Shown: positions 1-64,000 of the stretch, one piece after another | Layout of the letters: each line of letters opens with the position of its first letter | Numbering within the stretch: position 1 is the first letter of the stretch | DNA from: Kushneria avicenniae | GTDB lineage: Bacteria; Pseudomonadota; Gammaproteobacteria; Pseudomonadales; Halomonadaceae | NCBI RefSeq assembly: GCF_900112585.1 | Contig: NZ_FOLY01000001.1 | Coordinates: 124,001-188,000, forward strand | Reading direction: 5' to 3' | Length of the DNA stretch: 64,000 bases | The notes under the pieces: model-generated | The model's database searches: none | What the model was told of the DNA's origin: nothing | The model's input: only the letters and a program-made list of their open reading frames with translations | Position numbers and translations under genes: made by a program

Positions 1-711
1 GCGCGCAGTCTGGTGGAGCAGCTCAACGAGAGCATCAGTCATCTTCGTGGCCTGAACATTGCCGATGAGGCGCTGGATATCGCGGCGGCGCATTCGCTGG
101 CGCTGGCTTTTTTCCCGCGCTGGATTTCCCGATTGCAGAAGGGGGTCGGGGAGCTGCCAACGCGGCTCATTGCCATGAATGTGGGAGATGCCATCCATGT
201 CCTGCGCGATGGCAACTGTGACCTGATGCTGGCCTATCATGACCCCTACGCCACCATGCAGCTGGACAGCGAAGTCTTTCCGTCCTTTTCCATTGGTCAG
301 GTCTGCATGCTGCCGGTCTGTGTGCCGGATGATCACGGCAAGCCGCTGTTTGACCTAGAAGCCGGCGAGAATATTCCGCATCTGGCCTATACCCAGGGCG
401 CTTTTCTGGGGCGCAGCGTTCGCATGCTTTTGAAAAATGATCCGCTGCGACTGCGGCTGCGTACCATTTATGAAACGGCCATGGCGGAAGGGCTCAAGGG
501 CATGGCGTTGCAGGGGGTGGGCATGGCGTGGATTCCGGATTTCTGCATCCATGAGGAGCTGGCGTCCGGACGGCTGGTGCGCGCCGGAGACGAGAAATGG
601 AACATACCGCTGGATATTCGGCTCTATCGCTGCTCGTTGGTCCACAAGCCCGATGTCGAGCGGCTCTGGCATCAGCTGCAGAAACTACCGCGCGATTTTT
701 TGAAAATGTAG
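1..711 (+). CDS. LysR-family regulator, effector-binding part (5' truncated by window edge)
   Basis: The reading frame is open from base 1, so the N-terminal winged helix-turn-helix lies outside the window and only about 236 C-terminal residues are visible. The segment reads as a periplasmic-binding-protein-like effector domain of a LysR-type regulator: an early linker, then the two Rossmann-like lobes, including a pattern near ALQGVGMAWIPDFCI that corresponds to the usual G-x-G-x-x-x-P motif of the second lobe. Resemblance to the HypT (YjiE) branch, which senses hypochlorite in E. coli, is my impression rather than a demonstrated match. It is followed after 92 bases by an acylphosphatase gene on the same strand. 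The target genes cannot be read from this window. Confidence 0.75.
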   Translation, partial: ARSLVEQLNESISHLRGLNIADEALDIAAAHSLALAFFPRWISRLQKGVGELPTRLIAMNVGDAIHVLRDGNCDLMLAYHDPYATMQLDSEVFPSFSIGQVCMLPVCVPDDHGKPLFDLEAGENIPHLAYTQGAFLGRSVRMLLKNDPLRLRLRTIYETAMAEGLKGMALQGVGMAWIPDFCIHEELASGRLVRAGDEKWNIPLDIRLYRCSLVHKPDVERLWHQLQKLPRDFLKM

Positions 712-803
712 CTTTCAGGAGATGGTTTTCCTGGTTGTCGCGTGTCGCACCCTCGCGTGGCTGTGCCAGGCTCTATGGCAACATCTGCAGCAGGGAGACC
801 ACC

Positions 804-1070
804 ATGCGATACATGCAGGCGCGAATCACTGGTCACGTACAGGGCGTAGGGTTTCGTCAGGCCACGGTGCAGCGTGCTCGTGAACTGGGCGTCGTGGGAT
901 ACGCGCGAAACCGTGATGATGGCAGCGTGGAAGTTGGCGTCGCGGGCAGTGACGAGCAGGTAATTGCCCTGGTCGAATGGCTCAAGACGGGGCCGCCTGC
1001 CAGTCGGGTCGATCACGTGGCGAGCGAGGCGATAGCACCGCAGTCGTGGTCTGATTTTCAGGTCCGCTGA
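804..1070 (+). CDS. acyP: Acylphosphatase
   Basis: An 88-residue protein that fits the size of bacterial acylphosphatases, which hydrolyse acyl phosphates such as carbamoyl or acetyl phosphate. The signature is clear near the N-terminus: ITGHVQGVGFRQATVQRA contains the phosphate-binding V-Q-G-V-G-F-R loop with the catalytic arginine, and YARNRDDGSVEVGVAG carries the catalytic asparagine in the N-x-x-D-G-S-V-E motif. The ATG at 804 was chosen because GGAG lies just upstream (794-797) and the family's N-terminal beta strand starts right after; the frame stays open further upstream without family similarity. A terminator follows and the next gene is convergent. Confidence 0.93.
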   Translation: MRYMQARITGHVQGVGFRQATVQRARELGVVGYARNRDDGSVEVGVAGSDEQVIALVEWLKTGPPASRVDHVASEAIAPQSWSDFQVR

Positions 1071-1087
1071 CTTCCAGGTCCGCTGAC
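1059..1087 (+). repeat. Short tandem duplication over the acylphosphatase stop codon
   Basis: The 13-mer CAGGTCCGCTGAC occurs at 1059-1071 and again at 1075-1087, a period of 16 bases. The first copy contains the stop codon of the acylphosphatase gene and the second lies just outside it. It looks like a small slippage duplication with no obvious function. Confidence 0.7.
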
Positions 1088-1109
1088 ATGAAACCCGACT
1101 CGCCGGAAT

Positions 1110-1144
1110 AAAAAACGCCATGCCCTGTCGGCATGGCGTTTTTG
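1110..1144. terminator. Bidirectional rho-independent terminator between acyP and otsA
   Basis: The arms AACGCCATGCC and GGCATGGCGTT flank a five-base loop (1125-1129). An A-run precedes and a T-run follows the stem, so it can work for acyP on the plus strand and for the otsA operon on the minus strand. Confidence 0.85.
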
Positions 1145-1182
1145 ATGCTCACATATGTCATGTATCTACATGAGTCGTGTGG

Positions 1183-2586
1183 CTACTGACCGTCAGCATG
1201 GCGCGCAGCCGCAGACTGATCCAGTGCGGTCACGAAGCTTTCTCCCCAGCGATGAATGTCATTGGTGCTGATCACTCGATGCAGACGCTGCCAGCGCTCC
1301 TTGCGCTCTTCCAGCGACATGGAAAGGGCTGCATCCAGCATGTCAGCCATTTCTTCGACATCGAAGGGGTTGCACAGCATGGCGCCATCAAGCTCTTCGG
1401 CCGCACCTGCCATGTTGGACAGCAGCAGAACACCCGGATCCTCGGGGTCCTGAGCGGCCACGTACTCCTTGGCGACCAGGTTCATGCCGTCCCGTAGTGG
1501 CGTGACCAGCCCGACACGGCTCTGGCGCATGAAGCCCATCAGGGTTTCACGGTCGTAGCCGGTGTTGAGATAGCGCAGGGGCATCCAGTCATAGGTCGAA
1601 AAGCGACCGTTGACGTGCCCAGCGACGCGCTCCAGCTCGCGACGCAGGCTGGCATAGCGCTCCACCCCGGTTCTCGACAGCGGAGCGATCTGCAGATAGG
1701 TCACGTTGCCATAGCGTGTATGGGTATTTTCCAGTAGCTGCTCGAAGGCCTGAAAGCGCTTGTAGAGCCCCTTGCTGTAGTCGAGACGATCCACCCCGAT
1801 GATCAGCGGGCCGCCCTGCAGGGAATCCTTCAGCCGCTTGCTGCGAGAGGACTGTTCCCCTTTTTCGGCCATCTCGCGGGCGGTATCCACATCGATCGAG
1901 ATGGGGAAGACGCCGGTATTGATGCGGCGATGGTCATAAATGACGGTATTGCCTTCCACGATGGCCACGCCACTGCGCTCGACATTCTCGAGGAAATGCC
2001 TGAGGTCGGTAGCGGTCTGAAAGCCGATGGTGTCATAGGCGCACAGATGCTCGATCATGCGCTCATGATGCGGCAGGATGCGAAACACTTCCCACGGCGG
2101 CACGGGAATGTGAAGGAAAAAGCCGATCGGGTTCTCCACGTTCATCGTGCGCAGATAATGACCGGTCGAAAGCAGCTGGTAGTCATGGACCCAGATGGTG
2201 GCGTCACCGTCCTCGGGGATTTGACCGGCGACCTGACGGGCGAACCGCTCGTTGACGTACTGATAGCCGGCATCCTTTTCACGCGAATACTCGACCATGT
2301 CCGAGCGGTAGTGGAAAAGAGGCCAGAGTACCTCGTTGGAATAGCCGACGTAGAAAAGCTCGTGCTCCTGCTCTGTCAGCGGGAAGGTCGCAAACTGCAC
2401 CCCCTCGTTTTCATAGCTTTCAGGCGCATGCTGTTCTGCATCGTCCACCAACTGGCCGTTCCAGCCCATCCAGAGCCCGCGCGTGCGGCTCAGGGCATTC
2501 ATGACACCTACCGCCAGTCCACCCTGACTGCCACTGTCCTTGTCGGGTGAAGGGACGCGATTGGACACTACGATCAATTGCTTCAA
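1183..2586 (-). CDS. otsA: Trehalose-6-phosphate synthase OtsA, TTG start
   Basis: A GT20 glycosyltransferase of 467 residues that joins UDP-glucose (or ADP-glucose) and glucose-6-phosphate into trehalose-6-phosphate in the cytoplasm. The N-terminus reads LIVVSNRVPSPD followed by GGLAVGVMNAL, the family's sugar-binding loop; WVHDYQLL and the C-terminal EYVAAQ segment are also typical. No in-frame ATG exists near the start. The TTG at 2586 is preceded by a strong GGAGG five bases upstream (2592-2596) and puts the first residues exactly where E. coli OtsA begins; a TTG at 2637 would give an unsupported extension into otsB. It lies 28 bases behind otsB, so the two form an operon making the osmoprotectant trehalose. 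Confidence 0.95.
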   Translation of the reverse strand: MKQLIVVSNRVPSPDKDSGSQGGLAVGVMNALSRTRGLWMGWNGQLVDDAEQHAPESYENEGVQFATFPLTEQEHELFYVGYSNEVLWPLFHYRSDMVEYSREKDAGYQYVNERFARQVAGQIPEDGDATIWVHDYQLLSTGHYLRTMNVENPIGFFLHIPVPPWEVFRILPHHERMIEHLCAYDTIGFQTATDLRHFLENVERSGVAIVEGNTVIYDHRRINTGVFPISIDVDTAREMAEKGEQSSRSKRLKDSLQGGPLIIGVDRLDYSKGLYKRFQAFEQLLENTHTRYGNVTYLQIAPLSRTGVERYASLRRELERVAGHVNGRFSTYDWMPLRYLNTGYDRETLMGFMRQSRVGLVTPLRDGMNLVAKEYVAAQDPEDPGVLLLSNMAGAAEELDGAMLCNPFDVEEMADMLDAALSMSLEERKERWQRLHRVISTNDIHRWGESFVTALDQSAAARHADGQ

Positions 2587-2614
2587 GGTTTCCTCCGTGA
2601 AATCTGTGATGCCT

Positions 2615-3385
2615 TCATGAGTGTTGCAGCCGGTCAATCCACTGATCGAGCCACTCGTGTACGGCGTCAGGATTCTTCAACCGGCTGCCGGCAATGGTGT
2701 CGCCCGTACCGACCTTGATCGCCATGCCCTGATGGGCATTGACAGTGCGAAAGCCGTCTTCATCGGTGCGATCGTCGCCGATAAATACCGGGCAGCGCTG
2801 CGAAAACGGAGGCACGGTCAGAAAGCGTTCAAGAGCCGTGCCCTTGTCATAGCCACAGCCCTTGATCTCGAATACCAGTTTGCCCTGATGAAGCTCCAGA
2901 GCGTCGGGATACTCCTCGATCAGGGCACTCAATTCAGACTTGAGTATGTCACCTGCCTCGGGGTGGTGGCGATAATGCAGGGCAAGGCTGGCGCCCTTGT
3001 CTTCCAGATAGAGCGCTTCATCACGACGGACCTGCTCGTTGACGCGCTGGCGGACCGCTTCAAGCGCTTTCTGGTGATGCTCTGCGATGTGGCGCTCTCC
3101 CTGACTGTCACGCCACTCGGCACCGTGCTGGCCAGACATGGCAAGCGTTGGCAGCGTCAGATGCCGATCCAGATCATCAATGGCGCGCCCGCTGATGACC
3201 GCCACCGCTCCGTCAAGCAGAGTGGTGAGGGTCTGGAGGCGCGTTTTGAGCGCATCATCCACCACAATGTGGTCAGGGTGGTCCACCAGCTCGACCAGCG
3301 TGCCATCCAGGTCCAGAAAGAGCGCCCACGATCGATCCTGTCGGGGCAGCGCGGGCGTATCTTCATTGGCTATCGATTTCACCAT
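2615..3385 (-). CDS. otsB: Trehalose-6-phosphate phosphatase OtsB
   Basis: A 256-residue HAD-superfamily phosphatase that removes phosphate from trehalose-6-phosphate, the second step of the OtsA/OtsB pathway. Seen: the HAD nucleophile motif LFLDLDGTLVE with D25 and D27, the G-R-x-x-x-D segment (SGRAIDDLDR) and the metal-binding GDDRTDEDGF loop near the C-terminus. The ATG at 3385 has AGGGAGG directly upstream. It sits 24 bases after the nucleoside hydrolase gene and 28 bases before otsA, so all three are probably co-transcribed. In halophiles trehalose is a secondary compatible solute next to ectoine, whose genes lie about 30 kb away. Confidence 0.95.
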   Translation of the reverse strand: MVKSIANEDTPALPRQDRSWALFLDLDGTLVELVDHPDHIVVDDALKTRLQTLTTLLDGAVAVISGRAIDDLDRHLTLPTLAMSGQHGAEWRDSQGERHIAEHHQKALEAVRQRVNEQVRRDEALYLEDKGASLALHYRHHPEAGDILKSELSALIEEYPDALELHQGKLVFEIKGCGYDKGTALERFLTVPPFSQRCPVFIGDDRTDEDGFRTVNAHQGMAIKVGTGDTIAGSRLKNPDAVHEWLDQWIDRLQHS

Positions 3386-3409
3386 TACCTCCCTGTCATG
3401 GCGTGACGA

Positions 3410-4366
3410 TCAGGCGCTGGGTGATGAGATCAGTGTCTGCTCGATCCAGCTTGAAACGGCCTTGCCATCCACTTTCATGCAGACCTGAACCTTCGGTGTC
3501 CGTGACCAGCGGTCGCTGACAAACTCACGCTCTGCCGGCGCAAAGATGGTCTGACCTTCGGCAGTACCTTCTGTCACGACATCCAGATGACCGGTAACGG
3601 TCTCGAAAAGCTCGGGATGGACCAGCCACGCCACGGCGCAGCTGTCGTGCGGACAGCAGCCGTCAAGACCGATGGCACTGCGATAGAAGTCTGCATAGAA
3701 GTCATAGCTCTGCGACAGCACTTTGCCCAGTGCGCCCTGGCCTTCTGCGATTCGCGCCATGCTGTCCGGGGTAATGACCGTCTCCAGCGTGACATCAAGA
3801 CCGACCATCACCAGCGGCCATCCCGCCGTCAGTACGCGTTTGGCGGCGTGCGGATCCGAGAAGATATTGGCTTCGGCCAGCGGCGTTACATTGCCACCAC
3901 GCGCTGCCGAGCCGCCCATGATGACCACCTGTTTGACGCGGTTGACGACGTCCGGATCAAGTGCAATGGCCATGGCCAGATTGCCCAGCGGCCCGACGGC
4001 CACCAGCGTGATTTCACCCGGCCGCTCGCGTGTCTTTTCGACGATGAACTGGGCAGCGCTGAGCTCATGCGCCTTGCCGGCAGGCGTGTGGAGTGTCTGG
4101 TTACCCAGTCCATCGGCACCGTGAATATGCGCTGGTACCGGATAGGGCGTTTTGACCAGCGGGTAATCGGCACCCTGAGCGACAGGAATGTTCTGACCGG
4201 CCAGCTCTGTCAGCAGCAGGGCGTTGCGGGTTGCGGTCTCGACACGGACATTGCCGAAGGTGGTGGTCAGACCCAGCACCTCAATGTCGGGGTGAGCCAT
4301 GATCAGGGCGATGGCCTGCGCATCATCCACGCCGGGGTCTGTATCAAAGATGATGGTATGTGTCAT
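3410..4366 (-). CDS. Ribonucleoside hydrolase (inosine-uridine preferring family)
   Basis: A 318-residue nucleoside N-ribohydrolase of the RihA/RihB/IunH family, which splits nucleosides into free base and ribose for salvage. The Ca2+-binding fingerprint DTDPGVDDAQAI is at residues 8-19, and the catalytic histidine motif appears as CCPHDSCAVAWL, equivalent to the family's V-H-D-P-L-A. The ATG at 4366 has GGAG ten bases upstream. It is the first gene of a run with otsB and otsA, with only 24 bases to otsB. A metabolic link to trehalose is not obvious; shared stress or starvation control is the simplest inference. Substrate preference among purines and pyrimidines cannot be told from the sequence. 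Confidence 0.88.
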   Translation of the reverse strand: MTHTIIFDTDPGVDDAQAIALIMAHPDIEVLGLTTTFGNVRVETATRNALLLTELAGQNIPVAQGADYPLVKTPYPVPAHIHGADGLGNQTLHTPAGKAHELSAAQFIVEKTRERPGEITLVAVGPLGNLAMAIALDPDVVNRVKQVVIMGGSAARGGNVTPLAEANIFSDPHAAKRVLTAGWPLVMVGLDVTLETVITPDSMARIAEGQGALGKVLSQSYDFYADFYRSAIGLDGCCPHDSCAVAWLVHPELFETVTGHLDVVTEGTAEGQTIFAPAEREFVSDRWSRTPKVQVCMKVDGKAVSSWIEQTLISSPSA

Positions 4367-4510
4367 GAGCGTCTCCAGATTTGTAGCTCAGGAAAATGAA
4401 CGCGTTATCAGCGGTGTCATTTCTTTAAGTCGCTGAAAATAATGTAATGCAAGTCTGACATAAGTGTCATGTTCATGCGTAGCCGGCACTCGTGTGTAAA
4501 ACCGGTAACG

Positions 4511-4536
4511 CAAAAAGCCCGCCTGGGGCGGGCCTT
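4511..4536 (-). terminator. Terminator of the PAP2 phosphatase gene
   Basis: On the minus strand the arms GCCCGCC and GGCGGGC (4517-4533) enclose a three-base loop and are followed by five T. It lies 22 bases after the stop of the gene at 4559-5158 and separates it from the nucleoside hydrolase operon. Confidence 0.85.
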
Positions 4537-4558
4537 GTACGGCAGAGATCCTGAAATA

Positions 4559-5158
4559 TCAGCGATGCAGCAGGCCGCGTGCGATCAAGGGCGCAAACAC
4601 GATGCGATACAGGCCGCGGGTCAATCCATAGAGTCTTTCGATATACAGCGGCTGCAGCCAGAGCATCATGATCGAGGCCAGACCGGCAACAATGACCGCG
4701 CCCAGCATGTCCAGCGGAAAATGAACGCCCAGATAAATGCGCGACCACGCGACGGGGCAGGCAAGAATGGCCATCACCAGCCCGATTTTTCGCAGTGTTG
4801 GACGCAGGAGAAAGCTGAAGGCAACGGTCGAGATGATCGTCATGTGGTTGCTTGGGAAAGAAGGGGTCGGTGCGTGCGAAATCAGCGTATGGCCCAGCGG
4901 CATCATGAAGGGCCGCGGATGATACCAGAGCAATGAACCGATCAGATTGTTGATCAGCAGAGCGCCTGCGGTAGCCAGCAGAGCGGTCAGCATCATCTTG
5001 TGGTGATGCTCATCCTTGCTGAGCCAGCCCGCAATCATGACCAGAGGCACGCAGAAGATGGCATATTGCGCCATGACGATGGCAAACCAGACCACCAGAG
5101 GGTTGCTCTGCGGCGGGGCATTCATGATCAGAAAAAGGTGTTGATTGAGTGCTTCCAT
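4559..5158 (-). CDS. PAP2-family membrane phosphatase, undecaprenyl-pyrophosphate phosphatase type (BcrC/YbjG-like)
   Basis: A 199-residue integral membrane protein with about five or six hydrophobic segments. The PAP2 active-site motifs are in order: WYHPRPF near residue 80 (the R-P half of K-x6-R-P), SFPSNHMT near residue 100 (P-S-x-H) and SRIYLGVHFPLDM near residue 140 (S-R-x5-H-x3-D). This pattern and size fit the BcrC/YbjG branch, which dephosphorylates undecaprenyl pyrophosphate on the outer face of the inner membrane to recycle the cell-wall lipid carrier and can confer bacitracin tolerance. It is monocistronic: its own terminator follows, and 185 bases of AT-rich DNA precede it. A broader phospholipid phosphatase role cannot be excluded. 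Confidence 0.85.
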   Translation of the reverse strand: MEALNQHLFLIMNAPPQSNPLVVWFAIVMAQYAIFCVPLVMIAGWLSKDEHHHKMMLTALLATAGALLINNLIGSLLWYHPRPFMMPLGHTLISHAPTPSFPSNHMTIISTVAFSFLLRPTLRKIGLVMAILACPVAWSRIYLGVHFPLDMLGAVIVAGLASIMMLWLQPLYIERLYGLTRGLYRIVFAPLIARGLLHR

Positions 5159-5343
5159 GCGCTTGTCACATACCTGCAGATAAATGAAGAGCCTGTATCT
5201 GCCAGTATCAGGCCCTTTTAGACCAAAGGATTATGCAGAGTACGACATGACATCGACGTTTATTTTCTCAGTCATCGCGTAACGTGACGTAATTTTATTT
5301 TATACCGTTATCTTTACTGTAAAAACTGCCAGATCTAAAATTT

Positions 5344-6279
5344 TTAGTTTTTCAGAAAGTTGCGAATATTATTTGCTGTCAGTTCCACGATGTTCTGTCG
5401 TGCCTCGGGCGATATCCAGGCACTATGCGGCGTCACAATCAGGTTCAGCGTGCCGGAACTCAAGGCGTCGATCAGCTCATGCCCCTTGCGCGGAGGCTCC
5501 TCCGGCAGGACATCAACCCCCAGTCCGCCCAGACGCTGGGCCTTCAGTGCCTCAAGAGCAGCGTGCTCGTCGATCAGGCTGCCACGCCCACAGTTGATCA
5601 GAAGCGCGTGAGGTTGCATCAGCGACAGGGCATCATGATCGATAAGGTGATGAGTATCAGACGTCAGGGGGCAGTGCATCGAGATGACATCTGCCTGCGG
5701 TAGCAGTGAGGCAAGGCTCGGGCGCGTATCGTCGCTGGCCCCTGCTCGGGCACAAAAGCTCACCTGCATGCCAAAAGCTCGAGCCAGTTCGGCGACAGCA
5801 CTGCCCAGCTCACCGCTGCCTGCGATGACCAGATGCTTGCCGGACAGCTGCATGGTGGGATGTGCCTGCAGGCAGAAAAAGGGCGCTTTTTCCCATTGAT
5901 GGCTGGCGACGTCGTGCTGATAAAGCGGAAGTCGATTGGCCAGGGTCAGCATCATCATCAGCGTATGCTGGGCCACGCTTTGTGTGCCATAGGCGGAGAC
6001 ATTCGCTACGGTGATGCCGCGTGCACGGGCACTCTGCATATCGATGTTATTGGCCCCGGTCGCCGTGACCGCAATCATTTCAAGCTCGGGCAGTGCGGCC
6101 ATGATGGCACCGTCAATGACGACCTTGTTGGTAATGGCAATGGTGGCCCCTTCAAGGCGCTCGGCCACGTCATCATGCTGCGTCGTCCCCCAGCGCTCAA
6201 GCTGGTCGACCAGACCGGAAATGGACGAAAGGTCGATATCACTTCCCAGTGTATCGCTGTCAAGAATTACTGCTTTCAT
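5344..6279 (-). CDS. NAD-dependent D-2-hydroxyacid dehydrogenase (glycerate dehydrogenase-like)
   Basis: A 311-residue oxidoreductase of the D-isomer-specific 2-hydroxyacid dehydrogenase family. Seen: the substrate-domain segment TGANNIDMQSA, an NAD-binding G-x-G-x-x-G loop as VIAGSGELGSAVAE, the conserved INCGRGSLIDEHAAL segment with the catalytic arginine region, GVDVLPEEPP and the catalytic histidine in TPHSAWIS. Best resemblance is to the HprA-type glycerate/hydroxypyruvate enzymes, but substrate specificity in this family is hard to assign. The ATG at 6279 was preferred because AAGGAG lies upstream; 26 further codons open on its 5' side lack similarity. It is transcribed away from the fmdB-aspS operon. 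Confidence 0.85.
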   Translation of the reverse strand: MKAVILDSDTLGSDIDLSSISGLVDQLERWGTTQHDDVAERLEGATIAITNKVVIDGAIMAALPELEMIAVTATGANNIDMQSARARGITVANVSAYGTQSVAQHTLMMMLTLANRLPLYQHDVASHQWEKAPFFCLQAHPTMQLSGKHLVIAGSGELGSAVAELARAFGMQVSFCARAGASDDTRPSLASLLPQADVISMHCPLTSDTHHLIDHDALSLMQPHALLINCGRGSLIDEHAALEALKAQRLGGLGVDVLPEEPPRKGHELIDALSSGTLNLIVTPHSAWISPEARQNIVELTANNIRNFLKN

Positions 6280-6292
6280 GGCTGTGCACTCC

Positions 6293-6323
6293 TTGCCCAT
6301 CATGCTGCCTGCCGCGCTATAAT
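6293..6323 (+). promoter_or_regulatory. Likely sigma-70 promoter for fmdB-aspS
   Basis: A perfect -10 TATAAT at 6318-6323 has a TTGCCC (6293-6298) 19 bases upstream, a slightly long spacer. Transcription would start near 6330 and give an untranslated leader of about 150 bases before fmdB. Confidence 0.5.
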
Positions 6324-6479
6324 GCGCAGCTTGTATGAAGCCATATCGTCGTGTCACCGGGGTGATGCGTCAACAAGACATCGGGAATCATGTCTGCCAT
6401 CCGATGGCCATTGTTTCCCGGCAGGAGCAGGTTGCCTGAAGGCGCCTGCAGTAACATCAAATATCGGGTATGAAAGACC

Positions 6480-6722
6480 ATGCCGATTTATGAATATGAG
6501 TGTCGGGCCTGCGGTACGCGCCTTGAGAAGATTCAAAAGATCAGTGCGGCGCCTCTGGTGGAATGTCCGGCCTGTCATGAGAACGGACTCGAGCGTCTGA
6601 TCTCGGCAGCAGGGTTCAGGCTTTCGGGAGGCGGCTGGTACGAGACCGACTTCAAGAGCTCTGGTCGTCGTAATCTTGCCGGTGACAGCAAGTCAGACAA
6701 GGGCGGCGCGTCCGACAGTTGA
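6480..6722 (+). CDS. FmdB-family zinc-ribbon protein
   Basis: An 80-residue protein starting MPIYEYECRACG, the hallmark of the FmdB/putative regulatory protein family. Two C-x-x-C knuckles (CRAC and CPAC) form a zinc ribbon in the first 40 residues; the C-terminal part is polar and probably flexible. In many gammaproteobacteria this gene lies directly before aspS, as here with a 99-base gap, but its cellular role is not established. It is probably the first gene of an fmdB-aspS transcript. Confidence 0.9.
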   Translation: MPIYEYECRACGTRLEKIQKISAAPLVECPACHENGLERLISAAGFRLSGGGWYETDFKSSGRRNLAGDSKSDKGGASDS

Positions 6723-6821
6723 CGTGGCCCTGGGGGATCGCCCCGTGCCGGGAAGTCCTTTTGATATCCGGCATTAAAACAGCTCAGGTATTACATCAAG
6801 CGTTACAACACAGGATTAAAG

Positions 6822-8600
6822 ATGCGCAGTCATTATTGCGGCCAGCTAAACGAAAGCCTTGTCGATCAGGAAGTCACACTCTGCGGTTGGGTTCACCGCC
6901 GCCGCGATCATGGTGGGGTGATTTTCCTCGACATGCGTGATCGTGAAGGCGTTGCACAGGTAGTGGTTGATCCGGATACGCCGGATGCCTTTGCCAGTGC
7001 CGACCGTGCCCGCAGCGAGTATGTACTGCGTATTACCGGTCGTATTCGCATGCGTCCGGAAGGCACCCAGAACGCCAATATGCCGACCGGTCTGATTGAA
7101 GTACTGGCCACACAGGTCGAGGTGCTCAACACCGCCGTGACACCGCCTTTCCAGCTCGATGAGCACGGCAAGGTCGGCGAGGATGTCCGTCTCAAGCATC
7201 GCTACATTGATCTGCGCCGCCCGGAGATGATTGATCGTCTGCGATTGCGCTCGCGCATTACGCACAGCGTTCGCGCTTATCTGGAAGACAACGGTTTTCT
7301 GGATATCGAAACGCCCATTCTGACCCGTGCCACGCCTGAAGGGGCGCGTGATTATCTCGTACCCAGCCGTACGCATTCCGGCGAGTTCTTTGCACTGCCC
7401 CAGTCTCCTCAGCTTTTCAAGCAGCTGCTGATGGTGGCCGGATTTGATCGCTATTATCAGATCGCCAAGTGCTTCCGTGACGAGGATCTCCGTGCCGATC
7501 GCCAGCCGGAGTTCACCCAGATCGATATCGAGGCTTCCTTCGTCGAGGAAAACGATGTCATGGGCATCACCGAAGAGATGATTCGTCGTCTCTTTACAGA
7601 AGTCCTTGATGTATCGCTGCCGCAGTTCCCGCGCATGACCTGGCATGACGCCATGCGTCGCTACGGTTCCGACAAGCCGGATCTGCGTATCCCGCTGGAA
7701 TTCGTGGATGTCGATGACCTGATGAAGGATGTTGATTTCAAGGTTTTCTCGGGCCCGGCCAATGCCGACGATGGTCGCGTTGCCGTACTCAGGGTGCCGG
7801 GTGGCGCGAAGCTCTCGCGCAAGGAAATCGACGAGTACACCAGCTTCGTCGGTATCTATGGCGCTCGCGGACTGGCCTGGATCAAGGTCAACGATCGTTC
7901 GAAGGGCATCGAGGGGCTCCAGTCCCCCATCGTCAAGTTCATGGAAGGCGTGATCGAAACGCTACTGGACCGTGCCGGGGCTGAAGATGGCGATATCCTC
8001 TTCTTTGGTGCCGACCGCGCGAAGGTCGTGAACGAAGCACTGGGAGCACTGCGCGTTAAACTGGGCGGCGATCTTGATCTCTATACCCGGGCCTGGGCGC
8101 CGCTGTGGGTGGTTGATTTCCCCATGTTCGAGCGTGATGACAATGGTCGTCTGGCGGCGCTGCACCATCCGTTCACGGCACCGGCCTGTGATCCGGAAGC
8201 GCTCAAGCAGAATCCGGAAAATGCGCTTTCCCGTGCCTATGACATGGTGCTCAACGGCACCGAGCTGGGCGGTGGTTCGATTCGTATCCACGACCAGCAG
8301 ATGCAGCGTCAGGTCTTTGAAGCGCTGGGTATCAGTGATGAGGAAGCCCGCGAGAAGTTTGGCTTTTTGCTTGACGGTCTGGCTCATGGCGCACCACCGC
8401 ATGGTGGACTGGCCTTCGGGCTCGACCGCCTGGTCATGCTCATGACCGGCGGACGTACCATTCGTGATGTGATCGCCTTCCCCAAGACGCAGAGTGCGGC
8501 CTGTCTGATGACCGATGCGCCGGGTACGGTCAGCAACGAACAGCTCAAGGAGCTGCACATCCGCCTGCGTCAGAAAGCGTCCGATAACACAACGGCCTGA
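6822..8600 (+). CDS. aspS: Aspartyl-tRNA synthetase
   Basis: A 592-residue class II aminoacyl-tRNA synthetase charging tRNA-Asp, the normal length for the bacterial type. The N-terminal OB-fold anticodon-binding domain ([19 protein letters not shown]) is followed by class II motif 2 as [19 protein letters not shown] and motif 3 as [15 protein letters not shown] near the C-terminus; the bacterial GAD insertion lies between them. The start ATG follows FmdB by 99 bases. A clear terminator lies 59 bases after the stop, separating aspS from yebC-ruvCAB. Confidence 0.98.
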
Positions 8601-8658
8601 TTGGCAGGCGAACGGAAACGAACCGTTTCTGTCGTCGCCTTTCTGGAGTGTTAGAGTT

Positions 8659-8690
8659 AATACGGGTGTGCCTTGCACACCCGTATTTTT
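8659..8690 (+). terminator. Terminator after aspS
   Basis: The ten-base arms TACGGGTGTG (8661-8670) and CACACCCGTA (8676-8685) enclose a five-base loop, followed by TTTTTG. It ends the fmdB-aspS transcript. Confidence 0.88.
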
Positions 8691-8738
8691 GTATGACGTC
8701 ATTGCATCGGCAATGGCAGGCGGGTAAGGAGATGCGCT

Positions 8739-9497
8739 ATGGCCGGACACAGTAAATGGGCCAACATCAGACATCGAAAGGCGGCTCAGGACGCGAAAAA
8801 GGGCAAAATTTTTACGCGTCTGATTCGCGAGCTGACCGTGGCAGCACGCCAGGGCGGCAGTGTGCCCGAGGATAATCCGCGTCTACGGGCTGCGATCGAC
8901 AAGGCGCTGTCCAGCAATATGACGCGCGATACCGTCGAGCGCGCCATTGCCCGCGGCGTTGGTCACAGCGACAGCGATGCCATGGAAGAGCTGGTGTATG
9001 AGGGCTATGGCCCCGATGGTGTAGCCATTCTGGTGGAGTGCATGAGCGACAACCGCAATCGCACCGTTTCCGAAGTACGCGCTGCCTTCAACAAGCATGG
9101 CGGCAACCTTGGTACGAGCGGCTCGGTCGCCTTTCTCTTCCATAAGCAGGGGCGAATCGCTCTGGCGCCTGGCGTGCAAGAAGAGCGCGTGATCGAGGCC
9201 ACCATGGAGGCCGGTGCAGAGGATGTTCAGCCCCGGGAGGATGGTACGCTCGAGGTGGTCACTACCCCCGATGAGTTTGGCCCGGTTCGCGATGCCCTCG
9301 ACCAGGCCGACATCGAGGTAACACGTGGCGAAGTGGGCATGTTCCCGGACAGCTACTCAAGCATTGATGATGTCGAGACTGCCCGACGAGTAGTGGCGCT
9401 GTTCGATCGGCTCGAGGATCTGGATGACGTCCAAAACGTCTATTCCAACGTCGATTTTGAGTCTCATGTGCTGGAGGCTCTCGAGGAAGCATCATGA
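8739..9497 (+). CDS. yebC: YebC/PmpR-family protein (TACO1 family)
   Basis: A 252-residue protein beginning [21 protein letters not shown], diagnostic of the YebC family. Members are widely annotated as transcriptional regulators (for example PmpR of Pseudomonas), and TACO1/YebC proteins have more recently been linked to translation of difficult polyproline stretches, so the exact role here is open. The gene precedes ruvC by 28 bases, the conserved yebC-ruvCAB arrangement of gammaproteobacteria. GGAG lies about seven bases before the start. Confidence 0.95.
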
Positions 9498-9525
9498 TGC
9501 CGGATGCAATGACGGACATGTTCCA

Positions 9526-10062
9526 ATGATGCTGCTGGGTATTGACCCGGGTTCACGGCGCACCGGCTTTGGTGTTATCGACATCTCCACGCCCACGCCG
9601 CGCTATGTTGCCAGCGGCTGTATCAGAATCGAGGCCGCAACGCTTGCCCAGAAACTGGCTCAGGTCTATGCCGGCGTAGCAGAAGTCATCGCTCAACATG
9701 CGCCTGCCGAGATGGCCATCGAACAGGTGTTTCTGTCCAAGAATGCCGATTCTGCCCTGAAACTGGGGCAGGCGCGCGGTACCGCCATTGTCTGCGCTGC
9801 CAATCACGGACTGGACGTTCACGAGTATGCCGCCCGACGTATCAAGCAGGTGGTGACGGGTAATGGCGGGGCAGACAAGACGCAGGTACAGCATATGGTA
9901 CAGTCAACGCTCAGGCTGTCAGGGCTGCCCCAGGAAGATGCTGCAGACGCTCTGGCCATCGCGCTGACCCATTTTTTTGCCTGTCGTGGCGGGCTGAGCC
10001 TGCCGTCGCGATCACGCTCCACAGGACAGCGCTCGTCAAGCTGGCGCCACTATCGGCCCTGA
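9526..10062 (+). CDS. ruvC: Holliday junction resolvase RuvC
   Basis: A 178-residue endonuclease that cuts Holliday junctions made during recombination and repair. The N-terminal [14 protein letters not shown] carries the first catalytic aspartate; [19 protein letters not shown] carries the catalytic glutamate and the DNA-binding region, and the C-terminal [12 protein letters not shown] supplies the two last acidic residues. The ATG at 9526 is immediately followed by a second ATG at 9529, so either could be used; the open frame extends upstream inside yebC without family similarity. It acts with RuvAB encoded just downstream. Confidence 0.97.
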
Positions 10063-10139
10063 TACGGTCTCTGGATAGTGGTGTGTTCAAGAGCCATGTA
10101 CTTTTTTTCGTTTATTGTTTCTGCCTGGATATACAACGC

Positions 10140-10778
10140 ATGATAGGTCGCCTGCACGGTCAACTGCTTGAAAAGAAACCGCCCCTGATCGTGATCGACG
10201 TTCATGGCGTGGGCTATGAGCTTGAAGCGTCCATGAACACACTCCTGGCGCTACCGGCGCCGGGCGAAACGGTTCGGCTTTATACGCACCTGAGCGTTCG
10301 TGAGGATGCCCATCTGCTGTATGGCTTCATTGATGAGGCCGAGCGTCGTCTTTTTCGTGAGCTGATTCGGATCTCGGGCGTTGGGCCTCGCCTGGCACTG
10401 GCCATTCTCTCCGGCATGGAGCGACAGCAGTTCATGAAAAGCGTGATGGAAGATGACACCAAAACGCTGACTCGCCTGCCGGGCGTGGGCAAGAAGACCG
10501 CCGAGCGCCTGATCATCGAAATGCGGGATCGCTTCAGGCACTGGCCCGAATTCGAACAGCTGGAGCAGGGCGTTGAAGAGGCCGAGCTGCCACTGGAGAG
10601 CGACAATCACGCCGACGCCGAGGCGGCATTAATCGCGCTTGGATACAAACCGACCGAAGCCACCCGAATGCTGTCGGGGCTGGACACAACGCTTTCGACC
10701 GAAGCATTGATCAAGATGGCGCTTTCCGACCGACTCGTCGGCAGTGAAACGCGCAGCGGGAAAGGCAGGGCATCATGA
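10140..10778 (+). CDS. ruvA: Holliday junction helicase subunit RuvA
   Basis: A 212-residue protein that binds four-way DNA junctions and loads the RuvB motor. It begins [15 protein letters not shown], the standard RuvA N-terminal OB fold, and has the two helix-hairpin-helix motifs around [16 protein letters not shown] and [16 protein letters not shown], and a C-terminal UBA-like domain ([13 protein letters not shown] region) that contacts RuvB. The start was set at this ATG because upstream in-frame codons lack similarity. The 77-base gap to ruvC is T-rich; the last bases overlap ruvB. Confidence 0.97.
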
Positions 10779-11821
10779 TAGAAACTGATCGGCTTATTGC
10801 CGGCGCCGAACGCCCTGAAGAAGAACGGGTGGATCATGCGATTCGTCCGCGCATGCTCGATGACTATATCGGGCAGGCAGCGGTGCGTGAACAGCTCGAT
10901 ATCTTCATCACGGCTGCTCGCCAGCGCGAGGACAGCCTTGATCACACGCTGATCTTTGGCCCTCCAGGGCTTGGCAAGACCACGCTGGCGCACATTATCG
11001 CCAGCGAAATGGGCGTTGACATCAAGTCTACCTCCGGACCCGTGCTCGAAAAGGCCGGTGATCTTGCTGCCATGCTGACCAATCTTCAGCCGGGCGATGT
11101 TCTCTTTATTGACGAGATTCATCGTCTCTCTTCTGCGGTTGAAGAAGTGCTCTATCCAGCGATGGAGGACTTTCAGCTCGACATCATGATCGGCGAAGGG
11201 CCAGCGGCACGCTCCATCAAGCTGGATCTGCCCAGATTCACTCTGGTGGGCGCAACAACCAGAGCCGGGCTTTTGACGGCGCCACTGCGCGATCGTTTCG
11301 GCATCGTGCAGCGTCTCGAGTTTTACAACATTACCGATCTGACGCACATCGTGAATCGCAGTGCCCGTCTCATGGGGTTTGAAGCCGATGACGACGGTGC
11401 CATCGAGGTGGCGCGTCGCTCCAGGGGGACTCCGCGTATCGCTAATCGGTTGTTGCGACGTGTCCGCGATTTTGCCCAGGTTCGTGGCGATGGCCGATTG
11501 ACTGCCGAGGTTGCCGACAAGGCGCTCAATATGCTCCACGTGGACCGTCATGGGCTTGATCACATGGATCGTCGACTGCTTCTGGCCATGATCGAAAAGT
11601 TTGGCGGCGGACCGGTCGGCGTGGAGAGTCTGGCGGCGGCCATCAGCGAGGAGCGTGACACCATCGAAGATGTCCTTGAACCCTATCTGATTCAGCAGGG
11701 TTTCATGCTGCGCACGGCCCGCGGTCGTATGGTGACGCGGCTGGCCTATCTGCACTTTGATCTTTCACCCACGGATGATATTCCGGATGAGGGTGATGGC
11801 TCAGCGACAGCGGAGCCCTGA
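10775..11821 (+). CDS. ruvB: Holliday junction branch-migration ATPase RuvB
   Basis: A 348-residue AAA+ ATPase that drives branch migration as a hexameric ring with RuvA. Seen: [11 protein letters not shown] at the N-terminus, Walker [12 protein letters not shown], Walker [11 protein letters not shown], sensor 1 [11 protein letters not shown] with the arginine finger region PLRDRFG, and the C-terminal winged helix with the RGR(M)-rich DNA-binding hairpin [11 protein letters not shown]. The ATG overlaps the ruvA stop (ATGA at 10775-10778), implying translational coupling. Length is normal. Confidence 0.98.
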
Positions 11822-11826
11822 GCGTC

Positions 11827-12231
11827 ATGACCTCTCTTGATCTACGCGTCTACATCGAGGATACCGATGCCGGGGGCATCGTCTATCACGCCAACTATCT
11901 CAACTATCTTGAACGCGGCCGTACCGAATGGCTGCGTGACAAGGGTTTTGATCAGCATTCGCTTTTTGAGCGAAACATTGCACTGGTCGTTCGACGCCTG
12001 GAGTGCCAGTATCGCCTCCCGGCGCGGCTGGATGACTACGTGACGGTCGAAACCCGGGCAGGCGCACCGCGGCAGTACACTGTGGCCTTTGAACAACAGA
12101 TCATGCGACATGGAAAACTTCTTTTTCGCGGCATGGTCGATATTGCCTGTATCGATGCAACAGGTTACAAACCGGCTCGTTGGCCCGAAGATCTGCTTTC
12201 GGCCATGACGCTTGATTCTCAGAACGCCTGA
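11827..12231 (+). CDS. ybgC: Tol-Pal-associated acyl-CoA thioesterase YbgC
   Basis: A 134-residue hot-dog-fold thioesterase of the 4-hydroxybenzoyl-CoA thioesterase type. The conserved segment YIEDTDAGGIVYHANYLNYL near the N-terminus holds the catalytic aspartate. In E. coli YbgC acts on acyl-CoA or acyl-ACP and contacts phospholipid-synthesis enzymes; it is the usual first gene of the tol-pal cluster, as here, only five bases after ruvB and 11 before tolQ. Transcription may therefore run through from ruvCAB into tol-pal. Confidence 0.95.
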   Translation: MTSLDLRVYIEDTDAGGIVYHANYLNYLERGRTEWLRDKGFDQHSLFERNIALVVRRLECQYRLPARLDDYVTVETRAGAPRQYTVAFEQQIMRHGKLLFRGMVDIACIDATGYKPARWPEDLLSAMTLDSQNA

Positions 12232-12242
12232 AGGGGTTTTTC

Positions 12243-12932
12243 GTGAACGATTCTTCCATGTCGGTCATTTCGCTGTTTTTCCACGCTGGTCTGGTTGTTC
12301 AGCTGATCATGCTGATACTGCTTGCAGCCTCTGTCGTGTCATGGGTGCTGATCTTTCAGCGCGCCTTTGCCCTCAAACGTGATGCTCGGGAACTGGACGA
12401 GTTCGAATCCCACTTCTGGTCGGGCGTGGACCTCAATGAACTGTACCGGGAAGTGCCCTCCGATAACCCGCAGGGCGCGGCCCACATCTTTCGGGCAGGG
12501 TTTCGTGAGTTCAATCGACTGCTTCCCAAGTCGCGCAGTCACAACGCCGTACTTGAAGGTGTCGAGCGCTCCATGCGGGTGTCTGTCTCGCGCGAGGAAG
12601 AGCGTCTGACAGCGCATCTGGCTGTACTGGCCATCATCAGCTCGTCTGCCGTCTATGTCGGTCTTTTTGGTACGGTCTGGGGAATACTGGGTACCTTTCA
12701 GGCGCTGGGCGGTGCTCAACAGGTGTCTCTGGGTACCATCGCTCCGGCCATTGCCGAGGCGCTGGTCGCTACGGCCATGGGCCTTTTTGCCGCAATTCCT
12801 GCCAACATTGGCTACAACCGCCTGACGCACAAGGCTGACAAGCTGATGGTACGCATGGAGAATTTCGCTGAAGAATTCCATGCCTTCCTGCATCGTAATC
12901 TGCAAAACCGCAGCGCTGGCGAGAACACCTGA
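12243..12932 (+). CDS. tolQ: Tol-Pal inner-membrane motor protein TolQ
   Basis: A 229-residue member of the MotA/TolQ/ExbB proton-channel family. Three transmembrane helices are visible: about residues 15-37 after the start, and two more around VLAIISSSAVYVGLFGTVWG and TIAPAIAEALVATAMGLFAA, the latter pair forming the channel. TolQ with TolR energises TolA to keep the outer membrane attached during division. The GTG at 12243 has AAGGGG about seven bases upstream and is preferred; an ATG at 12258 is the alternative. Confidence 0.96.
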   Translation: MNDSSMSVISLFFHAGLVVQLIMLILLAASVVSWVLIFQRAFALKRDARELDEFESHFWSGVDLNELYREVPSDNPQGAAHIFRAGFREFNRLLPKSRSHNAVLEGVERSMRVSVSREEERLTAHLAVLAIISSSAVYVGLFGTVWGILGTFQALGGAQQVSLGTIAPAIAEALVATAMGLFAAIPANIGYNRLTHKADKLMVRMENFAEEFHAFLHRNLQNRSAGENT

Positions 12933-12942
12933 GGAGCATTTC

Positions 12943-13380
12943 ATGCAGGGATCCTATCGACGCAACCGGCGCAAAAAGCTCTCCAGCGAGATGAACGTTG
13001 TACCGTTCATCGACGTCATGCTCGTGCTGCTGGTCATCTTTATTATTGCGGCGCCCACCATCAATCAGGGAATCGATGTCGACCTGCCCCAGATCAGTTC
13101 CGAGCCGGTGCAAAGCGATAACGAGCCACTGGTCGTGACGGTCAATCGTGAGGGCGAGTATTACATCAGCCTGGGCGATGAGCAGCAGAGCAAATCACTC
13201 GATGACATCAGCAGTCAGGTCATGGCGGTGCTCAATCGCAACCCTGGTACCCCCGTCATGGTGCGCGGCGATCGCAACGTCTCCTATGGTCAGGTCGTCA
13301 CACTGATGGGCACGCTGCAAAATGCAGGTGTCCCCAATGTGGGACTGATTTCCGATCCACCGCCCGGCGACCAGCAGTAG
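12943..13380 (+). CDS. tolR: Tol-Pal motor protein TolR
   Basis: A 145-residue ExbD/TolR protein: short cytoplasmic N-terminus (YRRNRRKKLSSEMNVVPF), a single transmembrane helix starting IDVMLVLLVIFIIAAP that contains the essential membrane aspartate, and a periplasmic domain. The ATG at 12943 has GAGGAG eight bases upstream. It lies ten bases after tolQ and nine before tolA. Confidence 0.96.
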   Translation: MQGSYRRNRRKKLSSEMNVVPFIDVMLVLLVIFIIAAPTINQGIDVDLPQISSEPVQSDNEPLVVTVNREGEYYISLGDEQQSKSLDDISSQVMAVLNRNPGTPVMVRGDRNVSYGQVVTLMGTLQNAGVPNVGLISDPPPGDQQ

Positions 13381-13389
13381 GGAGAGACA

Positions 13390-14631
13390 ATGGCCAGACA
13401 CGATCGCCGTGCAGGCTATGCATTGCCTACCGTGCTTGCGGTCCTGCTGCACGTGGGGGTTATCGGGCTGATGGCCTTTCGCTGGCCGCAGAGCGATCCC
13501 GTTGAGACCTCCAATGCCGTTGTGCAGGCCGAACTGATTTCGATGGAAACGGCTACAGATCAGGCGCAGCAGGCTACCGAGGCACAGCCACGAGCCCAGC
13601 AGGGACCCGACCGTGAGCAGCCCGAGCCTGAAGCCACGCAGGATGACGCGGCTGAAGAGACGGCGCGCCAGCAGGCCGATGCCGCCGAACAGGCCCGTCA
13701 GGAGAGAGAGCAGGCTGCTCGCGAAGCGCAGCAGGCTGCACAGCGTCGCGCCGAGCAGGCAAAGGAAGTCGCTGCCCAGCAGGCTCAGGAGCAGCAGGCA
13801 CGAGAAGCCGCTGAAGCAAAGCAGAAAGCCGAATCCGAGGCCAAACAGAAGGCAGAAGCCGAAGCCAAACAGAAGGCAGAAGCCGAGGCCAAACAGAAGG
13901 CAGAAGCCGAGGCCAAACGCAAGGCAGAAGCCGAAGCCAAACAGAAGGCAGAAGCCGAAGCCAAACAGAAGGCAGAAGCCGAAGCCAAACAGAAGGCAGA
14001 AGCCGAAGCCAAACAGAAGGCAGAAGCCGAAGCCAAACAGAAGGCAGAAGCCGAAGCCAAACGTAAGGCAGAAGCCGAAGCTAAACGTAAGGCAGAAGCC
14101 GAAGCCAAACGTAAGGCAGAAGCCGAAGCTAAACGTAAGGCAGAAGCCGAAGCTAAACGTAAGGCAGAAGCCGAGGCGGCAGCCAAAAAGAAAGCCGAGG
14201 CAGAAGCCGCCGCCAAAAAGAAAGCAGAAGCGGACCGGAAGCGCGCAGCAGAAGCGGCAGCTGCGGCCAGCCAGAATGCCTTTGGTGATGAAATCACCAA
14301 CGAAGCAGAATCCATCGCCAATGCGCGTCAGGCGCAGCAAGCCTCCAATGGATTCATGAATCTGGTGCGCCGCGCCGTCGAACAGAGCTGGTCACGTCCG
14401 CCCAATGCATCCCCGGGGCTGGTCACGATCGTCAGGGTACAGCTTTTGCCGACGGGAGAGCTTCTGTCTGCCAATGTTTCCAGCAGCAGCGGTGATCCGG
14501 GGTTTGATCGCTCCGCAGTTCAGGCGGTAGAAAGGGCAGCTCCATTTACTGAAATGAGCAAACTGCCCCCCGAAGCACGGCAGAACTTTAGAAGCTTTAA
14601 TCTGCGCTTTAATCCCGAAGATGTACGCTAG
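13390..14631 (+). CDS. tolA: Tol-Pal system protein TolA with an expanded KAEAEAK repeat helix
   Basis: A 413-residue trans-periplasmic protein. Domain I is a single N-terminal transmembrane helix (about residues 11-30, LPTVLAVLLHVGVIGLMAF). Domain II, about residues 55-300, is a long charged helix rich in Ala, Glu, Lys and Gln; inside it residues 146-257 are 14 consecutive octapeptides of the type KAEAEAK(Q/R), encoded by 24-bp DNA repeats at 13825-14160. Domain III at the C-terminus (from about SWSRPPNASPGLVTIV) is the TonB/TolA-C fold that contacts TolB and Pal. The gene lies between tolR and tolB as usual. Repeat count may vary between strains by slippage. Confidence 0.96.
   Translation: MARHDRRAGYALPTVLAVLLHVGVIGLMAFRWPQSDPVETSNAVVQAELISMETATDQAQQATEAQPRAQQGPDREQPEPEATQDDAAEETARQQADAAEQARQEREQAAREAQQAAQRRAEQAKEVAAQQAQEQQAREAAEAKQKAESEAKQKAEAEAKQKAEAEAKQKAEAEAKRKAEAEAKQKAEAEAKQKAEAEAKQKAEAEAKQKAEAEAKQKAEAEAKRKAEAEAKRKAEAEAKRKAEAEAKRKAEAEAKRKAEAEAAAKKKAEAEAAAKKKAEADRKRAAEAAAAASQNAFGDEITNEAESIANARQAQQASNGFMNLVRRAVEQSWSRPPNASPGLVTIVRVQLLPTGELLSANVSSSSGDPGFDRSAVQAVERAAPFTEMSKLPPEARQNFRSFNLRFNPEDVR
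13825..14160 (+). repeat. Fourteen in-frame 24-bp tandem repeats in tolA
   Basis: Each 24-base unit codes KAExEAK(Q/R). There is one KAESEAKQ, two KAEAEAKQ, one KAEAEAKR, five KAEAEAKQ and five KAEAEAKR, with no length deviation. DNA identity between units is very high (mainly AAG/AAA, CAG/CGT and GCC/GCT changes), so the array arose by recent duplication. Two longer imperfect units (KAEAEAAAKK) follow. Confidence 0.95.
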
Positions 14632-14735
14632 AAAAACGGGATTGAACCAGGCAGTGCAAGGATGTGGTCGATAGAGTACCTGTCTTGATGGCAGGTCGCT
14701 AAAATCAAGGATTGTTAAACCCCGAGGGTGTGCTG

Positions 14736-16031
14736 ATGAAAAGACTAATGGCACTGGCCGGTTTCATGATGCTCATGATGACCAGCTTGATGGCACAGGC
14801 AGCAGGGGATCTCACCATCGAGATCACCCGTGGTAACGACAACGCAATCCCGATTGCGGTGGTGCCCTTTCGTGGCGAAGGTGTCAGCCCTTCCGAGGAC
14901 ATCGGCAAGATTGTGGCCGACGATCTCGAGCACAGTGGACAATTTGCACCGCTGGCGCCACAGGATCTGATTTCCCGGCCCGCCAGTGGAGACAACATCA
15001 ATTATGGTGATTGGCGCCGGGTCAGGGCCAACTATCTTGTTGTCGGACGCGTCGAATCCTCGGGTAACGGCTACAAGATCAGCTATGAGCTGCACGACGT
15101 GGCCGGACAGCGTCGCGAACTCGGAGAAGTCGTGACCTCAAGCGAGGATCAACTGCGCTCTCGTGCGCACTATATTGCCGATCAGATCTTTGAAGAAATT
15201 ACCGGCATTCGTGGCGCTTTCCAGACGCGTGTTGCCTATGTCACCGCCAATGGTGTCGATCCCAATATCAGTTATGCCCTGTATGTTGCTGATCAGGATG
15301 GTCATCGGCCACAACAGATTCTATCGTCCGATCAGCCCATTCTATCGCCGGCCTGGTCGCCAGATGGTCAAAAGCTGGCCTATGTTTCCTTTGAATCAGG
15401 CCGACCTTCCATCTATGTTCAACAGCTGTCCAGCGGACGTCGCGTCCAGTTGACATCCTTCAAGGGCATCAATGGCGCACCAGCATGGTCGCCGGATGGC
15501 CGTAAGCTTGCCATGTCGCTTTCAAAGGATGGCAACCCGGAAATCTATGTCATGGATGTCGCTTCGCGCTCCCTGACGCGCCTGACCAACTCCAGCTCTA
15601 TTAATACCGAGCCGGACTGGAGTCATGACGGTCGATCAATCCTGTTTACATCCGATCGTAGTGGTCAGCCGCAGCTTTATCAGATGGATGCCAGCGGTGG
15701 AAATGCAAAACGCATGACGTTTACCGGCAATTACAATGCCGGTGGCCTGTATGGCCCCGACAATAAATTCATCTTCATGACCACTCGTACAGACCGTGGT
15801 TTTCAGGTGGCAAAGCAGGATTTGTCGTCAGGTCGTGTGACAATATTAACCAATACTTATCATGATGAGGCGCCGGCAGTTGCGCCCAATGGTACAATGG
15901 TGGTATATGCCACTCAGCAGGGAGCACGTGGTGTGCTTGGTGCTGTTTCGGCCGATGGAAGAGCTTCTTTTGTAATACCTTCACCAAGGGGTGAAGTTCG
16001 AGAACCTTCCTGGTCGCCGTTTTTGAATTAA
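14736..16031 (+). CDS. tolB: Tol-Pal periplasmic beta-propeller TolB
   Basis: A 431-residue secreted protein. A signal peptide ([24 protein letters not shown]) precedes an N-terminal mixed domain (to about residue 160) and a six-bladed WD40-like beta-propeller with repeated [13 protein letters not shown]-type blades (residues 200-430). TolB links Pal and TolA in the periplasm. The ATG at 14736 with GAGGG upstream gives a proper signal peptide; a TTG at 14712 would add eight residues in front of it and is less likely. The 104-base gap from tolA may hold an extra promoter, though none is clear. Confidence 0.96.
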
Positions 16032-16037
16032 ACGACT

Positions 16038-16057
16038 AGAATGAATTTCGTCATTCT
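16038..16057 (+). other. Small hairpin between tolB and pal
   Basis: The arms AGAATGA (16038-16044) and TCATTCT (16051-16057) enclose six bases and are followed by TTTA. It could partly terminate tolB transcription or stabilise the pal messenger; TAGAAT at 16037-16042 could equally be a -10 box for pal. Confidence 0.4.
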
Positions 16058-16080
16058 TTAATAAGAGCAAGGAGATCATC

Positions 16081-16599
16081 ATGCAGTTTTCTTCCTACGC
16101 CAAGACTCTGGCGGCCGCACTCTCTCTGGCTGTTGTTGCTGGCTGTTCCAGCGGCGGCGGTACACAGGATGGCGACCAGCAGAATGCCGGCATGAACAGC
16201 GGTTCTTCCACTCAGGGCATGAGCAGCAGCTCTGGTGCTTCCGGTCAGGGCACCGGTCAGCAGGCACAAATGCCGAGTGAAAATCGCGTCTACTTCGATT
16301 TCGACAGCGACAGCATCCGTCCGCAGTACGAATCCATGCTGAACCAGCATGCTCAGTACCTGCAGCGTAATTCCAGCACCAATATCGTACTGGAAGGCCA
16401 CACCGATCCGCGTGGTACTCGTGAATATAACCTGGGCCTTGGCGAGCGTCGTGCCAACGCCGTACGTCAATACCTGACCATTCAGGGCGTACCTGCTTCA
16501 CAGATCGAAGTTGTCAGCTATGGCGAAGAGCGCCCGGCAGCGTCCGGCAACTCTGAACAGGCCTATGCTCAGGATCGTCGCGTCGTTATCGACTACTGA
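16081..16599 (+). CDS. pal: Peptidoglycan-associated lipoprotein Pal
   Basis: A 172-residue outer-membrane lipoprotein. The signal peptide ends in the lipobox VVAGC with the lipidated cysteine at residue 21, followed by a Gly/Ser/Gln-rich linker to about residue 60 and an OmpA-like peptidoglycan-binding domain (VYFDFDSDSIRPQY, then LEGHTDPRGTREYNLGLGE with the diaminopimelate-binding Asp and Arg). AAGGAG lies seven to ten bases before the start. It anchors the outer membrane to the wall and is recycled by TolB/TolA. Confidence 0.97.
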   Translation: MQFSSYAKTLAAALSLAVVAGCSSGGGTQDGDQQNAGMNSGSSTQGMSSSSGASGQGTGQQAQMPSENRVYFDFDSDSIRPQYESMLNQHAQYLQRNSSTNIVLEGHTDPRGTREYNLGLGERRANAVRQYLTIQGVPASQIEVVSYGEERPAASGNSEQAYAQDRRVVIDY

Positions 16600-16613
16600 T
16601 CCCGGAGTAAGTA

Positions 16614-17384
16614 ATGAAACACAGTCTTGTTCGACTGTGCGGCGCGGGAGCCCTGGTGCTCCCGCTGTCCGTTTGGGCATCCGCACAAACAGATTCCTTT
16701 TATAACCAGGCCACCACAAATTCCGGTACCGGCACGCTGCAGATATTCAATCGTCTGCAAAGCCAGGAGCAGGATATCAACCAGCTCCGTGGGCAGATTG
16801 AAGAGCTCCGTCATCAATTGGAGCAGCAGACACGGCTGTCTCAGCAGCGCTATCTGGACCTTGAAGAACGTCTTGGCAACGCGCAGGGAAATAGTGCGCA
16901 GGGCAGTAGCAGCGATGATGGTGCTTCGGCTGGCAATGACCCCATCAATCAGGCCGCTTCCGGTGGTGGTCAGTCATCGTCAGGGGGAGAGGCCGCTTCT
17001 TCTTCCAATGATGCTCAGGGTGCCTATCAAGCCGCGTTTTCACATGTGCAAAAACGTGAGTTCGACCAGGCCATCTCTGCTTTTGAAACCTTTAATCGTG
17101 ACTATCCGCAGTCCGGTCTGAATGGCAATGCCTGGTACTGGCTCGGTGAGCTTTATTCTGCCAAATCACAGCTGGACAAATCGGCCACCGCGTTTGGAAA
17201 AGTCATCAGTGACTATCCTCAAAGCAACAAGGTGCCTGATGCCATGTACAAGCTGGGTCTTGTCTATGCTCGTCAGGGTAAAAGCTCTGAAAGCCAGAGC
17301 ATGCTGAAAAAGGTCGTCAGCGAGCATTCAGACAGCGATGCTGCCGGGCTTGCACGTGAATTTATGCAAAAAACCAGCGGTTGA
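16614..17384 (+). CDS. cpoB: Cell-division coordinator CpoB (YbgF)
   Basis: A 256-residue periplasmic protein with a signal peptide ending around VWASAQ, an N-terminal trimerising coiled coil (about residues 40-95, rich in Gln and Leu), a Ser/Gly/Asn-rich linker (95-130) and a C-terminal TPR domain (AYQAAFSHVQKREFDQAI onward). CpoB links the Tol machine with PBP1b during septation. It closes the tol-pal cluster 14 bases after pal. The 7-carboxy-7-deazaguanine genes that follow it in some relatives are absent; the next gene is convergent. Confidence 0.94.
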   Translation: MKHSLVRLCGAGALVLPLSVWASAQTDSFYNQATTNSGTGTLQIFNRLQSQEQDINQLRGQIEELRHQLEQQTRLSQQRYLDLEERLGNAQGNSAQGSSSDDGASAGNDPINQAASGGGQSSSGGEAASSSNDAQGAYQAAFSHVQKREFDQAISAFETFNRDYPQSGLNGNAWYWLGELYSAKSQLDKSATAFGKVISDYPQSNKVPDAMYKLGLVYARQGKSSESQSMLKKVVSEHSDSDAAGLAREFMQKTSG

Positions 17385-17402
17385 TGATGTCAGTCGGAAT
17401 TC

Positions 17403-17433
17403 GCGGGCAGTTCGTGGATGACGAAATGCCCGC
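17403..17433. terminator. Long hairpin between convergent cpoB and mupP
   Basis: The arms at 17403-17415 and 17421-17433 pair over 13 positions with one mismatch around a five-base loop; an outer pair CGGAATT (17395-17401)/AATTCCG (17447-17453) can extend it. There is no clean T-run, so a terminator role is inferred from its position between convergent genes. Confidence 0.45.
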
Positions 17434-17458
17434 TGCTTGCCATGAAAATTCCGGTGAT

Positions 17459-18151
17459 TTAGCCAAGCGTTGAACTGCAGGCGTTGTGCTGCAGTAATAC
17501 TTCGCAGAGCTCTTCGGGCGTTTCGTAAAATTGGCTGGCAGGCCATGCATCAGGGTTGTCCTGTTGACGTAAATAGCCATATTTCACCGCAATAGCTGTC
17601 ATGCCGGCGTTGTTGGCCGCTTGGATGTCGCGCAAATGATCGCCGATATACCAGCAATCCTCTGGGGTCACATTCAAGCGCCTTGCGGCTTCAAGTAGTG
17701 GAGCAGGATCCGGTTTTTTGACCGGAAGGTCATCAGCACACAGCAGTACATCCGGCGTTATTTTCAGCGCTTCAAGCAGCGAAACCGCATATGCTCTGGG
17801 CTTGTTGGTCACAATGCCCCATGGTCGCTTGATCGCGCGATAGTAAGTCAGTACCTCCGAAAATCCCCCAAAAAGACAGCTTTCTTCAGCAACGTTGTTA
17901 CCGTAGTACTCAAGCAGGCTGTCTCGAGCTTGATCGTGACCCTGTGCGCCCTTTTCCAGCCCCAGCGCCAGAGTGACCAGTGCGCTCCCGCCGTGGGACA
18001 CTTCACGTCGAATGTCTTCATAGGGCAGCGGATCAAGCCCGCGCTCCCTTCGAAGTGCATTGGCAGCGCGTGCCAGATCCGGCGCCGTATCAACGAGAGT
18101 GCCATCCAGATCGAACAATACGGCCCTGGGAATATCCGCATCCCAACTCAT
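17459..18151 (-). CDS. mupP: HAD phosphatase, N-acetylmuramic acid 6-phosphate phosphatase (MupP) type
   Basis: A 230-residue HAD hydrolase with motif I VLFDLDGTLVD (D14, D16), motif II in GIVTNKPRAYAV and motif III/IV in LPVKKPDPAPLLEAA and YIGDHLRDIQAANNAG. Annotation pipelines call this type phosphoglycolate phosphatase. In Pseudomonas the homologue downstream of ubiG is MupP, which dephosphorylates MurNAc-6-P in an anabolic peptidoglycan recycling route, and the same ubiG-mupP order with a 4-base ATGA overlap is seen here, so MupP is preferred. A phosphoglycolate role cannot be ruled out from sequence alone. Confidence 0.82.
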   Translation of the reverse strand: MSWDADIPRAVLFDLDGTLVDTAPDLARAANALRRERGLDPLPYEDIRREVSHGGSALVTLALGLEKGAQGHDQARDSLLEYYGNNVAEESCLFGGFSEVLTYYRAIKRPWGIVTNKPRAYAVSLLEALKITPDVLLCADDLPVKKPDPAPLLEAARRLNVTPEDCWYIGDHLRDIQAANNAGMTAIAVKYGYLRQQDNPDAWPASQFYETPEELCEVLLQHNACSSTLG

Positions 18152-18867
18152 GAATGGCCCACACGAGTATGCATGAAATAATTGACGTCCAGATCACTAT
18201 CAGAGAGGCGGTAACGGCGCGTGACAGGGTTATAAATCATGCCGGTGATATCGCGAACATCAAGATCGGCCTGACGCGCCCAGCGTGCGAGTTCGGAAGG
18301 GCGTATAAATCGCTGATAGCTGTGCGTACCACGAGGAAGAAGGTTCAGGATATATTCGGCGCCGACTATGGCCATTGCCCATGATTTGGGGTTGCGATTG
18401 ATTGTGGAAAAAAAGACATGGCCACCGGGCCTGGCCAGACGAGCACAGGCCTTGATGACACTGCCCGGGTCAGGAACATGCTCAAGCATTTCAAAACATA
18501 CCACCACATCAAAGCTGCCTGGCTGCTGTGCCGCCATGTCTTCTGCACTGATGCATTGATAATCCACTTCAACACCGCTTTGCTGCTGATGAAGACGTGC
18601 AACGGAAAGCGGTGCCTCACCCAGATCGATGCCAGTAACCTCGGCGCCACGATGCGCCATGGCCTCGCTTAAAATGCCACCCCCACAGCCAACATCGATA
18701 ACGCGATGCCCAGTCAGGCCGGCTCGCTGATCGATGTAATCAAGACGCAGGGGATTGATGTCGTGAAGCGGCTTGCATTCACCATCACGATCCCACCAGC
18801 GACTGGCCAGATCATCAAACTTGGCAATTTCACCCGGGTCAACGTTGGAATGATGTTTTTCGCTCAT
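18148..18867 (-). CDS. ubiG: Ubiquinone biosynthesis O-methyltransferase UbiG
   Basis: A 239-residue SAM-dependent methyltransferase performing both O-methylations of ubiquinone synthesis. The early segment EIAKFDDLASRWWD is typical of UbiG; the SAM-binding motif I reads VIDVGCGGGILSEAMA and motif II FDVVVCFEMLEHVPDP. The ATG at 18867 has AGGAG about eight bases upstream; 26 upstream in-frame codons are not supported. The stop overlaps the start of mupP, so the two are translationally coupled. Confidence 0.95.
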   Translation of the reverse strand: MSEKHHSNVDPGEIAKFDDLASRWWDRDGECKPLHDINPLRLDYIDQRAGLTGHRVIDVGCGGGILSEAMAHRGAEVTGIDLGEAPLSVARLHQQQSGVEVDYQCISAEDMAAQQPGSFDVVVCFEMLEHVPDPGSVIKACARLARPGGHVFFSTINRNPKSWAMAIVGAEYILNLLPRGTHSYQRFIRPSELARWARQADLDVRDITGMIYNPVTRRYRLSDSDLDVNYFMHTRVGHS

Positions 18868-19507
18868 CAAAGAGCTCCTGTAAACAGTGGGGCAATGTGG
18901 GCTGCCATCATATCGTTTGTATTGTATAGGGTCTGCGCGGTTCATGAACCCGCAGCGATTTTATCGCTGCAACCTGTTGGCAGTGCACAGGGGAAAAAGG
19001 TGAAGTGGACAGACACTCAGGCGTTTGACGTGAATGTATTCAATAAAGTGCTATAAATTCTGTACTGCGATGTCAGACGCGATAGTGGGCAGGCTTCAAA
19101 TTTAGCCCATCTGCGCGAAGGCGTTATGGATGAAGTTGAAAAGTGCAAGATAAGACAATTTTTGTGGCTCAGCCAAAAGGGCTTGTAGAATCGGTTTAAC
19201 CTATCGATGTTGATCAACGGTATGGCAAATCGAAAACATGTCTTTTTTTATACCGTTATTCTTCATCCAAAATGAAAAACGTGGCATCTGAATGTTCGTT
19301 TGCAACAAAATGAAACATTTCGCCGCGGATATGAAAGCCAGGGTCCGGTATTTTATGTGGCCATTACCATGCATGTGGCATTTCGAAGCAATGTCGTCGG
19401 TTCAGGCAAGATTTTAAGCCACCGGTCGGTCACGATGGCGTCATGGCCAGCATGTACCTGTCATGATCACATGCATTTCTTATATTGGATGAAAAAGGGA
19501 AGAAAGA
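18868..19507. other. 640-base intergenic region between divergent ubiG and galU
   Basis: No convincing gene was found. One perfect hairpin has arms GCAGCGAT (18952-18959) and ATCGCTGC (18963-18970) with a three-base loop. The half near galU (19180-19500) is AT-richer than its surroundings and presumably contains the galU promoter, but no clear -35/-10 pair could be fixed. A 72-codon open frame at 19300-19518 has no visible ribosome binding site and runs into galU. Confidence 0.6.
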
Positions 19508-20398
19508 ATGATTCGTAAAGCAGTATTACCTGTCGCCGGTTTTGGCACGCGTTGTCTCCCCGCTTCAAAAGCGATCCCCAAGGAGATGATCACGATTGTC
19601 GACAAACCGGTCATTCAATATGTCGTTCAGGAAGCAGTAAAAGCCGGCATCAAGGAAATTGTGCTGGTCACTCACTCTTCAAAATCAGCGATTGAAAACC
19701 ACTTCGACAAGCATTTCGAGCTTGAGACCCAGCTGGAAGCAAAAGGCAAGCAGGAGCTGCTGAACGAGCTGCGCAATATTATCCCTGACGATGTTTCCAT
19801 TATCAGCGTTCGCCAGCCGGAAGCTCTTGGTCTTGGTCACGCTATTCTCTGCGCTCGTCCTGTCATTGGCGACAGCGAACCCTTCGCCGTGCTGCTGCCG
19901 GATGTGCTGGTTGATGACGAGGGCATGACGCGCAACGATCTGGGTGGCATGATTGATGCTCACGAGCAGACCGGCGCTGCTCAGATCATGGTACAGAATG
20001 TTCCGGCCGAAGTGGCCTACAAGTACGGCATCGTGGCGCTTGAAGGTGATACCCCGGAAGCCGGCAAGAGTGAAAAGATTACCGGTATGGTAGAAAAGCC
20101 CGAAGCCGGTACGGAGCCATCGACTCTGGCCGTGATCGGTCGTTATCTGCTGCCGGGCAGCATTTTCCCGGTACTGGCTGAAACGCGTCCAGGCGCAGGT
20201 AACGAAATCCAGCTGACCGACGCCATCGATACCTTGCGTGGCAAGCAGGATGTTGCCGCCTATCGTATGGAAGGTGAAACTTTCGACTGCGGTCATCAGC
20301 TTGGTTATCTGGAAGCGACACTGTCGTTTGCCCGTCGTCATCCCAAATATGGCGAAGGATTCCGCGAGCTGCTGAAGCGCTATCAAAGCGAGGCATAA
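19508..20398 (+). CDS. galU: UTP-glucose-1-phosphate uridylyltransferase
   Basis: A 296-residue nucleotidyltransferase making UDP-glucose from glucose-1-phosphate and UTP. The N-terminus KAVLPVAGFGTRCLPASKAIPKEM holds the nucleotide-binding G-x-G-T-R-x-L-P-x-x-K signature, and AVLLPDVLVDD the metal-binding aspartate region. GGGAAG lies about six bases before the ATG. UDP-glucose feeds OtsA (trehalose) and envelope polysaccharides. It is followed after two bases by a dehydrogenase-like gene in what must be one operon. Confidence 0.97.
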   Translation: MIRKAVLPVAGFGTRCLPASKAIPKEMITIVDKPVIQYVVQEAVKAGIKEIVLVTHSSKSAIENHFDKHFELETQLEAKGKQELLNELRNIIPDDVSIISVRQPEALGLGHAILCARPVIGDSEPFAVLLPDVLVDDEGMTRNDLGGMIDAHEQTGAAQIMVQNVPAEVAYKYGIVALEGDTPEAGKSEKITGMVEKPEAGTEPSTLAVIGRYLLPGSIFPVLAETRPGAGNEIQLTDAIDTLRGKQDVAAYRMEGETFDCGHQLGYLEATLSFARRHPKYGEGFRELLKRYQSEA

Positions 20399-20400
20399 TC

Positions 20401-21711
20401 ATGCAGGTGGTAGTGCATGGAAGCGAACTGAGTGCAGCAACGGCAGCCGCTGCACTTTCAATGGTGGGTCACCAGGTCTACTGGTGGCCCCATCCTGCTC
20501 AGCCATGGAATGTTCTGGCCGAAACGGACTGGATCAGAAACGAACCGGGACTTTATCACCAGCTGTCCCAGAGTATCGATAATGGCTCACTGACACTGTG
20601 CGAAAGCTCAAAATCGTTGCCCAGCGCCAGTGTTTACTGGCTGGCCGTATCGGCGGATCAGCGTAATGATGCTGACCAGTGGGTCGAGCAGACGCTCGGT
20701 CGCGAGCCGCACGATTTTGTACTGGTCAACAACAGTACCTTTCCGATTGGTCATACGGAAGTGCTTGAATCGCTGCTTCGCAAGGAGCGCCAGATTGCGG
20801 TTGCACTGCCTGATATGCTTGAAGAAGGGCGTGCCATGGCCACCTTCACGCGTCCCGACAGCTGGATCCTGGGTAGCGAGGATGAGTGGGCTACCCGTCA
20901 GATCGGCGAGCTTCTCAGGGCTTTCAACCGTCGTGAGAACAATGTTCGTCTGATGCCAAGGCGGGCAGCCGAGCTGACCAAGCTTGCCGTGATCGGTATG
21001 CTGGCCACGCGCGTCAGCTACATGAATGAACTCGCCAGCCTGGCCGACAGTCTGGACGTGGACATCGAGCTGGTACGTCAGGCGATGGGATCCGATCGCC
21101 GTATCGGCCGCGAGTATCTCTATCCAGGATGTGGTTTTGGTGGCCCCAGCTTTGCTCGCAATCTTTACCGTCTCTCGAATATCAGAGCTCGTGAAGGTCA
21201 GCACAATGGTCTAATCGAGCATGTGGTACAGGTCAACGAGCAAAAGCAGGAAGAGCTCTTTCGCAAGCTCTGGCAGTATTACGATGGCGACCTGAAAGGG
21301 CGCACGGTTGCCGTATGGGGCGCCGCCTTCAAACCAGGCACCGCACGCATCGCGCATGCCCCGGTTCTTCGTTTACTGGATGCCCTGTGGGCACAGGGCG
21401 TGCATGTCAGGCTGCATGATCCTGCCGCGCTGCCGGCCATTGAGCATTACTATGGTCAGCATCCTCTTCTGACGCTGTCAGGAACTGCGCAGTCAGCCTG
21501 TGAAAACGTTGACGCGCTGCTGCTGGTAACGGAGTGGAAAGAGTACTGGAATCCCGACTGGCGACGTCTGTCGACGCTGATGACAACGCCGCTGATTCTT
21601 GACGGTCGCAACATCTATGATCCGTCATTTGTCGCACAGCACGGTTTTGTCTATCGGGGCATCGGTCGCAGTGCTGACCCTGAGGAGAGCGAAGGCAGGG
21701 AAGATCGCTGA
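20401..21711 (+). CDS. UDP-glucose 6-dehydrogenase-like protein with lost catalytic residues
   Basis: A 436-residue protein with the full UGD/GMD architecture: N-terminal Rossmann-like domain, central helical domain and C-terminal UDP-binding domain (VWGAAFKPGTARIAHAP). The fold-defining segments are aligned without gaps, but key residues differ. The G-x-G-x-x-G loop is HGSELSA; the catalytic cysteine motif G-G-S-C-F-x-K-D reads GGPSFARN, giving S250 for Cys and N254 for Asp; the asparagine four residues after the conserved K194 is I198. T113 (NNSTFPIG) and K194 remain. Position directly behind galU matches galU-ugd pairs in pseudomonads. It is probably not an active dehydrogenase; a regulatory or scaffolding role with GalU is a guess. 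Confidence 0.8.
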   Translation: MQVVVHGSELSAATAAAALSMVGHQVYWWPHPAQPWNVLAETDWIRNEPGLYHQLSQSIDNGSLTLCESSKSLPSASVYWLAVSADQRNDADQWVEQTLGREPHDFVLVNNSTFPIGHTEVLESLLRKERQIAVALPDMLEEGRAMATFTRPDSWILGSEDEWATRQIGELLRAFNRRENNVRLMPRRAAELTKLAVIGMLATRVSYMNELASLADSLDVDIELVRQAMGSDRRIGREYLYPGCGFGGPSFARNLYRLSNIRAREGQHNGLIEHVVQVNEQKQEELFRKLWQYYDGDLKGRTVAVWGAAFKPGTARIAHAPVLRLLDALWAQGVHVRLHDPAALPAIEHYYGQHPLLTLSGTAQSACENVDALLLVTEWKEYWNPDWRRLSTLMTTPLILDGRNIYDPSFVAQHGFVYRGIGRSADPEESEGREDR

Positions 21712-21758
21712 CGTCTGAAGGCGGTCCGGTATCGAGATGCCACTATGGCATGTCATGT

Positions 21759-21778
21759 CGGAGCGCCTTTTTGCTCCG
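21759..21778. terminator. Possible terminator hairpin between the UGD-like gene and sodB
   Basis: The arms CGGAGC (21759-21764) and GCTCCG (21773-21778) flank an eight-base loop containing five T; another stem, ATGCCA/TGGCAT, lies at 21737-21751. The position between convergent genes suggests termination, but there is no T-run after the stem. Confidence 0.35.
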
Positions 21779-21783
21779 TACTG

Positions 21784-22413
21784 TCAAACTTCCCATGAGG
21801 GGCGCAGGTTGCGTCTGCCCTGTGAGGTGGCCACAGCATCTTCAAGACACTGCTCGACAAACGACCAGTTGATAATCCCCCAGAGCTTTTGAAGATACTT
21901 GCGTCGATCGCTGCCGAAGTCGACATACCAGGCATGCTCCCACATATCGACGGCCAGCAACGGCGACAGTTTTCTCAATAGCGGAGAGCCGGCATCCACG
22001 GCATTGTGAATGTCCAGCCGGCCCTGCGGCGTATAGACAAGCCATGTCCATCCCCCCATGAAGTGCGCCATGGCGCTGGCTGTGAAAGCCTGCTGGAACG
22101 CCTCGATACTTCCCCAACGCTCTGATATGGCATGCTCAAGGGATTGCCCCATGGGGCTGTGCCAAGGGGTCAGACACTGCCAGAAGAAAGTGTGGTTCCA
22201 TGCCTGGCAGGCGCAGGCCTGAGCTTCACCGCGCCCGGTGGCCATAATATGTTCAAGCGATTGAGGTGCCTGGTCACTGCCTTCCAGCAGCGTATTCAGG
22301 CGCTTGACGTAGCTCGCATGAACACCTTCGTGATGCATGCGCAGACTGCGCTCGGAAATTACGGGCGCCAGTGCATCTGCTGCGTAGGGCAGAGAGGGAA
22401 GTTCAAGGGCCAT
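21784..22413 (-). CDS. sodB: Superoxide dismutase, Fe type
   Basis: A 209-residue Fe/Mn-family superoxide dismutase. The four metal ligands are in place: H27 (MHHEGVHASYV), H74 (QAWNHTFFW), D156 and H160 (AVDMWEHAWY). The second-shell glutamine Q70 comes from the N-terminal half and DAGSPL replaces the N-Q-D-S-P of manganese enzymes, which points to iron. Odd: the usually conserved second-shell histidine (His30 of E. coli SodB) is V31 here. ATG at 22413 was preferred over a GTG two codons upstream because it gives the family's N-terminus MALELPSLPY. The gene is monocistronic and has no signal peptide. Confidence 0.9.
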   Translation of the reverse strand: MALELPSLPYAADALAPVISERSLRMHHEGVHASYVKRLNTLLEGSDQAPQSLEHIMATGRGEAQACACQAWNHTFFWQCLTPWHSPMGQSLEHAISERWGSIEAFQQAFTASAMAHFMGGWTWLVYTPQGRLDIHNAVDAGSPLLRKLSPLLAVDMWEHAWYVDFGSDRRKYLQKLWGIINWSFVEQCLEDAVATSQGRRNLRPSWEV

Positions 22414-22584
22414 GATCACCGTTCCATTCCGACCAGGGAGCCCCTGGTGTTACCGTTCAAACCTGTCTGCCGGATAGCCTGTACTGGCATTTCACGGGCC
22501 ATGCATCGTAGCATGCATGCAGTGTCATGACCTTGCCGATGAGGGCAGGTCATCTCTCTGGCCGCCATTTTTCTCGAGACTTTC

Positions 22585-23319
22585 ATGCCGCCAAAAGATC
22601 ATGAAGAGCCCGTCATAGGCGCTGATCGCAATGCTGCGTATTCAACCCGGACAGAATCACGACATGCCCGCACTTATCGAGCCCCGCGCCGGGCGCCGAT
22701 CTGGCCCGTGTATGTCCTTGTGTTGCTGCTTGCCGCGACCATCGTTGCCATGGGCATTCAGTATTATCAGGACCACAAGCGCTGGAATGCCAGAATATCG
22801 GCACTGACAGATCGGGCGCAGCAGGTCAGTACCGACCGTCAGGAGATGACGACCAACCTTGATCACGTCCTCGAAGGTATACGCGATGAGCAGCAGAATC
22901 AGCGTTCCGGCATCGAGTCCCTGAAGCAGCAATTCGATCAGCAGGCGAATGGCAACGAACTGGAAGCGCGTCTGAGCCAGCTGGAAGAGGCTGATGCGCT
23001 GCGCCAGCAAACCCTTGGGTCACTGCAGCAGTCGCTGGATTCACTGGATGATGTTATCAAGGGGCTTGAAAGCACCTATGGTGCGCGTTTTGAAGATTTG
23101 GACAATACTAACGCCGAGCAGGCGAAGCAGCTGCAGCAGATTGATAAAAATAGCGAGCAGCTAAAGTCACTTGCTGACAGTGTGGCCGATCAAAGGAAGA
23201 CGCTGGACTCGGTTGAAACGCAAGCGAGTGATCTGACGAAACAGATCGAGCGGCTTCAAAAGGCCCAGACAGGTCTTCATGCTACTCTGGAGTCGCTTCA
23301 GGATATCCTGAACCCCTGA
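22585..23319 (+). CDS. Unknown single-pass membrane coiled-coil protein
   Basis: A 244-residue protein I do not recognise as a named family. A basic cytoplasmic N-terminus (about residues 1-33, Arg-rich) leads into one transmembrane helix, IWPVYVLVLLLAATIVAMGI (about 34-53), and then a long Gln/Leu/Asp-rich segment to the C-terminus with heptad character throughout, i.e. an extended periplasmic coiled coil. It lies 61 bases before tamA on the same strand with no terminator between, so it may be co-transcribed with tamAB. The first ATG at 22585 fits the topology; its ribosome binding site is weak. A structural role at the envelope is inference. Confidence 0.75.
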   Translation: MPPKDHEEPVIGADRNAAYSTRTESRHARTYRAPRRAPIWPVYVLVLLLAATIVAMGIQYYQDHKRWNARISALTDRAQQVSTDRQEMTTNLDHVLEGIRDEQQNQRSGIESLKQQFDQQANGNELEARLSQLEEADALRQQTLGSLQQSLDSLDDVIKGLESTYGARFEDLDNTNAEQAKQLQQIDKNSEQLKSLADSVADQRKTLDSVETQASDLTKQIERLQKAQTGLHATLESLQDILNP

Positions 23320-23380
23320 AGGGTTGGTGAGCCCGTAAAACGTAACGTGATTCATATCATCAAGGAATATCCTGACCGTT

Positions 23381-25261
23381 ATGCGATCCTTTTTTCGTAA
23401 CCGTCTGATCGCCGGTAATTCTGCCCGGGGAGTGCTGGTGTTGGCGCTGCTGGTGACCAGCCCTGGTCAGTCATCGCCAGTGTTTGCCATCGATACAGAC
23501 GTCAAGGGCGTGCGTAGTGAGCTGGCCACCAATATCCGCAATTATCTTCAGTCTCTGAATATTCCCGAAAACGCCGGGACGCAGAGCTATAGCGCCGAGG
23601 TCATCCAGCGAGTGAAGGATGCACTGAAACCTTATGGCTACTATGAACCTGACATTTCGGTCAGCTTTCAAAACCGTGAAAAGGTGACGGTCGAGGTGGA
23701 TCACGGCGAGCCCGTTCGCATCCGCTCGGTCGTGGTTCGCGTTGAAGGGCCAGCCGAAAACGATGAGCCGTTTCAGCAGGCACTAGAGGCCAGTCCGCTG
23801 ACAGAGATGGAAGGCAGGCGGCTTCTTCACACGCCCTACGACACACTCAAATCGCGTTTGACAGCGCTGGCACTGGAGCGGGGTTATTTCGATGCCCGCT
23901 ATCGCCAGAGCCGTATTGAGGTGCATCCGTGGGAGCACGCGGCCTACATCTCGCTGGTATTCGAAAGCGGCGAACGCTATCGGTTTGGCGATATCTTCGT
24001 TACCGGTAGCCAGATCCGGGAAGACCGTCTGCGCAGGATGGCACCGTTTGATCCCGATGACCGCTATCTGGCCACGGACGTGGCGCGCTATAGCCAGCGT
24101 CTTGGCGAGTCGGGCTGGTTTCGAAGCATCAGCGTTCGCCCTCGACTTGAGGAGCGTTCCAGCCGTACTCCTTCTCCGAGGGTAACCTCGTCACCCGATG
24201 CCCGTATTGAAAATGAAAACGGTCAGTCCGAGCAGCAGACCTTCATGGACAATCTGAGAGCTCGGGAGAGGCCGCAGCGCGCCACCGTTCCCATCGATGT
24301 GAGTGTTACACCAGAAGACCGTCACAAGTTCGAAACCGGTATTGGTTATTCGACGGACGTGGGACCGCGGGTCAACTTTGGCTGGAACATGCCATGGCTC
24401 AATGACCGGGGCGACAGTCTCAACAATGATCTGGTGCTGTCAGGGCCTGAACAGACCCTGACGGGCGAGTACAACGTGCCGCTGGCCAACCCGGCGCGTG
24501 ATAATTACTACATGCGTTATGGCTTCAAGAATACCGACCGCACCGAAAGCGACACCCGCAGCTTTGAAAGCTCGGTATCGTTTGGCCGTGAATGGCGTTT
24601 TGAAAATGACTGGATACAAAACGCCTATCTGCGTACCACCTATGAAGACTTCACCCAGGGGGATGAAGAAGACAAGGTGTTGCTATTCATTCCCGGCATG
24701 AGCTGGTCGCGTACCCGTACGGACAATACCCGATTTCCCATGTGGGGCGATCGACAGGACATTCTGGTAGAAGGCTCAAGCGATGCCTGGGGATCGGATG
24801 CCAACTTCCTGCGCACCCGGCTCGACAGTCAGTGGATCAGAAGTCTCGGACCCGACAACCGTTTCGTGGGCCGTGCGACCGTTGGGGCCACCAGTACTGA
24901 TGATTTCAGCAAGGTGCCGCCCTCGCTGCGCTTTTTCACCGGTGGTGACAGCAGCGTCCGCGGTTATGAATATGAAACCATTTCGCCTGAAAACAGCGAT
25001 GGCGATCTGCTGGGTGGCAAGCACCTGCTGGTCGGCTCTCTGGAATATCAGCGGCAGGTGGCCAACAACTGGTGGGCGGCCACTTTCGTGGATGCCGGCA
25101 ACGCTTTCAACGACTGGTGGCCGGATCAGCTCAAGACAAGCGCAGGTGTAGGCCTGCGGTGGATTTCACCCGTTGGGCCGGTTCGCGTGGATATTGCCCA
25201 TCCCTTTGATAGTGAGGAAAACTCTTGGCGTCTGCATTTCGGCATCGGTCCCGAGTTTTAA
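23381..25261 (+). CDS. tamA: Translocation and assembly module outer-membrane protein TamA
   Basis: A 626-residue Omp85-family protein. A signal peptide (to about residue 36) precedes three POTRA domains (about 40-300) and a 16-strand beta-barrel with the conserved lid-lock region GGDSSVRGYEYE near residue 525. TamA with TamB forms an envelope-spanning machine linked to autotransporter insertion and, more recently, phospholipid transport. Between the last POTRA domain and the barrel is a Ser/Pro/Asn/Gln-rich insertion (about residues 262-303) that looks disordered. Its TAA overlaps the tamB ATG by one base. Confidence 0.94.
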   Translation: MRSFFRNRLIAGNSARGVLVLALLVTSPGQSSPVFAIDTDVKGVRSELATNIRNYLQSLNIPENAGTQSYSAEVIQRVKDALKPYGYYEPDISVSFQNREKVTVEVDHGEPVRIRSVVVRVEGPAENDEPFQQALEASPLTEMEGRRLLHTPYDTLKSRLTALALERGYFDARYRQSRIEVHPWEHAAYISLVFESGERYRFGDIFVTGSQIREDRLRRMAPFDPDDRYLATDVARYSQRLGESGWFRSISVRPRLEERSSRTPSPRVTSSPDARIENENGQSEQQTFMDNLRARERPQRATVPIDVSVTPEDRHKFETGIGYSTDVGPRVNFGWNMPWLNDRGDSLNNDLVLSGPEQTLTGEYNVPLANPARDNYYMRYGFKNTDRTESDTRSFESSVSFGREWRFENDWIQNAYLRTTYEDFTQGDEEDKVLLFIPGMSWSRTRTDNTRFPMWGDRQDILVEGSSDAWGSDANFLRTRLDSQWIRSLGPDNRFVGRATVGATSTDDFSKVPPSLRFFTGGDSSVRGYEYETISPENSDGDLLGGKHLLVGSLEYQRQVANNWWAATFVDAGNAFNDWWPDQLKTSAGVGLRWISPVGPVRVDIAHPFDSEENSWRLHFGIGPEF

Positions 25262-28200
25262 TGTTGCTGCCTCGCGCTATCCTCTGGATAGTCGTGACAC
25301 TGATAGCGCTGGTTCTGATTGTGGCAGGCGTTGTTCTCTCCCCGTGGGGGACCTCGAAGCTGCTCGAACAGGCGCAGTCCCGCGGCTTCATCACCTATGA
25401 TCACGCTGAGGGTGCGCTGCTGGATGATTTTACGATCCAGGGGCTGCATCTGGATCTGCCCGCGCTTCGACTCGATGTGGATCAGTTCGCTCTGCACTGG
25501 AGCAGTGACTGCCTGCTGCGCGGTCGATTGTGCATGGATCAGCTACAGGTGAGCGATGTGGATGTCGTCCTGCGCGGTGGTAACAGCGAGACGCAGAAGG
25601 CCGGCAACGATGATTCGACCATGAGTCGACTGGGGACGCCGCTGCCTGTCGAGGTGCGCGATCTGCGTCTGGACGATATCCATGTGCGTCTGGCTGACGG
25701 CACACGTGTTGAGCTGGGCCATTTTCACACCAGCGCCGTGCTGGAAGGCAGTCATCTCACTCTGGGAGAAACACGTCTGGAAGACAGCCGCGTGGTGCTT
25801 GCCTCAACGCCCGGCCTTGATCAGCCGGATCTTCTTGATTCAAGTGTGGACGTTCGCGTGGCGCGACGCGTTGTACGCCCCGACATGATTACGGGCGAAG
25901 CGATCGCCTCGGCACAAACGATTGCAGCCTCGGCACCTCCGGTGCTGCTGACCGATGACGCGACCACGGTGCTGTCACAGGGCGCCGTTGAAGGGGCCAT
26001 GAAGGTCGCCAGCCCCGAGCCACCCACCGTGCTGGAAACGCTGGCCGAGCTTGGGCAGAAGCCACTGGCCAACCCGCTGATCGACATCATCGGCAAGACA
26101 GACGATCAGGAGCGCATCGTCATGCCCGAGATCACGCTGCCACTGGATATCGATGCTGAAGATGTCGCCATTAACCGTGTAAGAGTCGACGGCGAGACAC
26201 CGATTGTGGTGCATCAGCTGGCGTTGGCCGTTCAGACCCGGGAATCTGACATCGATCTGCAACAGCTGACGCTCGATTCCTCTGTCGCGCGGGCATCCAT
26301 GAGTGCCAAGGCGTCGCTCAAGGATGATTATCCACTGACCCTGTCACTGGCGGCCGACATTCTGCAGGCACCAGCCCGGGGCGAGCATGTCGAGGTTGAC
26401 GCTCACGGCGCACTTTCCGATCTGAATCTTTCCGTTAACGCCAGTGGCCCCGTTAACGCCGCCCTGAGCGCACATGCTGATGTTCTCGCGCCGAATCTGC
26501 CGTTCAGGCTACAGCTTTCCAGCCCGCAGGTGCGCTGGCCGCTCGAGGAGACGCCCGGTGTGGCGCCCTGGCTTGCCCGCGATATCGCTGTCAATGCCGA
26601 GGGTTCGCTGGATGGCTATCAGCTTGGCGTGGGCGCTCACGTGGAAGCGCCGAACATCTCGCCGCTGGATATCCGTCTTGACGGTGATGGTGATATCCGA
26701 CATTTCAACTGGGCGCCGCTGGCCGTCACGACAGGCGATGGCAGGGTGGAAGCCAGCGGTACGGCAACCTGGTCACCCGCTCTGGATGTGAATTCATCGC
26801 TTGATTTCAACAATCTGCGGTTGGAGGACTTTACCGATGCCGTTACTGGACGCCTCAACGGAAAACTGAGCGCCGGTTTTCATCAGCAGGGCGAGGCGTG
26901 GCGCGTTGAGCTTCCCGAGTTTGCCATCAAGGGAACACTGCAGGGGCGGGCGCTTTCCCTGCAGGGCCGCTTGAACGGTAACAGCAACATGCAGTGGCAT
27001 ATCGATCAGCTGGACCTGCGACAGGGCAGCAATCGGATCTCTGCCAGTGGCGATATCGGCGATCGACTGTCCCTGAATGCCGACATTTCGGCACCGGCGC
27101 TGGACACGATCCTGCCGGAGCTGGGCGGCAGTGCCAACGGTCAGATCAGGCTTGCGGGAACTCTGGATAATCCGGCCGGCAACGTTGATCTTCGAGGACA
27201 GGGACTTCGCTATCAGAATAATCGCATCGGTGCATTTCGGCTGATGGCAAAGGGACAGGGGATCGACAATCCGAGCTTCAATGTCGATCTCGATGTCAGC
27301 GACATCAGCGCCGTCGATCAACGGATTCGTCGCGTGAGTACGACGCTGAACGGCACGCTGAAGCAGCATCGGATGACGCTGGACATCGACGGTGGTGATG
27401 GCCTGCCGGTCAGCCGCGTGGACATGGCACTGGAGGGCGGCCTGGATCAGGTTGCGCAGCGCTATACCGGTACGATAACGCCTCTGGAGGTCAGTGCCCC
27501 ACAGGGTGGCGATATTGCACTGGAGGGGCCGCTCAGGTTTACGGCGTTGCTGGATCAGTCCAGCGTGACGGCAGGTCCGTTCTGCCTGGTTCGACGACAG
27601 GGCGGTCGGCTGTGTTCCGTGGAAACGCTGCAGGCCAGCGCCGACAGCGGACGTGCTGCGCTGCGTCTGTCCGATATCGATCTGGCGCTGGCCAACGATT
27701 ATCTTCCGCCTGAATGGCGTCTTGCCGGCGGGCTCGAAGGAGATATCAACGCACAGTGGTCCCAGGCGGGCAGCCGGTGGAATGTCGATACCGATCTGAG
27801 CAGCCAGGTGGATGTCCGCGGTCAGAATGCCCAAGGGCAGCCGTTTTCGTTGCCACACCTCGGCCTTCAGCTGAATGCCGAGGCCACTCCTGACCGGGCG
27901 CAGGCGCGCATCGACATGACGCTGCGTGATGCCGGCTCGGTTCGTCTCAATGCCGACATTGGCGATCCACTCGGCAGTCGAACGCTGGCTGGTCGTCTGC
28001 AGGTCAACGGCGTGACCCTGTCGCCCTATACGCCATTGGTCGCCGCCCTGAACGAACTGCAGGGGCAGCTCAACGGTGATGTGGCCCTTGCCGGTACGCT
28101 GATCGAGCCTCGTCTCAATGGCAGCATGGCGCTCAGCGATGTTCGCGCCCGTGGTGATCAACTGCCGGTCAGTCTGGATGATGCTCGCGTGGCGATGAAT

Positions 28201-29355
28201 TTCCAGGGCGACCGCGGCACGCTGGATGGGTATCTGCAGGTCGGCAATGCCCGCTGGAACCTTGATGGCAATGCCAACTGGCCAACGACCGAGAACTGGC
28301 AGGCCAATATGGCGCTGCGCGGTGGTAACTCACCGCTTGAAATCCGCATGCCGGAGTTCGGGCGTCTTAGGGTTGCGCCCGATATCCAGGTAGCTGCTAA
28401 TCCGCAGCGTCTGGATATCAATGGCGACGTGCGCATCCCATGGGCGCGTCTCGAGATCGGACAGATTCCGGCATCCGCCGTCAAGCCGTCCTCTGATGAG
28501 GTGATCGTCACCCGCGAGGAGTATGAAGCTCGCCAGCAGAAGATGGCCACGGTCGAGGCGGGCAACGACATTGATCGCCAGCTGGCATGGGCCAACACCC
28601 AGGATCTTGAAGCGGCGGGTATGGAAGTCAACGTCGGCGTCAATATTATCGTGGGCGATGACGTTCAGCTGGCAGCCTATGGTCTGAATGCCAACGTGAA
28701 AGGTCGGCTCAACGTTCGCCAGAGCGCCAGCCAGCTCCAGCTCTTTGGCGATGTGGCTCTCGAAGATGGCCGTTTTCAGGCACTGGGGCAGGATTTGTTG
28801 ATTCGTCGTGGCCAGGTACTGTTCAGTGGCCCGCCCGGACAGCCCTATCTCAATATCGAGGCCATCCGTAATCCGGATAATACGGCCGATAACGTGATTG
28901 CCGGCCTGCGAGTCACCGGACCCGCGGATCAGCCGGAGCTTGAGATCTTCTCCGAACCGGGCATGAACGAATCGAGGGCGCTCTCCTATCTGCTGCGCGG
29001 GCGCGCCCCGGATGCCAGCGGCGACAGTGACGGCATGCTGACCTCGGCCCTGATCGGACTGTCGCTATCCAGAAGCGGCAAGGCGATCGGCCAGCTGGGC
29101 GAGAGCTTCGGTATCGACGACCTGTCGCTGGATACTTCCGGCAGCGGCGATGAAAGTCAGGTCGTGGTCAGCGGTTATCTCTTTGATGACCTGCAGGTCA
29201 GCTATGGCGTAGGGCTTTTCTCCTCGATTGCCGAGCTGACCCTGCGCTATAAGCTGATCCAGAACCTGTATCTCCAGGCCGTTTCGGGGGCCAATCAGGC
29301 GGTTGATCTCATCTATACCTTCAGTCTGGGGCGGACACCGGACAGTCCAAATTGA
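25261..29355 (+). CDS. tamB: Translocation and assembly module inner-membrane protein TamB
   Basis: A 1364-residue AsmA/TamB-superfamily protein, similar in size to E. coli TamB. The N-terminal transmembrane anchor (ILWIVVTLIALVLIVAGVVL, about 7-26) is followed by a very long repetitive beta-rich region that should form the periplasm-spanning hydrophobic groove, and the conserved TamB (DUF490) domain occupies the last 350 residues, ending in YTFSLGR, a terminal aromatic-type strand that engages TamA. The ATG at 25261 overlaps the tamA stop; 12 upstream in-frame codons inside tamA are discarded. A GC-rich stem-like sequence (29362-29394) follows without a T-run. Confidence 0.94.
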   Translation: MLLPRAILWIVVTLIALVLIVAGVVLSPWGTSKLLEQAQSRGFITYDHAEGALLDDFTIQGLHLDLPALRLDVDQFALHWSSDCLLRGRLCMDQLQVSDVDVVLRGGNSETQKAGNDDSTMSRLGTPLPVEVRDLRLDDIHVRLADGTRVELGHFHTSAVLEGSHLTLGETRLEDSRVVLASTPGLDQPDLLDSSVDVRVARRVVRPDMITGEAIASAQTIAASAPPVLLTDDATTVLSQGAVEGAMKVASPEPPTVLETLAELGQKPLANPLIDIIGKTDDQERIVMPEITLPLDIDAEDVAINRVRVDGETPIVVHQLALAVQTRESDIDLQQLTLDSSVARASMSAKASLKDDYPLTLSLAADILQAPARGEHVEVDAHGALSDLNLSVNASGPVNAALSAHADVLAPNLPFRLQLSSPQVRWPLEETPGVAPWLARDIAVNAEGSLDGYQLGVGAHVEAPNISPLDIRLDGDGDIRHFNWAPLAVTTGDGRVEASGTATWSPALDVNSSLDFNNLRLEDFTDAVTGRLNGKLSAGFHQQGEAWRVELPEFAIKGTLQGRALSLQGRLNGNSNMQWHIDQLDLRQGSNRISASGDIGDRLSLNADISAPALDTILPELGGSANGQIRLAGTLDNPAGNVDLRGQGLRYQNNRIGAFRLMAKGQGIDNPSFNVDLDVSDISAVDQRIRRVSTTLNGTLKQHRMTLDIDGGDGLPVSRVDMALEGGLDQVAQRYTGTITPLEVSAPQGGDIALEGPLRFTALLDQSSVTAGPFCLVRRQGGRLCSVETLQASADSGRAALRLSDIDLALANDYLPPEWRLAGGLEGDINAQWSQAGSRWNVDTDLSSQVDVRGQNAQGQPFSLPHLGLQLNAEATPDRAQARIDMTLRDAGSVRLNADIGDPLGSRTLAGRLQVNGVTLSPYTPLVAALNELQGQLNGDVALAGTLIEPRLNGSMALSDVRARGDQLPVSLDDARVAMNFQGDRGTLDGYLQVGNARWNLDGNANWPTTENWQANMALRGGNSPLEIRMPEFGRLRVAPDIQVAANPQRLDINGDVRIPWARLEIGQIPASAVKPSSDEVIVTREEYEARQQKMATVEAGNDIDRQLAWANTQDLEAAGMEVNVGVNIIVGDDVQLAAYGLNANVKGRLNVRQSASQLQLFGDVALEDGRFQALGQDLLIRRGQVLFSGPPGQPYLNIEAIRNPDNTADNVIAGLRVTGPADQPELEIFSEPGMNESRALSYLLRGRAPDASGDSDGMLTSALIGLSLSRSGKAIGQLGESFGIDDLSLDTSGSGDESQVVVSGYLFDDLQVSYGVGLFSSIAELTLRYKLIQNLYLQAVSGANQAVDLIYTFSLGRTPDSPN

Positions 29356-29454
29356 GACGAAACGGGGCGAGGGGGCTTGTGTTTTCCTCCGCTAGCCCCG
29401 ATAAACAATAGCCTGTTAACGTTTACGCTGATTCGATAACCGATGGGAGGCACC

Positions 29455-30084
29455 ATGCTCGGATACGACAGGACGCGTATGCCCAGCGCGGAAGAAGCGC
29501 TGGCAGGTCGGGAGACGCCCATGCCGATAAGCGGTGTCCATCATGTCAATGATCGCGACATCACGGCGGCGCCCGAAGGCCTTGACGACATTGTCCTCGG
29601 GCTGGGCTGTTTCTGGGGCGCCGAACGTCTTTTCTGGCAGCTGCCGGGCGTCCGGGTTACGGCGGTTGGCTACGCCGGCGGCTATACGCCCAACCCGACC
29701 TACGATGAGGTCTGCACTGGCAGGACCGGCCATGCTGAAGTCGTGCGGGTGGTGTTCGATCCGTCAGAAATCAGCCTGGCGGAGCTGCTTAAAACGTTCT
29801 GGGAAGCGCATGACCCGACCCAAGGGATGCGTCAGGGTAACGATATCGGCAACGAATATCGCTCCGTGATCCTGGTGCACAACGAACAGCAGCGCGAGAT
29901 TGCTCGTAAAAGTCTCGAGGAGTATGAACAAGCGCTGAAGCAGAGCGGCAAGGGAGCGATCACCACGCAGATTGCCTCTCTCGAAGTCTTCTACTACGCC
30001 GAGGAGTATCACCAGCAGTATCTGAGCAAAAACCCCATGGGGTACTGCGGTCTCAAGGGTACTGGCGTCAGCTGCCCGATCTGA
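29455..30084 (+). CDS. msrA: Peptide methionine sulfoxide reductase A
   Basis: A 209-residue enzyme that reduces the S-epimer of methionine sulfoxide in proteins. The active-site GCFWGAERLFW is near residue 51, GYAGGYTPNPTYDEV and the GHAEVVRV segment follow, and the C-terminal CGLKGTGVSCPI supplies the recycling cysteines. The N-terminal extension of about 45 residues before the catalytic motif is normal for E. coli-type MsrA. The ATG at 29455 is chosen because GGGAGG sits right before it; the upstream ATG at 29443 is itself part of that ribosome binding site region. It converges on the yheT-like gene with 20 bases between. Confidence 0.95.
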   Translation: MLGYDRTRMPSAEEALAGRETPMPISGVHHVNDRDITAAPEGLDDIVLGLGCFWGAERLFWQLPGVRVTAVGYAGGYTPNPTYDEVCTGRTGHAEVVRVVFDPSEISLAELLKTFWEAHDPTQGMRQGNDIGNEYRSVILVHNEQQREIARKSLEEYEQALKQSGKGAITTQIASLEVFYYAEEYHQQYLSKNPMGYCGLKGTGVSCPI

Positions 30085-30104
30085 TGGGCAGGTCATGGGC
30101 GTGG

Positions 30105-31142
30105 TCAGTCGAGTGGCTGATTGCGCCCCAGAGGCTGCACCTGCTGGCGTCTTCCGGGCACACAGCGCCAGTTTTCAAGCTGCTGTGCCACACGTCTTGC
30201 AAGCCAAGGGCGCAACAGTCCCTGGCGATATTCAATGAATCCGACATGCCCGCCGTGTTCGGCCATTTCAATCCGGACACTTCTGGACGGCATCGGCAGG
30301 CGATCCAGTAGATGTCTGGGCATCAACGGGTCGTCGGCGGCATGCAATATCAGCGTCGGGAGTTCGATACGATGAAGCATGAACCCTGACGACGCTCGCT
30401 GATAGTAGTCCGTGGCGGATCCAAAACCGTGCAGCGGTGCCGTGACTTCATTATCGAAGGCCCAGAAGGTATCCAGCTCTCTGAGCTTTTGTACATCGAG
30501 ATGATCCAGACTGCCGTCCTCCAGATGGCGAATGACCTTGCGCTTCATGGATTTGAGGATATGACGCTGGTAGCAGCGGACAAAACCGATATTGATGGCA
30601 TCGGCCGAGGCCGCGAGATCCAGTGGCGGGCTGATGGCAATGGCGCCGGCCAGATCAAGCCCGTCGCCTCCCTGCTCTGCGGCCAGCTTGAGCAGCACAT
30701 TGGCGCCCAGAGACACGCCTACCGCCACCTTCAGGGCATTGGGATAGCGCCGGGTCAATTGAGAAAGCATCCAGTAGGCATCGGCCGTCTCACCGGCGTG
30801 ATAGCTCCGCGGATAGCGATTGGGCACGCGTCCGCAGCCGCGAAAATGCATCAGGACGGCACGCCAGCCCATATTGGCTGCCGTGCGCATGAGCATGCGC
30901 GCGTAGGGCGAATCAATGGAACCTTCCAGTCCGTGAAAGAGCACCATGATCGGCGCTCTGGCATCCTTTGGCGCAGGCTGCGTCCAGCTGAGCTCCACGA
31001 CATCGTTGTCGGGTAGCGTCAAGAGTTCGGTGTCAAGACGAACCCTGTCGCGTGGCAGCAGCAGCGGCAGCAGAGTCTGGATGTGTGGATTGGCCAGCCC
31101 GCGCGGGGGGCGAAAGTCGGCCTTCTGGATCATGCCCGACAT
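30105..31142 (-). CDS. YheT-family alpha/beta hydrolase
   Basis: A 345-residue alpha/beta-hydrolase of the YheT/ABHD1-3 family. The oxyanion segment VLFHGLEGSIDSPYA, nucleophile elbow VGVSLGANVLLK (serine in G-x-S-x-G), the acid in HAADDPLMP and the terminal histidine in EHGGHVGFIEY form a complete catalytic set. The natural substrate of bacterial YheT proteins is not well defined; esterase or lipase activity is expected. The ATG at 31142 follows AAAGAG; a second ATG three codons later is possible. It stands alone on the minus strand, 169 bases downstream of the carbonic anhydrase gene. Confidence 0.88.
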   Translation of the reverse strand: MSGMIQKADFRPPRGLANPHIQTLLPLLLPRDRVRLDTELLTLPDNDVVELSWTQPAPKDARAPIMVLFHGLEGSIDSPYARMLMRTAANMGWRAVLMHFRGCGRVPNRYPRSYHAGETADAYWMLSQLTRRYPNALKVAVGVSLGANVLLKLAAEQGGDGLDLAGAIAISPPLDLAASADAINIGFVRCYQRHILKSMKRKVIRHLEDGSLDHLDVQKLRELDTFWAFDNEVTAPLHGFGSATDYYQRASSGFMLHRIELPTLILHAADDPLMPRHLLDRLPMPSRSVRIEMAEHGGHVGFIEYRQGLLRPWLARRVAQQLENWRCVPGRRQQVQPLGRNQPLD

Positions 31143-31311
31143 GTTGACTCTTTATGCCAGCAAACGATGAGCGTCAGTTATCACCGAGAGCCGGCAGCAG
31201 GTCAAGACATGTCGTGTGTATTGATGTGACCCCTGCCGGACCCGTGCGTTCATGGATCAGTCTGTCTCGAGACCAGTGATCCGAGATTGGTATCTCTGAA
31301 AGCGAATGCCG

Positions 31312-31953
31312 TTACCGAAGTCGAAAGGCTTCAGCTTCTTCATGGTTGGTCACGGTGCACTCCAGATCCTTGACCAGACCGTTGGCCAGGCTGTAACACC
31401 AGCCGTGAACGCTGACGGGCTGGTCCCGCTCCCAGGCACGCTGCAGGATCTTGGTCTGACACAGATTGGACACCTGTGCTCTGACATTGATTTCGCACAT
31501 GCGGTTGACCTGCTCATCAAGCGACAGATCCGCCAGACTTTCCTGATGCTGGTGATACAGGTTGCGAACGGTATTGAGCCAGTAATCGACAATGCCGTTG
31601 TCACCACCGGTAACGGCGGCCTTGACACCGCCGCAACCGTAGTGACCCACGATCATGATGTGCTTGACCTTGAGGACGTCAACAGCGAACTGAATGACGG
31701 AAAGGGCGTTCATGTCATTGTGATGCAGCACGTTGGCCACATTGCGATGGACAAACACCTCTCCCGGCGGAAGGTTGATGATCTGGTTGGCAGGCACCCG
31801 GCTATCCGAGCAGCCGATCCATAGAAAATCGGGGTTTTGCTGATCCGAAAGACGTCTGAAAAAGTCAGGGTCGTTTTCGACCATCTGATCGGCCCAGAGC
31901 CGATTCTGCTCGAGAAGCTGCGAAATATCCTGACAACTCTTGTGATCACACAT
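31312..31953 (-). CDS. can: Beta-class carbonic anhydrase
   Basis: A 213-residue beta-carbonic anhydrase interconverting CO2 and bicarbonate in the cytoplasm. The zinc site is visible: C48 and D50-R52 in WIGCSDSRVPA, and the H-x-x-C pair in VGHYGCGG around residue 105. Length and sequence follow E. coli Can. It is monocistronic and divergent from gorA with a 161-base intergenic region. Confidence 0.96.
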   Translation of the reverse strand: MCDHKSCQDISQLLEQNRLWADQMVENDPDFFRRLSDQQNPDFLWIGCSDSRVPANQIINLPPGEVFVHRNVANVLHHNDMNALSVIQFAVDVLKVKHIMIVGHYGCGGVKAAVTGGDNGIVDYWLNTVRNLYHQHQESLADLSLDEQVNRMCEINVRAQVSNLCQTKILQRAWERDQPVSVHGWCYSLANGLVKDLECTVTNHEEAEAFRLR

Positions 31954-32114
31954 CGTTTTTTACGGCCTTTTCAATGAACAACATAGAGAATGGTAAACAC
32001 GCCAGAACGGCCATGGCGCACACTCATGTGATAGCATCATGACCCATTATTCCCGGGGCAGGATTCCAACGGAAGCGCCTTCGTTTCAAATATTTTTCAG
32101 CGGGAGCAACAACC

Positions 32115-33476
32115 GTGTCGCAATATGATGTCGATCTTTTTGTCATCGGTGCAGGATCAGGTGGTGTCAGGGCTGCTCGCACCGCAGCCGGCAAGGGCGT
32201 CAGGGTAGCCATCGCCGAGGATCGATACCTGGGCGGTACCTGCGTCAATGTCGGCTGTGTGCCCAAGAAACTCTACTCCTATGCAGCCCACTTTCACGAT
32301 GCCTTCGAGGACAGCCAGGGGTTTGGCTGGCATTTTGACAGTGCACCCCGTTTTGAATGGTCGGTGCTCAGGGACAACAAGAAAGCCGAAATTTCACGCC
32401 TCAACGGTATCTACGAAAAGCTTTTGATCAACTCCGGCGTGGAGCTGATTCAGGGGCGCGCCGAAATCGTTGATGAACATACGGTCACCATTAATGGTCG
32501 ACATGTCAGCGCTGAAAGGATTCTGATCGCCACCGGCGGAACGCCCTGGATGCCGGAGTTTGAAGGGCGAGAGCACGTACTCTCCTCGGATCAGATTTTC
32601 GATCTGCCCACCTTTCCAAAACGGTTTCTGGTCATGGGCGGTGGCTATATTGCCGTCGAGTTTGCCAGCATCTTCAACGGGCTCGGCGCCCAGACGCATC
32701 TGGCCTACCGCGGGCCGCTTTTCCTGCGTGGTTTCGACCATGAACTGCGCGATTTCATCCGCGATGAAATGATTAAAAAGGGCGTTGACCTGCATTTTGA
32801 ATCCACCATTACCCGGGTCGAAAAGCAGGACGGTGCCTATCAGGTAGCCCTCAGCAACGGCGAAACGCTGGAAGTGGACGCCATCCTCGGCGCCACCGGT
32901 CGTCGCCCGCGATTTGAAGGTCTTGGTCTTGAAAACGTCGATGTCGAACGTGAATTCGATGGCAAGCTGAAAATCGATGACCGCTACCAGACCTCCGTGC
33001 CGTCGATTCTGGCGCTGGGCGATATCATTGAAGGCCCGGAGCTGACGCCGGTGGCACTGGAAGAGGCCATGCGCCTGGTAGAGCTCCACTACGGGAGCGG
33101 CAGCGCAGAGCCCATCGATTACGATAGCGTGGCCACAGCTGTTTTCTGTCATCCCAACATGGGCACTGTCGGTCTCACCGAAGAGCAGGCCAGAGAGCAG
33201 TGCGAGAGCATTCGTGTCTACACCACGGACTTCAAGCCGATGCGTCATACGCTCTCCGGAAGTGACGAGCGCTGCCTGATGAAGCTGGTTGTCGATGACA
33301 GTACCGATCGCGTGTTGGGTGCCCACATGGTGGGCGAAGAGGCTGGTGAGTTGATTCAGGGGCTTGCCATCGCTGTACGTGCTCGCCTGACCAAGCGTGA
33401 CTTTGATGCCACTATCGGCGTGCACCCCACCAGTGCCGAAGAGTTTGTCACCCTGCGCAGCGTCACGAGAACGTAA
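32115..33476 (+). CDS. gorA: Glutathione-disulfide reductase, GTG start
   Basis: A 453-residue FAD flavoprotein that reduces oxidised glutathione with NADPH. The N-terminal FAD site GAGSGGVRAAR, the redox-active disulfide GGTCVNVGCVPKK (about residues 42-54), the NADPH fold GGGYIAVEFASIF, the second FAD motif ILALGDI and the C-terminal catalytic His-Glu pair HPTSAEE are all in place. The GTG at 32115 has GGGAG nine bases upstream and no better ATG exists before the FAD motif. A terminator follows, isolating it from ectABC. Confidence 0.94.
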   Translation: MSQYDVDLFVIGAGSGGVRAARTAAGKGVRVAIAEDRYLGGTCVNVGCVPKKLYSYAAHFHDAFEDSQGFGWHFDSAPRFEWSVLRDNKKAEISRLNGIYEKLLINSGVELIQGRAEIVDEHTVTINGRHVSAERILIATGGTPWMPEFEGREHVLSSDQIFDLPTFPKRFLVMGGGYIAVEFASIFNGLGAQTHLAYRGPLFLRGFDHELRDFIRDEMIKKGVDLHFESTITRVEKQDGAYQVALSNGETLEVDAILGATGRRPRFEGLGLENVDVEREFDGKLKIDDRYQTSVPSILALGDIIEGPELTPVALEEAMRLVELHYGSGSAEPIDYDSVATAVFCHPNMGTVGLTEEQAREQCESIRVYTTDFKPMRHTLSGSDERCLMKLVVDDSTDRVLGAHMVGEEAGELIQGLAIAVRARLTKRDFDATIGVHPTSAEEFVTLRSVTRT

Positions 33477-33501
33477 CATACTGATTTATACGCTGAATTT
33501 G

Positions 33502-33525
33502 AAAGCCGCCTGCAGGCGGCTTTTT
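33502..33525 (+). terminator. Terminator after gorA
   Basis: AAAGCCGCC (33502-33510), loop TGCA, GGCGGCTTT and a T-run form a compact rho-independent terminator 26 bases after the gorA stop. Confidence 0.9.
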
Positions 33526-33643
33526 CTTGTCTATAGTGAATCAGGCGCCAGAAAGATCCCCAACATGATCGAAGGAAACAACAGGCGCGCCGTGCAACAT
33601 AAATCATAATTATAAAATTGTGTTTTTTTAATAATCTTATGAT

Positions 33644-33672
33644 TTGATGCTTTTATAAGTTATTGTTATCCT
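33644..33672 (+). promoter_or_regulatory. Probable ectABC promoter with extended -10
   Basis: A -35-like TTGATG (33644-33649) and a -10-like TATCCT (33667-33672) are separated by 17 bases, and TG precedes the -10 with one base between (extended -10). The region upstream (33590-33660) is strongly AT-rich, unlike the surrounding DNA. Osmotically controlled ect promoters in halophiles are known to use sigma-70 and sigma-38, but control cannot be shown from this sequence. Confidence 0.45.
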
Positions 33673-33703
33673 GCATCCCTGATTCGCCAACTGCGAAATA
33701 TCC

Positions 33704-35595
<1,892 letters not shown>

Positions 35596-35618
35596 TCATG
35601 CAGAGCGGGGCGGGCGCA

Positions 35619-35633
35619 TGGCGTCTGCCTTGA
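35619..35633 (+). promoter_or_regulatory. Weak sigma-54-like sequence before ectC
   Basis: TGGC (35619-35622), seven bases, then TTGA (35630-35633) has the spacing of a -24/-12 promoter (TGGC-N7-TTGC), but the -12 GC is GA. A sigma-54 promoter in front of ectC has been described for Halomonas elongata, so this is worth noting; on its own the match is poor. Confidence 0.25.
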
Positions 35634-35676
35634 TAACGATGTTTGTTGATTGTGACCAGAAAAGGCAGCCGGATCG

Positions 35677-36072
35677 ATGATCGTTCGTAACCTTGAAGAG
35701 TGCCGCAATACCGACCGCTTTGTTGAGGCCGAAAACGGCAACTGGGACAGCACGCGACTGATGCTGGCCGAAGACAACTGTGGTTTCTCCTTTAACATTA
35801 CCCGCATTAAACCGGGTACAGAGACCCACATTCACTACAAGAACCATATCGAAGCTGTCTTCTGCTATGAAGGCGAAGGCGAAGTGGAAACGATTGCCGA
35901 TGGCAAAAAGCACACCATCAGGGCCGGTGATATGTATCTGCTGGATCAGCACGATGAGCACTGGCTACGCGGCAAGGAAAAGGGAATGACGGTAGCCTGC
36001 GTGTTCAATCCGCCGCTGACCGGTCGCGAAGTTCATCGCGAGGACGGCTCCTACGCACCGGCCGATGATTGA
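35677..36072 (+). CDS. ectC: Ectoine synthase EctC
   Basis: A 131-residue cupin that closes N-gamma-acetyl-diaminobutyrate to ectoine. The start [21 protein letters not shown] is characteristic, and the metal-binding cupin motif lies in [26 protein letters not shown] with later DQHDEHWL. The 81-base gap after ectB is longer than usual within an operon and holds no terminator. The ectoine hydroxylase gene ectD is not in the window. A strong terminator follows. Confidence 0.97.
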
Positions 36073-36100
36073 ACGTTCGGGATTTTTCGACGTTAACCAT

Positions 36101-36133
36101 CAAAAAGCCTGCTCACATGAGCAGGCTTTTTTA
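36101..36133. terminator. Bidirectional terminator after ectC
   Basis: AAGCCTGCTC (36105-36114), loop ACAT and GAGCAGGCTT (36119-36128) are flanked by an A-run and a T-run. It ends ectABC and, on the minus strand, the DUF1161 gene. Confidence 0.92.
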
Positions 36134-36173
36134 GCGTCAAAAGCGGTGTGTCTCGAACAGCGCTGATCGAGTC

Positions 36174-36689
36174 TTATCGAGTTTCGGCATCCACCGGCAT
36201 GTCGGAGGTCTGAACCCGACGGCTGTCCGAGGCGTTATTCTGACCGGACGGCGCTTGCGTCGACTCTGACATCGAAGTTCCGGTATCGCCGGACACGCTG
36301 CTGGAAGTCTCGGGAGGATGCGATGAAGCGCTGGGCATTTCAGATGACGTATCACTGGTTGCCGGCGATGGCGCGCCATCGATCTCGTCTTCATCAGCGG
36401 AAGAATCTTCCATGGTCTCGGCGCTGCTGTGGCGATAGTGGCGCTTGTAGACGATCTGGTATTGGTTGTTGTCACAGTGACCCACAATCTGACCTTCGGC
36501 CTGATCGGCATCCGCTGTGGGAATGACCTCAAGGGAATAGCCCATGGGTTCGACGCCGTTGGATTCGATATTTTGCGCAATCCGGTCGCGAACATCCTGG
36601 CAGGCACCGAACGCCAGCGTGGGGAGGCACAGAGTGGCCAGTGCCAGTCCAAGGGTCGAGCAACCCGACACCGTGCGTGAGAGTTTCAT
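36174..36689 (-). CDS. Secreted DUF1161-like protein with acidic Ser-rich tail
   Basis: A 171-residue exported protein. A signal peptide (about 1-28, ending LPTLAFG) is followed by a short folded region with two cysteines, ACQDVRDRIAQNIESNG through GQIVGHCDNNQYQIVYKRH, which matches the DUF1161 pattern of small periplasmic proteins of unknown function. The last 85 residues are rich in Ser, Glu, Asp, Thr and Pro, likely disordered, and go beyond the usual DUF1161 length. The acid-rich composition fits an exported protein of a halophile. It is divergent from zur, sharing a 267-base AT-rich region. Confidence 0.75.
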   Translation of the reverse strand: MKLSRTVSGCSTLGLALATLCLPTLAFGACQDVRDRIAQNIESNGVEPMGYSLEVIPTADADQAEGQIVGHCDNNQYQIVYKRHYRHSSAETMEDSSADEDEIDGAPSPATSDTSSEMPSASSHPPETSSSVSGDTGTSMSESTQAPSGQNNASDSRRVQTSDMPVDAETR

Positions 36690-36784
36690 GACATGACTCC
36701 TGACAAGAATTATTCAATATGGTGAATATAAACCATTCTGGCATCGGTCATGTGCCAATCTACTTATCGTGTGTCAATACTTCG

Positions 36785-36800
36785 CATAATATATATTATG
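36785..36800. promoter_or_regulatory. Perfect 16-bp AT palindrome upstream of zur
   Basis: CATAATATATATTATG is its own reverse complement. It lies in the intergenic region between the divergent DUF1161 gene and zur, 157 bases before zur. Fur/Zur-family operators are AT-rich palindromes of comparable length, so it is a candidate operator. A second imperfect site, GATAACGTTACC, lies at about 36891-36902, nearer zur. Confidence 0.4.
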
Positions 36801-36956
36801 TTAAATTCTATATCTGGACAGTTTTTCGGTAACCCTTGCCGTGAAGCCTGCCTGATCATTTGTGATGTTTACCAAGGTGCGAGCCCTGCCCGATAACGTT
36901 ACCATGAGCGCATATTTTTTCATGCTGTCCTGCGCTTTCAACGATGAGAACATTCA

Positions 36957-37400
36957 ATGCCTGATGTATCCAGCCTGCTGCGCATGGCCGAAGTACGCTG
37001 TCGCGATAACGACGTGCGATTCACTCCCATTCGTCGCCGAGTGTTTGAAATCATCAGTGAGCACTCCAGCGGCCTGAAGGCCTACGAGCTTCTGGATCTC
37101 CTGTCCAGCGAGCATGCCTCTGCGCGGCCGCCCACGGTCTATCGCGCGCTGGATTTTCTGCTCGAACAGGGACTGGTACATCGCATCGAATCACTCAATG
37201 CCTATGTGGCCTGTCCGTGCCCGGATCATTCGCGTGGTTTTCAGCTCATGATCTGCCGGCACTGTGGTCTTGTCGAAGAGATGCACGATCACGACACCAT
37301 GGCGCGTCTGGAAGAGACGGCTGCCGGCCATGGGTTTCGCATCGAGCGCCAGACCATCGAGCTCTCCGGCGTTTGCCAGCAATGTCAGCAGTCAGGCTGA
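36957..37400 (+). CDS. zur: Zinc uptake regulator Zur (Fur family)
   Basis: A 147-residue Fur-family repressor. The winged helix lies in residues 20-80 (FTPIRRRVFEIISEHS, then RPPTVYRALDFLLEQGLVHR). Structural zinc cysteines are C100/C103 (ICRHCG) and C140/C143 (CQQC), and the sensing-site region has CPCPDHS (86-92), which is the Zur rather than Fur arrangement. Zur represses zinc importers and zinc-sparing paralogues when zinc is sufficient. It heads a compact run zur-dihydroorotase-hisI-yidD with a 45-base gap to the next gene, so it probably autoregulates this operon. No znuABC genes are in the window. Confidence 0.92.
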   Translation: MPDVSSLLRMAEVRCRDNDVRFTPIRRRVFEIISEHSSGLKAYELLDLLSSEHASARPPTVYRALDFLLEQGLVHRIESLNAYVACPCPDHSRGFQLMICRHCGLVEEMHDHDTMARLEETAAGHGFRIERQTIELSGVCQQCQQSG

Positions 37401-37445
37401 TCGCCACCGCTGCCCGTTTTTGTCCAATAACACAGGTCCCCCGTC

Positions 37446-38780
37446 ATGTTTGATCTGCTGATCGTCAACGCTCGTGTTGTCAACGAAGGTACTATCCGCG
37501 AACTCGACGTGGGCGTGCTGGATGGGCGTATCAACGCCATTGGCACTTCCCTGTCACGCGATGCCAGAAAGGTCATTGATGCACGCGGTCGTTATCTGCT
37601 TCCCGGCATGATTGATGATCAGGTGCATTTTCGTGAGCCGGGCCTGACCCAGAAGGCGGATATGGCCACTGAGTCGGCAGCGGCCGTTGCCGGCGGTATC
37701 ACGACCTATATGGAAATGCCCAATGTGAAGCCGCCGACGCTGGATAGCGATGCGCTCGAGGCCAAGTACGCACTGGCGCGTGGTCGCTCGCATGCCAACT
37801 ACGCTTTCTATCACGGTGCGAGCAATGACAATCTGGAGGCCATCAAGGCCCTCGATCCGTCGACGACCTGCGGGATCAAGATTTTTATGGGGGCCTCAAC
37901 CGGCAACATGCTGGTAGATGCGCCGCAGACGCTCGAGGACATTTTTGCCAACGCAAAAATTCCGGTCATCACGCACTGTGAAGACACGCCAATGATTCAG
38001 GAAAGCGAACGCCAGGCGCGTGAGCGTTTTGGAGAGCAAGTTCCCTTTTCCCTTCATGGCGAGGTTCGCTCACGCGAGGCCTGTTACAAGAGCTCCAGCA
38101 TGGCGATCGAGCTGGCGCGCAAGCATGGTACGCGCCTGCACGTGCTGCATTTGACCACGGCTGATGAAATGGCGCTTTTCGAGCCCGGCCCCGTGGAGGG
38201 CAAGCTGATCACAGCCGAAGCCTGCGTGCATCATCTGTGGTTCTGTGACGAGGACTACGAGCGTCTGGGGTCCTGGATCAAGTGCAACCCGGCCATCAAG
38301 ACCTCGGCAGATCGTCAGGCCATTCGGGATGCGGTCAACGATGGCCGTATCGACATCGTGGCCACCGACCACGCTCCGCACACGCTGGAAGAAAAAAACA
38401 ACAGCTATTTCAAGGCGCCTTCCGGCATGCCGCTGGTGCAGCATGCCCTCTCCTCTCTGCTGGATCAGGTCAATGCCGGTCACTTTGAGCTGACCACCAT
38501 TGTCGAGAAAACCAGCCACAACGTGGCGCGGCGCTTTGAGCTGGCTGATCGTGGCTTTATTCGTGAAGGTTACATGGCGGATCTGGTACTGGTGGATCTG
38601 GACAAGCGCTTTAACGTCACCCGCGATGCACTGCTTTACAAATGCGGCTGGAGCCCTTTCGAGAACACTGCGCTGCGAGGCAGTATTGATACCACCATCG
38701 TCAACGGCAGGATTGCCTGGGATGGTGAAAACCTTGCCAGCGCCCCCGCGGGTGAGCGCGTGACCTATCGTCGTCAATAA
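37446..38780 (+). CDS. Dihydroorotase, Q-x-H variant linked to zur (PyrQ-like)
   Basis: A 444-residue cyclic amidohydrolase of the dihydroorotase family, the third step of pyrimidine synthesis. Seen: DDQVHFREPG at 57-66, where the first metal ligand of the usual H-x-H is Q59; K145 in GIKIFMGAST at the bridging-lysine position; H177 (ITHCED), H235 (LHVLHLT) and the catalytic D308 (VATDHAPHT). This DDQVHFREPG subgroup includes the Zur-regulated dihydroorotase paralogue of Pseudomonas. With zur upstream and hisI downstream, a role as a replacement enzyme under zinc limitation is inferred. If the genome has no other pyrC, it would be the main enzyme. Confidence 0.85.
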   Translation: MFDLLIVNARVVNEGTIRELDVGVLDGRINAIGTSLSRDARKVIDARGRYLLPGMIDDQVHFREPGLTQKADMATESAAAVAGGITTYMEMPNVKPPTLDSDALEAKYALARGRSHANYAFYHGASNDNLEAIKALDPSTTCGIKIFMGASTGNMLVDAPQTLEDIFANAKIPVITHCEDTPMIQESERQARERFGEQVPFSLHGEVRSREACYKSSSMAIELARKHGTRLHVLHLTTADEMALFEPGPVEGKLITAEACVHHLWFCDEDYERLGSWIKCNPAIKTSADRQAIRDAVNDGRIDIVATDHAPHTLEEKNNSYFKAPSGMPLVQHALSSLLDQVNAGHFELTTIVEKTSHNVARRFELADRGFIREGYMADLVLVDLDKRFNVTRDALLYKCGWSPFENTALRGSIDTTIVNGRIAWDGENLASAPAGERVTYRRQ

Positions 38781-38800
38781 TCAACGGAGCAGACAGGAAC

Positions 38801-39250
38801 ATGAGCGCATCCTCCCCTACCTACAAGGCGCTGGAGCAGGCCGAGCCCGGGACCGAAACCGGGCTTGAGACACTTCTGGACGCAGCTGGCTGGAATGATG
38901 ACGGTATGATGCCGGCCATCGCTCAGCAGTTCGACAGCGGTGAAGTGCTGATGATGGCCTGGATGACGCGGCAAACGCTGGAGGAGACGCTGCAGACCGG
39001 TCGGGTCTGCTACTGGTCTCGTTCGCGTCATAGACCATGGCGCAAGGGAGAGTCATCGGGTCAGGTTCAAATGCTGAAGCAGGCCTGGCTGGATTGCGAT
39101 GGTGATACCCTGCTGCTCAAGGTGGATCAGACCGGTCCCGCCTGCCATACCGGCCGACGCACCTGCTTTTATCTGGCGCTTGATGAGAAAAACGCTCGGG
39201 TGGACACTGCGCCCTTGATGTCTTTCGAGGCGCTGTATGGCAACAGCTGA
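38801..39250 (+). CDS. hisI: Phosphoribosyl-AMP cyclohydrolase HisI in a zur operon
   Basis: A 149-residue enzyme opening the purine ring of PR-AMP in histidine synthesis. The core [19 protein letters not shown] with C99, D98/D100/D102 for Mg2+, then C115 (ACHTG) and C122 (TCF), retains all three zinc cysteines and the magnesium aspartates. About 30 N-terminal residues exceed the minimal HisI. No hisE domain or other his gene is near; it stands 20 bases after the dihydroorotase and overlaps yidD. HisI paralogues are known members of Zur regulons, so this copy is likely the zinc-starvation form rather than the housekeeping one. Confidence 0.9.
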
Positions 39251-39575
39251 TGCGCTGCGTCTGCTGTTGCGGGGGCTGAAAAAAACGCTTGCCATGTTGC
39301 TGATTGCACTGGTGCGCGTTTATCAATACGGCATCAGCCCCCTGATCGGACCGCGCTGTCGTTTCTGGCCTACCTGTTCAAACTATGCGATCGAGGCCAT
39401 CCAGCTGCATGGCCCGCTTCGTGGCGGATGGCTCGCCCTGAAACGGATTCTGCGCTGCCATCCCTTCTGCGCCGGCGGCGTTGATCCAGTGCCTCCCGCA
39501 TCATGCCGACACTGCAGCGATCATGGCCAAGGCAATGAGCGCGCCCTGCTGCACCGGCACGACGATCAGGCCTGA
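39237..39575 (+). CDS. yidD: YidD-family membrane protein insertion efficiency factor
   Basis: A 112-residue protein with the YidD signature: an amphipathic/hydrophobic N-terminus ([20 protein letters not shown]), [15 protein letters not shown] and [14 protein letters not shown]. YidD assists membrane insertion with YidC and normally sits between rnpA and yidC. Here it overlaps hisI by 14 bases and ends the zur run, with a cysteine-rich tail (CRHCSDHG) after the core. Its stop overlaps the end of the convergent DUF2628 gene by ten bases. Whether it is the only yidD of the genome is unknown. Confidence 0.88.
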
Positions 39576-39961
39576 AAGGTGGGCCTGTCGATGGTTGTCT
39601 CGGGTGGCTGACATTCAGCATGGCGCCTGATGGCGTCGTCACGCCTGCCGGCCTCGATGCTGCCTGCAAAATGAAATCCGCCTGAAAGCAGCTGACGCCG
39701 CCGCCACTGGTTGCCATTAAGGCCAAAGGCCACGTAAACGCCCAGACAGACAATGTTGGCCACCACATCGAGCAGGCCGCTCTTTTCCAGCGCGCCGGCT
39801 ACCGACAGAATCAGGATTCCCACGATCGTCAGTGCAGCAATCCTCCATAGACGACAGCACAGGGCCCATAACGTTCCGAAAAAGAAGGCCGGCCAGTTCC
39901 AGCCCTGCTTGACCGCCTGAAGGCGTCCGTCAGCATGCTGATAAATGTCAAACTGTTTCAC
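39566..39961 (-). CDS. DUF2628-like small membrane protein
   Basis: A 131-residue protein with a GTG start. After [12 protein letters not shown] and [19 protein letters not shown], a pattern typical of DUF2628, two hydrophobic segments follow (about 41-58 and 64-80), then a basic cytoplasmic-looking tail. The F-F-F-G-x-x-W core suggests a small inner-membrane protein; function unknown. It overlaps the 3' end of yidD by ten bases in convergent orientation. Confidence 0.7.
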
Positions 39962-40016
39962 AAACTTATCCCTTGCTTGATCAGGGATAGCTTACGTTTG
40001 TTTGAATCACGATGCA

Positions 40017-40427
40017 TCAGGTGTGTGCCTGCGCCGTGGTCTTGATGCGCTCCAGCATGGCGTGCAGTCCGTTGCTGCGGGTCGGCGACAGGTGTTTGTC
40101 CAGATCCAGCGCCGTCAGAAAATCGGGTGGCGTGTCGATGACCTCCTGTGGCGTGCGATCATTGTAGATGCGCAGCAAAATAGCGATCAGGCCCGATACG
40201 ATGGCCGCATCCGAAATGGCATCAAAGTGCAGCTCTGCCCCCTGCAGCTCGCCATGAACCCATACATTGGACTGGCAGCCGTCGAGACGGGTGTGATCGT
40301 TTTTCCACTCGTCAGGAAAGGCAGGCAGCTGTTTGCCCAGATCGATAATGTACTGATAACGGTCCATCCAGTTATCAAACATGTCGAATTCTTCGATCAG
40401 TTCCTGCTGGGCCTCTTGCGGAGTCAT
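40017..40427 (-). CDS. sufE: SufE-family sulfur acceptor
   Basis: A 136-residue SufE/CsdE protein that accepts persulfide from a cysteine desulfurase. The sulfur-carrying cysteine lies in HTRLDGCQSNVWVHG, and EEFDMFDNWMDRYQYIIDLG is the standard N-terminal signature. The ATG at 40427 with GGGAG upstream is chosen; the frame stays open into the neighbouring integrase gene. No sufS/sufBCD genes are adjacent. It stands 37 bases beyond the integrase stop on the same strand. Confidence 0.92.
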   Translation of the reverse strand: MTPQEAQQELIEEFDMFDNWMDRYQYIIDLGKQLPAFPDEWKNDHTRLDGCQSNVWVHGELQGAELHFDAISDAAIVSGLIAILLRIYNDRTPQEVIDTPPDFLTALDLDKHLSPTRSNGLHAMLERIKTTAQAHT

Positions 40428-40464
40428 GCCGGCTCCCTGTGCTGGTGTTGTGAGAAGGAGTGCA

Positions 40465-41640
40465 TTATAACGCGTCATCGGAGGCATCGTCCGGAAGATC
40501 AAGCGCGTGTCGATTGATCTGTCCGTGCCACTCCTGCGCTTCAGCGTGGAGGTAGCGGGCGGTGGTCTCAAGTCGTGAATGGCGCGCCGTCCGCGATAGA
40601 TAGCGCAGCTCGACGCCCTGCTGAGCCTGATGAGTGATGGCAGTATGGCGCAGCCAGTGAGGCGTGGCCTGTCGAAGGCGCTGCGCTTCATGTGACGTCG
40701 AGTCGCTTTCTCGCTCTCTTGTTTGCGCCAGACCCTCAAAGGTTGTCTTGATCATGCGATAAAGCTGATTGTCCCCGACGCCTCGCTGGCCATCCAGCGT
40801 ACGTATGACCGGCGTCTCCTCTTCAGGCGACGGCGTGGCGGACAGTCCAAGCATGTCGCGCCACTGCCCTAGCGCCGCCATCATGGCATCCGGCACCGGG
40901 ATGCTGGCTTGCTTGCCGCCCTTTCCGGTTACCTGCCACCACCACTGACCTTCACGCATTCGAAAATCATTCATGCGGGCATGGCTCATTTCACTGATGC
41001 GTGGGGCCAGCAGATAGGCAAAGGCGAAAACAAAACGCTGGCGCTCGCACTCATAGCGCACTCGAATCGTGGCGTCCGCGGGCGGCGGCGTATTGAGCTG
41101 CTGCCAGCACCATCGCCAAAGCGGGCGCTCTAGGTAGCGCTCGATGGTATTTGACGTGTTATCGAGTCGGCGACGTTTGTCGCGCATCAGCCTGAACGGA
41201 TTCTGGCTCAGCCACCCCGCCTCGATCAGCCAGCCAAACAGGGTCTGCAAAATGACCAGGGCCTGACGGCGGCTGGCGGCAGAAAGCCCTTTTCGAAATG
41301 GTCGCCACGCCTCACTGCTCCGGGGGCTGGGGGGGCCAATCCATTCAGCGGTTGGCCTGGGGTCGGCAAGAAAGGCCTCGAATGCATCCAGCGCTCGCCG
41401 ATCAAGGTGTTCAAGGCGTTTTCCCTTGTCTTCCAGCCATAACAGCAGCCGCTCGGCTTCCTTGCGGTACTGTCTGAAGGTCTGTGGGCTGGTGCGATAT
41501 TCCATGAGCCATGCCGCTACGATCTCTCGATCGCTCTCTGCCTCGACCAATTGACCGGGCATGGCAAGCGTCGTCCTCTTGATCAGGGCCGCTTCCTTCG
41601 GCAAATCGTTTGCAGGTTCAGCGCTCAACGGTGTTTTCAT
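40465..41640 (-). CDS. Tyrosine recombinase / integrase, catalytically intact
   Basis: A 391-residue site-specific recombinase. The N-terminal core-binding (SAM-like) domain spans about 35-150. The catalytic set is complete: R214 (APRISEM), K240 (VTGKGGK), H328-x-x-R331 (PHWLRHTA), H354 (ARHSRL) and nucleophile Y363 (RYLH). It is neither XerC nor XerD by length and N-terminus; similar proteins are found near kfrA-like genes on plasmids and chromosomes. Here it is divergent from a KfrA-like gene across a 237-base AT-rich region. No tRNA, attachment-site duplication or phage genes adjoin it, so it may be a resident recombinase rather than an active element. Confidence 0.88.
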   Translation of the reverse strand: MKTPLSAEPANDLPKEAALIKRTTLAMPGQLVEAESDREIVAAWLMEYRTSPQTFRQYRKEAERLLLWLEDKGKRLEHLDRRALDAFEAFLADPRPTAEWIGPPSPRSSEAWRPFRKGLSAASRRQALVILQTLFGWLIEAGWLSQNPFRLMRDKRRRLDNTSNTIERYLERPLWRWCWQQLNTPPPADATIRVRYECERQRFVFAFAYLLAPRISEMSHARMNDFRMREGQWWWQVTGKGGKQASIPVPDAMMAALGQWRDMLGLSATPSPEEETPVIRTLDGQRGVGDNQLYRMIKTTFEGLAQTRERESDSTSHEAQRLRQATPHWLRHTAITHQAQQGVELRYLSRTARHSRLETTARYLHAEAQEWHGQINRHALDLPDDASDDAL

Positions 41641-41698
41641 CGCATCCTTGCCCTGCTTGCATCGATATTCTGAGGCGTCATTGTAGCTGCTACAGCCG

Positions 41699-41779
41699 AT
41701 AAAATCATGATAAGACGCGTAATCATGATTTTATTGGTATTTTCATAAATATATTTACGTAATACGTATTTACGTAATA
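41699..41779. promoter_or_regulatory. Inverted and direct repeat array between integrase and kfrA-like gene
   Basis: Two kinds of repeat lie together. A perfect 13-bp inverted repeat, ATAAAATCATGAT (41699-41711) and ATCATGATTTTAT (41722-41734), has a ten-base spacer. Next, TATTTACGTAATA is repeated directly at 41752-41764 and 41767-41779 with a 15-base period; each copy contains the palindrome TTACGTAA and a further TACGTA sits across their junction. KfrA proteins bind inverted repeats in their own promoter, so this is a likely operator; recombinase crossover sites are the alternative. Confidence 0.65.
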
Positions 41780-41877
41780 GTGTATTTGTCACAATAAAGC
41801 GCTATAGTGATCAAAAAACGCAGCCCTTCTCCAATAACAGCAACCATGGGCAACAACAGGGAACTCAGGAGGCCGTC

Positions 41878-42843
41878 ATGGCACGAAATGGCGTGCAGTT
41901 CGAAGACGTACAAAGGGCAATAGAAACCCTCATACAGCGCGGTGACGTCCCCAGCGTGCAGCGCATCCGCGAGGTGCTGGGCACCGGCAGTTTCACCACC
42001 ATCAGTGATCATCTGCGCGAATGGCGGGCACGGCGCGAGGAAAATCGCGATGTTCCCCTGCCGCAGGCCATTCCGGAGCGTTTGCATGACGCACTGGCCG
42101 GGCTCTGGCAGCAGGCGCAGGAGGAAGCCGGTGAGGCGCTCTCCTTCTATCGTCAGCAGTCCGATGAGCAGGTCGAGCAGGCCCGAGAAGAAGCCCGCCA
42201 GGCGCAGCGGCGTGTCGAGGATACCGAGCAGCGGCTTGAAGCCCTTGGCGAGCGACTCGACAGTACGGCGGCCCGGCTCGAGGAGAAGGCAACGGGTCTG
42301 GCGCGGCTTGAAAGCGAAGCAGCGCATCTGCGCAGCCAGCTTGAGGAGCGTGATCAGCGCCTGGCCATGCGTGACCGGCAGATCAACGCGCTCAGCGAAG
42401 AGCGGGATCGCATGGAGCGAGAGCATCATGAAGCGCTCGAAGAGCAGGAGCAGACGCACAAGCGGCGCCTGGCTCAGGAGGAGTCACGCCACGAAAGCGC
42501 CGAGAATCGACTGATGCAGCTGCTGGACAGCGCGCGCCATGAAAAGCAGGAAGTCGAGAAACAGGCACGGCGCCGACAGGAGCAGCTTGAAGAGCGTATC
42601 GAGAAGATCAATACCCAGCTGGAGCAGCAGCGCCGCACCCTGCAGGAAGAAGAGCGCAAGATGCGCGATCTGGGGCAGCAGGCCCGCTACAGTGAGCAGC
42701 AGCTTCAGGAAAGCCGCGGGCGGGAGGATCATCTGTCCGGTCTTCTGACCGAACGCGATCAGGAAATAGCCCGCCTTCGCACCGAGCTCAGGGTGCTGCA
42801 GGAACGCCTTTCCAGATCGCCCATGCCGCCCTTTGTGTACTAA
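41878..42843 (+). CDS. KfrA-like DNA-binding coiled-coil protein
   Basis: A 321-residue protein. Residues about 5-110 match the KfrA N-terminal DNA-binding domain (VQFEDVQRAIETLIQRGDVP, then VLGTGSFTTISDHLREWR with a helix-turn-helix), and residues about 100-310 are one long Glu/Gln/Arg-rich coiled coil. Plasmid KfrA proteins autorepress and form filament-like assemblies aiding partition. On this chromosome it is divergent from a tyrosine recombinase, with repeats between them. The start ATG has GGAGG upstream. Function on the chromosome (nucleoid or recombination-site binding) is inference. Confidence 0.85.
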   Translation: MARNGVQFEDVQRAIETLIQRGDVPSVQRIREVLGTGSFTTISDHLREWRARREENRDVPLPQAIPERLHDALAGLWQQAQEEAGEALSFYRQQSDEQVEQAREEARQAQRRVEDTEQRLEALGERLDSTAARLEEKATGLARLESEAAHLRSQLEERDQRLAMRDRQINALSEERDRMEREHHEALEEQEQTHKRRLAQEESRHESAENRLMQLLDSARHEKQEVEKQARRRQEQLEERIEKINTQLEQQRRTLQEEERKMRDLGQQARYSEQQLQESRGREDHLSGLLTERDQEIARLRTELRVLQERLSRSPMPPFVY

Positions 42844-42893
42844 TCATTTTGTATGCTGACCACAAAGGACGGCTGGTAATCCGGATGCTCTGA

Positions 42894-42929
42894 AATATAA
42901 AAACCCCGGCGAACCGGGGTTTTTATATT
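42894..42929. terminator. Bidirectional terminator between kfrA-like gene and nfuA
   Basis: A perfect 16-bp stem (42894-42909 with 42914-42929), loop CGAA, has a core CCCCGG/CCGGGG and A/T-runs on both sides, serving both convergent genes. Confidence 0.95.
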
Positions 42930-42956
42930 CAGCAAGGCCAGCAGACTGCACTGTCA

Positions 42957-43544
42957 TCAGTAGTAGGCGTTGGTCGTGTCGGTGTGGTCGGTCACGTCAC
43001 GGATTGCCGTCAGCTCGGGGATACGCTCGGTCAGCGTCTTCTCGACACCCTGCTTGAGCGTAATATCCACGGCTGCACAGCCCTGACAGCCGCCGCCGAA
43101 CTGCAGTACGGCCACATTGTCCTCGGTCAGCTGGATCAGACGAATTTCACCACCGTGGGCGGCAAGCCCCGGATTGATTTCGCTGTAAAGAATATAGTTG
43201 ACGCGGTCTTCCAGCGGACTGTCCTCGCTGACCTGGGGCATCTTGGCGTTGGGTGCCTTGATGGTCAACTGCCCGCCCATGCGATCGGCATTGAAATCCA
43301 CGACGGCATCTTCGAGGAAGGTGACGCTGTGCTTTTCAAGAAACAGATTGAATTTCTCTAGTGGAATGCACTCATCGCTCTCTTCTTCCTCACCGGGCCT
43401 GCAGTAGGCCAGACAGGTTTCGGCATAGGGCGTGCCCGGCTGAGTGATAAAGACACGCACGCCGATACCTTCAACATCCTGACGCGAGAGCAGATCGGCG
43501 AGATAATCCTGCGCGCTTTCGGTAATTTCGATGGTTTGACTCAT
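42957..43544 (-). CDS. nfuA: Fe-S biogenesis protein NfuA
   Basis: A 195-residue iron-sulfur carrier. The N-terminal half is a degenerate A-type domain ([13 protein letters not shown] through [18 protein letters not shown]) and the C-terminal Nfu domain has the cluster-binding C-x-x-C in [17 protein letters not shown]. The ATG at 43544 is used, as it begins with [11 protein letters not shown]; ten upstream codons are unsupported. NfuA repairs and delivers 4Fe-4S clusters under oxidative or iron stress. It and sufE flank the recombinase/KfrA module. Confidence 0.95.
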
Positions 43545-43750
43545 TGGCGGCCTCATGCGCAATCGCAATAACAAAGTCTGTCGATATTTTATGCCAGCCA
43601 GCAGCTCGCGACAAATCCGAGTGCAACACTCGGGTAAATGAATATAGCGTCTGACTGTCGGCCAGTACCGCCAGAAGCCCCGGCATGATCCGGGCTCATG
43701 TCCGGCGTGAATGTCTTTCAGGGCACGGGTCTGTCCGCGCGACCGGGGTT

Positions 43751-43759
43751 TGCTAGAAT
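43751..43759 (+). promoter_or_regulatory. Extended -10 promoter for metH
   Basis: TG-C-TAGAAT is an extended -10 element 49 bases before the metH ATG, without a good -35, as extended -10 promoters allow. The leader would be only about 40 bases, too short for a cobalamin riboswitch. Confidence 0.5.
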
Positions 43760-43807
43760 ACGCCCTCTTTCATGCAGGCCCATGCCCTTATCCGGAGATC
43801 CCATCCC

Positions 43808-47515
<3,708 letters not shown>

Positions 47516-47555
47516 GATGGGCTTCTGACAAAGCGCTGTCGTCTGCACCTGAATG

Positions 47556-47588
47556 AAAAAGGCCTCTCGATCGAGAGGCCTTTTTTTA
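47556..47588. terminator. Bidirectional terminator after metH
   Basis: GGCCTCTCGA (47561-47570) and TCGAGAGGCC (47571-47580) form a perfect palindromic stem flanked by five A and seven T. It serves metH and the convergent smr-type gene. Confidence 0.93.
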
Positions 47589-47633
47589 CCCTTGGTGCGC
47601 CAGTAGCAACATGTCGTCAGGGAGCTGTTGTGC

Positions 47634-48230
47634 TCAAGGAGCGCGGCGACGCTGGTGCAGCTCGCGGTTGCGCTGGCGGGCCCGATGGGACTTCCTCAGC
47701 ATGACGTAGGTTGCGCCCAGCCCGCCATGGCGCGGCTGGGCTGTGGCGTAGGCCTGAACCTCGTCGAACTGCGCCAGCCACTTGCCAACGTAGGAGCGCA
47801 CCACGTTGGCGTGGCTTTCATCGCTTTTGCCGCGGCCGTGGATGACCATGACGCAGCGCAGTTCGTGCTCATGGGCCTGACGAATGAAATTGAAAAGCTC
47901 GCGTCGGCACTCGGCCACCGGGCACTTCAACAGGTTGAGCTGGGAGTCAACCTGATAGCCGCCGTGACGCAGCTTCTCGATCACGCCGGTCTGGATACCG
48001 TCCCGGCGAAACTCGATCGGGTCGTTGACAGGCAATAGATCCACAAACTCATCGGAGAGGAAGTTGCTCTCCTTTTCACCATCCTGAGCGCTGGCTCGTC
48101 TTGCCAGCTGGGCCTCGCTGGGCGCCTGGGCGCCGGCGTTGCCGGCATCGGCGTGATTACGTCCCTTGAGCGGAATAACGTCAGCCATTTCACGGGAAAA
48201 AAGCTGCTCATCGCGTTGATTGGCATTCAT
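47634..48230 (-). CDS. Smr-domain protein (SmrA/YdaL-like)
   Basis: A 198-residue protein with a C-terminal Smr domain of the MutS2 C-terminal type: LNLLKCPVAECRRELFNFI, then the core VMVIHGRGKSDESHANVVRS (the H-G-x-G motif) and AYATAQPRHGGLGATYVML. Smr domains are nicking endonucleases acting on DNA or mRNA; E. coli SmrA and SmrB belong here, and SmrB has been tied to cleavage of mRNA at collided ribosomes. The N-terminal 85 residues are charged and fit the SmrA/YdaL layout. Which of the two it is cannot be decided. Confidence 0.85.
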   Translation of the reverse strand: MNANQRDEQLFSREMADVIPLKGRNHADAGNAGAQAPSEAQLARRASAQDGEKESNFLSDEFVDLLPVNDPIEFRRDGIQTGVIEKLRHGGYQVDSQLNLLKCPVAECRRELFNFIRQAHEHELRCVMVIHGRGKSDESHANVVRSYVGKWLAQFDEVQAYATAQPRHGGLGATYVMLRKSHRARQRNRELHQRRRAP

Positions 48231-48367
48231 CGGGCTACTCCTCGCGTACTGGCTGTGGTGCCAGCAGGCTTGTCGTTCAAACAGGGGGCTGCCATCCGGT
48301 CAGCATCAGTGTCAGAGCGTCGCGTCGGGAATAAGGTGTGAAGTGCCGAACCTCCCGGCCAGTGCCG

Positions 48368-49612
48368 TCATGGGTGGGTGGCGTGCCTGTCTTCGGCGTT
48401 TTCCGTCAGGGCGGAAGACATCGAGACATCCAGGGCGTCGTGATAGCGCTGCTGTGCTGCACGCATGATATCAGCCACTCTACTATAGCCCTGAGGTGGA
48501 CGATATTGCTCGGGCATTGTCCAGGGAAGGCCGGCCACTACCTCGCTGAGCGTCAGCGTCTCGAGCGGTCTGGCCAGCACCCATTCATCCTCGTCGCTGA
48601 TCACGACCCAGCCCTGCCTGGATAGCACATTCAAAAGCTTGTGATAGTGTCCGCCCAGGCGTTTACGCGCGTTGGAAGCGCTCAGGGCGCCCTCACCGCT
48701 TGCCTGCCTTTCATGCAGGAGCGTCAGCATGCCAAGCGCCTGCCAGAACAGCGGCCAGCGTCGCCAGTCGGCGTGCTGGGTTTCTCCCAGCCAGGCTGAC
48801 AGTTCGGCGCCCATGAGAATGATAAACCAGCTCAGAAATATCCAGAGCAGGAACAATGGCACTGCAGCGAAGGCACCATAAAGAATCTGATAGGAGGGAA
48901 AGTTGGTGACATAGATCGAGAAGCCCCACTTGGCAAGCTCCAGCGACACTGACACCAGCAGCGCGCCAGCAGCAGCGTGCTTGAAGCGTACACGCGCGTT
49001 GGGCACGGTGATATAGATGAACCAGAAGGCCAGAAAGCTCAGCATCGGCGGCAGGAAATGCAGGATGAAATCGCTGCCGCCCAGCCAGGAGGCCGCCGAG
49101 GTGAGCACCGTCATGGAGGCCAGATAGGACGAGAGTAGAAAACCACTGCCGATCAGAATGGGCCCCAGGGTCAGTACGGCCCAGTACACCAGAAATCCCA
49201 TCAGACCATGCCGATTATGACGCACGCCCCAGATCCTGTTGAGCGCGCTCTCCACGGTCATCATCATCAGAATTGAAGTGACCAGCAAAAAAAGGACACC
49301 AACCATGGTCAGGCCACGGGCCTGCTGGGTAAATTCACGCAACGTATCCAGAATGGTCTGTCCCGTTTCGGGCACGAACTGCTGAAACACGAACTGCTGG
49401 ATTCGATCGCCGGCATCCTGAAATTCCGGGATGGCAGCAAACAGCGAATAGACCACGGTGGTCAGCGGCACCACCGCAAACAGTGTGGTATAGGTCAGCG
49501 AGGCCGCCGTCTGCAGGCCGTCATGCGCATTGAAGCGTTTGACGAGCTTGATGAGTGCCCTGAATGGCGTCAGAAACAGCCACAGGGGCTGGGGTATGGA
49601 AAAACGTCTCAC
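48368..49612 (-). CDS. YihY/BrkB-family inner-membrane protein
   Basis: A 414-residue membrane protein with about six transmembrane helices in residues 30-280 and a soluble C-terminal winged-helix-like tail (280-414). AASLTYTTLFAVVPLTTVVYS near residue 36 is typical of the YihY/BrkB family. Older databases call it ribonuclease BN, an annotation since shown to belong to another gene; real function is unknown. The acidic C-terminus fits a halophile. Confidence 0.88.
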   Translation of the reverse strand: MRRFSIPQPLWLFLTPFRALIKLVKRFNAHDGLQTAASLTYTTLFAVVPLTTVVYSLFAAIPEFQDAGDRIQQFVFQQFVPETGQTILDTLREFTQQARGLTMVGVLFLLVTSILMMMTVESALNRIWGVRHNRHGLMGFLVYWAVLTLGPILIGSGFLLSSYLASMTVLTSAASWLGGSDFILHFLPPMLSFLAFWFIYITVPNARVRFKHAAAGALLVSVSLELAKWGFSIYVTNFPSYQILYGAFAAVPLFLLWIFLSWFIILMGAELSAWLGETQHADWRRWPLFWQALGMLTLLHERQASGEGALSASNARKRLGGHYHKLLNVLSRQGWVVISDEDEWVLARPLETLTLSEVVAGLPWTMPEQYRPPQGYSRVADIMRAAQQRYHDALDVSMSSALTENAEDRHATHP

Positions 49613-49709
49613 CTTGTCCGGCTCCTGACAATAACCACTTGATTGTAGTCAGAAACATGGCGCCTGCCATGTGCTGTCATCAACCTGATTCGCTGCCGGT
49701 GATGCCTGA

Positions 49710-50396
<687 letters not shown>

Positions 50397-50398
50397 TC

Positions 50399-50809
50399 GT
50401 GCTGTTTCGCACCTTCGAGCAGCGCTATGGCGCCACTGTCGCCCGCCAAAAGGCCCGCAGGGTCGTGGCCGTCAGCTGGGCCTTCCTGACGGCCATTACG
50501 CTGATGACGGGACTGATGCTGGCCCAGCGCGGCGGCGCCGATTCGCTGCTGCCGGTACTGGTGCGCATTATACCACTGGTGCTGCTGGGCATCGTTCTGC
50601 GTACCGAGCGTCGGCGCGGCTATGGCTGGCTGGCGTTTGTCAGCGTGCTTTATATCATTCAGGGTGCTGCCATGCTTCAGCTGCCGGGCATATGGTGGCT
50701 GGGACTGATCGAGGCGCTCGCGGCCCTGACCCTGCTGCTCAGTGCCGGCAGCTATGCGTTTTACATTCATCGCTGGCAGCGCGCTGGCCACGCCCCGGGC
50801 GGTGAGTGA
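50399..50809 (+). CDS. DUF2069 membrane protein
   Basis: A 136-residue inner-membrane protein with four predicted helices (about 24-43, 50-66, 76-92 and 97-117) matching DUF2069. It starts with GTG two bases after wrbA and is surely co-transcribed with it. Function unknown; the constant linkage to wrbA hints at quinone or redox-related membrane work, which is inference. Confidence 0.8.
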   Translation: MLFRTFEQRYGATVARQKARRVVAVSWAFLTAITLMTGLMLAQRGGADSLLPVLVRIIPLVLLGIVLRTERRRGYGWLAFVSVLYIIQGAAMLQLPGIWWLGLIEALAALTLLLSAGSYAFYIHRWQRAGHAPGGE

Positions 50810-50890
50810 ACCGATCTTTTCGTCGGGCGCTCAGAACACCATTGCGAGGCAGATCATATGATGCCTCCCAAAGCTTCAAGGAAACTGCTC

Positions 50891-51535
50891 ATGAGCAACA
50901 TTTCTGATCTGCGTCGTGACTATGCCGGAGACGCGCTTGACCGTGACAATACCCCCGAAACGCCATGGCCTCTTTTTTCGGAATGGCTCAACGCAGCGCT
51001 GGAAAGCGAGCGTGACGATGCCAACGTCATGACGCTGGCCACGGCCGACAATGAAGGCACTCCGCATGCCCGCATCGTGCTGCTCAAGGGGTTCGATGAA
51101 CATGGCATGGTCTTTTACACCAGCTACCAGAGTCACAAGGGCAGTGAGCTGGGCACCTGCCCTCATGCGGCGCTGGTATTCTGGTGGCCGGGTCTGCAGC
51201 GTCAGGTGCGTGTTGAAGGCCATGTCGAGCAGGTCAGCAATGAGATGTCGGATGAGTATTTCCATTCGCGCCCCAGAGGCAGCCAGCTGGGTGCCTGGAT
51301 TTCCCAGCAGAGTGTGGAAATTCCCGACCGACAATGGCTGGAGGAGCGGACCCGCCGCTTCGAGAGTGCCTACCAGGACAGCAGGATTGATCGTCCGCCG
51401 CACTGGGGCGGATACCGGGTCGTGCCGAACATGATCGAGTTCTGGCAGGGCCAGCCCAGCCGCCTGCACGATCGCATTCGCTATCGCCTGAAAACCTCCG
51501 ACGGTCAGTGGCTGAAGAGCCGACTGGCCCCCTGA
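50891..51535 (+). CDS. pdxH: Pyridoxamine/pyridoxine 5'-phosphate oxidase
   Basis: A 214-residue FMN enzyme making pyridoxal phosphate. The N-terminus MSNISDLRRDYAGDALDRDN is standard; PHARIVLLKGFDEHGMVFYT and SHKGSEL contact FMN, and the C-terminal WQGQPSRLHDRIRYRL is the family signature. The ATG at 50891 has AAGGAA about seven bases upstream; eleven upstream codons are not supported. PLP serves, among others, EctB in this window. Confidence 0.95.
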   Translation: MSNISDLRRDYAGDALDRDNTPETPWPLFSEWLNAALESERDDANVMTLATADNEGTPHARIVLLKGFDEHGMVFYTSYQSHKGSELGTCPHAALVFWWPGLQRQVRVEGHVEQVSNEMSDEYFHSRPRGSQLGAWISQQSVEIPDRQWLEERTRRFESAYQDSRIDRPPHWGGYRVVPNMIEFWQGQPSRLHDRIRYRLKTSDGQWLKSRLAP

Positions 51536-51610
51536 TCCAGCAAAAGATCAGAATTGACACGGGGTGTTCGTGACAGAATGACGGATCGTGATGCAACAAC
51601 GGTGGTCGGC

Positions 51611-52213
51611 ATGAGCGTGGCCCGCGGCGAAAAACCCTTCGTCGAGCCCCTGCGCCTGGGTGAACGGCTGCGGGAGGTTCGCCGTACCCGCAAGCTGACG
51701 CTTGAAGATGTCAGCCGTCGTACCGGGGTGGCCCGTTCAACCCTCTCCAAGATCGAAAACGATCTGGTCTCGCCAAGCTTTGTGGTGGTGCAAAAGCTGA
51801 TGATCGGGCTGGAACTCGATATGCCGCAGCTTTTAAAAAGCCCGCGCAATACGCCTCGCAATGCCGGCCGACGTGATCTGACGCGTCGCGGTCAGGGTGA
51901 GCAGCACCCCACACCCACCTACGAGCACGAGCTTTTATCGGCGCAGCTGACCCAGAAGCTCATGACCCCATTCAAGACGATCGTTCGCGCGCGCAGCATC
52001 AACGCCTTTCCGGACTGGGTGCGTCATGGTGGTGAAGAATTTCTGCTGGTACTGGAAGGCTCGATTCTGCTCTACAGCGAATTTTATGAGCCTCTTCAGC
52101 TTGATGCCGGCGACAGTCTCTATTTCGACAGCGATATGGGGCACGCCAAGGTCTCCATCAGCGATGCCGACGCCATCGTCTTGTCAGTGTGCGCGCCGGG
52201 CGAGCTCACCTGA
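51611..52213 (+). CDS. XRE-family regulator with C-terminal cupin
   Basis: A 200-residue regulator: residues about 14-70 form an XRE helix-turn-helix (RLGERLREVRRTRKLTLEDVSRRTG then STLSKIENDLVSPSF) and residues about 125-195 a small cupin sensor domain (HGGEEFLLVLEGSILLY, DAGDSLYFDSDMGH). This build is common in regulators of polyamine, amino-acid or osmolyte catabolism (PuuR-like). The ATG at 51611 with GGTGG upstream is preferred; an ATG at 51578 or TTG at 51554 would add 11 or 19 residues. No obvious target operon adjoins it. Confidence 0.85.
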   Translation: MSVARGEKPFVEPLRLGERLREVRRTRKLTLEDVSRRTGVARSTLSKIENDLVSPSFVVVQKLMIGLELDMPQLLKSPRNTPRNAGRRDLTRRGQGEQHPTPTYEHELLSAQLTQKLMTPFKTIVRARSINAFPDWVRHGGEEFLLVLEGSILLYSEFYEPLQLDAGDSLYFDSDMGHAKVSISDADAIVLSVCAPGELT

Positions 52214-52342
52214 ACCCAGCGCTGGTGATAGGCTGTCGCGATGACGCTATCACTACTGTGGGGCTGGATGACGGCCTACAATAATGCTGCGCTCATCCGT
52301 TATCTGTTTTTTGGCCTCAGGACGCGTTTACAGGAGCTGAAC

Positions 52343-52663
52343 ATGGAACAACTGGACAAGCAGACTCAGACCGAGCTCGAGGCAGCCGCCTTTCGTCGTC
52401 TGCTCAAGCATCTCGATGACAACCGCGATGTGCAAAACATTGACCTGATGATTCTGGCCGACTTCTGTCGCAACTGCCTTTCCAAGTGGCTGGTAACAGC
52501 CGCCGAAGAGCGTAATGTCGAACTCGATCTGGAAAGCGCCCGGGAGCATGTCTACGGCATGCCCTACAGCGAGTGGAAGGCCAATCATCAGCCACCGGCG
52601 ACCGAAGAACAGCTCAAGGCGCTTGAAGCACGTCAAAAGGCAAAGGAGAACACTGCCTCGTGA
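52343..52663 (+). CDS. DUF1244 protein
   Basis: A 106-residue soluble protein matching DUF1244: EAAAFRRLLKHLDDNRDVQNIDLMILADFCRNCLSKW includes an F-C-R-N-C-L motif, then EHVYGMPYSEWKANHQ. Function is unknown. The ATG at 52343 with AGGAG eight bases upstream was chosen. Its stop overlaps the GTG of moaB (GTGA at 52660-52663), so it is translationally coupled to molybdenum-cofactor genes. Confidence 0.88.
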   Translation: MEQLDKQTQTELEAAAFRRLLKHLDDNRDVQNIDLMILADFCRNCLSKWLVTAAEERNVELDLESAREHVYGMPYSEWKANHQPPATEEQLKALEARQKAKENTAS

Positions 52664-53184
52664 ATGATGATTTCATCCCGTTCGACATTGCCGTTCTAAC
52701 CATTTCCGACACGCGTGATGAAAGCAGTGACCGCTCTGGTGCCCTGCTGATCGAATCGCTTGAACATGCCGGGCACCGCTGCGTGTATCGTCAGATCATT
52801 CGCGATGAGCTCTACCAGATCCGGGCGGAAGTGGCGCGCCTGATCGCCGATCCGCAGGTCCAGATCGTGATCACCACCGGGGGCACCGGTTTTACCGGGC
52901 GCGACTCCACTCCCGAGGCCGTTGGCGTATTGTTCGACAGTCATATCGAAGGCTTTGGCGAGATGTTTCGTCGGCTTTCGCAGGAGGATGTTGGCAGCTC
53001 GACCATACAGAGTCGCGCGCTGGCAGGCTTTTCCAATCACACGGCGGTGTTCTGTCTGCCTGGCTCCACCGGCGCCTGTCGCACCGGCTGGGACGGTATT
53101 CTGGCCGAGCAGCTTGATAGCCGGCACAAACCGTGCAACTTTGCCAACCTGGTGATTCCCGGGCGGAGGCAGCATGGCGGATAG
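52660..53184 (+). CDS. moaB: Molybdenum cofactor biosynthesis protein MoaB
   Basis: A 174-residue MogA/MoaB-family protein that adenylates molybdopterin before metal insertion. ISDTRDESSDRSG at the N-terminus, VITTGGTGFTGRDSTPEA (phosphate loop and acid) and FCLPGSTGACRTGWD are the family motifs. GTG start overlapping the DUF1244 stop; its 3' end overlaps moeA by 11 bases. Confidence 0.94.
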   Translation: MNDDFIPFDIAVLTISDTRDESSDRSGALLIESLEHAGHRCVYRQIIRDELYQIRAEVARLIADPQVQIVITTGGTGFTGRDSTPEAVGVLFDSHIEGFGEMFRRLSQEDVGSSTIQSRALAGFSNHTAVFCLPGSTGACRTGWDGILAEQLDSRHKPCNFANLVIPGRRQHGG

Positions 53185-54373
53185 CGGCCGGCTGCATACG
53201 CCGCAGGAGGCGCTTGAGTCCCTTTCAAGCGGGCTTGCACCTCTGCCTCCGGAGTGGGTCGCTCTGGAGGCGGCCGGCGATCGGGTTCTGGCGCAAACGC
53301 TTCATGCGCAACACGATACCCCGCCCTTTGATAACAGTTCGATGGACGGCTATGCCCTGCGGGCCTCGGATAGCGGCAGGGTACTGCCCGTCAGTCAGCG
53401 CATCATGGCCGGTCAGCGCGCCGCGCCGCTGGAAGAAGGCACCTGTGCGCGCCTTTTTACCGGCGCCCCCCTGCCCGAAGGCGCGGACAGCGTCATCATG
53501 CAGGAGGAGGTCGACGTTCGTGACGGCGGTGTTTTCATTCCGGCCGGGCTGGAGCCGGGCAACAGCGTTCGTCTGAAAGGACGTGAGATCAGAACCGGCG
53601 AGACGCTCATGTCCCACGGTCTCCGACTCAACAGTGCGGCGCTCGGATTTCTGGCCGGCCAGGGGTTTGATCGGATACCGGTGTATCGAAAGCCCCGGGT
53701 GGCACTGCTGTTTACTGGCGACGAACTAAAGCTGCCGGGGGAGCCGCTGGCGCCCGGACAGATCTATAACGGCAATCGGTTCATGCTGATGGATCTTCTG
53801 CCGCGCTTTGGCGCCGAGATTGCGCTGGTCGAACAGGTGCCGGATACGCTTGAAGCCATGACACAGGCGCTTGAGCGCGCATCACACCATGTAGATGTCA
53901 TCGTCACGACCGGTGGTGTCTCGGTCGGTGATGCCGACTATGTCCGGCGCGCGCTGGAGTCGCTGGGGGAGCTGGATCTCTGGCGCCTGTCGATTCGACC
54001 CGGCAAGCCGCTGGCGCTGGGGCATATCAATCAGTGTCGCTTTGTCGGTCTGGCGGGCAATCCGGTATCGAGCTTTGTCGGAGCGTGGCTTTTTTTACGC
54101 CCGCTGCTGGGTGGCCTGCAGGGGTGTGACGATATGAAGGCCCTGCCGGAGGTCATCGCCCGAGCGGACTTTACGACCCGAACGGCCGGGCGCGACCACT
54201 ACATGCGGGTCACTCTGACGTGGGACAGTGACGGCTATCGGGCGCATGCCTTCGAGGATCAGGATTCCTCTATTCTGCGCTCGTGCGTGAGTGCCAATGC
54301 GCTGGCCGTGGTCGGCGCCCATTCGCAGGTTTCCCCGGGGGAGCGCATCAGGTGTCTGCTACTGGCAAGCTAG
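53174..54373 (+). CDS. moeA: Molybdopterin molybdenumtransferase MoeA
   Basis: A 399-residue enzyme inserting molybdenum into adenylated molybdopterin. Segments FDNSSMDGYALRASD (domain III/II), FTGAPLPEGADSVIMQE, the MPT-binding TTGGVSVGDADYVR with the catalytic aspartate, and SIRPGKPLALG are present. It overlaps moaB by 11 bases at its start and the convergent acpH-like gene by 15 bases at its end. DUF1244-moaB-moeA is one operon. Confidence 0.95.
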   Translation: MADSGRLHTPQEALESLSSGLAPLPPEWVALEAAGDRVLAQTLHAQHDTPPFDNSSMDGYALRASDSGRVLPVSQRIMAGQRAAPLEEGTCARLFTGAPLPEGADSVIMQEEVDVRDGGVFIPAGLEPGNSVRLKGREIRTGETLMSHGLRLNSAALGFLAGQGFDRIPVYRKPRVALLFTGDELKLPGEPLAPGQIYNGNRFMLMDLLPRFGAEIALVEQVPDTLEAMTQALERASHHVDVIVTTGGVSVGDADYVRRALESLGELDLWRLSIRPGKPLALGHINQCRFVGLAGNPVSSFVGAWLFLRPLLGGLQGCDDMKALPEVIARADFTTRTAGRDHYMRVTLTWDSDGYRAHAFEDQDSSILRSCVSANALAVVGAHSQVSPGERIRCLLLAS

Positions 54374-54937
54374 TGTGGCGGCATGCTCGCATGCCGCACG
54401 TTGCATCCACGGCCAGAGCTCGTGAAAACTCTCTTCCAGCAGTGAATACTCCCGCTCAAGCCAGGGCGTCAGCTCGGCCAGCCGATTGGGCCCCGACAGA
54501 CGCGTGCCCACGCCGGCGATGGCTCGGCAGGTGAAATCGAAGTCGGCATAGGCTTCCAGCCAGTGCTCGCGACGCAGGGATTTGAAAAGCCTTGTCTGGC
54601 GTTCGGGGATCATGTCTGCCCTGTCGGCCAGCACCTGATAAACCCGCTGATTCAAGGCGCCGTCATGACAATGTCTGGCCAGAAAATGATCCCAGACGAT
54701 ATCCAGCGCGATGCCGCAGACCCGGCGCTGGGTATCAGGCGCCTGTCGTCTGAGCGTCAGGGTGATCTCGTGCTGATCGATCAGGGCATCCATTCGACGA
54801 TGAAACCGGACGCCATGAGCGAACTCGGCATCTGCGGTATCTGATACCGGGCCCTTGATACCGTCGGCGACCAGGTTCCCCAGCATGAAGAGATCGCTGC
54901 CATGGCGGGCCAGCCGGGCATGAGCAAGAAAGTTCAA
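54359..54937 (-). CDS. acpH: Acyl carrier protein phosphodiesterase AcpH
   Basis: A 192-residue AcpH-family hydrolase that removes phosphopantetheine from acyl carrier protein. MNFLAHARLA, LGNLVADGIKG, FAHGVRFHRRMDALIDQH and IVWDHFLARH supply the His/Asp residues of the HD-like metal site. It overlaps the end of moeA by 15 bases in convergent orientation, and lies eight bases downstream of tusE on the same strand, so it could be read with the tus genes. Confidence 0.9.
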   Translation of the reverse strand: MNFLAHARLARHGSDLFMLGNLVADGIKGPVSDTADAEFAHGVRFHRRMDALIDQHEITLTLRRQAPDTQRRVCGIALDIVWDHFLARHCHDGALNQRVYQVLADRADMIPERQTRLFKSLRREHWLEAYADFDFTCRAIAGVGTRLSGPNRLAELTPWLEREYSLLEESFHELWPWMQRAACEHAATLACQ

Positions 54938-54945
54938 GCGTGGTC

Positions 54946-55311
54946 CTACAGGCAGTTGGTGGGACGTGGCAAGCCGGCCAGACGTGCACCCACGCGTGCC
55001 GGACTTTCAGGAAAAAGCGACATCAGATGAATCGAACTGCCCTTCTCTTCGCCCAGCTGCTGGCGGGTGGTCTTGACCAGCGCGCGCATGGCAGGCGCCA
55101 TTTCAAAGCGTGTGTAAAAATCGCGCAGCAGCTCGATGATCTCCCAGTGAGCGGGTGTCAGCTCGCGCCCTTCGCGTTCGGCCATCTTTCGGGTCACCTC
55201 GGGCGACCAGCATTCGGGACGTTGCAGATGACCGTCGCTATCGAGCGTGATTTCAGTGCCATCGGCAAGTGTCAGGGCATCCGTGTTCTGGGGCATGGGG
55301 TCGGGCATCAT
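54946..55311 (-). CDS. tusE: Sulfur-relay protein TusE (DsrC family)
   Basis: A 121-residue DsrC/TusE protein. The family core is ITLDSDGHLQRPECWSPEV, TPAHWEIIELLRDFYTRFEM and the tail GLPRPTNCL with the penultimate sulfur-accepting cysteine. TusE passes sulfur from TusBCD to MnmA for 2-thiouridine in tRNA. The absence of the second DsrC cysteine upstream fits TusE rather than true DsrC. Start at either of two adjacent ATGs (55311 or 55308); neither has a strong ribosome binding site. Confidence 0.92.
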   Translation of the reverse strand: MMPDPMPQNTDALTLADGTEITLDSDGHLQRPECWSPEVTRKMAEREGRELTPAHWEIIELLRDFYTRFEMAPAMRALVKTTRQQLGEEKGSSIHLMSLFPESPARVGARLAGLPRPTNCL

Positions 55312-55346
55312 GAAAACCGGCAATTATCAAAGGTGGCTGCTGCAGA

Positions 55347-55634
55347 TCAAAACCAGCTGACCGTGCGATCGGTGCTGGCGGTCAGTGCGACAAAGCCCGC
55401 TACATCGATCGTTTCAAGCAGGGTCGAGGCTGGCGCAATGCCTCTCGACACACAGTCCTCCCTGAGCGCCCGGATCTCAACGCCCTCCGGCCACTTGCTG
55501 GCCGCCGTGCCCAGCGCGGCATAGACGCCATCTTCGATCAGCAGGACATGATCACCTTCAGAGACGGCCGAGACGAGCTCCTGAAGGGCGCTGGCCGCAA
55601 AGGGGGAGCGATTGATCAGATGCAGTGTGCTCAT
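55347..55634 (-). CDS. tusB: Sulfur-relay protein TusB (DsrH)
   Basis: A 95-residue DsrH/TusB protein with MSTLHLINRSPF at its start and LLIEDGVYAAL, the usual family motifs. It forms the TusBCD hexamer that transfers sulfur to TusE. It lies 31 bases after tusC and 35 before tusE. Confidence 0.9.
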   Translation of the reverse strand: MSTLHLINRSPFAASALQELVSAVSEGDHVLLIEDGVYAALGTAASKWPEGVEIRALREDCVSRGIAPASTLLETIDVAGFVALTASTDRTVSWF

Positions 55635-55665
55635 GGTAACACTCGTCGATGCAGGGAATAACGGT

Positions 55666-56019
55666 TTAAAAACTCATGACGACGTCGTGCCGGGCGATCA
55701 TGCCGGCAATATCTGCCGGCTGACACCCGGACATCAACTGATCCAGCGTCAGGCCTCGTGCCTCAAGTGAATAGCGGTCGTACCAGAGTGGCTCGATATC
55801 ATAGAGCGACAACCCTTCCAGCATGGCGGCACTGCCCTTTTGTCCCAGCGCGCCTCGCTGCTGGCCGGCGAGCAGTGCAAGCACACCGTCGCCGCTGAAC
55901 AGCAGCGTCGGGGGCTGTCCCAGTGCGGCACCCACCAGCGCTGTTTCAAGCCCTTCCCGTACCCAGCTCGAGCCGTGGGGTGGATGGCGTACGATGACCA
56001 GTATGCTTTTGGAGCTCAT
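55666..56019 (-). CDS. tusC: Sulfur-relay protein TusC (DsrF)
   Basis: A 117-residue DsrF/TusC protein: ILVIVRHPPHGSSWVREGLETAL at the start and LSLYDIEPLWYDRYSLEARGL in the second half are typical of TusC. Part of the TusBCD complex. Gaps of about 30 bases on each side fit a single tusDCBE operon. Confidence 0.9.
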   Translation of the reverse strand: MSSKSILVIVRHPPHGSSWVREGLETALVGAALGQPPTLLFSGDGVLALLAGQQRGALGQKGSAAMLEGLSLYDIEPLWYDRYSLEARGLTLDQLMSGCQPADIAGMIARHDVVMSF

Positions 56020-56049
56020 GGTGTCACTGCCCTGCCTGCGAAACCTGCC

Positions 56050-56457
56050 TCAAGGGGCAAAGGTGATCAATCGATCGTGATGGTGGGCGGCCTGCATGAG
56101 CTGGCCGAGTCCCGTTAGTTCAAAAGGTGCTTCAAGTGTGGGATGCGGATGACCATGGCGTTTCGTTTCACCATGATCAAGCAGACCGCGGCGAACAGCG
56201 GACGCGACGCAGACCAGCAGCTCGCACTGCTGCGTCTGATGCAGCGCACGCCAGCGCTCGAGAAGATGAGGTTCATCCGTTGGTGGGGTCATCATGCTGG
56301 CAGCGTTGTAGACGCCATCATGATAGAAAAAGACCGTGGCCACACGATGCCCCTGTGCCGGCAGGGCTTCGGCAAAGCGCAGGGCGCTGTGAGATGCCTG
56401 CTGACTGTAGGGCGCCCCCTGTACCATCAGGGCGTAGGTCAATCCTTGTGAGGCCAA
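56050..56457 (-). CDS. tusD: Sulfur-relay protein TusD (DsrE)
   Basis: A 135-residue DsrE/TusD protein. The persulfide cysteine is in CELLVCVASAVRRGLLD (second Cys), and YALMVQGAPYSQQASHSALRFAEA is the family N-terminus. It is the first gene of tusDCBE, supplying sulfur for 5-methylaminomethyl-2-thiouridine in tRNAs. A terminator separates it from yccA upstream. Confidence 0.93.
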   Translation of the reverse strand: MASQGLTYALMVQGAPYSQQASHSALRFAEALPAQGHRVATVFFYHDGVYNAASMMTPPTDEPHLLERWRALHQTQQCELLVCVASAVRRGLLDHGETKRHGHPHPTLEAPFELTGLGQLMQAAHHHDRLITFAP

Positions 56458-56499
56458 ACCGTCTCTCCTGAAATCCGCCTTTGGAATACCAGTCCTTGA

Positions 56500-56528
56500 A
56501 ACAAGAAAACCCTGCTCGAAAGCAGGGT
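56500..56528 (-). terminator. Terminator after the yccA-type gene
   Basis: On the minus strand ACCCTGCT and AGCAGGGT (56509-56528) enclose a four-base loop and are followed by TTTTCTTGTTT. It ends the yccA transcript before tusD. Confidence 0.85.
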
Positions 56529-56559
56529 CCCATACTAACAGATCACGGCAGGACGTTGA

Positions 56560-57225
56560 TCAGTCGCTGGAGGACAGCCCCAGAAGTGACAGCAGACTGA
56601 TAAACAGATTATAGATCGCCACATAAAGGCTGATGGTGGCCAGAATGTAGTTCGTCTGTCCGCCATGGATAATCTGGCTGGTTTCAAACAGGATGACCGC
56701 CGAGGCAAACAGCACAAAGCCTGCCGATACCGCCAGTGCCAGACCCGAGATGTTGAAGATCATCGCCACGACCATGGCCAGAATCAGCACGATGGCACCG
56801 GCCATGATGAAGTTGCCCAAAAAGCTGAAGTCCTTGCGGGTAATCAACGCCACGGCAGAAAGGCCCACAAAGGTTGCTGCTGTCATGCCCAGGGCGGTCA
56901 TGATCAGCTGCGGTCCGTTGGACAGGGTCAGGTAGGCGCTCAGGATCGGCCCGAGGGTAAAGCCCATGAACCCTGTAAATGCGAAGGTAGACAGCAGACC
57001 CGCTGCCGAGTTGGCGGTCTTGTGGACCAGAAACATCAGTCCGTAGGCGCCAATGAAAAAGATAAAAATGTTCATGCGCTGAATGCCCATCGACATGGCG
57101 ATCCCGGCGGTGACGGCCGAAAACATCAATGTCATGGCAAGCAGCATATAGGTATTACGCAACACCTTGTGCGACTCAACGCTTTTCGTCCCGGTCTGCG
57201 AGACGCCATAGGCTCTATCGACCAT
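56560..57225 (-). CDS. yccA: Bax inhibitor-1/YccA family membrane protein
   Basis: A 221-residue membrane protein with seven hydrophobic helices from about residue 25 to the C-terminus. Motifs such as GFMGFTLGPILSAYL and the terminal SLYVAIYNLFISLLSLLG plus D pair are typical of the BI-1 family. YccA of E. coli interacts with the protease FtsH; family members may act as pH-sensitive ion leak channels. The ATG at 57225 with AGGGAG upstream is chosen; 15 upstream codons are dropped. yccA upstream of tusDCBE is a conserved gamma arrangement. Confidence 0.92.
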   Translation of the reverse strand: MVDRAYGVSQTGTKSVESHKVLRNTYMLLAMTLMFSAVTAGIAMSMGIQRMNIFIFFIGAYGLMFLVHKTANSAAGLLSTFAFTGFMGFTLGPILSAYLTLSNGPQLIMTALGMTAATFVGLSAVALITRKDFSFLGNFIMAGAIVLILAMVVAMIFNISGLALAVSAGFVLFASAVILFETSQIIHGGQTNYILATISLYVAIYNLFISLLSLLGLSSSD

Positions 57226-57328
57226 GGTTACTCCCTGCCTTGTGTCTGATTGTGGTGGAATTTTAACCAAGAATGAGCCTCAAACACACTCTCTGCAAGC
57301 CATGTCCCTTTTGATTGAATTAAGCTCC

Positions 57329-57356
57329 TTGACCTTTGCTGACAGGCTGTTAAGAT
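57329..57356 (+). promoter_or_regulatory. Promoter of the tRNA-Ser gene
   Basis: -35 TTGACC (57329-57334), 16-base spacer, -10 TAAGAT (57351-57356). Transcription would begin near 57363, a few bases before the tRNA. Confidence 0.65.
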
Positions 57357-57371
57357 GCATCGCCGTAAGTC

Positions 57372-57462
57372 GGAGGGATGGCAGAGTGGTCGATTGCAGC
57401 GGTCTTGAAAACCGCCAAGGGTTTGTAGCCCTTCCAGGGTTCGAATCCCTGTCCCTCCGCCA
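57372..57462 (+). tRNA. tRNA-Ser (anticodon UGA)
   Basis: A 91-base class II tRNA with the acceptor stem GGAGGGA (57372-57378) paired to TCCCTCC (57452-57458), discriminator G and encoded CCA (57460-57462). The anticodon loop CTTGAAA gives anticodon TGA. A long variable arm (about 57414-57434) is typical of serine tRNAs, and the T-loop is GGTTCGAATCC. It reads UCA codons. No integrated element or duplicated 3' end was seen next to it. Confidence 0.96.
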
Positions 57463-57471
57463 CTATTTGAG

Positions 57472-57508
57472 AAAGCCTGTCGATCATCAGTGATCGACAG
57501 GCTTTTTT
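57472..57508 (+). terminator. Terminator after tRNA-Ser
   Basis: AAGCCTGTCGATCA (57473-57486) and TGATCGACAGGCTT (57491-57504) form a perfect 14-bp stem with loop TCAG and a T-run. Confidence 0.92.
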
Positions 57509-57606
57509 GTTTGTATGCTTATCAGGCGCATGGCATACGTACGATGACGTATCGCAAACAACTTTCATTTGCTGAAAATTTACATTAAAGACACCTACAC
57601 TTACTG

Positions 57607-57891
57607 TTGTCCTTCCTGATAAATGAATATACGAGGCAACAGGCTTTGGCATCTGCACGTTCTCGGCAGGCTTCTGACGCCGCTCATGACGATACCGTAC
57701 TCGAGGTCATTCAGGTGCCCTGCGAATCACACGCCGCCTGTCTGGAACTGCGTGAAAATGGTCATGGCGTGGCGACGCTGTGCCTCGAGGCAGATATGCT
57801 GGAAGTTTTTCTCGATCTTGAGGCCGCTTATCGTCAGCAGGGGCTGGGCGACAGCGCTATCATGGCATTTCGCCAGCTGAGCCAGTCCTGA
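57607..57891 (+). CDS. Small unknown protein, non-ATG start
   Basis: A reading frame of up to 94 residues. The protein is soluble and acidic: VLEVIQVPCESHAACLELREN, HGVATLCLEADMLEVFLDLE and GDSAIMAFRQLSQ look like a compact alpha/beta domain. No family is recognised. Only TTG starts are available: 57607, or 57646 (the frame then begins MASARSRQASDAA). An ATG at 57623 opens a different frame of 85 codons with a basic, Trp/Cys-rich product that looks less protein-like. The reading frame is supported by composition only. Confidence 0.5.
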   Translation: MSFLINEYTRQQALASARSRQASDAAHDDTVLEVIQVPCESHAACLELRENGHGVATLCLEADMLEVFLDLEAAYRQQGLGDSAIMAFRQLSQS

Positions 57892-57988
57892 CAGATCGAT
57901 GAAAGGCGACAGGAAAGGTGCTGGTTGCGGAGTTACGTCGCCTTGCCTAGGCTCATCTCAGGATAATCAGATACATGGAGGCATCGAG

Positions 57989-58228
57989 ATGGCCAACAGC
58001 GGACGTGGTTTTACCAAGGGCAACATGGATCGCGAAAACGAGCATCAGGGCAGCAACCCGCCCGCCGTTTACGACGTCGGTGATCGCCCGGGACATGCGG
58101 GTGAATTTCAGGAGTGCACCCCGCAGGGGGATCTGCTGGATGAATCTACCCGCATCCAGCTCGATCATGACGACGAGCCTCTGCCGCCGACTTCACAGAA
58201 AAACAACAAGTGGCGCATGATGAACTGA
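57989..58228 (+). CDS. Small hydrophilic unknown protein
   Basis: A 79-residue protein, MANSGRGFTKGNMDRENEHQ at the start, then acidic and rich in Asp, Glu, Gly and Asn with no hydrophobic segment; it is probably largely disordered. The ATG at 57989 is preceded by GGAGG eight bases upstream, a convincing ribosome binding site, and a palindromic terminator follows, so it is a real gene. No family is recognised; composition recalls small stress-related hydrophilic proteins, which is only an impression. Confidence 0.65.
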   Translation: MANSGRGFTKGNMDRENEHQGSNPPAVYDVGDRPGHAGEFQECTPQGDLLDESTRIQLDHDDEPLPPTSQKNNKWRMMN

Positions 58229-58247
58229 GACGCCGCCCTGTTGTTTC

Positions 58248-58275
58248 AAACGCCCGCTGATCAGCGGGCGTTTTG
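58248..58275. terminator. Bidirectional terminator between small protein gene and cvrA
   Basis: AAACGCCCGCTGA and TCAGCGGGCGTTT (58248-58273) are perfect reverse complements with A/T ends, serving both convergent genes. Confidence 0.88.
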
Positions 58276-58289
58276 ATAGGTATGCCCTG

Positions 58290-59999
58290 CTAGCCGTGCA
58301 GTCGAAGCCCTACCCGCGTCACCGTATTGCCTTCAACGTCCTGCACGATCCAGTGAATACCATGCCAGTCGATATCGTCACCAACGACCGGATACCCCCC
58401 TACTCGGCGCGCGATAAAGGCACCAAGCATTTCTTCACGCTCCCATCGCGACAGGGTCAGGCCATAAGCATCAGCGACATCCCCCATCAGCGCTTCCCCT
58501 GACAGCGCAAAGGCCCCAAAGAAATCTCGCTCACGCTTGAGTTCGGCATCGCCGTTGAACAGATGGTTGATGGCATTAAGATCATGCGTGCGGGCGATGA
58601 CACAGGCAACGTCCCCGGCCTGCAGCCGCGTACTGCCGGTAGGATGAATCATGACGTGTTCGCGAAAGATGGCCGCCACGACTGCACCGGACGGAAAGCG
58701 CAGCATTCTCAGCTGCGTGTTTTCAACTCGCTTGCTGTCGACCTTGTAGACGAACATTTCATAGTCATCTTCAGGGAGAACACCCAGCAGTCGACGTCGC
58801 GCCGGCGCTGTTTCCGCGGGCACCTCGACCTTCAGCCAGCGCGCCATGTGACCAATGGTAGTGCCCTGCAATATCAACGAAATCAGCACCACGAAAAAGG
58901 CCACGTTGAAATAAAGCGAGGCGTTTTCGACCCCGGCAATGACCGGAAAGATGGCCAGCACGATGGGCACGCCGCCACGCAGGCCGACCCATGAAATAAA
59001 GCCGAGCTCTCGCCAGCGAAAGCCGAAAAACGGCTTGAGGCTCAGCAGTACTGACAGAGGACGCGCTATAAAGATCAGCACCACGGCGACCATGACGCTG
59101 AACCATGCGTAATCCACCATTTCGCTGGGCGTCACCAGAAGCCCCAGCGTCAGAAAAAGTCCGATCTGACTCAGCCAGGCCAGACCATCATGGACAGGCA
59201 GAATAAATTCGAGATGCTTGCCACGAATGTTGCCGATCATGACGCCGGCCAGGTAAATGGCCAGAAAACCACTGCCGCCCAGCATGTTGGTCAGGGCGAA
59301 AACGCTGAAACCCATGGCGGCTGCCAGCAATGAATAAAGCCCTGGCGCCAGATCCAGCCAGCGCAGCAGACGGCCCAGCAGCCAGCCGCTGGCAATGCCG
59401 GCCAGCGCACCGATGCCGAACTGTTCGACAAACATTAAAAGCGTGCCGGAAACGCTGTCGATGGAGCCGGCAAGCATCTGCGACAGGATCAGCGTCAGGA
59501 AGATGGCCATCGGATCGTTGGTGCCCGATTCGATCTCAAGCGTTGCCCCAACGCGCTCATTGAGGCGGATGCCCTGACCGCTGAGCATCGAAAAAACGGC
59601 CGCGGCATCCGTGGAGCCGACAATGGCACCGACCAGTAGCCCCTCAACAATATCGAGATCAAACACCCACATCGCAAACAGCCCGGTCAGGCCACTGGTC
59701 AGAAACACGCCCAGGGTGGCCAGCGACAGCGCCGGTCGCAGACCCACCCTGAAGGTTTTCATGCGCGTTCGAAGGCCGCCGTCCAGCAGGATCATGGCCA
59801 GGGCCAGTTGACCGATCAGGTAGGCCAGATTGTAGTCGTCGAAATTGATCAGGCCGAGGCCGTCGACACCGGCCAGCATGCCGATGCCAAGGAACAGCGG
59901 AAGCAGTGGCAGGCCGATACGCGCAGAGACGCGGCTGGCCAGAATGCTCATGGCCACCAGTAATCCGCCAAGCAGGAATATGCTGTTAAAGTCGATCAC
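58290..59999 (-). CDS. cvrA: K+/H+ antiporter, CvrA/NhaP2 type
   Basis: A 569-residue CPA1-family antiporter. About 12-13 transmembrane helices occupy residues 1-395, including the ion-site segment GAIVGSTDAAAVFSML and ESGTNDPMAIF with paired acids. The cytoplasmic C-terminus has a TrkA-C domain (about 410-485) and a CorC/HlyC-type domain (490-569), exactly the NhaP2/CvrA arrangement that extrudes K+ in exchange for H+. In a halophile it would help set cytoplasmic K+ after osmotic change. Monocistronic on the minus strand. Confidence 0.93.
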   Translation of the reverse strand: MIDFNSIFLLGGLLVAMSILASRVSARIGLPLLPLFLGIGMLAGVDGLGLINFDDYNLAYLIGQLALAMILLDGGLRTRMKTFRVGLRPALSLATLGVFLTSGLTGLFAMWVFDLDIVEGLLVGAIVGSTDAAAVFSMLSGQGIRLNERVGATLEIESGTNDPMAIFLTLILSQMLAGSIDSVSGTLLMFVEQFGIGALAGIASGWLLGRLLRWLDLAPGLYSLLAAAMGFSVFALTNMLGGSGFLAIYLAGVMIGNIRGKHLEFILPVHDGLAWLSQIGLFLTLGLLVTPSEMVDYAWFSVMVAVVLIFIARPLSVLLSLKPFFGFRWRELGFISWVGLRGGVPIVLAIFPVIAGVENASLYFNVAFFVVLISLILQGTTIGHMARWLKVEVPAETAPARRRLLGVLPEDDYEMFVYKVDSKRVENTQLRMLRFPSGAVVAAIFREHVMIHPTGSTRLQAGDVACVIARTHDLNAINHLFNGDAELKRERDFFGAFALSGEALMGDVADAYGLTLSRWEREEMLGAFIARRVGGYPVVGDDIDWHGIHWIVQDVEGNTVTRVGLRLHG

Positions 60000-60111
60000 G
60001 GCGTTTCTTTAATAACCTCTGGTAATAAGCCATAGTGTGCCATGAACGCAGGCCTTTATCATCCACGCTTCCCGATGACCATGATCGAACATTTCATGTC
60101 GCGACACATCC

Positions 60112-60960
60112 TTATTGATCACCGAGCCAGCGTTGCGCATCGCGTATTCGTGTCCAGGGGACAGGACCAAAACAGTTGAAGCACCACAGAATGGCCCGGC
60201 AGACCCGTCGATGCGCACTGATGTCCATAATCTCGCAGAATGGCCAGTAGCGATCCAGAAAAGCGCGTTGCTGATCGGACCGGGTGATCAATAGTTCGAT
60301 CAACGCCCAGTCAAACTCCCGTGGTGCCCATACCAGCGCCTCCCAGTCGCTCCAGCACCAGTCGATGGCCCCCTGTATGAACTGATCCTCACGAAGATCC
60401 GGCAGGCACCATACCGCACTGCTCGGCACGGGCACCTGATCCGGCAGGTCCTGAAGCACTTCCGGTGGCGCGTACTGTCGGAGATAGTGTCTTGCCCGCT
60501 GGGGCCAGTCCGACAATGGCCATACGCTCGCCAGCGGATGCCCCCAGCCCGACACCGGAGCGGCGTGCAGTCGGCCGATCTGTTCTCCCAGACGAGCGCT
60601 GAAATCAGTATTCATGGTGGCGGTTTGGCCGGCGCACCATGGGAGACTCCATATCGGTGCGCCTTGCAGGGTGCCCAGCCAGGTCATCGGTAATGGCAGC
60701 ATGGGCAGGTGCGCCGGCAGATTGCCCGCCAGACGCGTCAGGCGCTCGGCATGCGCCCAGCGATCAAAACCGAAAAGCGCCCATAGCCCGTGCCAGAAGG
60801 GATCATTGATGGTGGTTCGCGCCATGCGAATCATTTCCGGAGACAGGGCATCGCTTTTCCAGCGCCAGTTGGAAGCGTCTTCCCAGTCCAGCGGCTGGGC
60901 AATGAGCGGTCGCCCCAGAAAGAAGGAGAGTCGTTCGGTCATTTCGCACGATGGTGACAT
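60112..60960 (-). CDS. Phosphotransferase-like protein with degenerate catalytic loop
   Basis: A 282-residue, Trp-rich soluble protein of no named family. The part RLGEQIGRLHAAPVSGWG and then CLPDLREDQFIQGAIDWCWSD, APREFDWALIELLI follows the layout of aminoglycoside phosphotransferase/choline kinase folds: a histidine in the L-H-A-x-P helix, a Brenner-like loop and the I-D-W metal motif. In the loop, the usual H-G-D-L-H-x-x-N becomes L-P-D178-L-R-E-D-Q183, losing the first His and the Asn, while D190 is kept. The N-terminal kinase lobe is not recognisable. It may be a pseudo-kinase or a divergent kinase; substrate unknown. Confidence 0.6.
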   Translation of the reverse strand: MSPSCEMTERLSFFLGRPLIAQPLDWEDASNWRWKSDALSPEMIRMARTTINDPFWHGLWALFGFDRWAHAERLTRLAGNLPAHLPMLPLPMTWLGTLQGAPIWSLPWCAGQTATMNTDFSARLGEQIGRLHAAPVSGWGHPLASVWPLSDWPQRARHYLRQYAPPEVLQDLPDQVPVPSSAVWCLPDLREDQFIQGAIDWCWSDWEALVWAPREFDWALIELLITRSDQQRAFLDRYWPFCEIMDISAHRRVCRAILWCFNCFGPVPWTRIRDAQRWLGDQ

Positions 60961-61128
60961 GCAGTAGCGGTCCTTGTGGCCGGGAAGCCGTGGTGTCGTC
61001 AGTTTTTTTCCAGGTATGCAGGCAATGATTCGTTAAAAAGCGCTTCATGTGAATGAATCCGTCGATATCGCCTGCGCCAGTGACATGTTCGCTGGTGATG
61101 GAAGGCTCTGAGCGCTAGACTCTGCGGT

Positions 61129-61245
61129 GTTCGAACGGGGTGTGTCGACGCATGTCGATGCTGAGAGTGGCTGACCACAACCCGCAAGGTGCCTGCAGCG
61201 CGCCCATTACCTGATCCGGTTCATACCGGCGGAGGGATTTCGAAT
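61129..61245 (+). ncRNA. TPP riboswitch (THI element)
   Basis: The 3' core CCTGATCCGGTTCATACCGG followed by CGGAGGGATTT (61210-61240) matches the conserved A-C-C-U-G-A-U-C...G-x-A-G-G-G-A half, and the 5' core ACGGGGTG (61135-61142) with GCTGAGAG (61160-61167) matches the G-G-G-G-U-G...C-U-G-A-G-A half. TTCGAA at 61130-61135 and at 61239-61244 closes helix P1. It lies directly upstream of the thiZXY-type operon and would shut it off when thiamine pyrophosphate is abundant. Confidence 0.92.
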
Positions 61246-61264
61246 CACGCCAGCCGTGCCCTTC

Positions 61265-61280
61265 GCCCTTTAAAAAGGGC
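61265..61280 (+). promoter_or_regulatory. Hairpin covering the ribosome binding site of the thiZ-type gene
   Basis: GCCCTT (61265-61270), loop TAAA and AAGGGC (61275-61280) form a small stem; its right arm holds AAGGG, the only plausible ribosome binding site for the ATG at 61285. It is 20 bases after the riboswitch and can serve as its translational expression platform. Confidence 0.6.
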
Positions 61281-61284
61281 TCTT

Positions 61285-62055
61285 ATGCAGCACTCCCGAC
61301 ACAAGGTCTCTACCGACGCTCATGCGCCCGGTGCTCTCCATGTCCAGAACGCGCGCCTGGCCTTCGGCGAACGGGTGCTTTTTGACGATATCTCCCTGTC
61401 ATTGCCATCAGCCAGCTGGAGCTGCCTGCTGGGTCGCAGCGGCTGTGGCAAAAGCTCGCTGCTGCGTCTGATGGCGGGGCTTGAGGTCTCAAACGATGCG
61501 CAGCTGACTCTGGAGGATGCCTCACAGCGGCCCTGGCGGCAGCGCATTGCCTGGATGGGGCAGCAGGATCTGCTGCTGCCCTGGCGGCGCGTGATCGATA
61601 ACGTACAGCTCGGATCGACCATGCGCGGTGAGCGCAGTGACCCCGAGCGTGCCATGGCGCTGCTTGAAAGAACCGGTCTGGACTGGGCGGCGCGCCGCTA
61701 CCCCCAGACCCTTTCCGGCGGGGAACGGGCCCGGGTGGCACTGGCCCGGACACTCTATGAACAGGCTCCACTGGTGCTGATGGATGAGCCCTTTGCCGCG
61801 CTGGATGCCCTGACGCGTCTGGATATTCATGAGCGGGCCTGTGAACTGCTGGCCGATCGTATGGTTGTGATGGTCACGCATGACCCGATTGAAGCCCTGC
61901 GGCTGGGCGATCAACTGCTGGTCATGCGCGGCAGTCCGGCCCGAATCGAGCATTTTGCCCCACCGGAAGGCACGCCACCGCGTCACCCGGCCACCGATTC
62001 GATGAGTCGACATCATGATGACCTGTTAAAGGCGCTGACGGAGCAGACCGCATGA
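61285..62055 (+). CDS. thiZ: ABC transporter ATPase for thiamine pyrimidine precursor (ThiZ type)
   Basis: A 256-residue ATP-binding protein: Walker A GRSGCGKSSLL, signature LSGGERARVALART, Walker B LVLMDEPFAALD and the switch histidine in MVTHDP. With the permease and NMT1-like binding protein encoded downstream and a TPP riboswitch upstream, it fits the ThiXYZ importer of a pyrimidine thiamine precursor (HMP or formylaminopyrimidine). ATG 61285 lies just after the riboswitch platform; in-frame codons upstream are inside the riboswitch. The stop overlaps the next start (ATGA). The exact substrate is inferred. Confidence 0.85.
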   Translation: MQHSRHKVSTDAHAPGALHVQNARLAFGERVLFDDISLSLPSASWSCLLGRSGCGKSSLLRLMAGLEVSNDAQLTLEDASQRPWRQRIAWMGQQDLLLPWRRVIDNVQLGSTMRGERSDPERAMALLERTGLDWAARRYPQTLSGGERARVALARTLYEQAPLVLMDEPFAALDALTRLDIHERACELLADRMVVMVTHDPIEALRLGDQLLVMRGSPARIEHFAPPEGTPPRHPATDSMSRHHDDLLKALTEQTA

Positions 62056-62843
62056 TACGATCCCTGCTCCTGCCTGCGATGCGGCTGGTGCTCGCGACCG
62101 CACTGCTGGTGGGGCTCTGGCAACTGGTGGTGCTTATGGGGGCACCGCGCTACATGCTGCCGGCGCCCTCAAGTGTTGTGCAGACGCTTGTCGCTCAGTC
62201 GGCGCTTTTGTGGCATCACGCCCTGGTGACCCTGGGAGAAATCGTGGCCGGCTTTCTTTGCGGCACGCTCTTGGGCATCGGAACAGCGCTGATACTGTCG
62301 CGATGGGCCTTTCTGCGCTCTACCGTTTTGCCGCTGCTGTTGTTGACCCAGGCCATTCCGGTGTTTGCCATTGCCCCGCTGCTGGTGCTGTGGTTCGGCT
62401 ATGGCCCGGGATCGAAAGTCGTCATGGCCACGCTGATCATCTACTTTCCGATCGCCTCGACCTGCTATGACGGCCTGCGTCAGACCCAGCCCGGCTGGCT
62501 CGATCTGGCCGCGACCATGGGCGCCAGCGCCAATCGACGCCTTTTCTATATACGTTTGCCGGCGGCCCTGCCCTCGTTGGCTTCAGGCCTTCGCATGGCT
62601 GCAACGGCGGCGCCCATCGGCGCCATCATCGGTGAATGGGTCGGCTCCAGCGCCGGTCTCGGCTATCTCATGCTGCAGGCCAACGGCCGTATGCAGACCG
62701 ACCTGATGTTTGCTGCGCTGATCGTACTGCTGGTCATCACCATCACCCTTTATTTCACTGTCGATCGCCTGTGTCGTTTGGCCATGCCCTGGCAGCCGGA
62801 CCGTACCGGCAGGCAGACGTTGATCAATGGAGAGAAAATATGA
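62052..62843 (+). CDS. thiX: ABC transporter permease, ThiX type
   Basis: A 263-residue permease with six transmembrane helices and the EAA-type loop ATMGASANRRLFYIRLPAALP (in two parts around residue 160) that contacts the ATPase. It belongs to the SsuC/TauC/ThiX group. It overlaps both neighbours by four bases (ATGA), so the three genes are tightly coupled. The substrate comes from the riboswitch and the binding protein, not from this sequence alone. Confidence 0.85.
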   Translation: MIRSLLLPAMRLVLATALLVGLWQLVVLMGAPRYMLPAPSSVVQTLVAQSALLWHHALVTLGEIVAGFLCGTLLGIGTALILSRWAFLRSTVLPLLLLTQAIPVFAIAPLLVLWFGYGPGSKVVMATLIIYFPIASTCYDGLRQTQPGWLDLAATMGASANRRLFYIRLPAALPSLASGLRMAATAAPIGAIIGEWVGSSAGLGYLMLQANGRMQTDLMFAALIVLLVITITLYFTVDRLCRLAMPWQPDRTGRQTLINGEKI

Positions 62844-63850
62844 AAAAACTGCTGGATCGACTGTGTTTCACGGCGCTCATGGCCGCTTTGCTGGCTGGTA
62901 TTGCAAGAGCCGATACGGACACCGACGACACACAGACGCCCCTGTCGTCGCCCCCCGAGGCCTCCCTCAACCTGATGCTGGACTGGTACGTCAATCCCAC
63001 TCATGGACCGATCATCATCGCGCAGCAAAAGGGCTTTTTTCGTGATCTCGGGTTAAAGGTCACCATCGATACGCCGGCCGACCCGACCGCTCCGCCCAAG
63101 CTGGTCGCTGCCGGTCGAGAAGATCTGGCGTTAAGCTATCAGCCGCAGCTCCATCTGCAGGTTGATGAAGGCTTGCCGGTCAAGCGAGTGGGTACGCTGA
63201 TCGGTACGCCACTGAACGCGCTCATGGTGCGGGCCGACAGCGATATCCATCAGGTCAGCGATCTCAAGGGCAAACGAGTGGGCTACTCGGTTGGCGGCGT
63301 CGAAGAAGTACTGCTGGCGGCAATGCTTAACCACTCTGGACTCGATATGGACGATGTCGAGCCGGTCAACGTCAACTTTGCCCTGACGCCTGCCCTGCTG
63401 AGCCGGCAGGTCGATGCGGTCACGGGAGCTTTTCGCAATTTCGAGCCGGCGCAGATGGCACAGGAAGGTGTTGAGGGCCGTGCCTTTTATATCGAGGAGG
63501 AAGGCGTCCCCATCTATGACGAACTGATCTTTCTCGCCAACACCGACACGCTCGATAACCAGCGGGCTCTGATATCGCGGTTCATGAGGGCCGTCGAAAA
63601 GGCAACCATGTGGATCGTGAATCATCCCGAAGAGGGCTGGACACTTTTCAAGAGCTACGACGCCTCACTGGACAATGAAGTCAACCACAAGGCATGGGAG
63701 GCCAGCATTGTGCGCTTTGCGCTGCGCCCCGCGGCGCTGGATACCGCACGCTATCGGGATTTCGAGAATTTCCTGCTGGATCGTGGGGTCATCAAAAAGC
63801 GGGTGCCCGTCGAGCGTCTGGCGGAGGACGTCAACGCCACCGGTAACTGA
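62840..63850 (+). CDS. thiY: Thiamine-precursor binding protein, NMT1/THI5-like (ThiY type)
   Basis: A 336-residue periplasmic binding protein with a signal peptide (about 1-24, ending AGIARA). LDWYVNPTHGPIIIAQQKGFF is the characteristic start of the mature NMT1/THI5-like fold, with later VGYSVGGVEEVLL and AVTGAFRNFEPAQ. Bacterial ThiY binds N-formyl-4-amino-5-aminomethyl-2-methylpyrimidine. ATG overlaps the thiX stop. It is the last gene of the riboswitch-controlled operon; no tenA or thiD lies in the window. Confidence 0.88.
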   Translation: MKKLLDRLCFTALMAALLAGIARADTDTDDTQTPLSSPPEASLNLMLDWYVNPTHGPIIIAQQKGFFRDLGLKVTIDTPADPTAPPKLVAAGREDLALSYQPQLHLQVDEGLPVKRVGTLIGTPLNALMVRADSDIHQVSDLKGKRVGYSVGGVEEVLLAAMLNHSGLDMDDVEPVNVNFALTPALLSRQVDAVTGAFRNFEPAQMAQEGVEGRAFYIEEEGVPIYDELIFLANTDTLDNQRALISRFMRAVEKATMWIVNHPEEGWTLFKSYDASLDNEVNHKAWEASIVRFALRPAALDTARYRDFENFLLDRGVIKKRVPVERLAEDVNATGN

Positions 63851-63963
63851 CAGGATGCCGTCATGGGGCGTTAACGGCACAGAAGGGTTGATCGAAACCG
63901 GGATAACCATAAAAATCAGGGACATAACGTTTCATGAATGCCATCATGTGTCCGCCCTGACAG

Positions 63964-63985
63964 ACGCCGCCGCAGATGGCGGCGT
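63964..63985 (+). terminator. Possible weak terminator near window end
   Basis: ACGCCGCC (63964-63971) and GGCGGCGT (63978-63985) form a GC-rich stem with a six-base loop, followed by only TTACAATCC. It may end the thi operon, 113 bases after thiY, or belong to a gene beyond the window. Confidence 0.45.
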
Positions 63986-64000
63986 TTACAATCCTTATTA

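Follow-up and report, generated by a model that had tools for sequence, protein, structure and literature searches.

The zur-pyrC-hisI-yidD locus

Four successive open reading frames, all on the forward strand, lie within a 64,000-nucleotide stretch of the Kushneria avicenniae genome (contig NZ_FOLY01000001.1, positions 124,001 to 188,000; hereafter the window). Their coordinates confirm the gene order zur-pyrC-hisI-yidD given by an earlier reading of the DNA made from the letters alone (the sequence-only reading), with intergenic gaps of 45 and 20 bases followed by a 14-base overlap. The features of the locus, in window coordinates, are as follows:

36783..36806, + strand: dif-like core CGCATAA-N6-TTATGTTAAAT, exact match; palindrome between a DUF1161 gene and zur
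36957..37400, + strand: zur, 147 aa; Fur-family zinc uptake regulator
37401..37445, + strand: zur-pyrC gap, 45 bases; position of the Zur box in relatives, none here
37446..38780, + strand: pyrC, 444 aa; PRK09236-type dihydroorotase, Gln59 replacing the first His of the HxH motif
38801..39250, + strand: hisI, 149 aa; phosphoribosyl-AMP cyclohydrolase
39237..39575, + strand: yidD, 112 aa; membrane protein insertion efficiency factor, 14-base overlap with hisI

Matches to family models bear out the families named for the four genes. PyrC scored 696.3 bits against the dihydroorotase model NF006688 (curated cut-off 535), HisI 159.9 bits against NF000768 (curated cut-off 126) and YidD 83 bits against TIGR00278 (curated cut-off 40). 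The top FUR model for the zur product is Zur PRK11639 (NCBIfam), which at 130.4 bits stays under its cut-off of 167 and leads the other Fur-family models by a wide margin. The best matches of this protein in the PDB are 7dh7, a Fur-family regulator, and 4mtd, a zinc uptake regulation protein (E 1.3e-29). Residue conservation was read from alignments whose rows come from 183 loci with some genomes represented twice, and on this basis Cys100, Cys103, Cys140 and Cys143 of Zur are invariant (47/47 rows). The K. avicenniae genome contains two Fur-family genes, the zur gene of the window and one other.

The palindrome upstream of zur, which we take to resemble E. coli dif, was considered as a Zur operator and rejected as a dif-like site. 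The window contains its core once, against 0.00 occurrences expected in shuffled sequence, and the core was matched exactly in 33 of the 279 loci examined; in many relatives it lies near the zur locus, often close to ectC. A phage-integrase-family (tyrosine recombinase) gene at 40465-41640 is located about 3.7 kb from the site, and a KfrA-type gene follows it at 41878-42843. GC skew levels off near 36-42 kb with no sign change there, which neither proves nor excludes a terminus. Scans of the region yielded three promoter sites (1.8 expected), none convincing before zur, and six terminator sites (2.5 expected), none convincing.

Copy number and type of the dihydroorotase

The sequence-only reading took the genes for a likely zinc-sparing operon, in line with the second copies of pyrC and hisI known from Zur regulons, and had named the absence of other pyrC and hisI copies, together with zinc-independent, constitutive expression, as the mark of a plain housekeeping cluster. 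The genome of K. avicenniae (3.6 Mb in 16 contigs, 100% complete by the estimate of the tool used) was searched for extra copies. With the window PyrC as query and E values up to 10 a single gene was retrieved, the searches for HisI and YidD likewise gave one gene each, and a model search of the same genome gave no E. coli-type PyrC. One candidate for the latter, a partial match of 32.6 bits, was situated inside the window's own pyrC and was discounted. The second copies expected by the sequence-only reading were thus not found in this genome, which agrees with the first part of its mark of a housekeeping cluster; zinc-independent expression, the second part, is predicted here. As the sole copies found, pyrC, hisI and yidD must therefore serve growth at all times.

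An E. coli-type PyrC (TIGR00856) scored above cut-off in 94 of 121 family genomes and failed to do so in 27. PyrC of the window's type, counted at at least 50% identity to the window's protein (a cut-off of our own), was present in 26 of those 27 genomes versus 3 of the 94, so that both types occur together in G032, G054 and G078. In 25 of the 26 the protein is full-length, with 60-100% identity; the remaining one (G086) is a 50% fragment from a genome that is only 77% complete, and its lack of an E. coli-type PyrC is for that reason uncertain. One genome (G105) has neither type. Weaker relatives, below 50% identity, were seen among the 94 in G008 (two fragments, 46% and 35%), G060 (38%), G056 (36%) and G120 (33%). 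The relative in G060 lies behind a strong Zur box (31.3), beside an E. coli-type PyrC in the same genome, and two HisI matches were found in G060 and G035 only, with one in each of the remaining 119 family genomes. The PyrC relative and the second HisI match of G060 are likely to be a true spare set. The distribution of the two PyrC types and cases such as G060 therefore indicate that the types largely exclude each other in the family, and that true spares exist there too.

The first His of the HxH metal motif is replaced by Gln59 in the window's PyrC, and Gln is found at this position in 94 of 95 aligned rows. Gln59 aligns with a His of the allantoinase 3e74; in 2gwn, the nearest relative of solved structure, the position is likewise occupied by Gln. 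Among the best 80 named loci with this type of PyrC, a close zur neighbour was seen in family members only; four others had a match of 26-32% identity. PRK09236-type PyrC is not in itself a zinc marker. A marine gammaproteobacterial record (L238, 4992-9224), on the other hand, shows a typical zinc-sparing set: a box scoring 28.6, about 181 nt further on a pyrC of this type, and after it folE2 and thrS. Two Pseudomonas loci (L231 and L233) were rejected as Zur clusters, the pyrC-type gene there standing, by eye, beside a dihydroorotate-dehydrogenase-like gene.

Zur boxes in the K. avicenniae genome

The Zur box was derived from 30 znuB-type loci of family genomes, 24 of which clearly show it, in the form TGTTATGTTATAAC; this count comprises scores of at least 13 of 18 and omits one locus (L096) whose match scored 13 and has a different look. 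A position weight matrix (PWM) was built from 17 boxes of znuB-type loci, and both the matrix and the score cut-off of 18 are our own. A Zur-box candidate was found in the K. avicenniae genome between the divergent znuA and znuCB genes. The znu genes are located away from the operon, on contig C12 and possibly C16.

The whole genome was also scanned with the box pattern. At three mismatches the pattern was as common as its reversed control (50 + 53 versus 49 + 51 sites), and therefore only the nine loci with at most two mismatches were read and the scan is informative for good sites only. Such sites adjoin znuA/znuCB, zinT, amidase and COG0523 GTPase genes, and further ones lie near a nickel/opine-type ABC gene, a gene for an EitA-like binding protein and a class III alcohol dehydrogenase gene; several of these neighbouring genes were identified under NCBIfam cut-offs and over those of Pfam. 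Two of the nine loci (L147 and L149) look like chance by eye. A strong Zur-box-like site (27.9; L141, 1499-1517) precedes the gene of the class III alcohol dehydrogenase, a zinc-type enzyme, by about 90 nt.

The operon itself gave no such site. Among the matches listed with up to three mismatches, which extend to contigs beyond C8, the contig of the operon, none falls in positions 148304-207961 of C8, a range that includes the operon. Upstream of zur no Zur box was found, the best PWM match (8.8) being the dif-like site. The zur-pyrC gap has no Zur box either: its best PWM score is -3.2, compared with 18.4 to 32.5 in ten related genomes that carry a box between zur and pyrC. The sequence-only reading held that Zur represses the operon, with induction on zinc starvation to sustain pyrimidine and histidine synthesis. 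A variant would be that Zur autoregulates the whole operon from the zur promoter, by way of an operator that has diverged; such an operator could escape the matrix and cut-off used here. In favour of Zur repression, zur heads the operon, relatives carry a Zur box within it, and in L238 the same type of PyrC is encoded together with folE2 and thrS downstream of a strong box. However, pyrC, hisI and yidD have no second copies, no box was found in or just before the operon although the same search yields candidate boxes at znuA/znuCB, zinT, amidase and COG0523 GTPase genes, and the conserved palindrome upstream of zur proved to be a dif-like site. We consider repression of the K. avicenniae operon by Zur unlikely, in either variant.

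Zur boxes and znu genes in the operons of relatives

A wider survey covered 37 family loci, one per genome, with the znu open reading frames read in nine of them. The sequence-only reading had proposed looking for the same gene order in other Halomonadaceae, and the order is not a chance one: zur is present at 35 of the 37 loci, and in all 121 sampled family genomes yidD comes immediately after hisI, with both genes on the same strand. The znu genes are found inside the operon at 11 of the 37 loci, and a box scoring at least 18 was present in the operon at 10 of these 11 and at none of the 26 others. Exceptions among the loci holding znu genes are L081, which has no box, and L053, which barely passes the cut-off (18.4). 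In these relatives zur is followed by the box and then by znuA-znuC-znuB within the operon. Cobetia amphilecti (L166), for example, has the order zur, box, pyrC, znuA, znuB, hisI, yidD, and the box is also present in two Kushneria genomes and others.

The same association was seen among genomes in which zur directly precedes pyrC. All ten with a znu gene downstream have the box and none of the 14 without does; one genome (G094) was omitted from this count, as its contig breaks off at this point. In all ten the box begins 36-43 nt ahead of the pyrC start. Among genomes whose pyrC is separated from zur, or in which no zur was seen, the box was found in G067 and G078 and not in G032. Placed on a tree of PyrC proteins, presence of the box requires three changes, which are also forced by the well-supported branches; G094 was scored as boxless in this tree, and G032 forms a long branch of unsure placement. 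The simplest reading of tree and parsimony is that an ancestral box may have been lost in the main Kushneria clade and in a Marinospirillum clade.

These data also bear on the possibility that the genes form a plain housekeeping cluster that was never related to zinc, with zur as a mere neighbour and hisI-yidD as an old pair. The adjacency of hisI and yidD throughout the family would fit this explanation, as would the 26 of 37 loci lacking both znu genes and box and the frequency of PRK09236-type pyrC without zur among the best 80 loci. It is at odds with the znu genes and strong Zur box inside the operon at ten family loci, and with the position of the box between zur and pyrC in C. amphilecti, and it appears improbable to us.

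HisI and YidD

HisI retains Cys99, Cys115 and Cys122 together with Asp98, Asp100 and Asp102, and these Cys and Asp residues are invariant in 82 of 82 rows. YidD was found in 133 of 143 genomes of a class-wide sample. The usual place of yidD is the rnpA-yidD-yidC cluster; among the yidD loci read, the window's excluded, 22 of 29 are followed, as far as visual inspection shows, by a YidC-like open reading frame, which is broken in one case. The gene of the window belongs to the same YidD family, and in the Halomonadaceae it stands instead after hisI. The three Cys residues of YidD show no variation across all 146 aligned rows, and a sequence search found no solved relative of the protein.

Several other arrangements involving yidD were observed. 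Its start lies 205-309 nt upstream of a PRK09236-type pyrC in 32 of the best 80 loci (L177 and 31 others), mostly in Xanthomonadales. A hisI-yidD pair without zur is present in another gammaproteobacterial family (L274). In a further family of the class, yidD, a small open reading frame, znuA, zur and zrgA stand in a single row on the reverse strand (L273, 4148-6929), in which the PWM gave no Zur box (best score 5.3). Because yidD ends the zur-pyrC-znuACB-hisI operon, occurs in the L273 row and in the L274 pair with hisI, precedes pyrC in 32 of 80 loci and encodes three invariant Cys residues, YidD might be an overlooked member of the bacterial zinc economy, perhaps binding zinc, a suggestion that we regard as doubtful. 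In the open-licence papers covered, no description was found of yidD in a Zur operon or of a zur-pyrC-hisI-yidD operon, which is a weak negative.

Comparison with known zinc-sparing and zinc-uptake systems

The excerpts of published work drawn on here describe Zur-regulated paralogues of the same enzymes. The PyrC paralogue under Zur regulation is reported to be active despite the absence of zinc ligands, and HisI paralogues to retain theirs (Haas, 2009; PMC2770081). In P. aeruginosa the Zur-regulated cluster PA5539-PA5541 comprises folE2, a carbonate dehydratase gene and pyrC2 (PMC4542158; PMC10393844), and PyrC2 complements loss of its paralogue (PMC10393844). P. protegens has Zur-regulated pyrC2 and hisI2 (PMC6103462). 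The window's PyrC, in which one His of the metal motif is replaced, resembles in type the Zur-induced spare reported from Pseudomonas.

The K. avicenniae operon resembles such paralogue clusters in the linkage to zur, in a dihydroorotase with an altered metal motif and in hisI, and its relatives add znu genes and a Zur box. The pattern of altered metal ligands, which these sources report for the spare PyrC and not for HisI, is matched as well, by Gln59 in PyrC and by the retained residues of HisI. In contrast to those clusters, the genes of K. avicenniae are the only copies rather than spares and have no Zur box, and the operon includes yidD and contains no folE2, dksA2 or COG0523 gene. With zur-znu uptake operons the relatives share zur, the box and znuA-znuC-znuB, whereas the znu genes of K. 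avicenniae are elsewhere.

A probable former zinc-controlled operon

The zur-pyrC-hisI-yidD operon is probably the remnant of a formerly zinc-controlled operon that now serves housekeeping and whose control site is apparently gone. We favour this explanation because the genes are sole copies, the box is tied to the presence of znu genes, the tree requires three changes, a candidate Zur regulon exists elsewhere in the genome, and the PyrC types are distributed as described above. The link to zinc proposed by the sequence-only reading thus stands as history, in the znu genes and Zur box within relatives' operons and in a PyrC without one His of its metal motif; for K. avicenniae itself it is not supported, the genes being the sole copies found and no box having been found.

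The ancestral form would have been zur, Zur box and pyrC-znuA-znuC-znuB-hisI-yidD, as still found in relatives. In two branches, the main Kushneria clade and the Marinospirillum clade, the znu genes would have left the operon and the box between zur and pyrC would have disappeared. Judged from these comparisons, a zinc-economy PyrC may first have become the sole enzyme, with Zur control lost afterwards in the two branches. In K. avicenniae, pyrC, hisI and yidD are most likely transcribed together with zur, from the zur promoter and independently of zinc. Zur would still act elsewhere, at znu, zinT, amidase and other genes.

A zinc sensor at the head of an operon is, taken alone, no proof of zinc control. 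Zur-controlled spare enzymes have been described as temporary stand-ins, and in this family a dihydroorotase of the spare type is the only one found. The box-bearing genomes (Cobetia, two Kushneria and others) and the boxless branches provide paired genomes in which one could test how a gene kept as a spare for times of stress turns into the sole copy and loses its control by stress.
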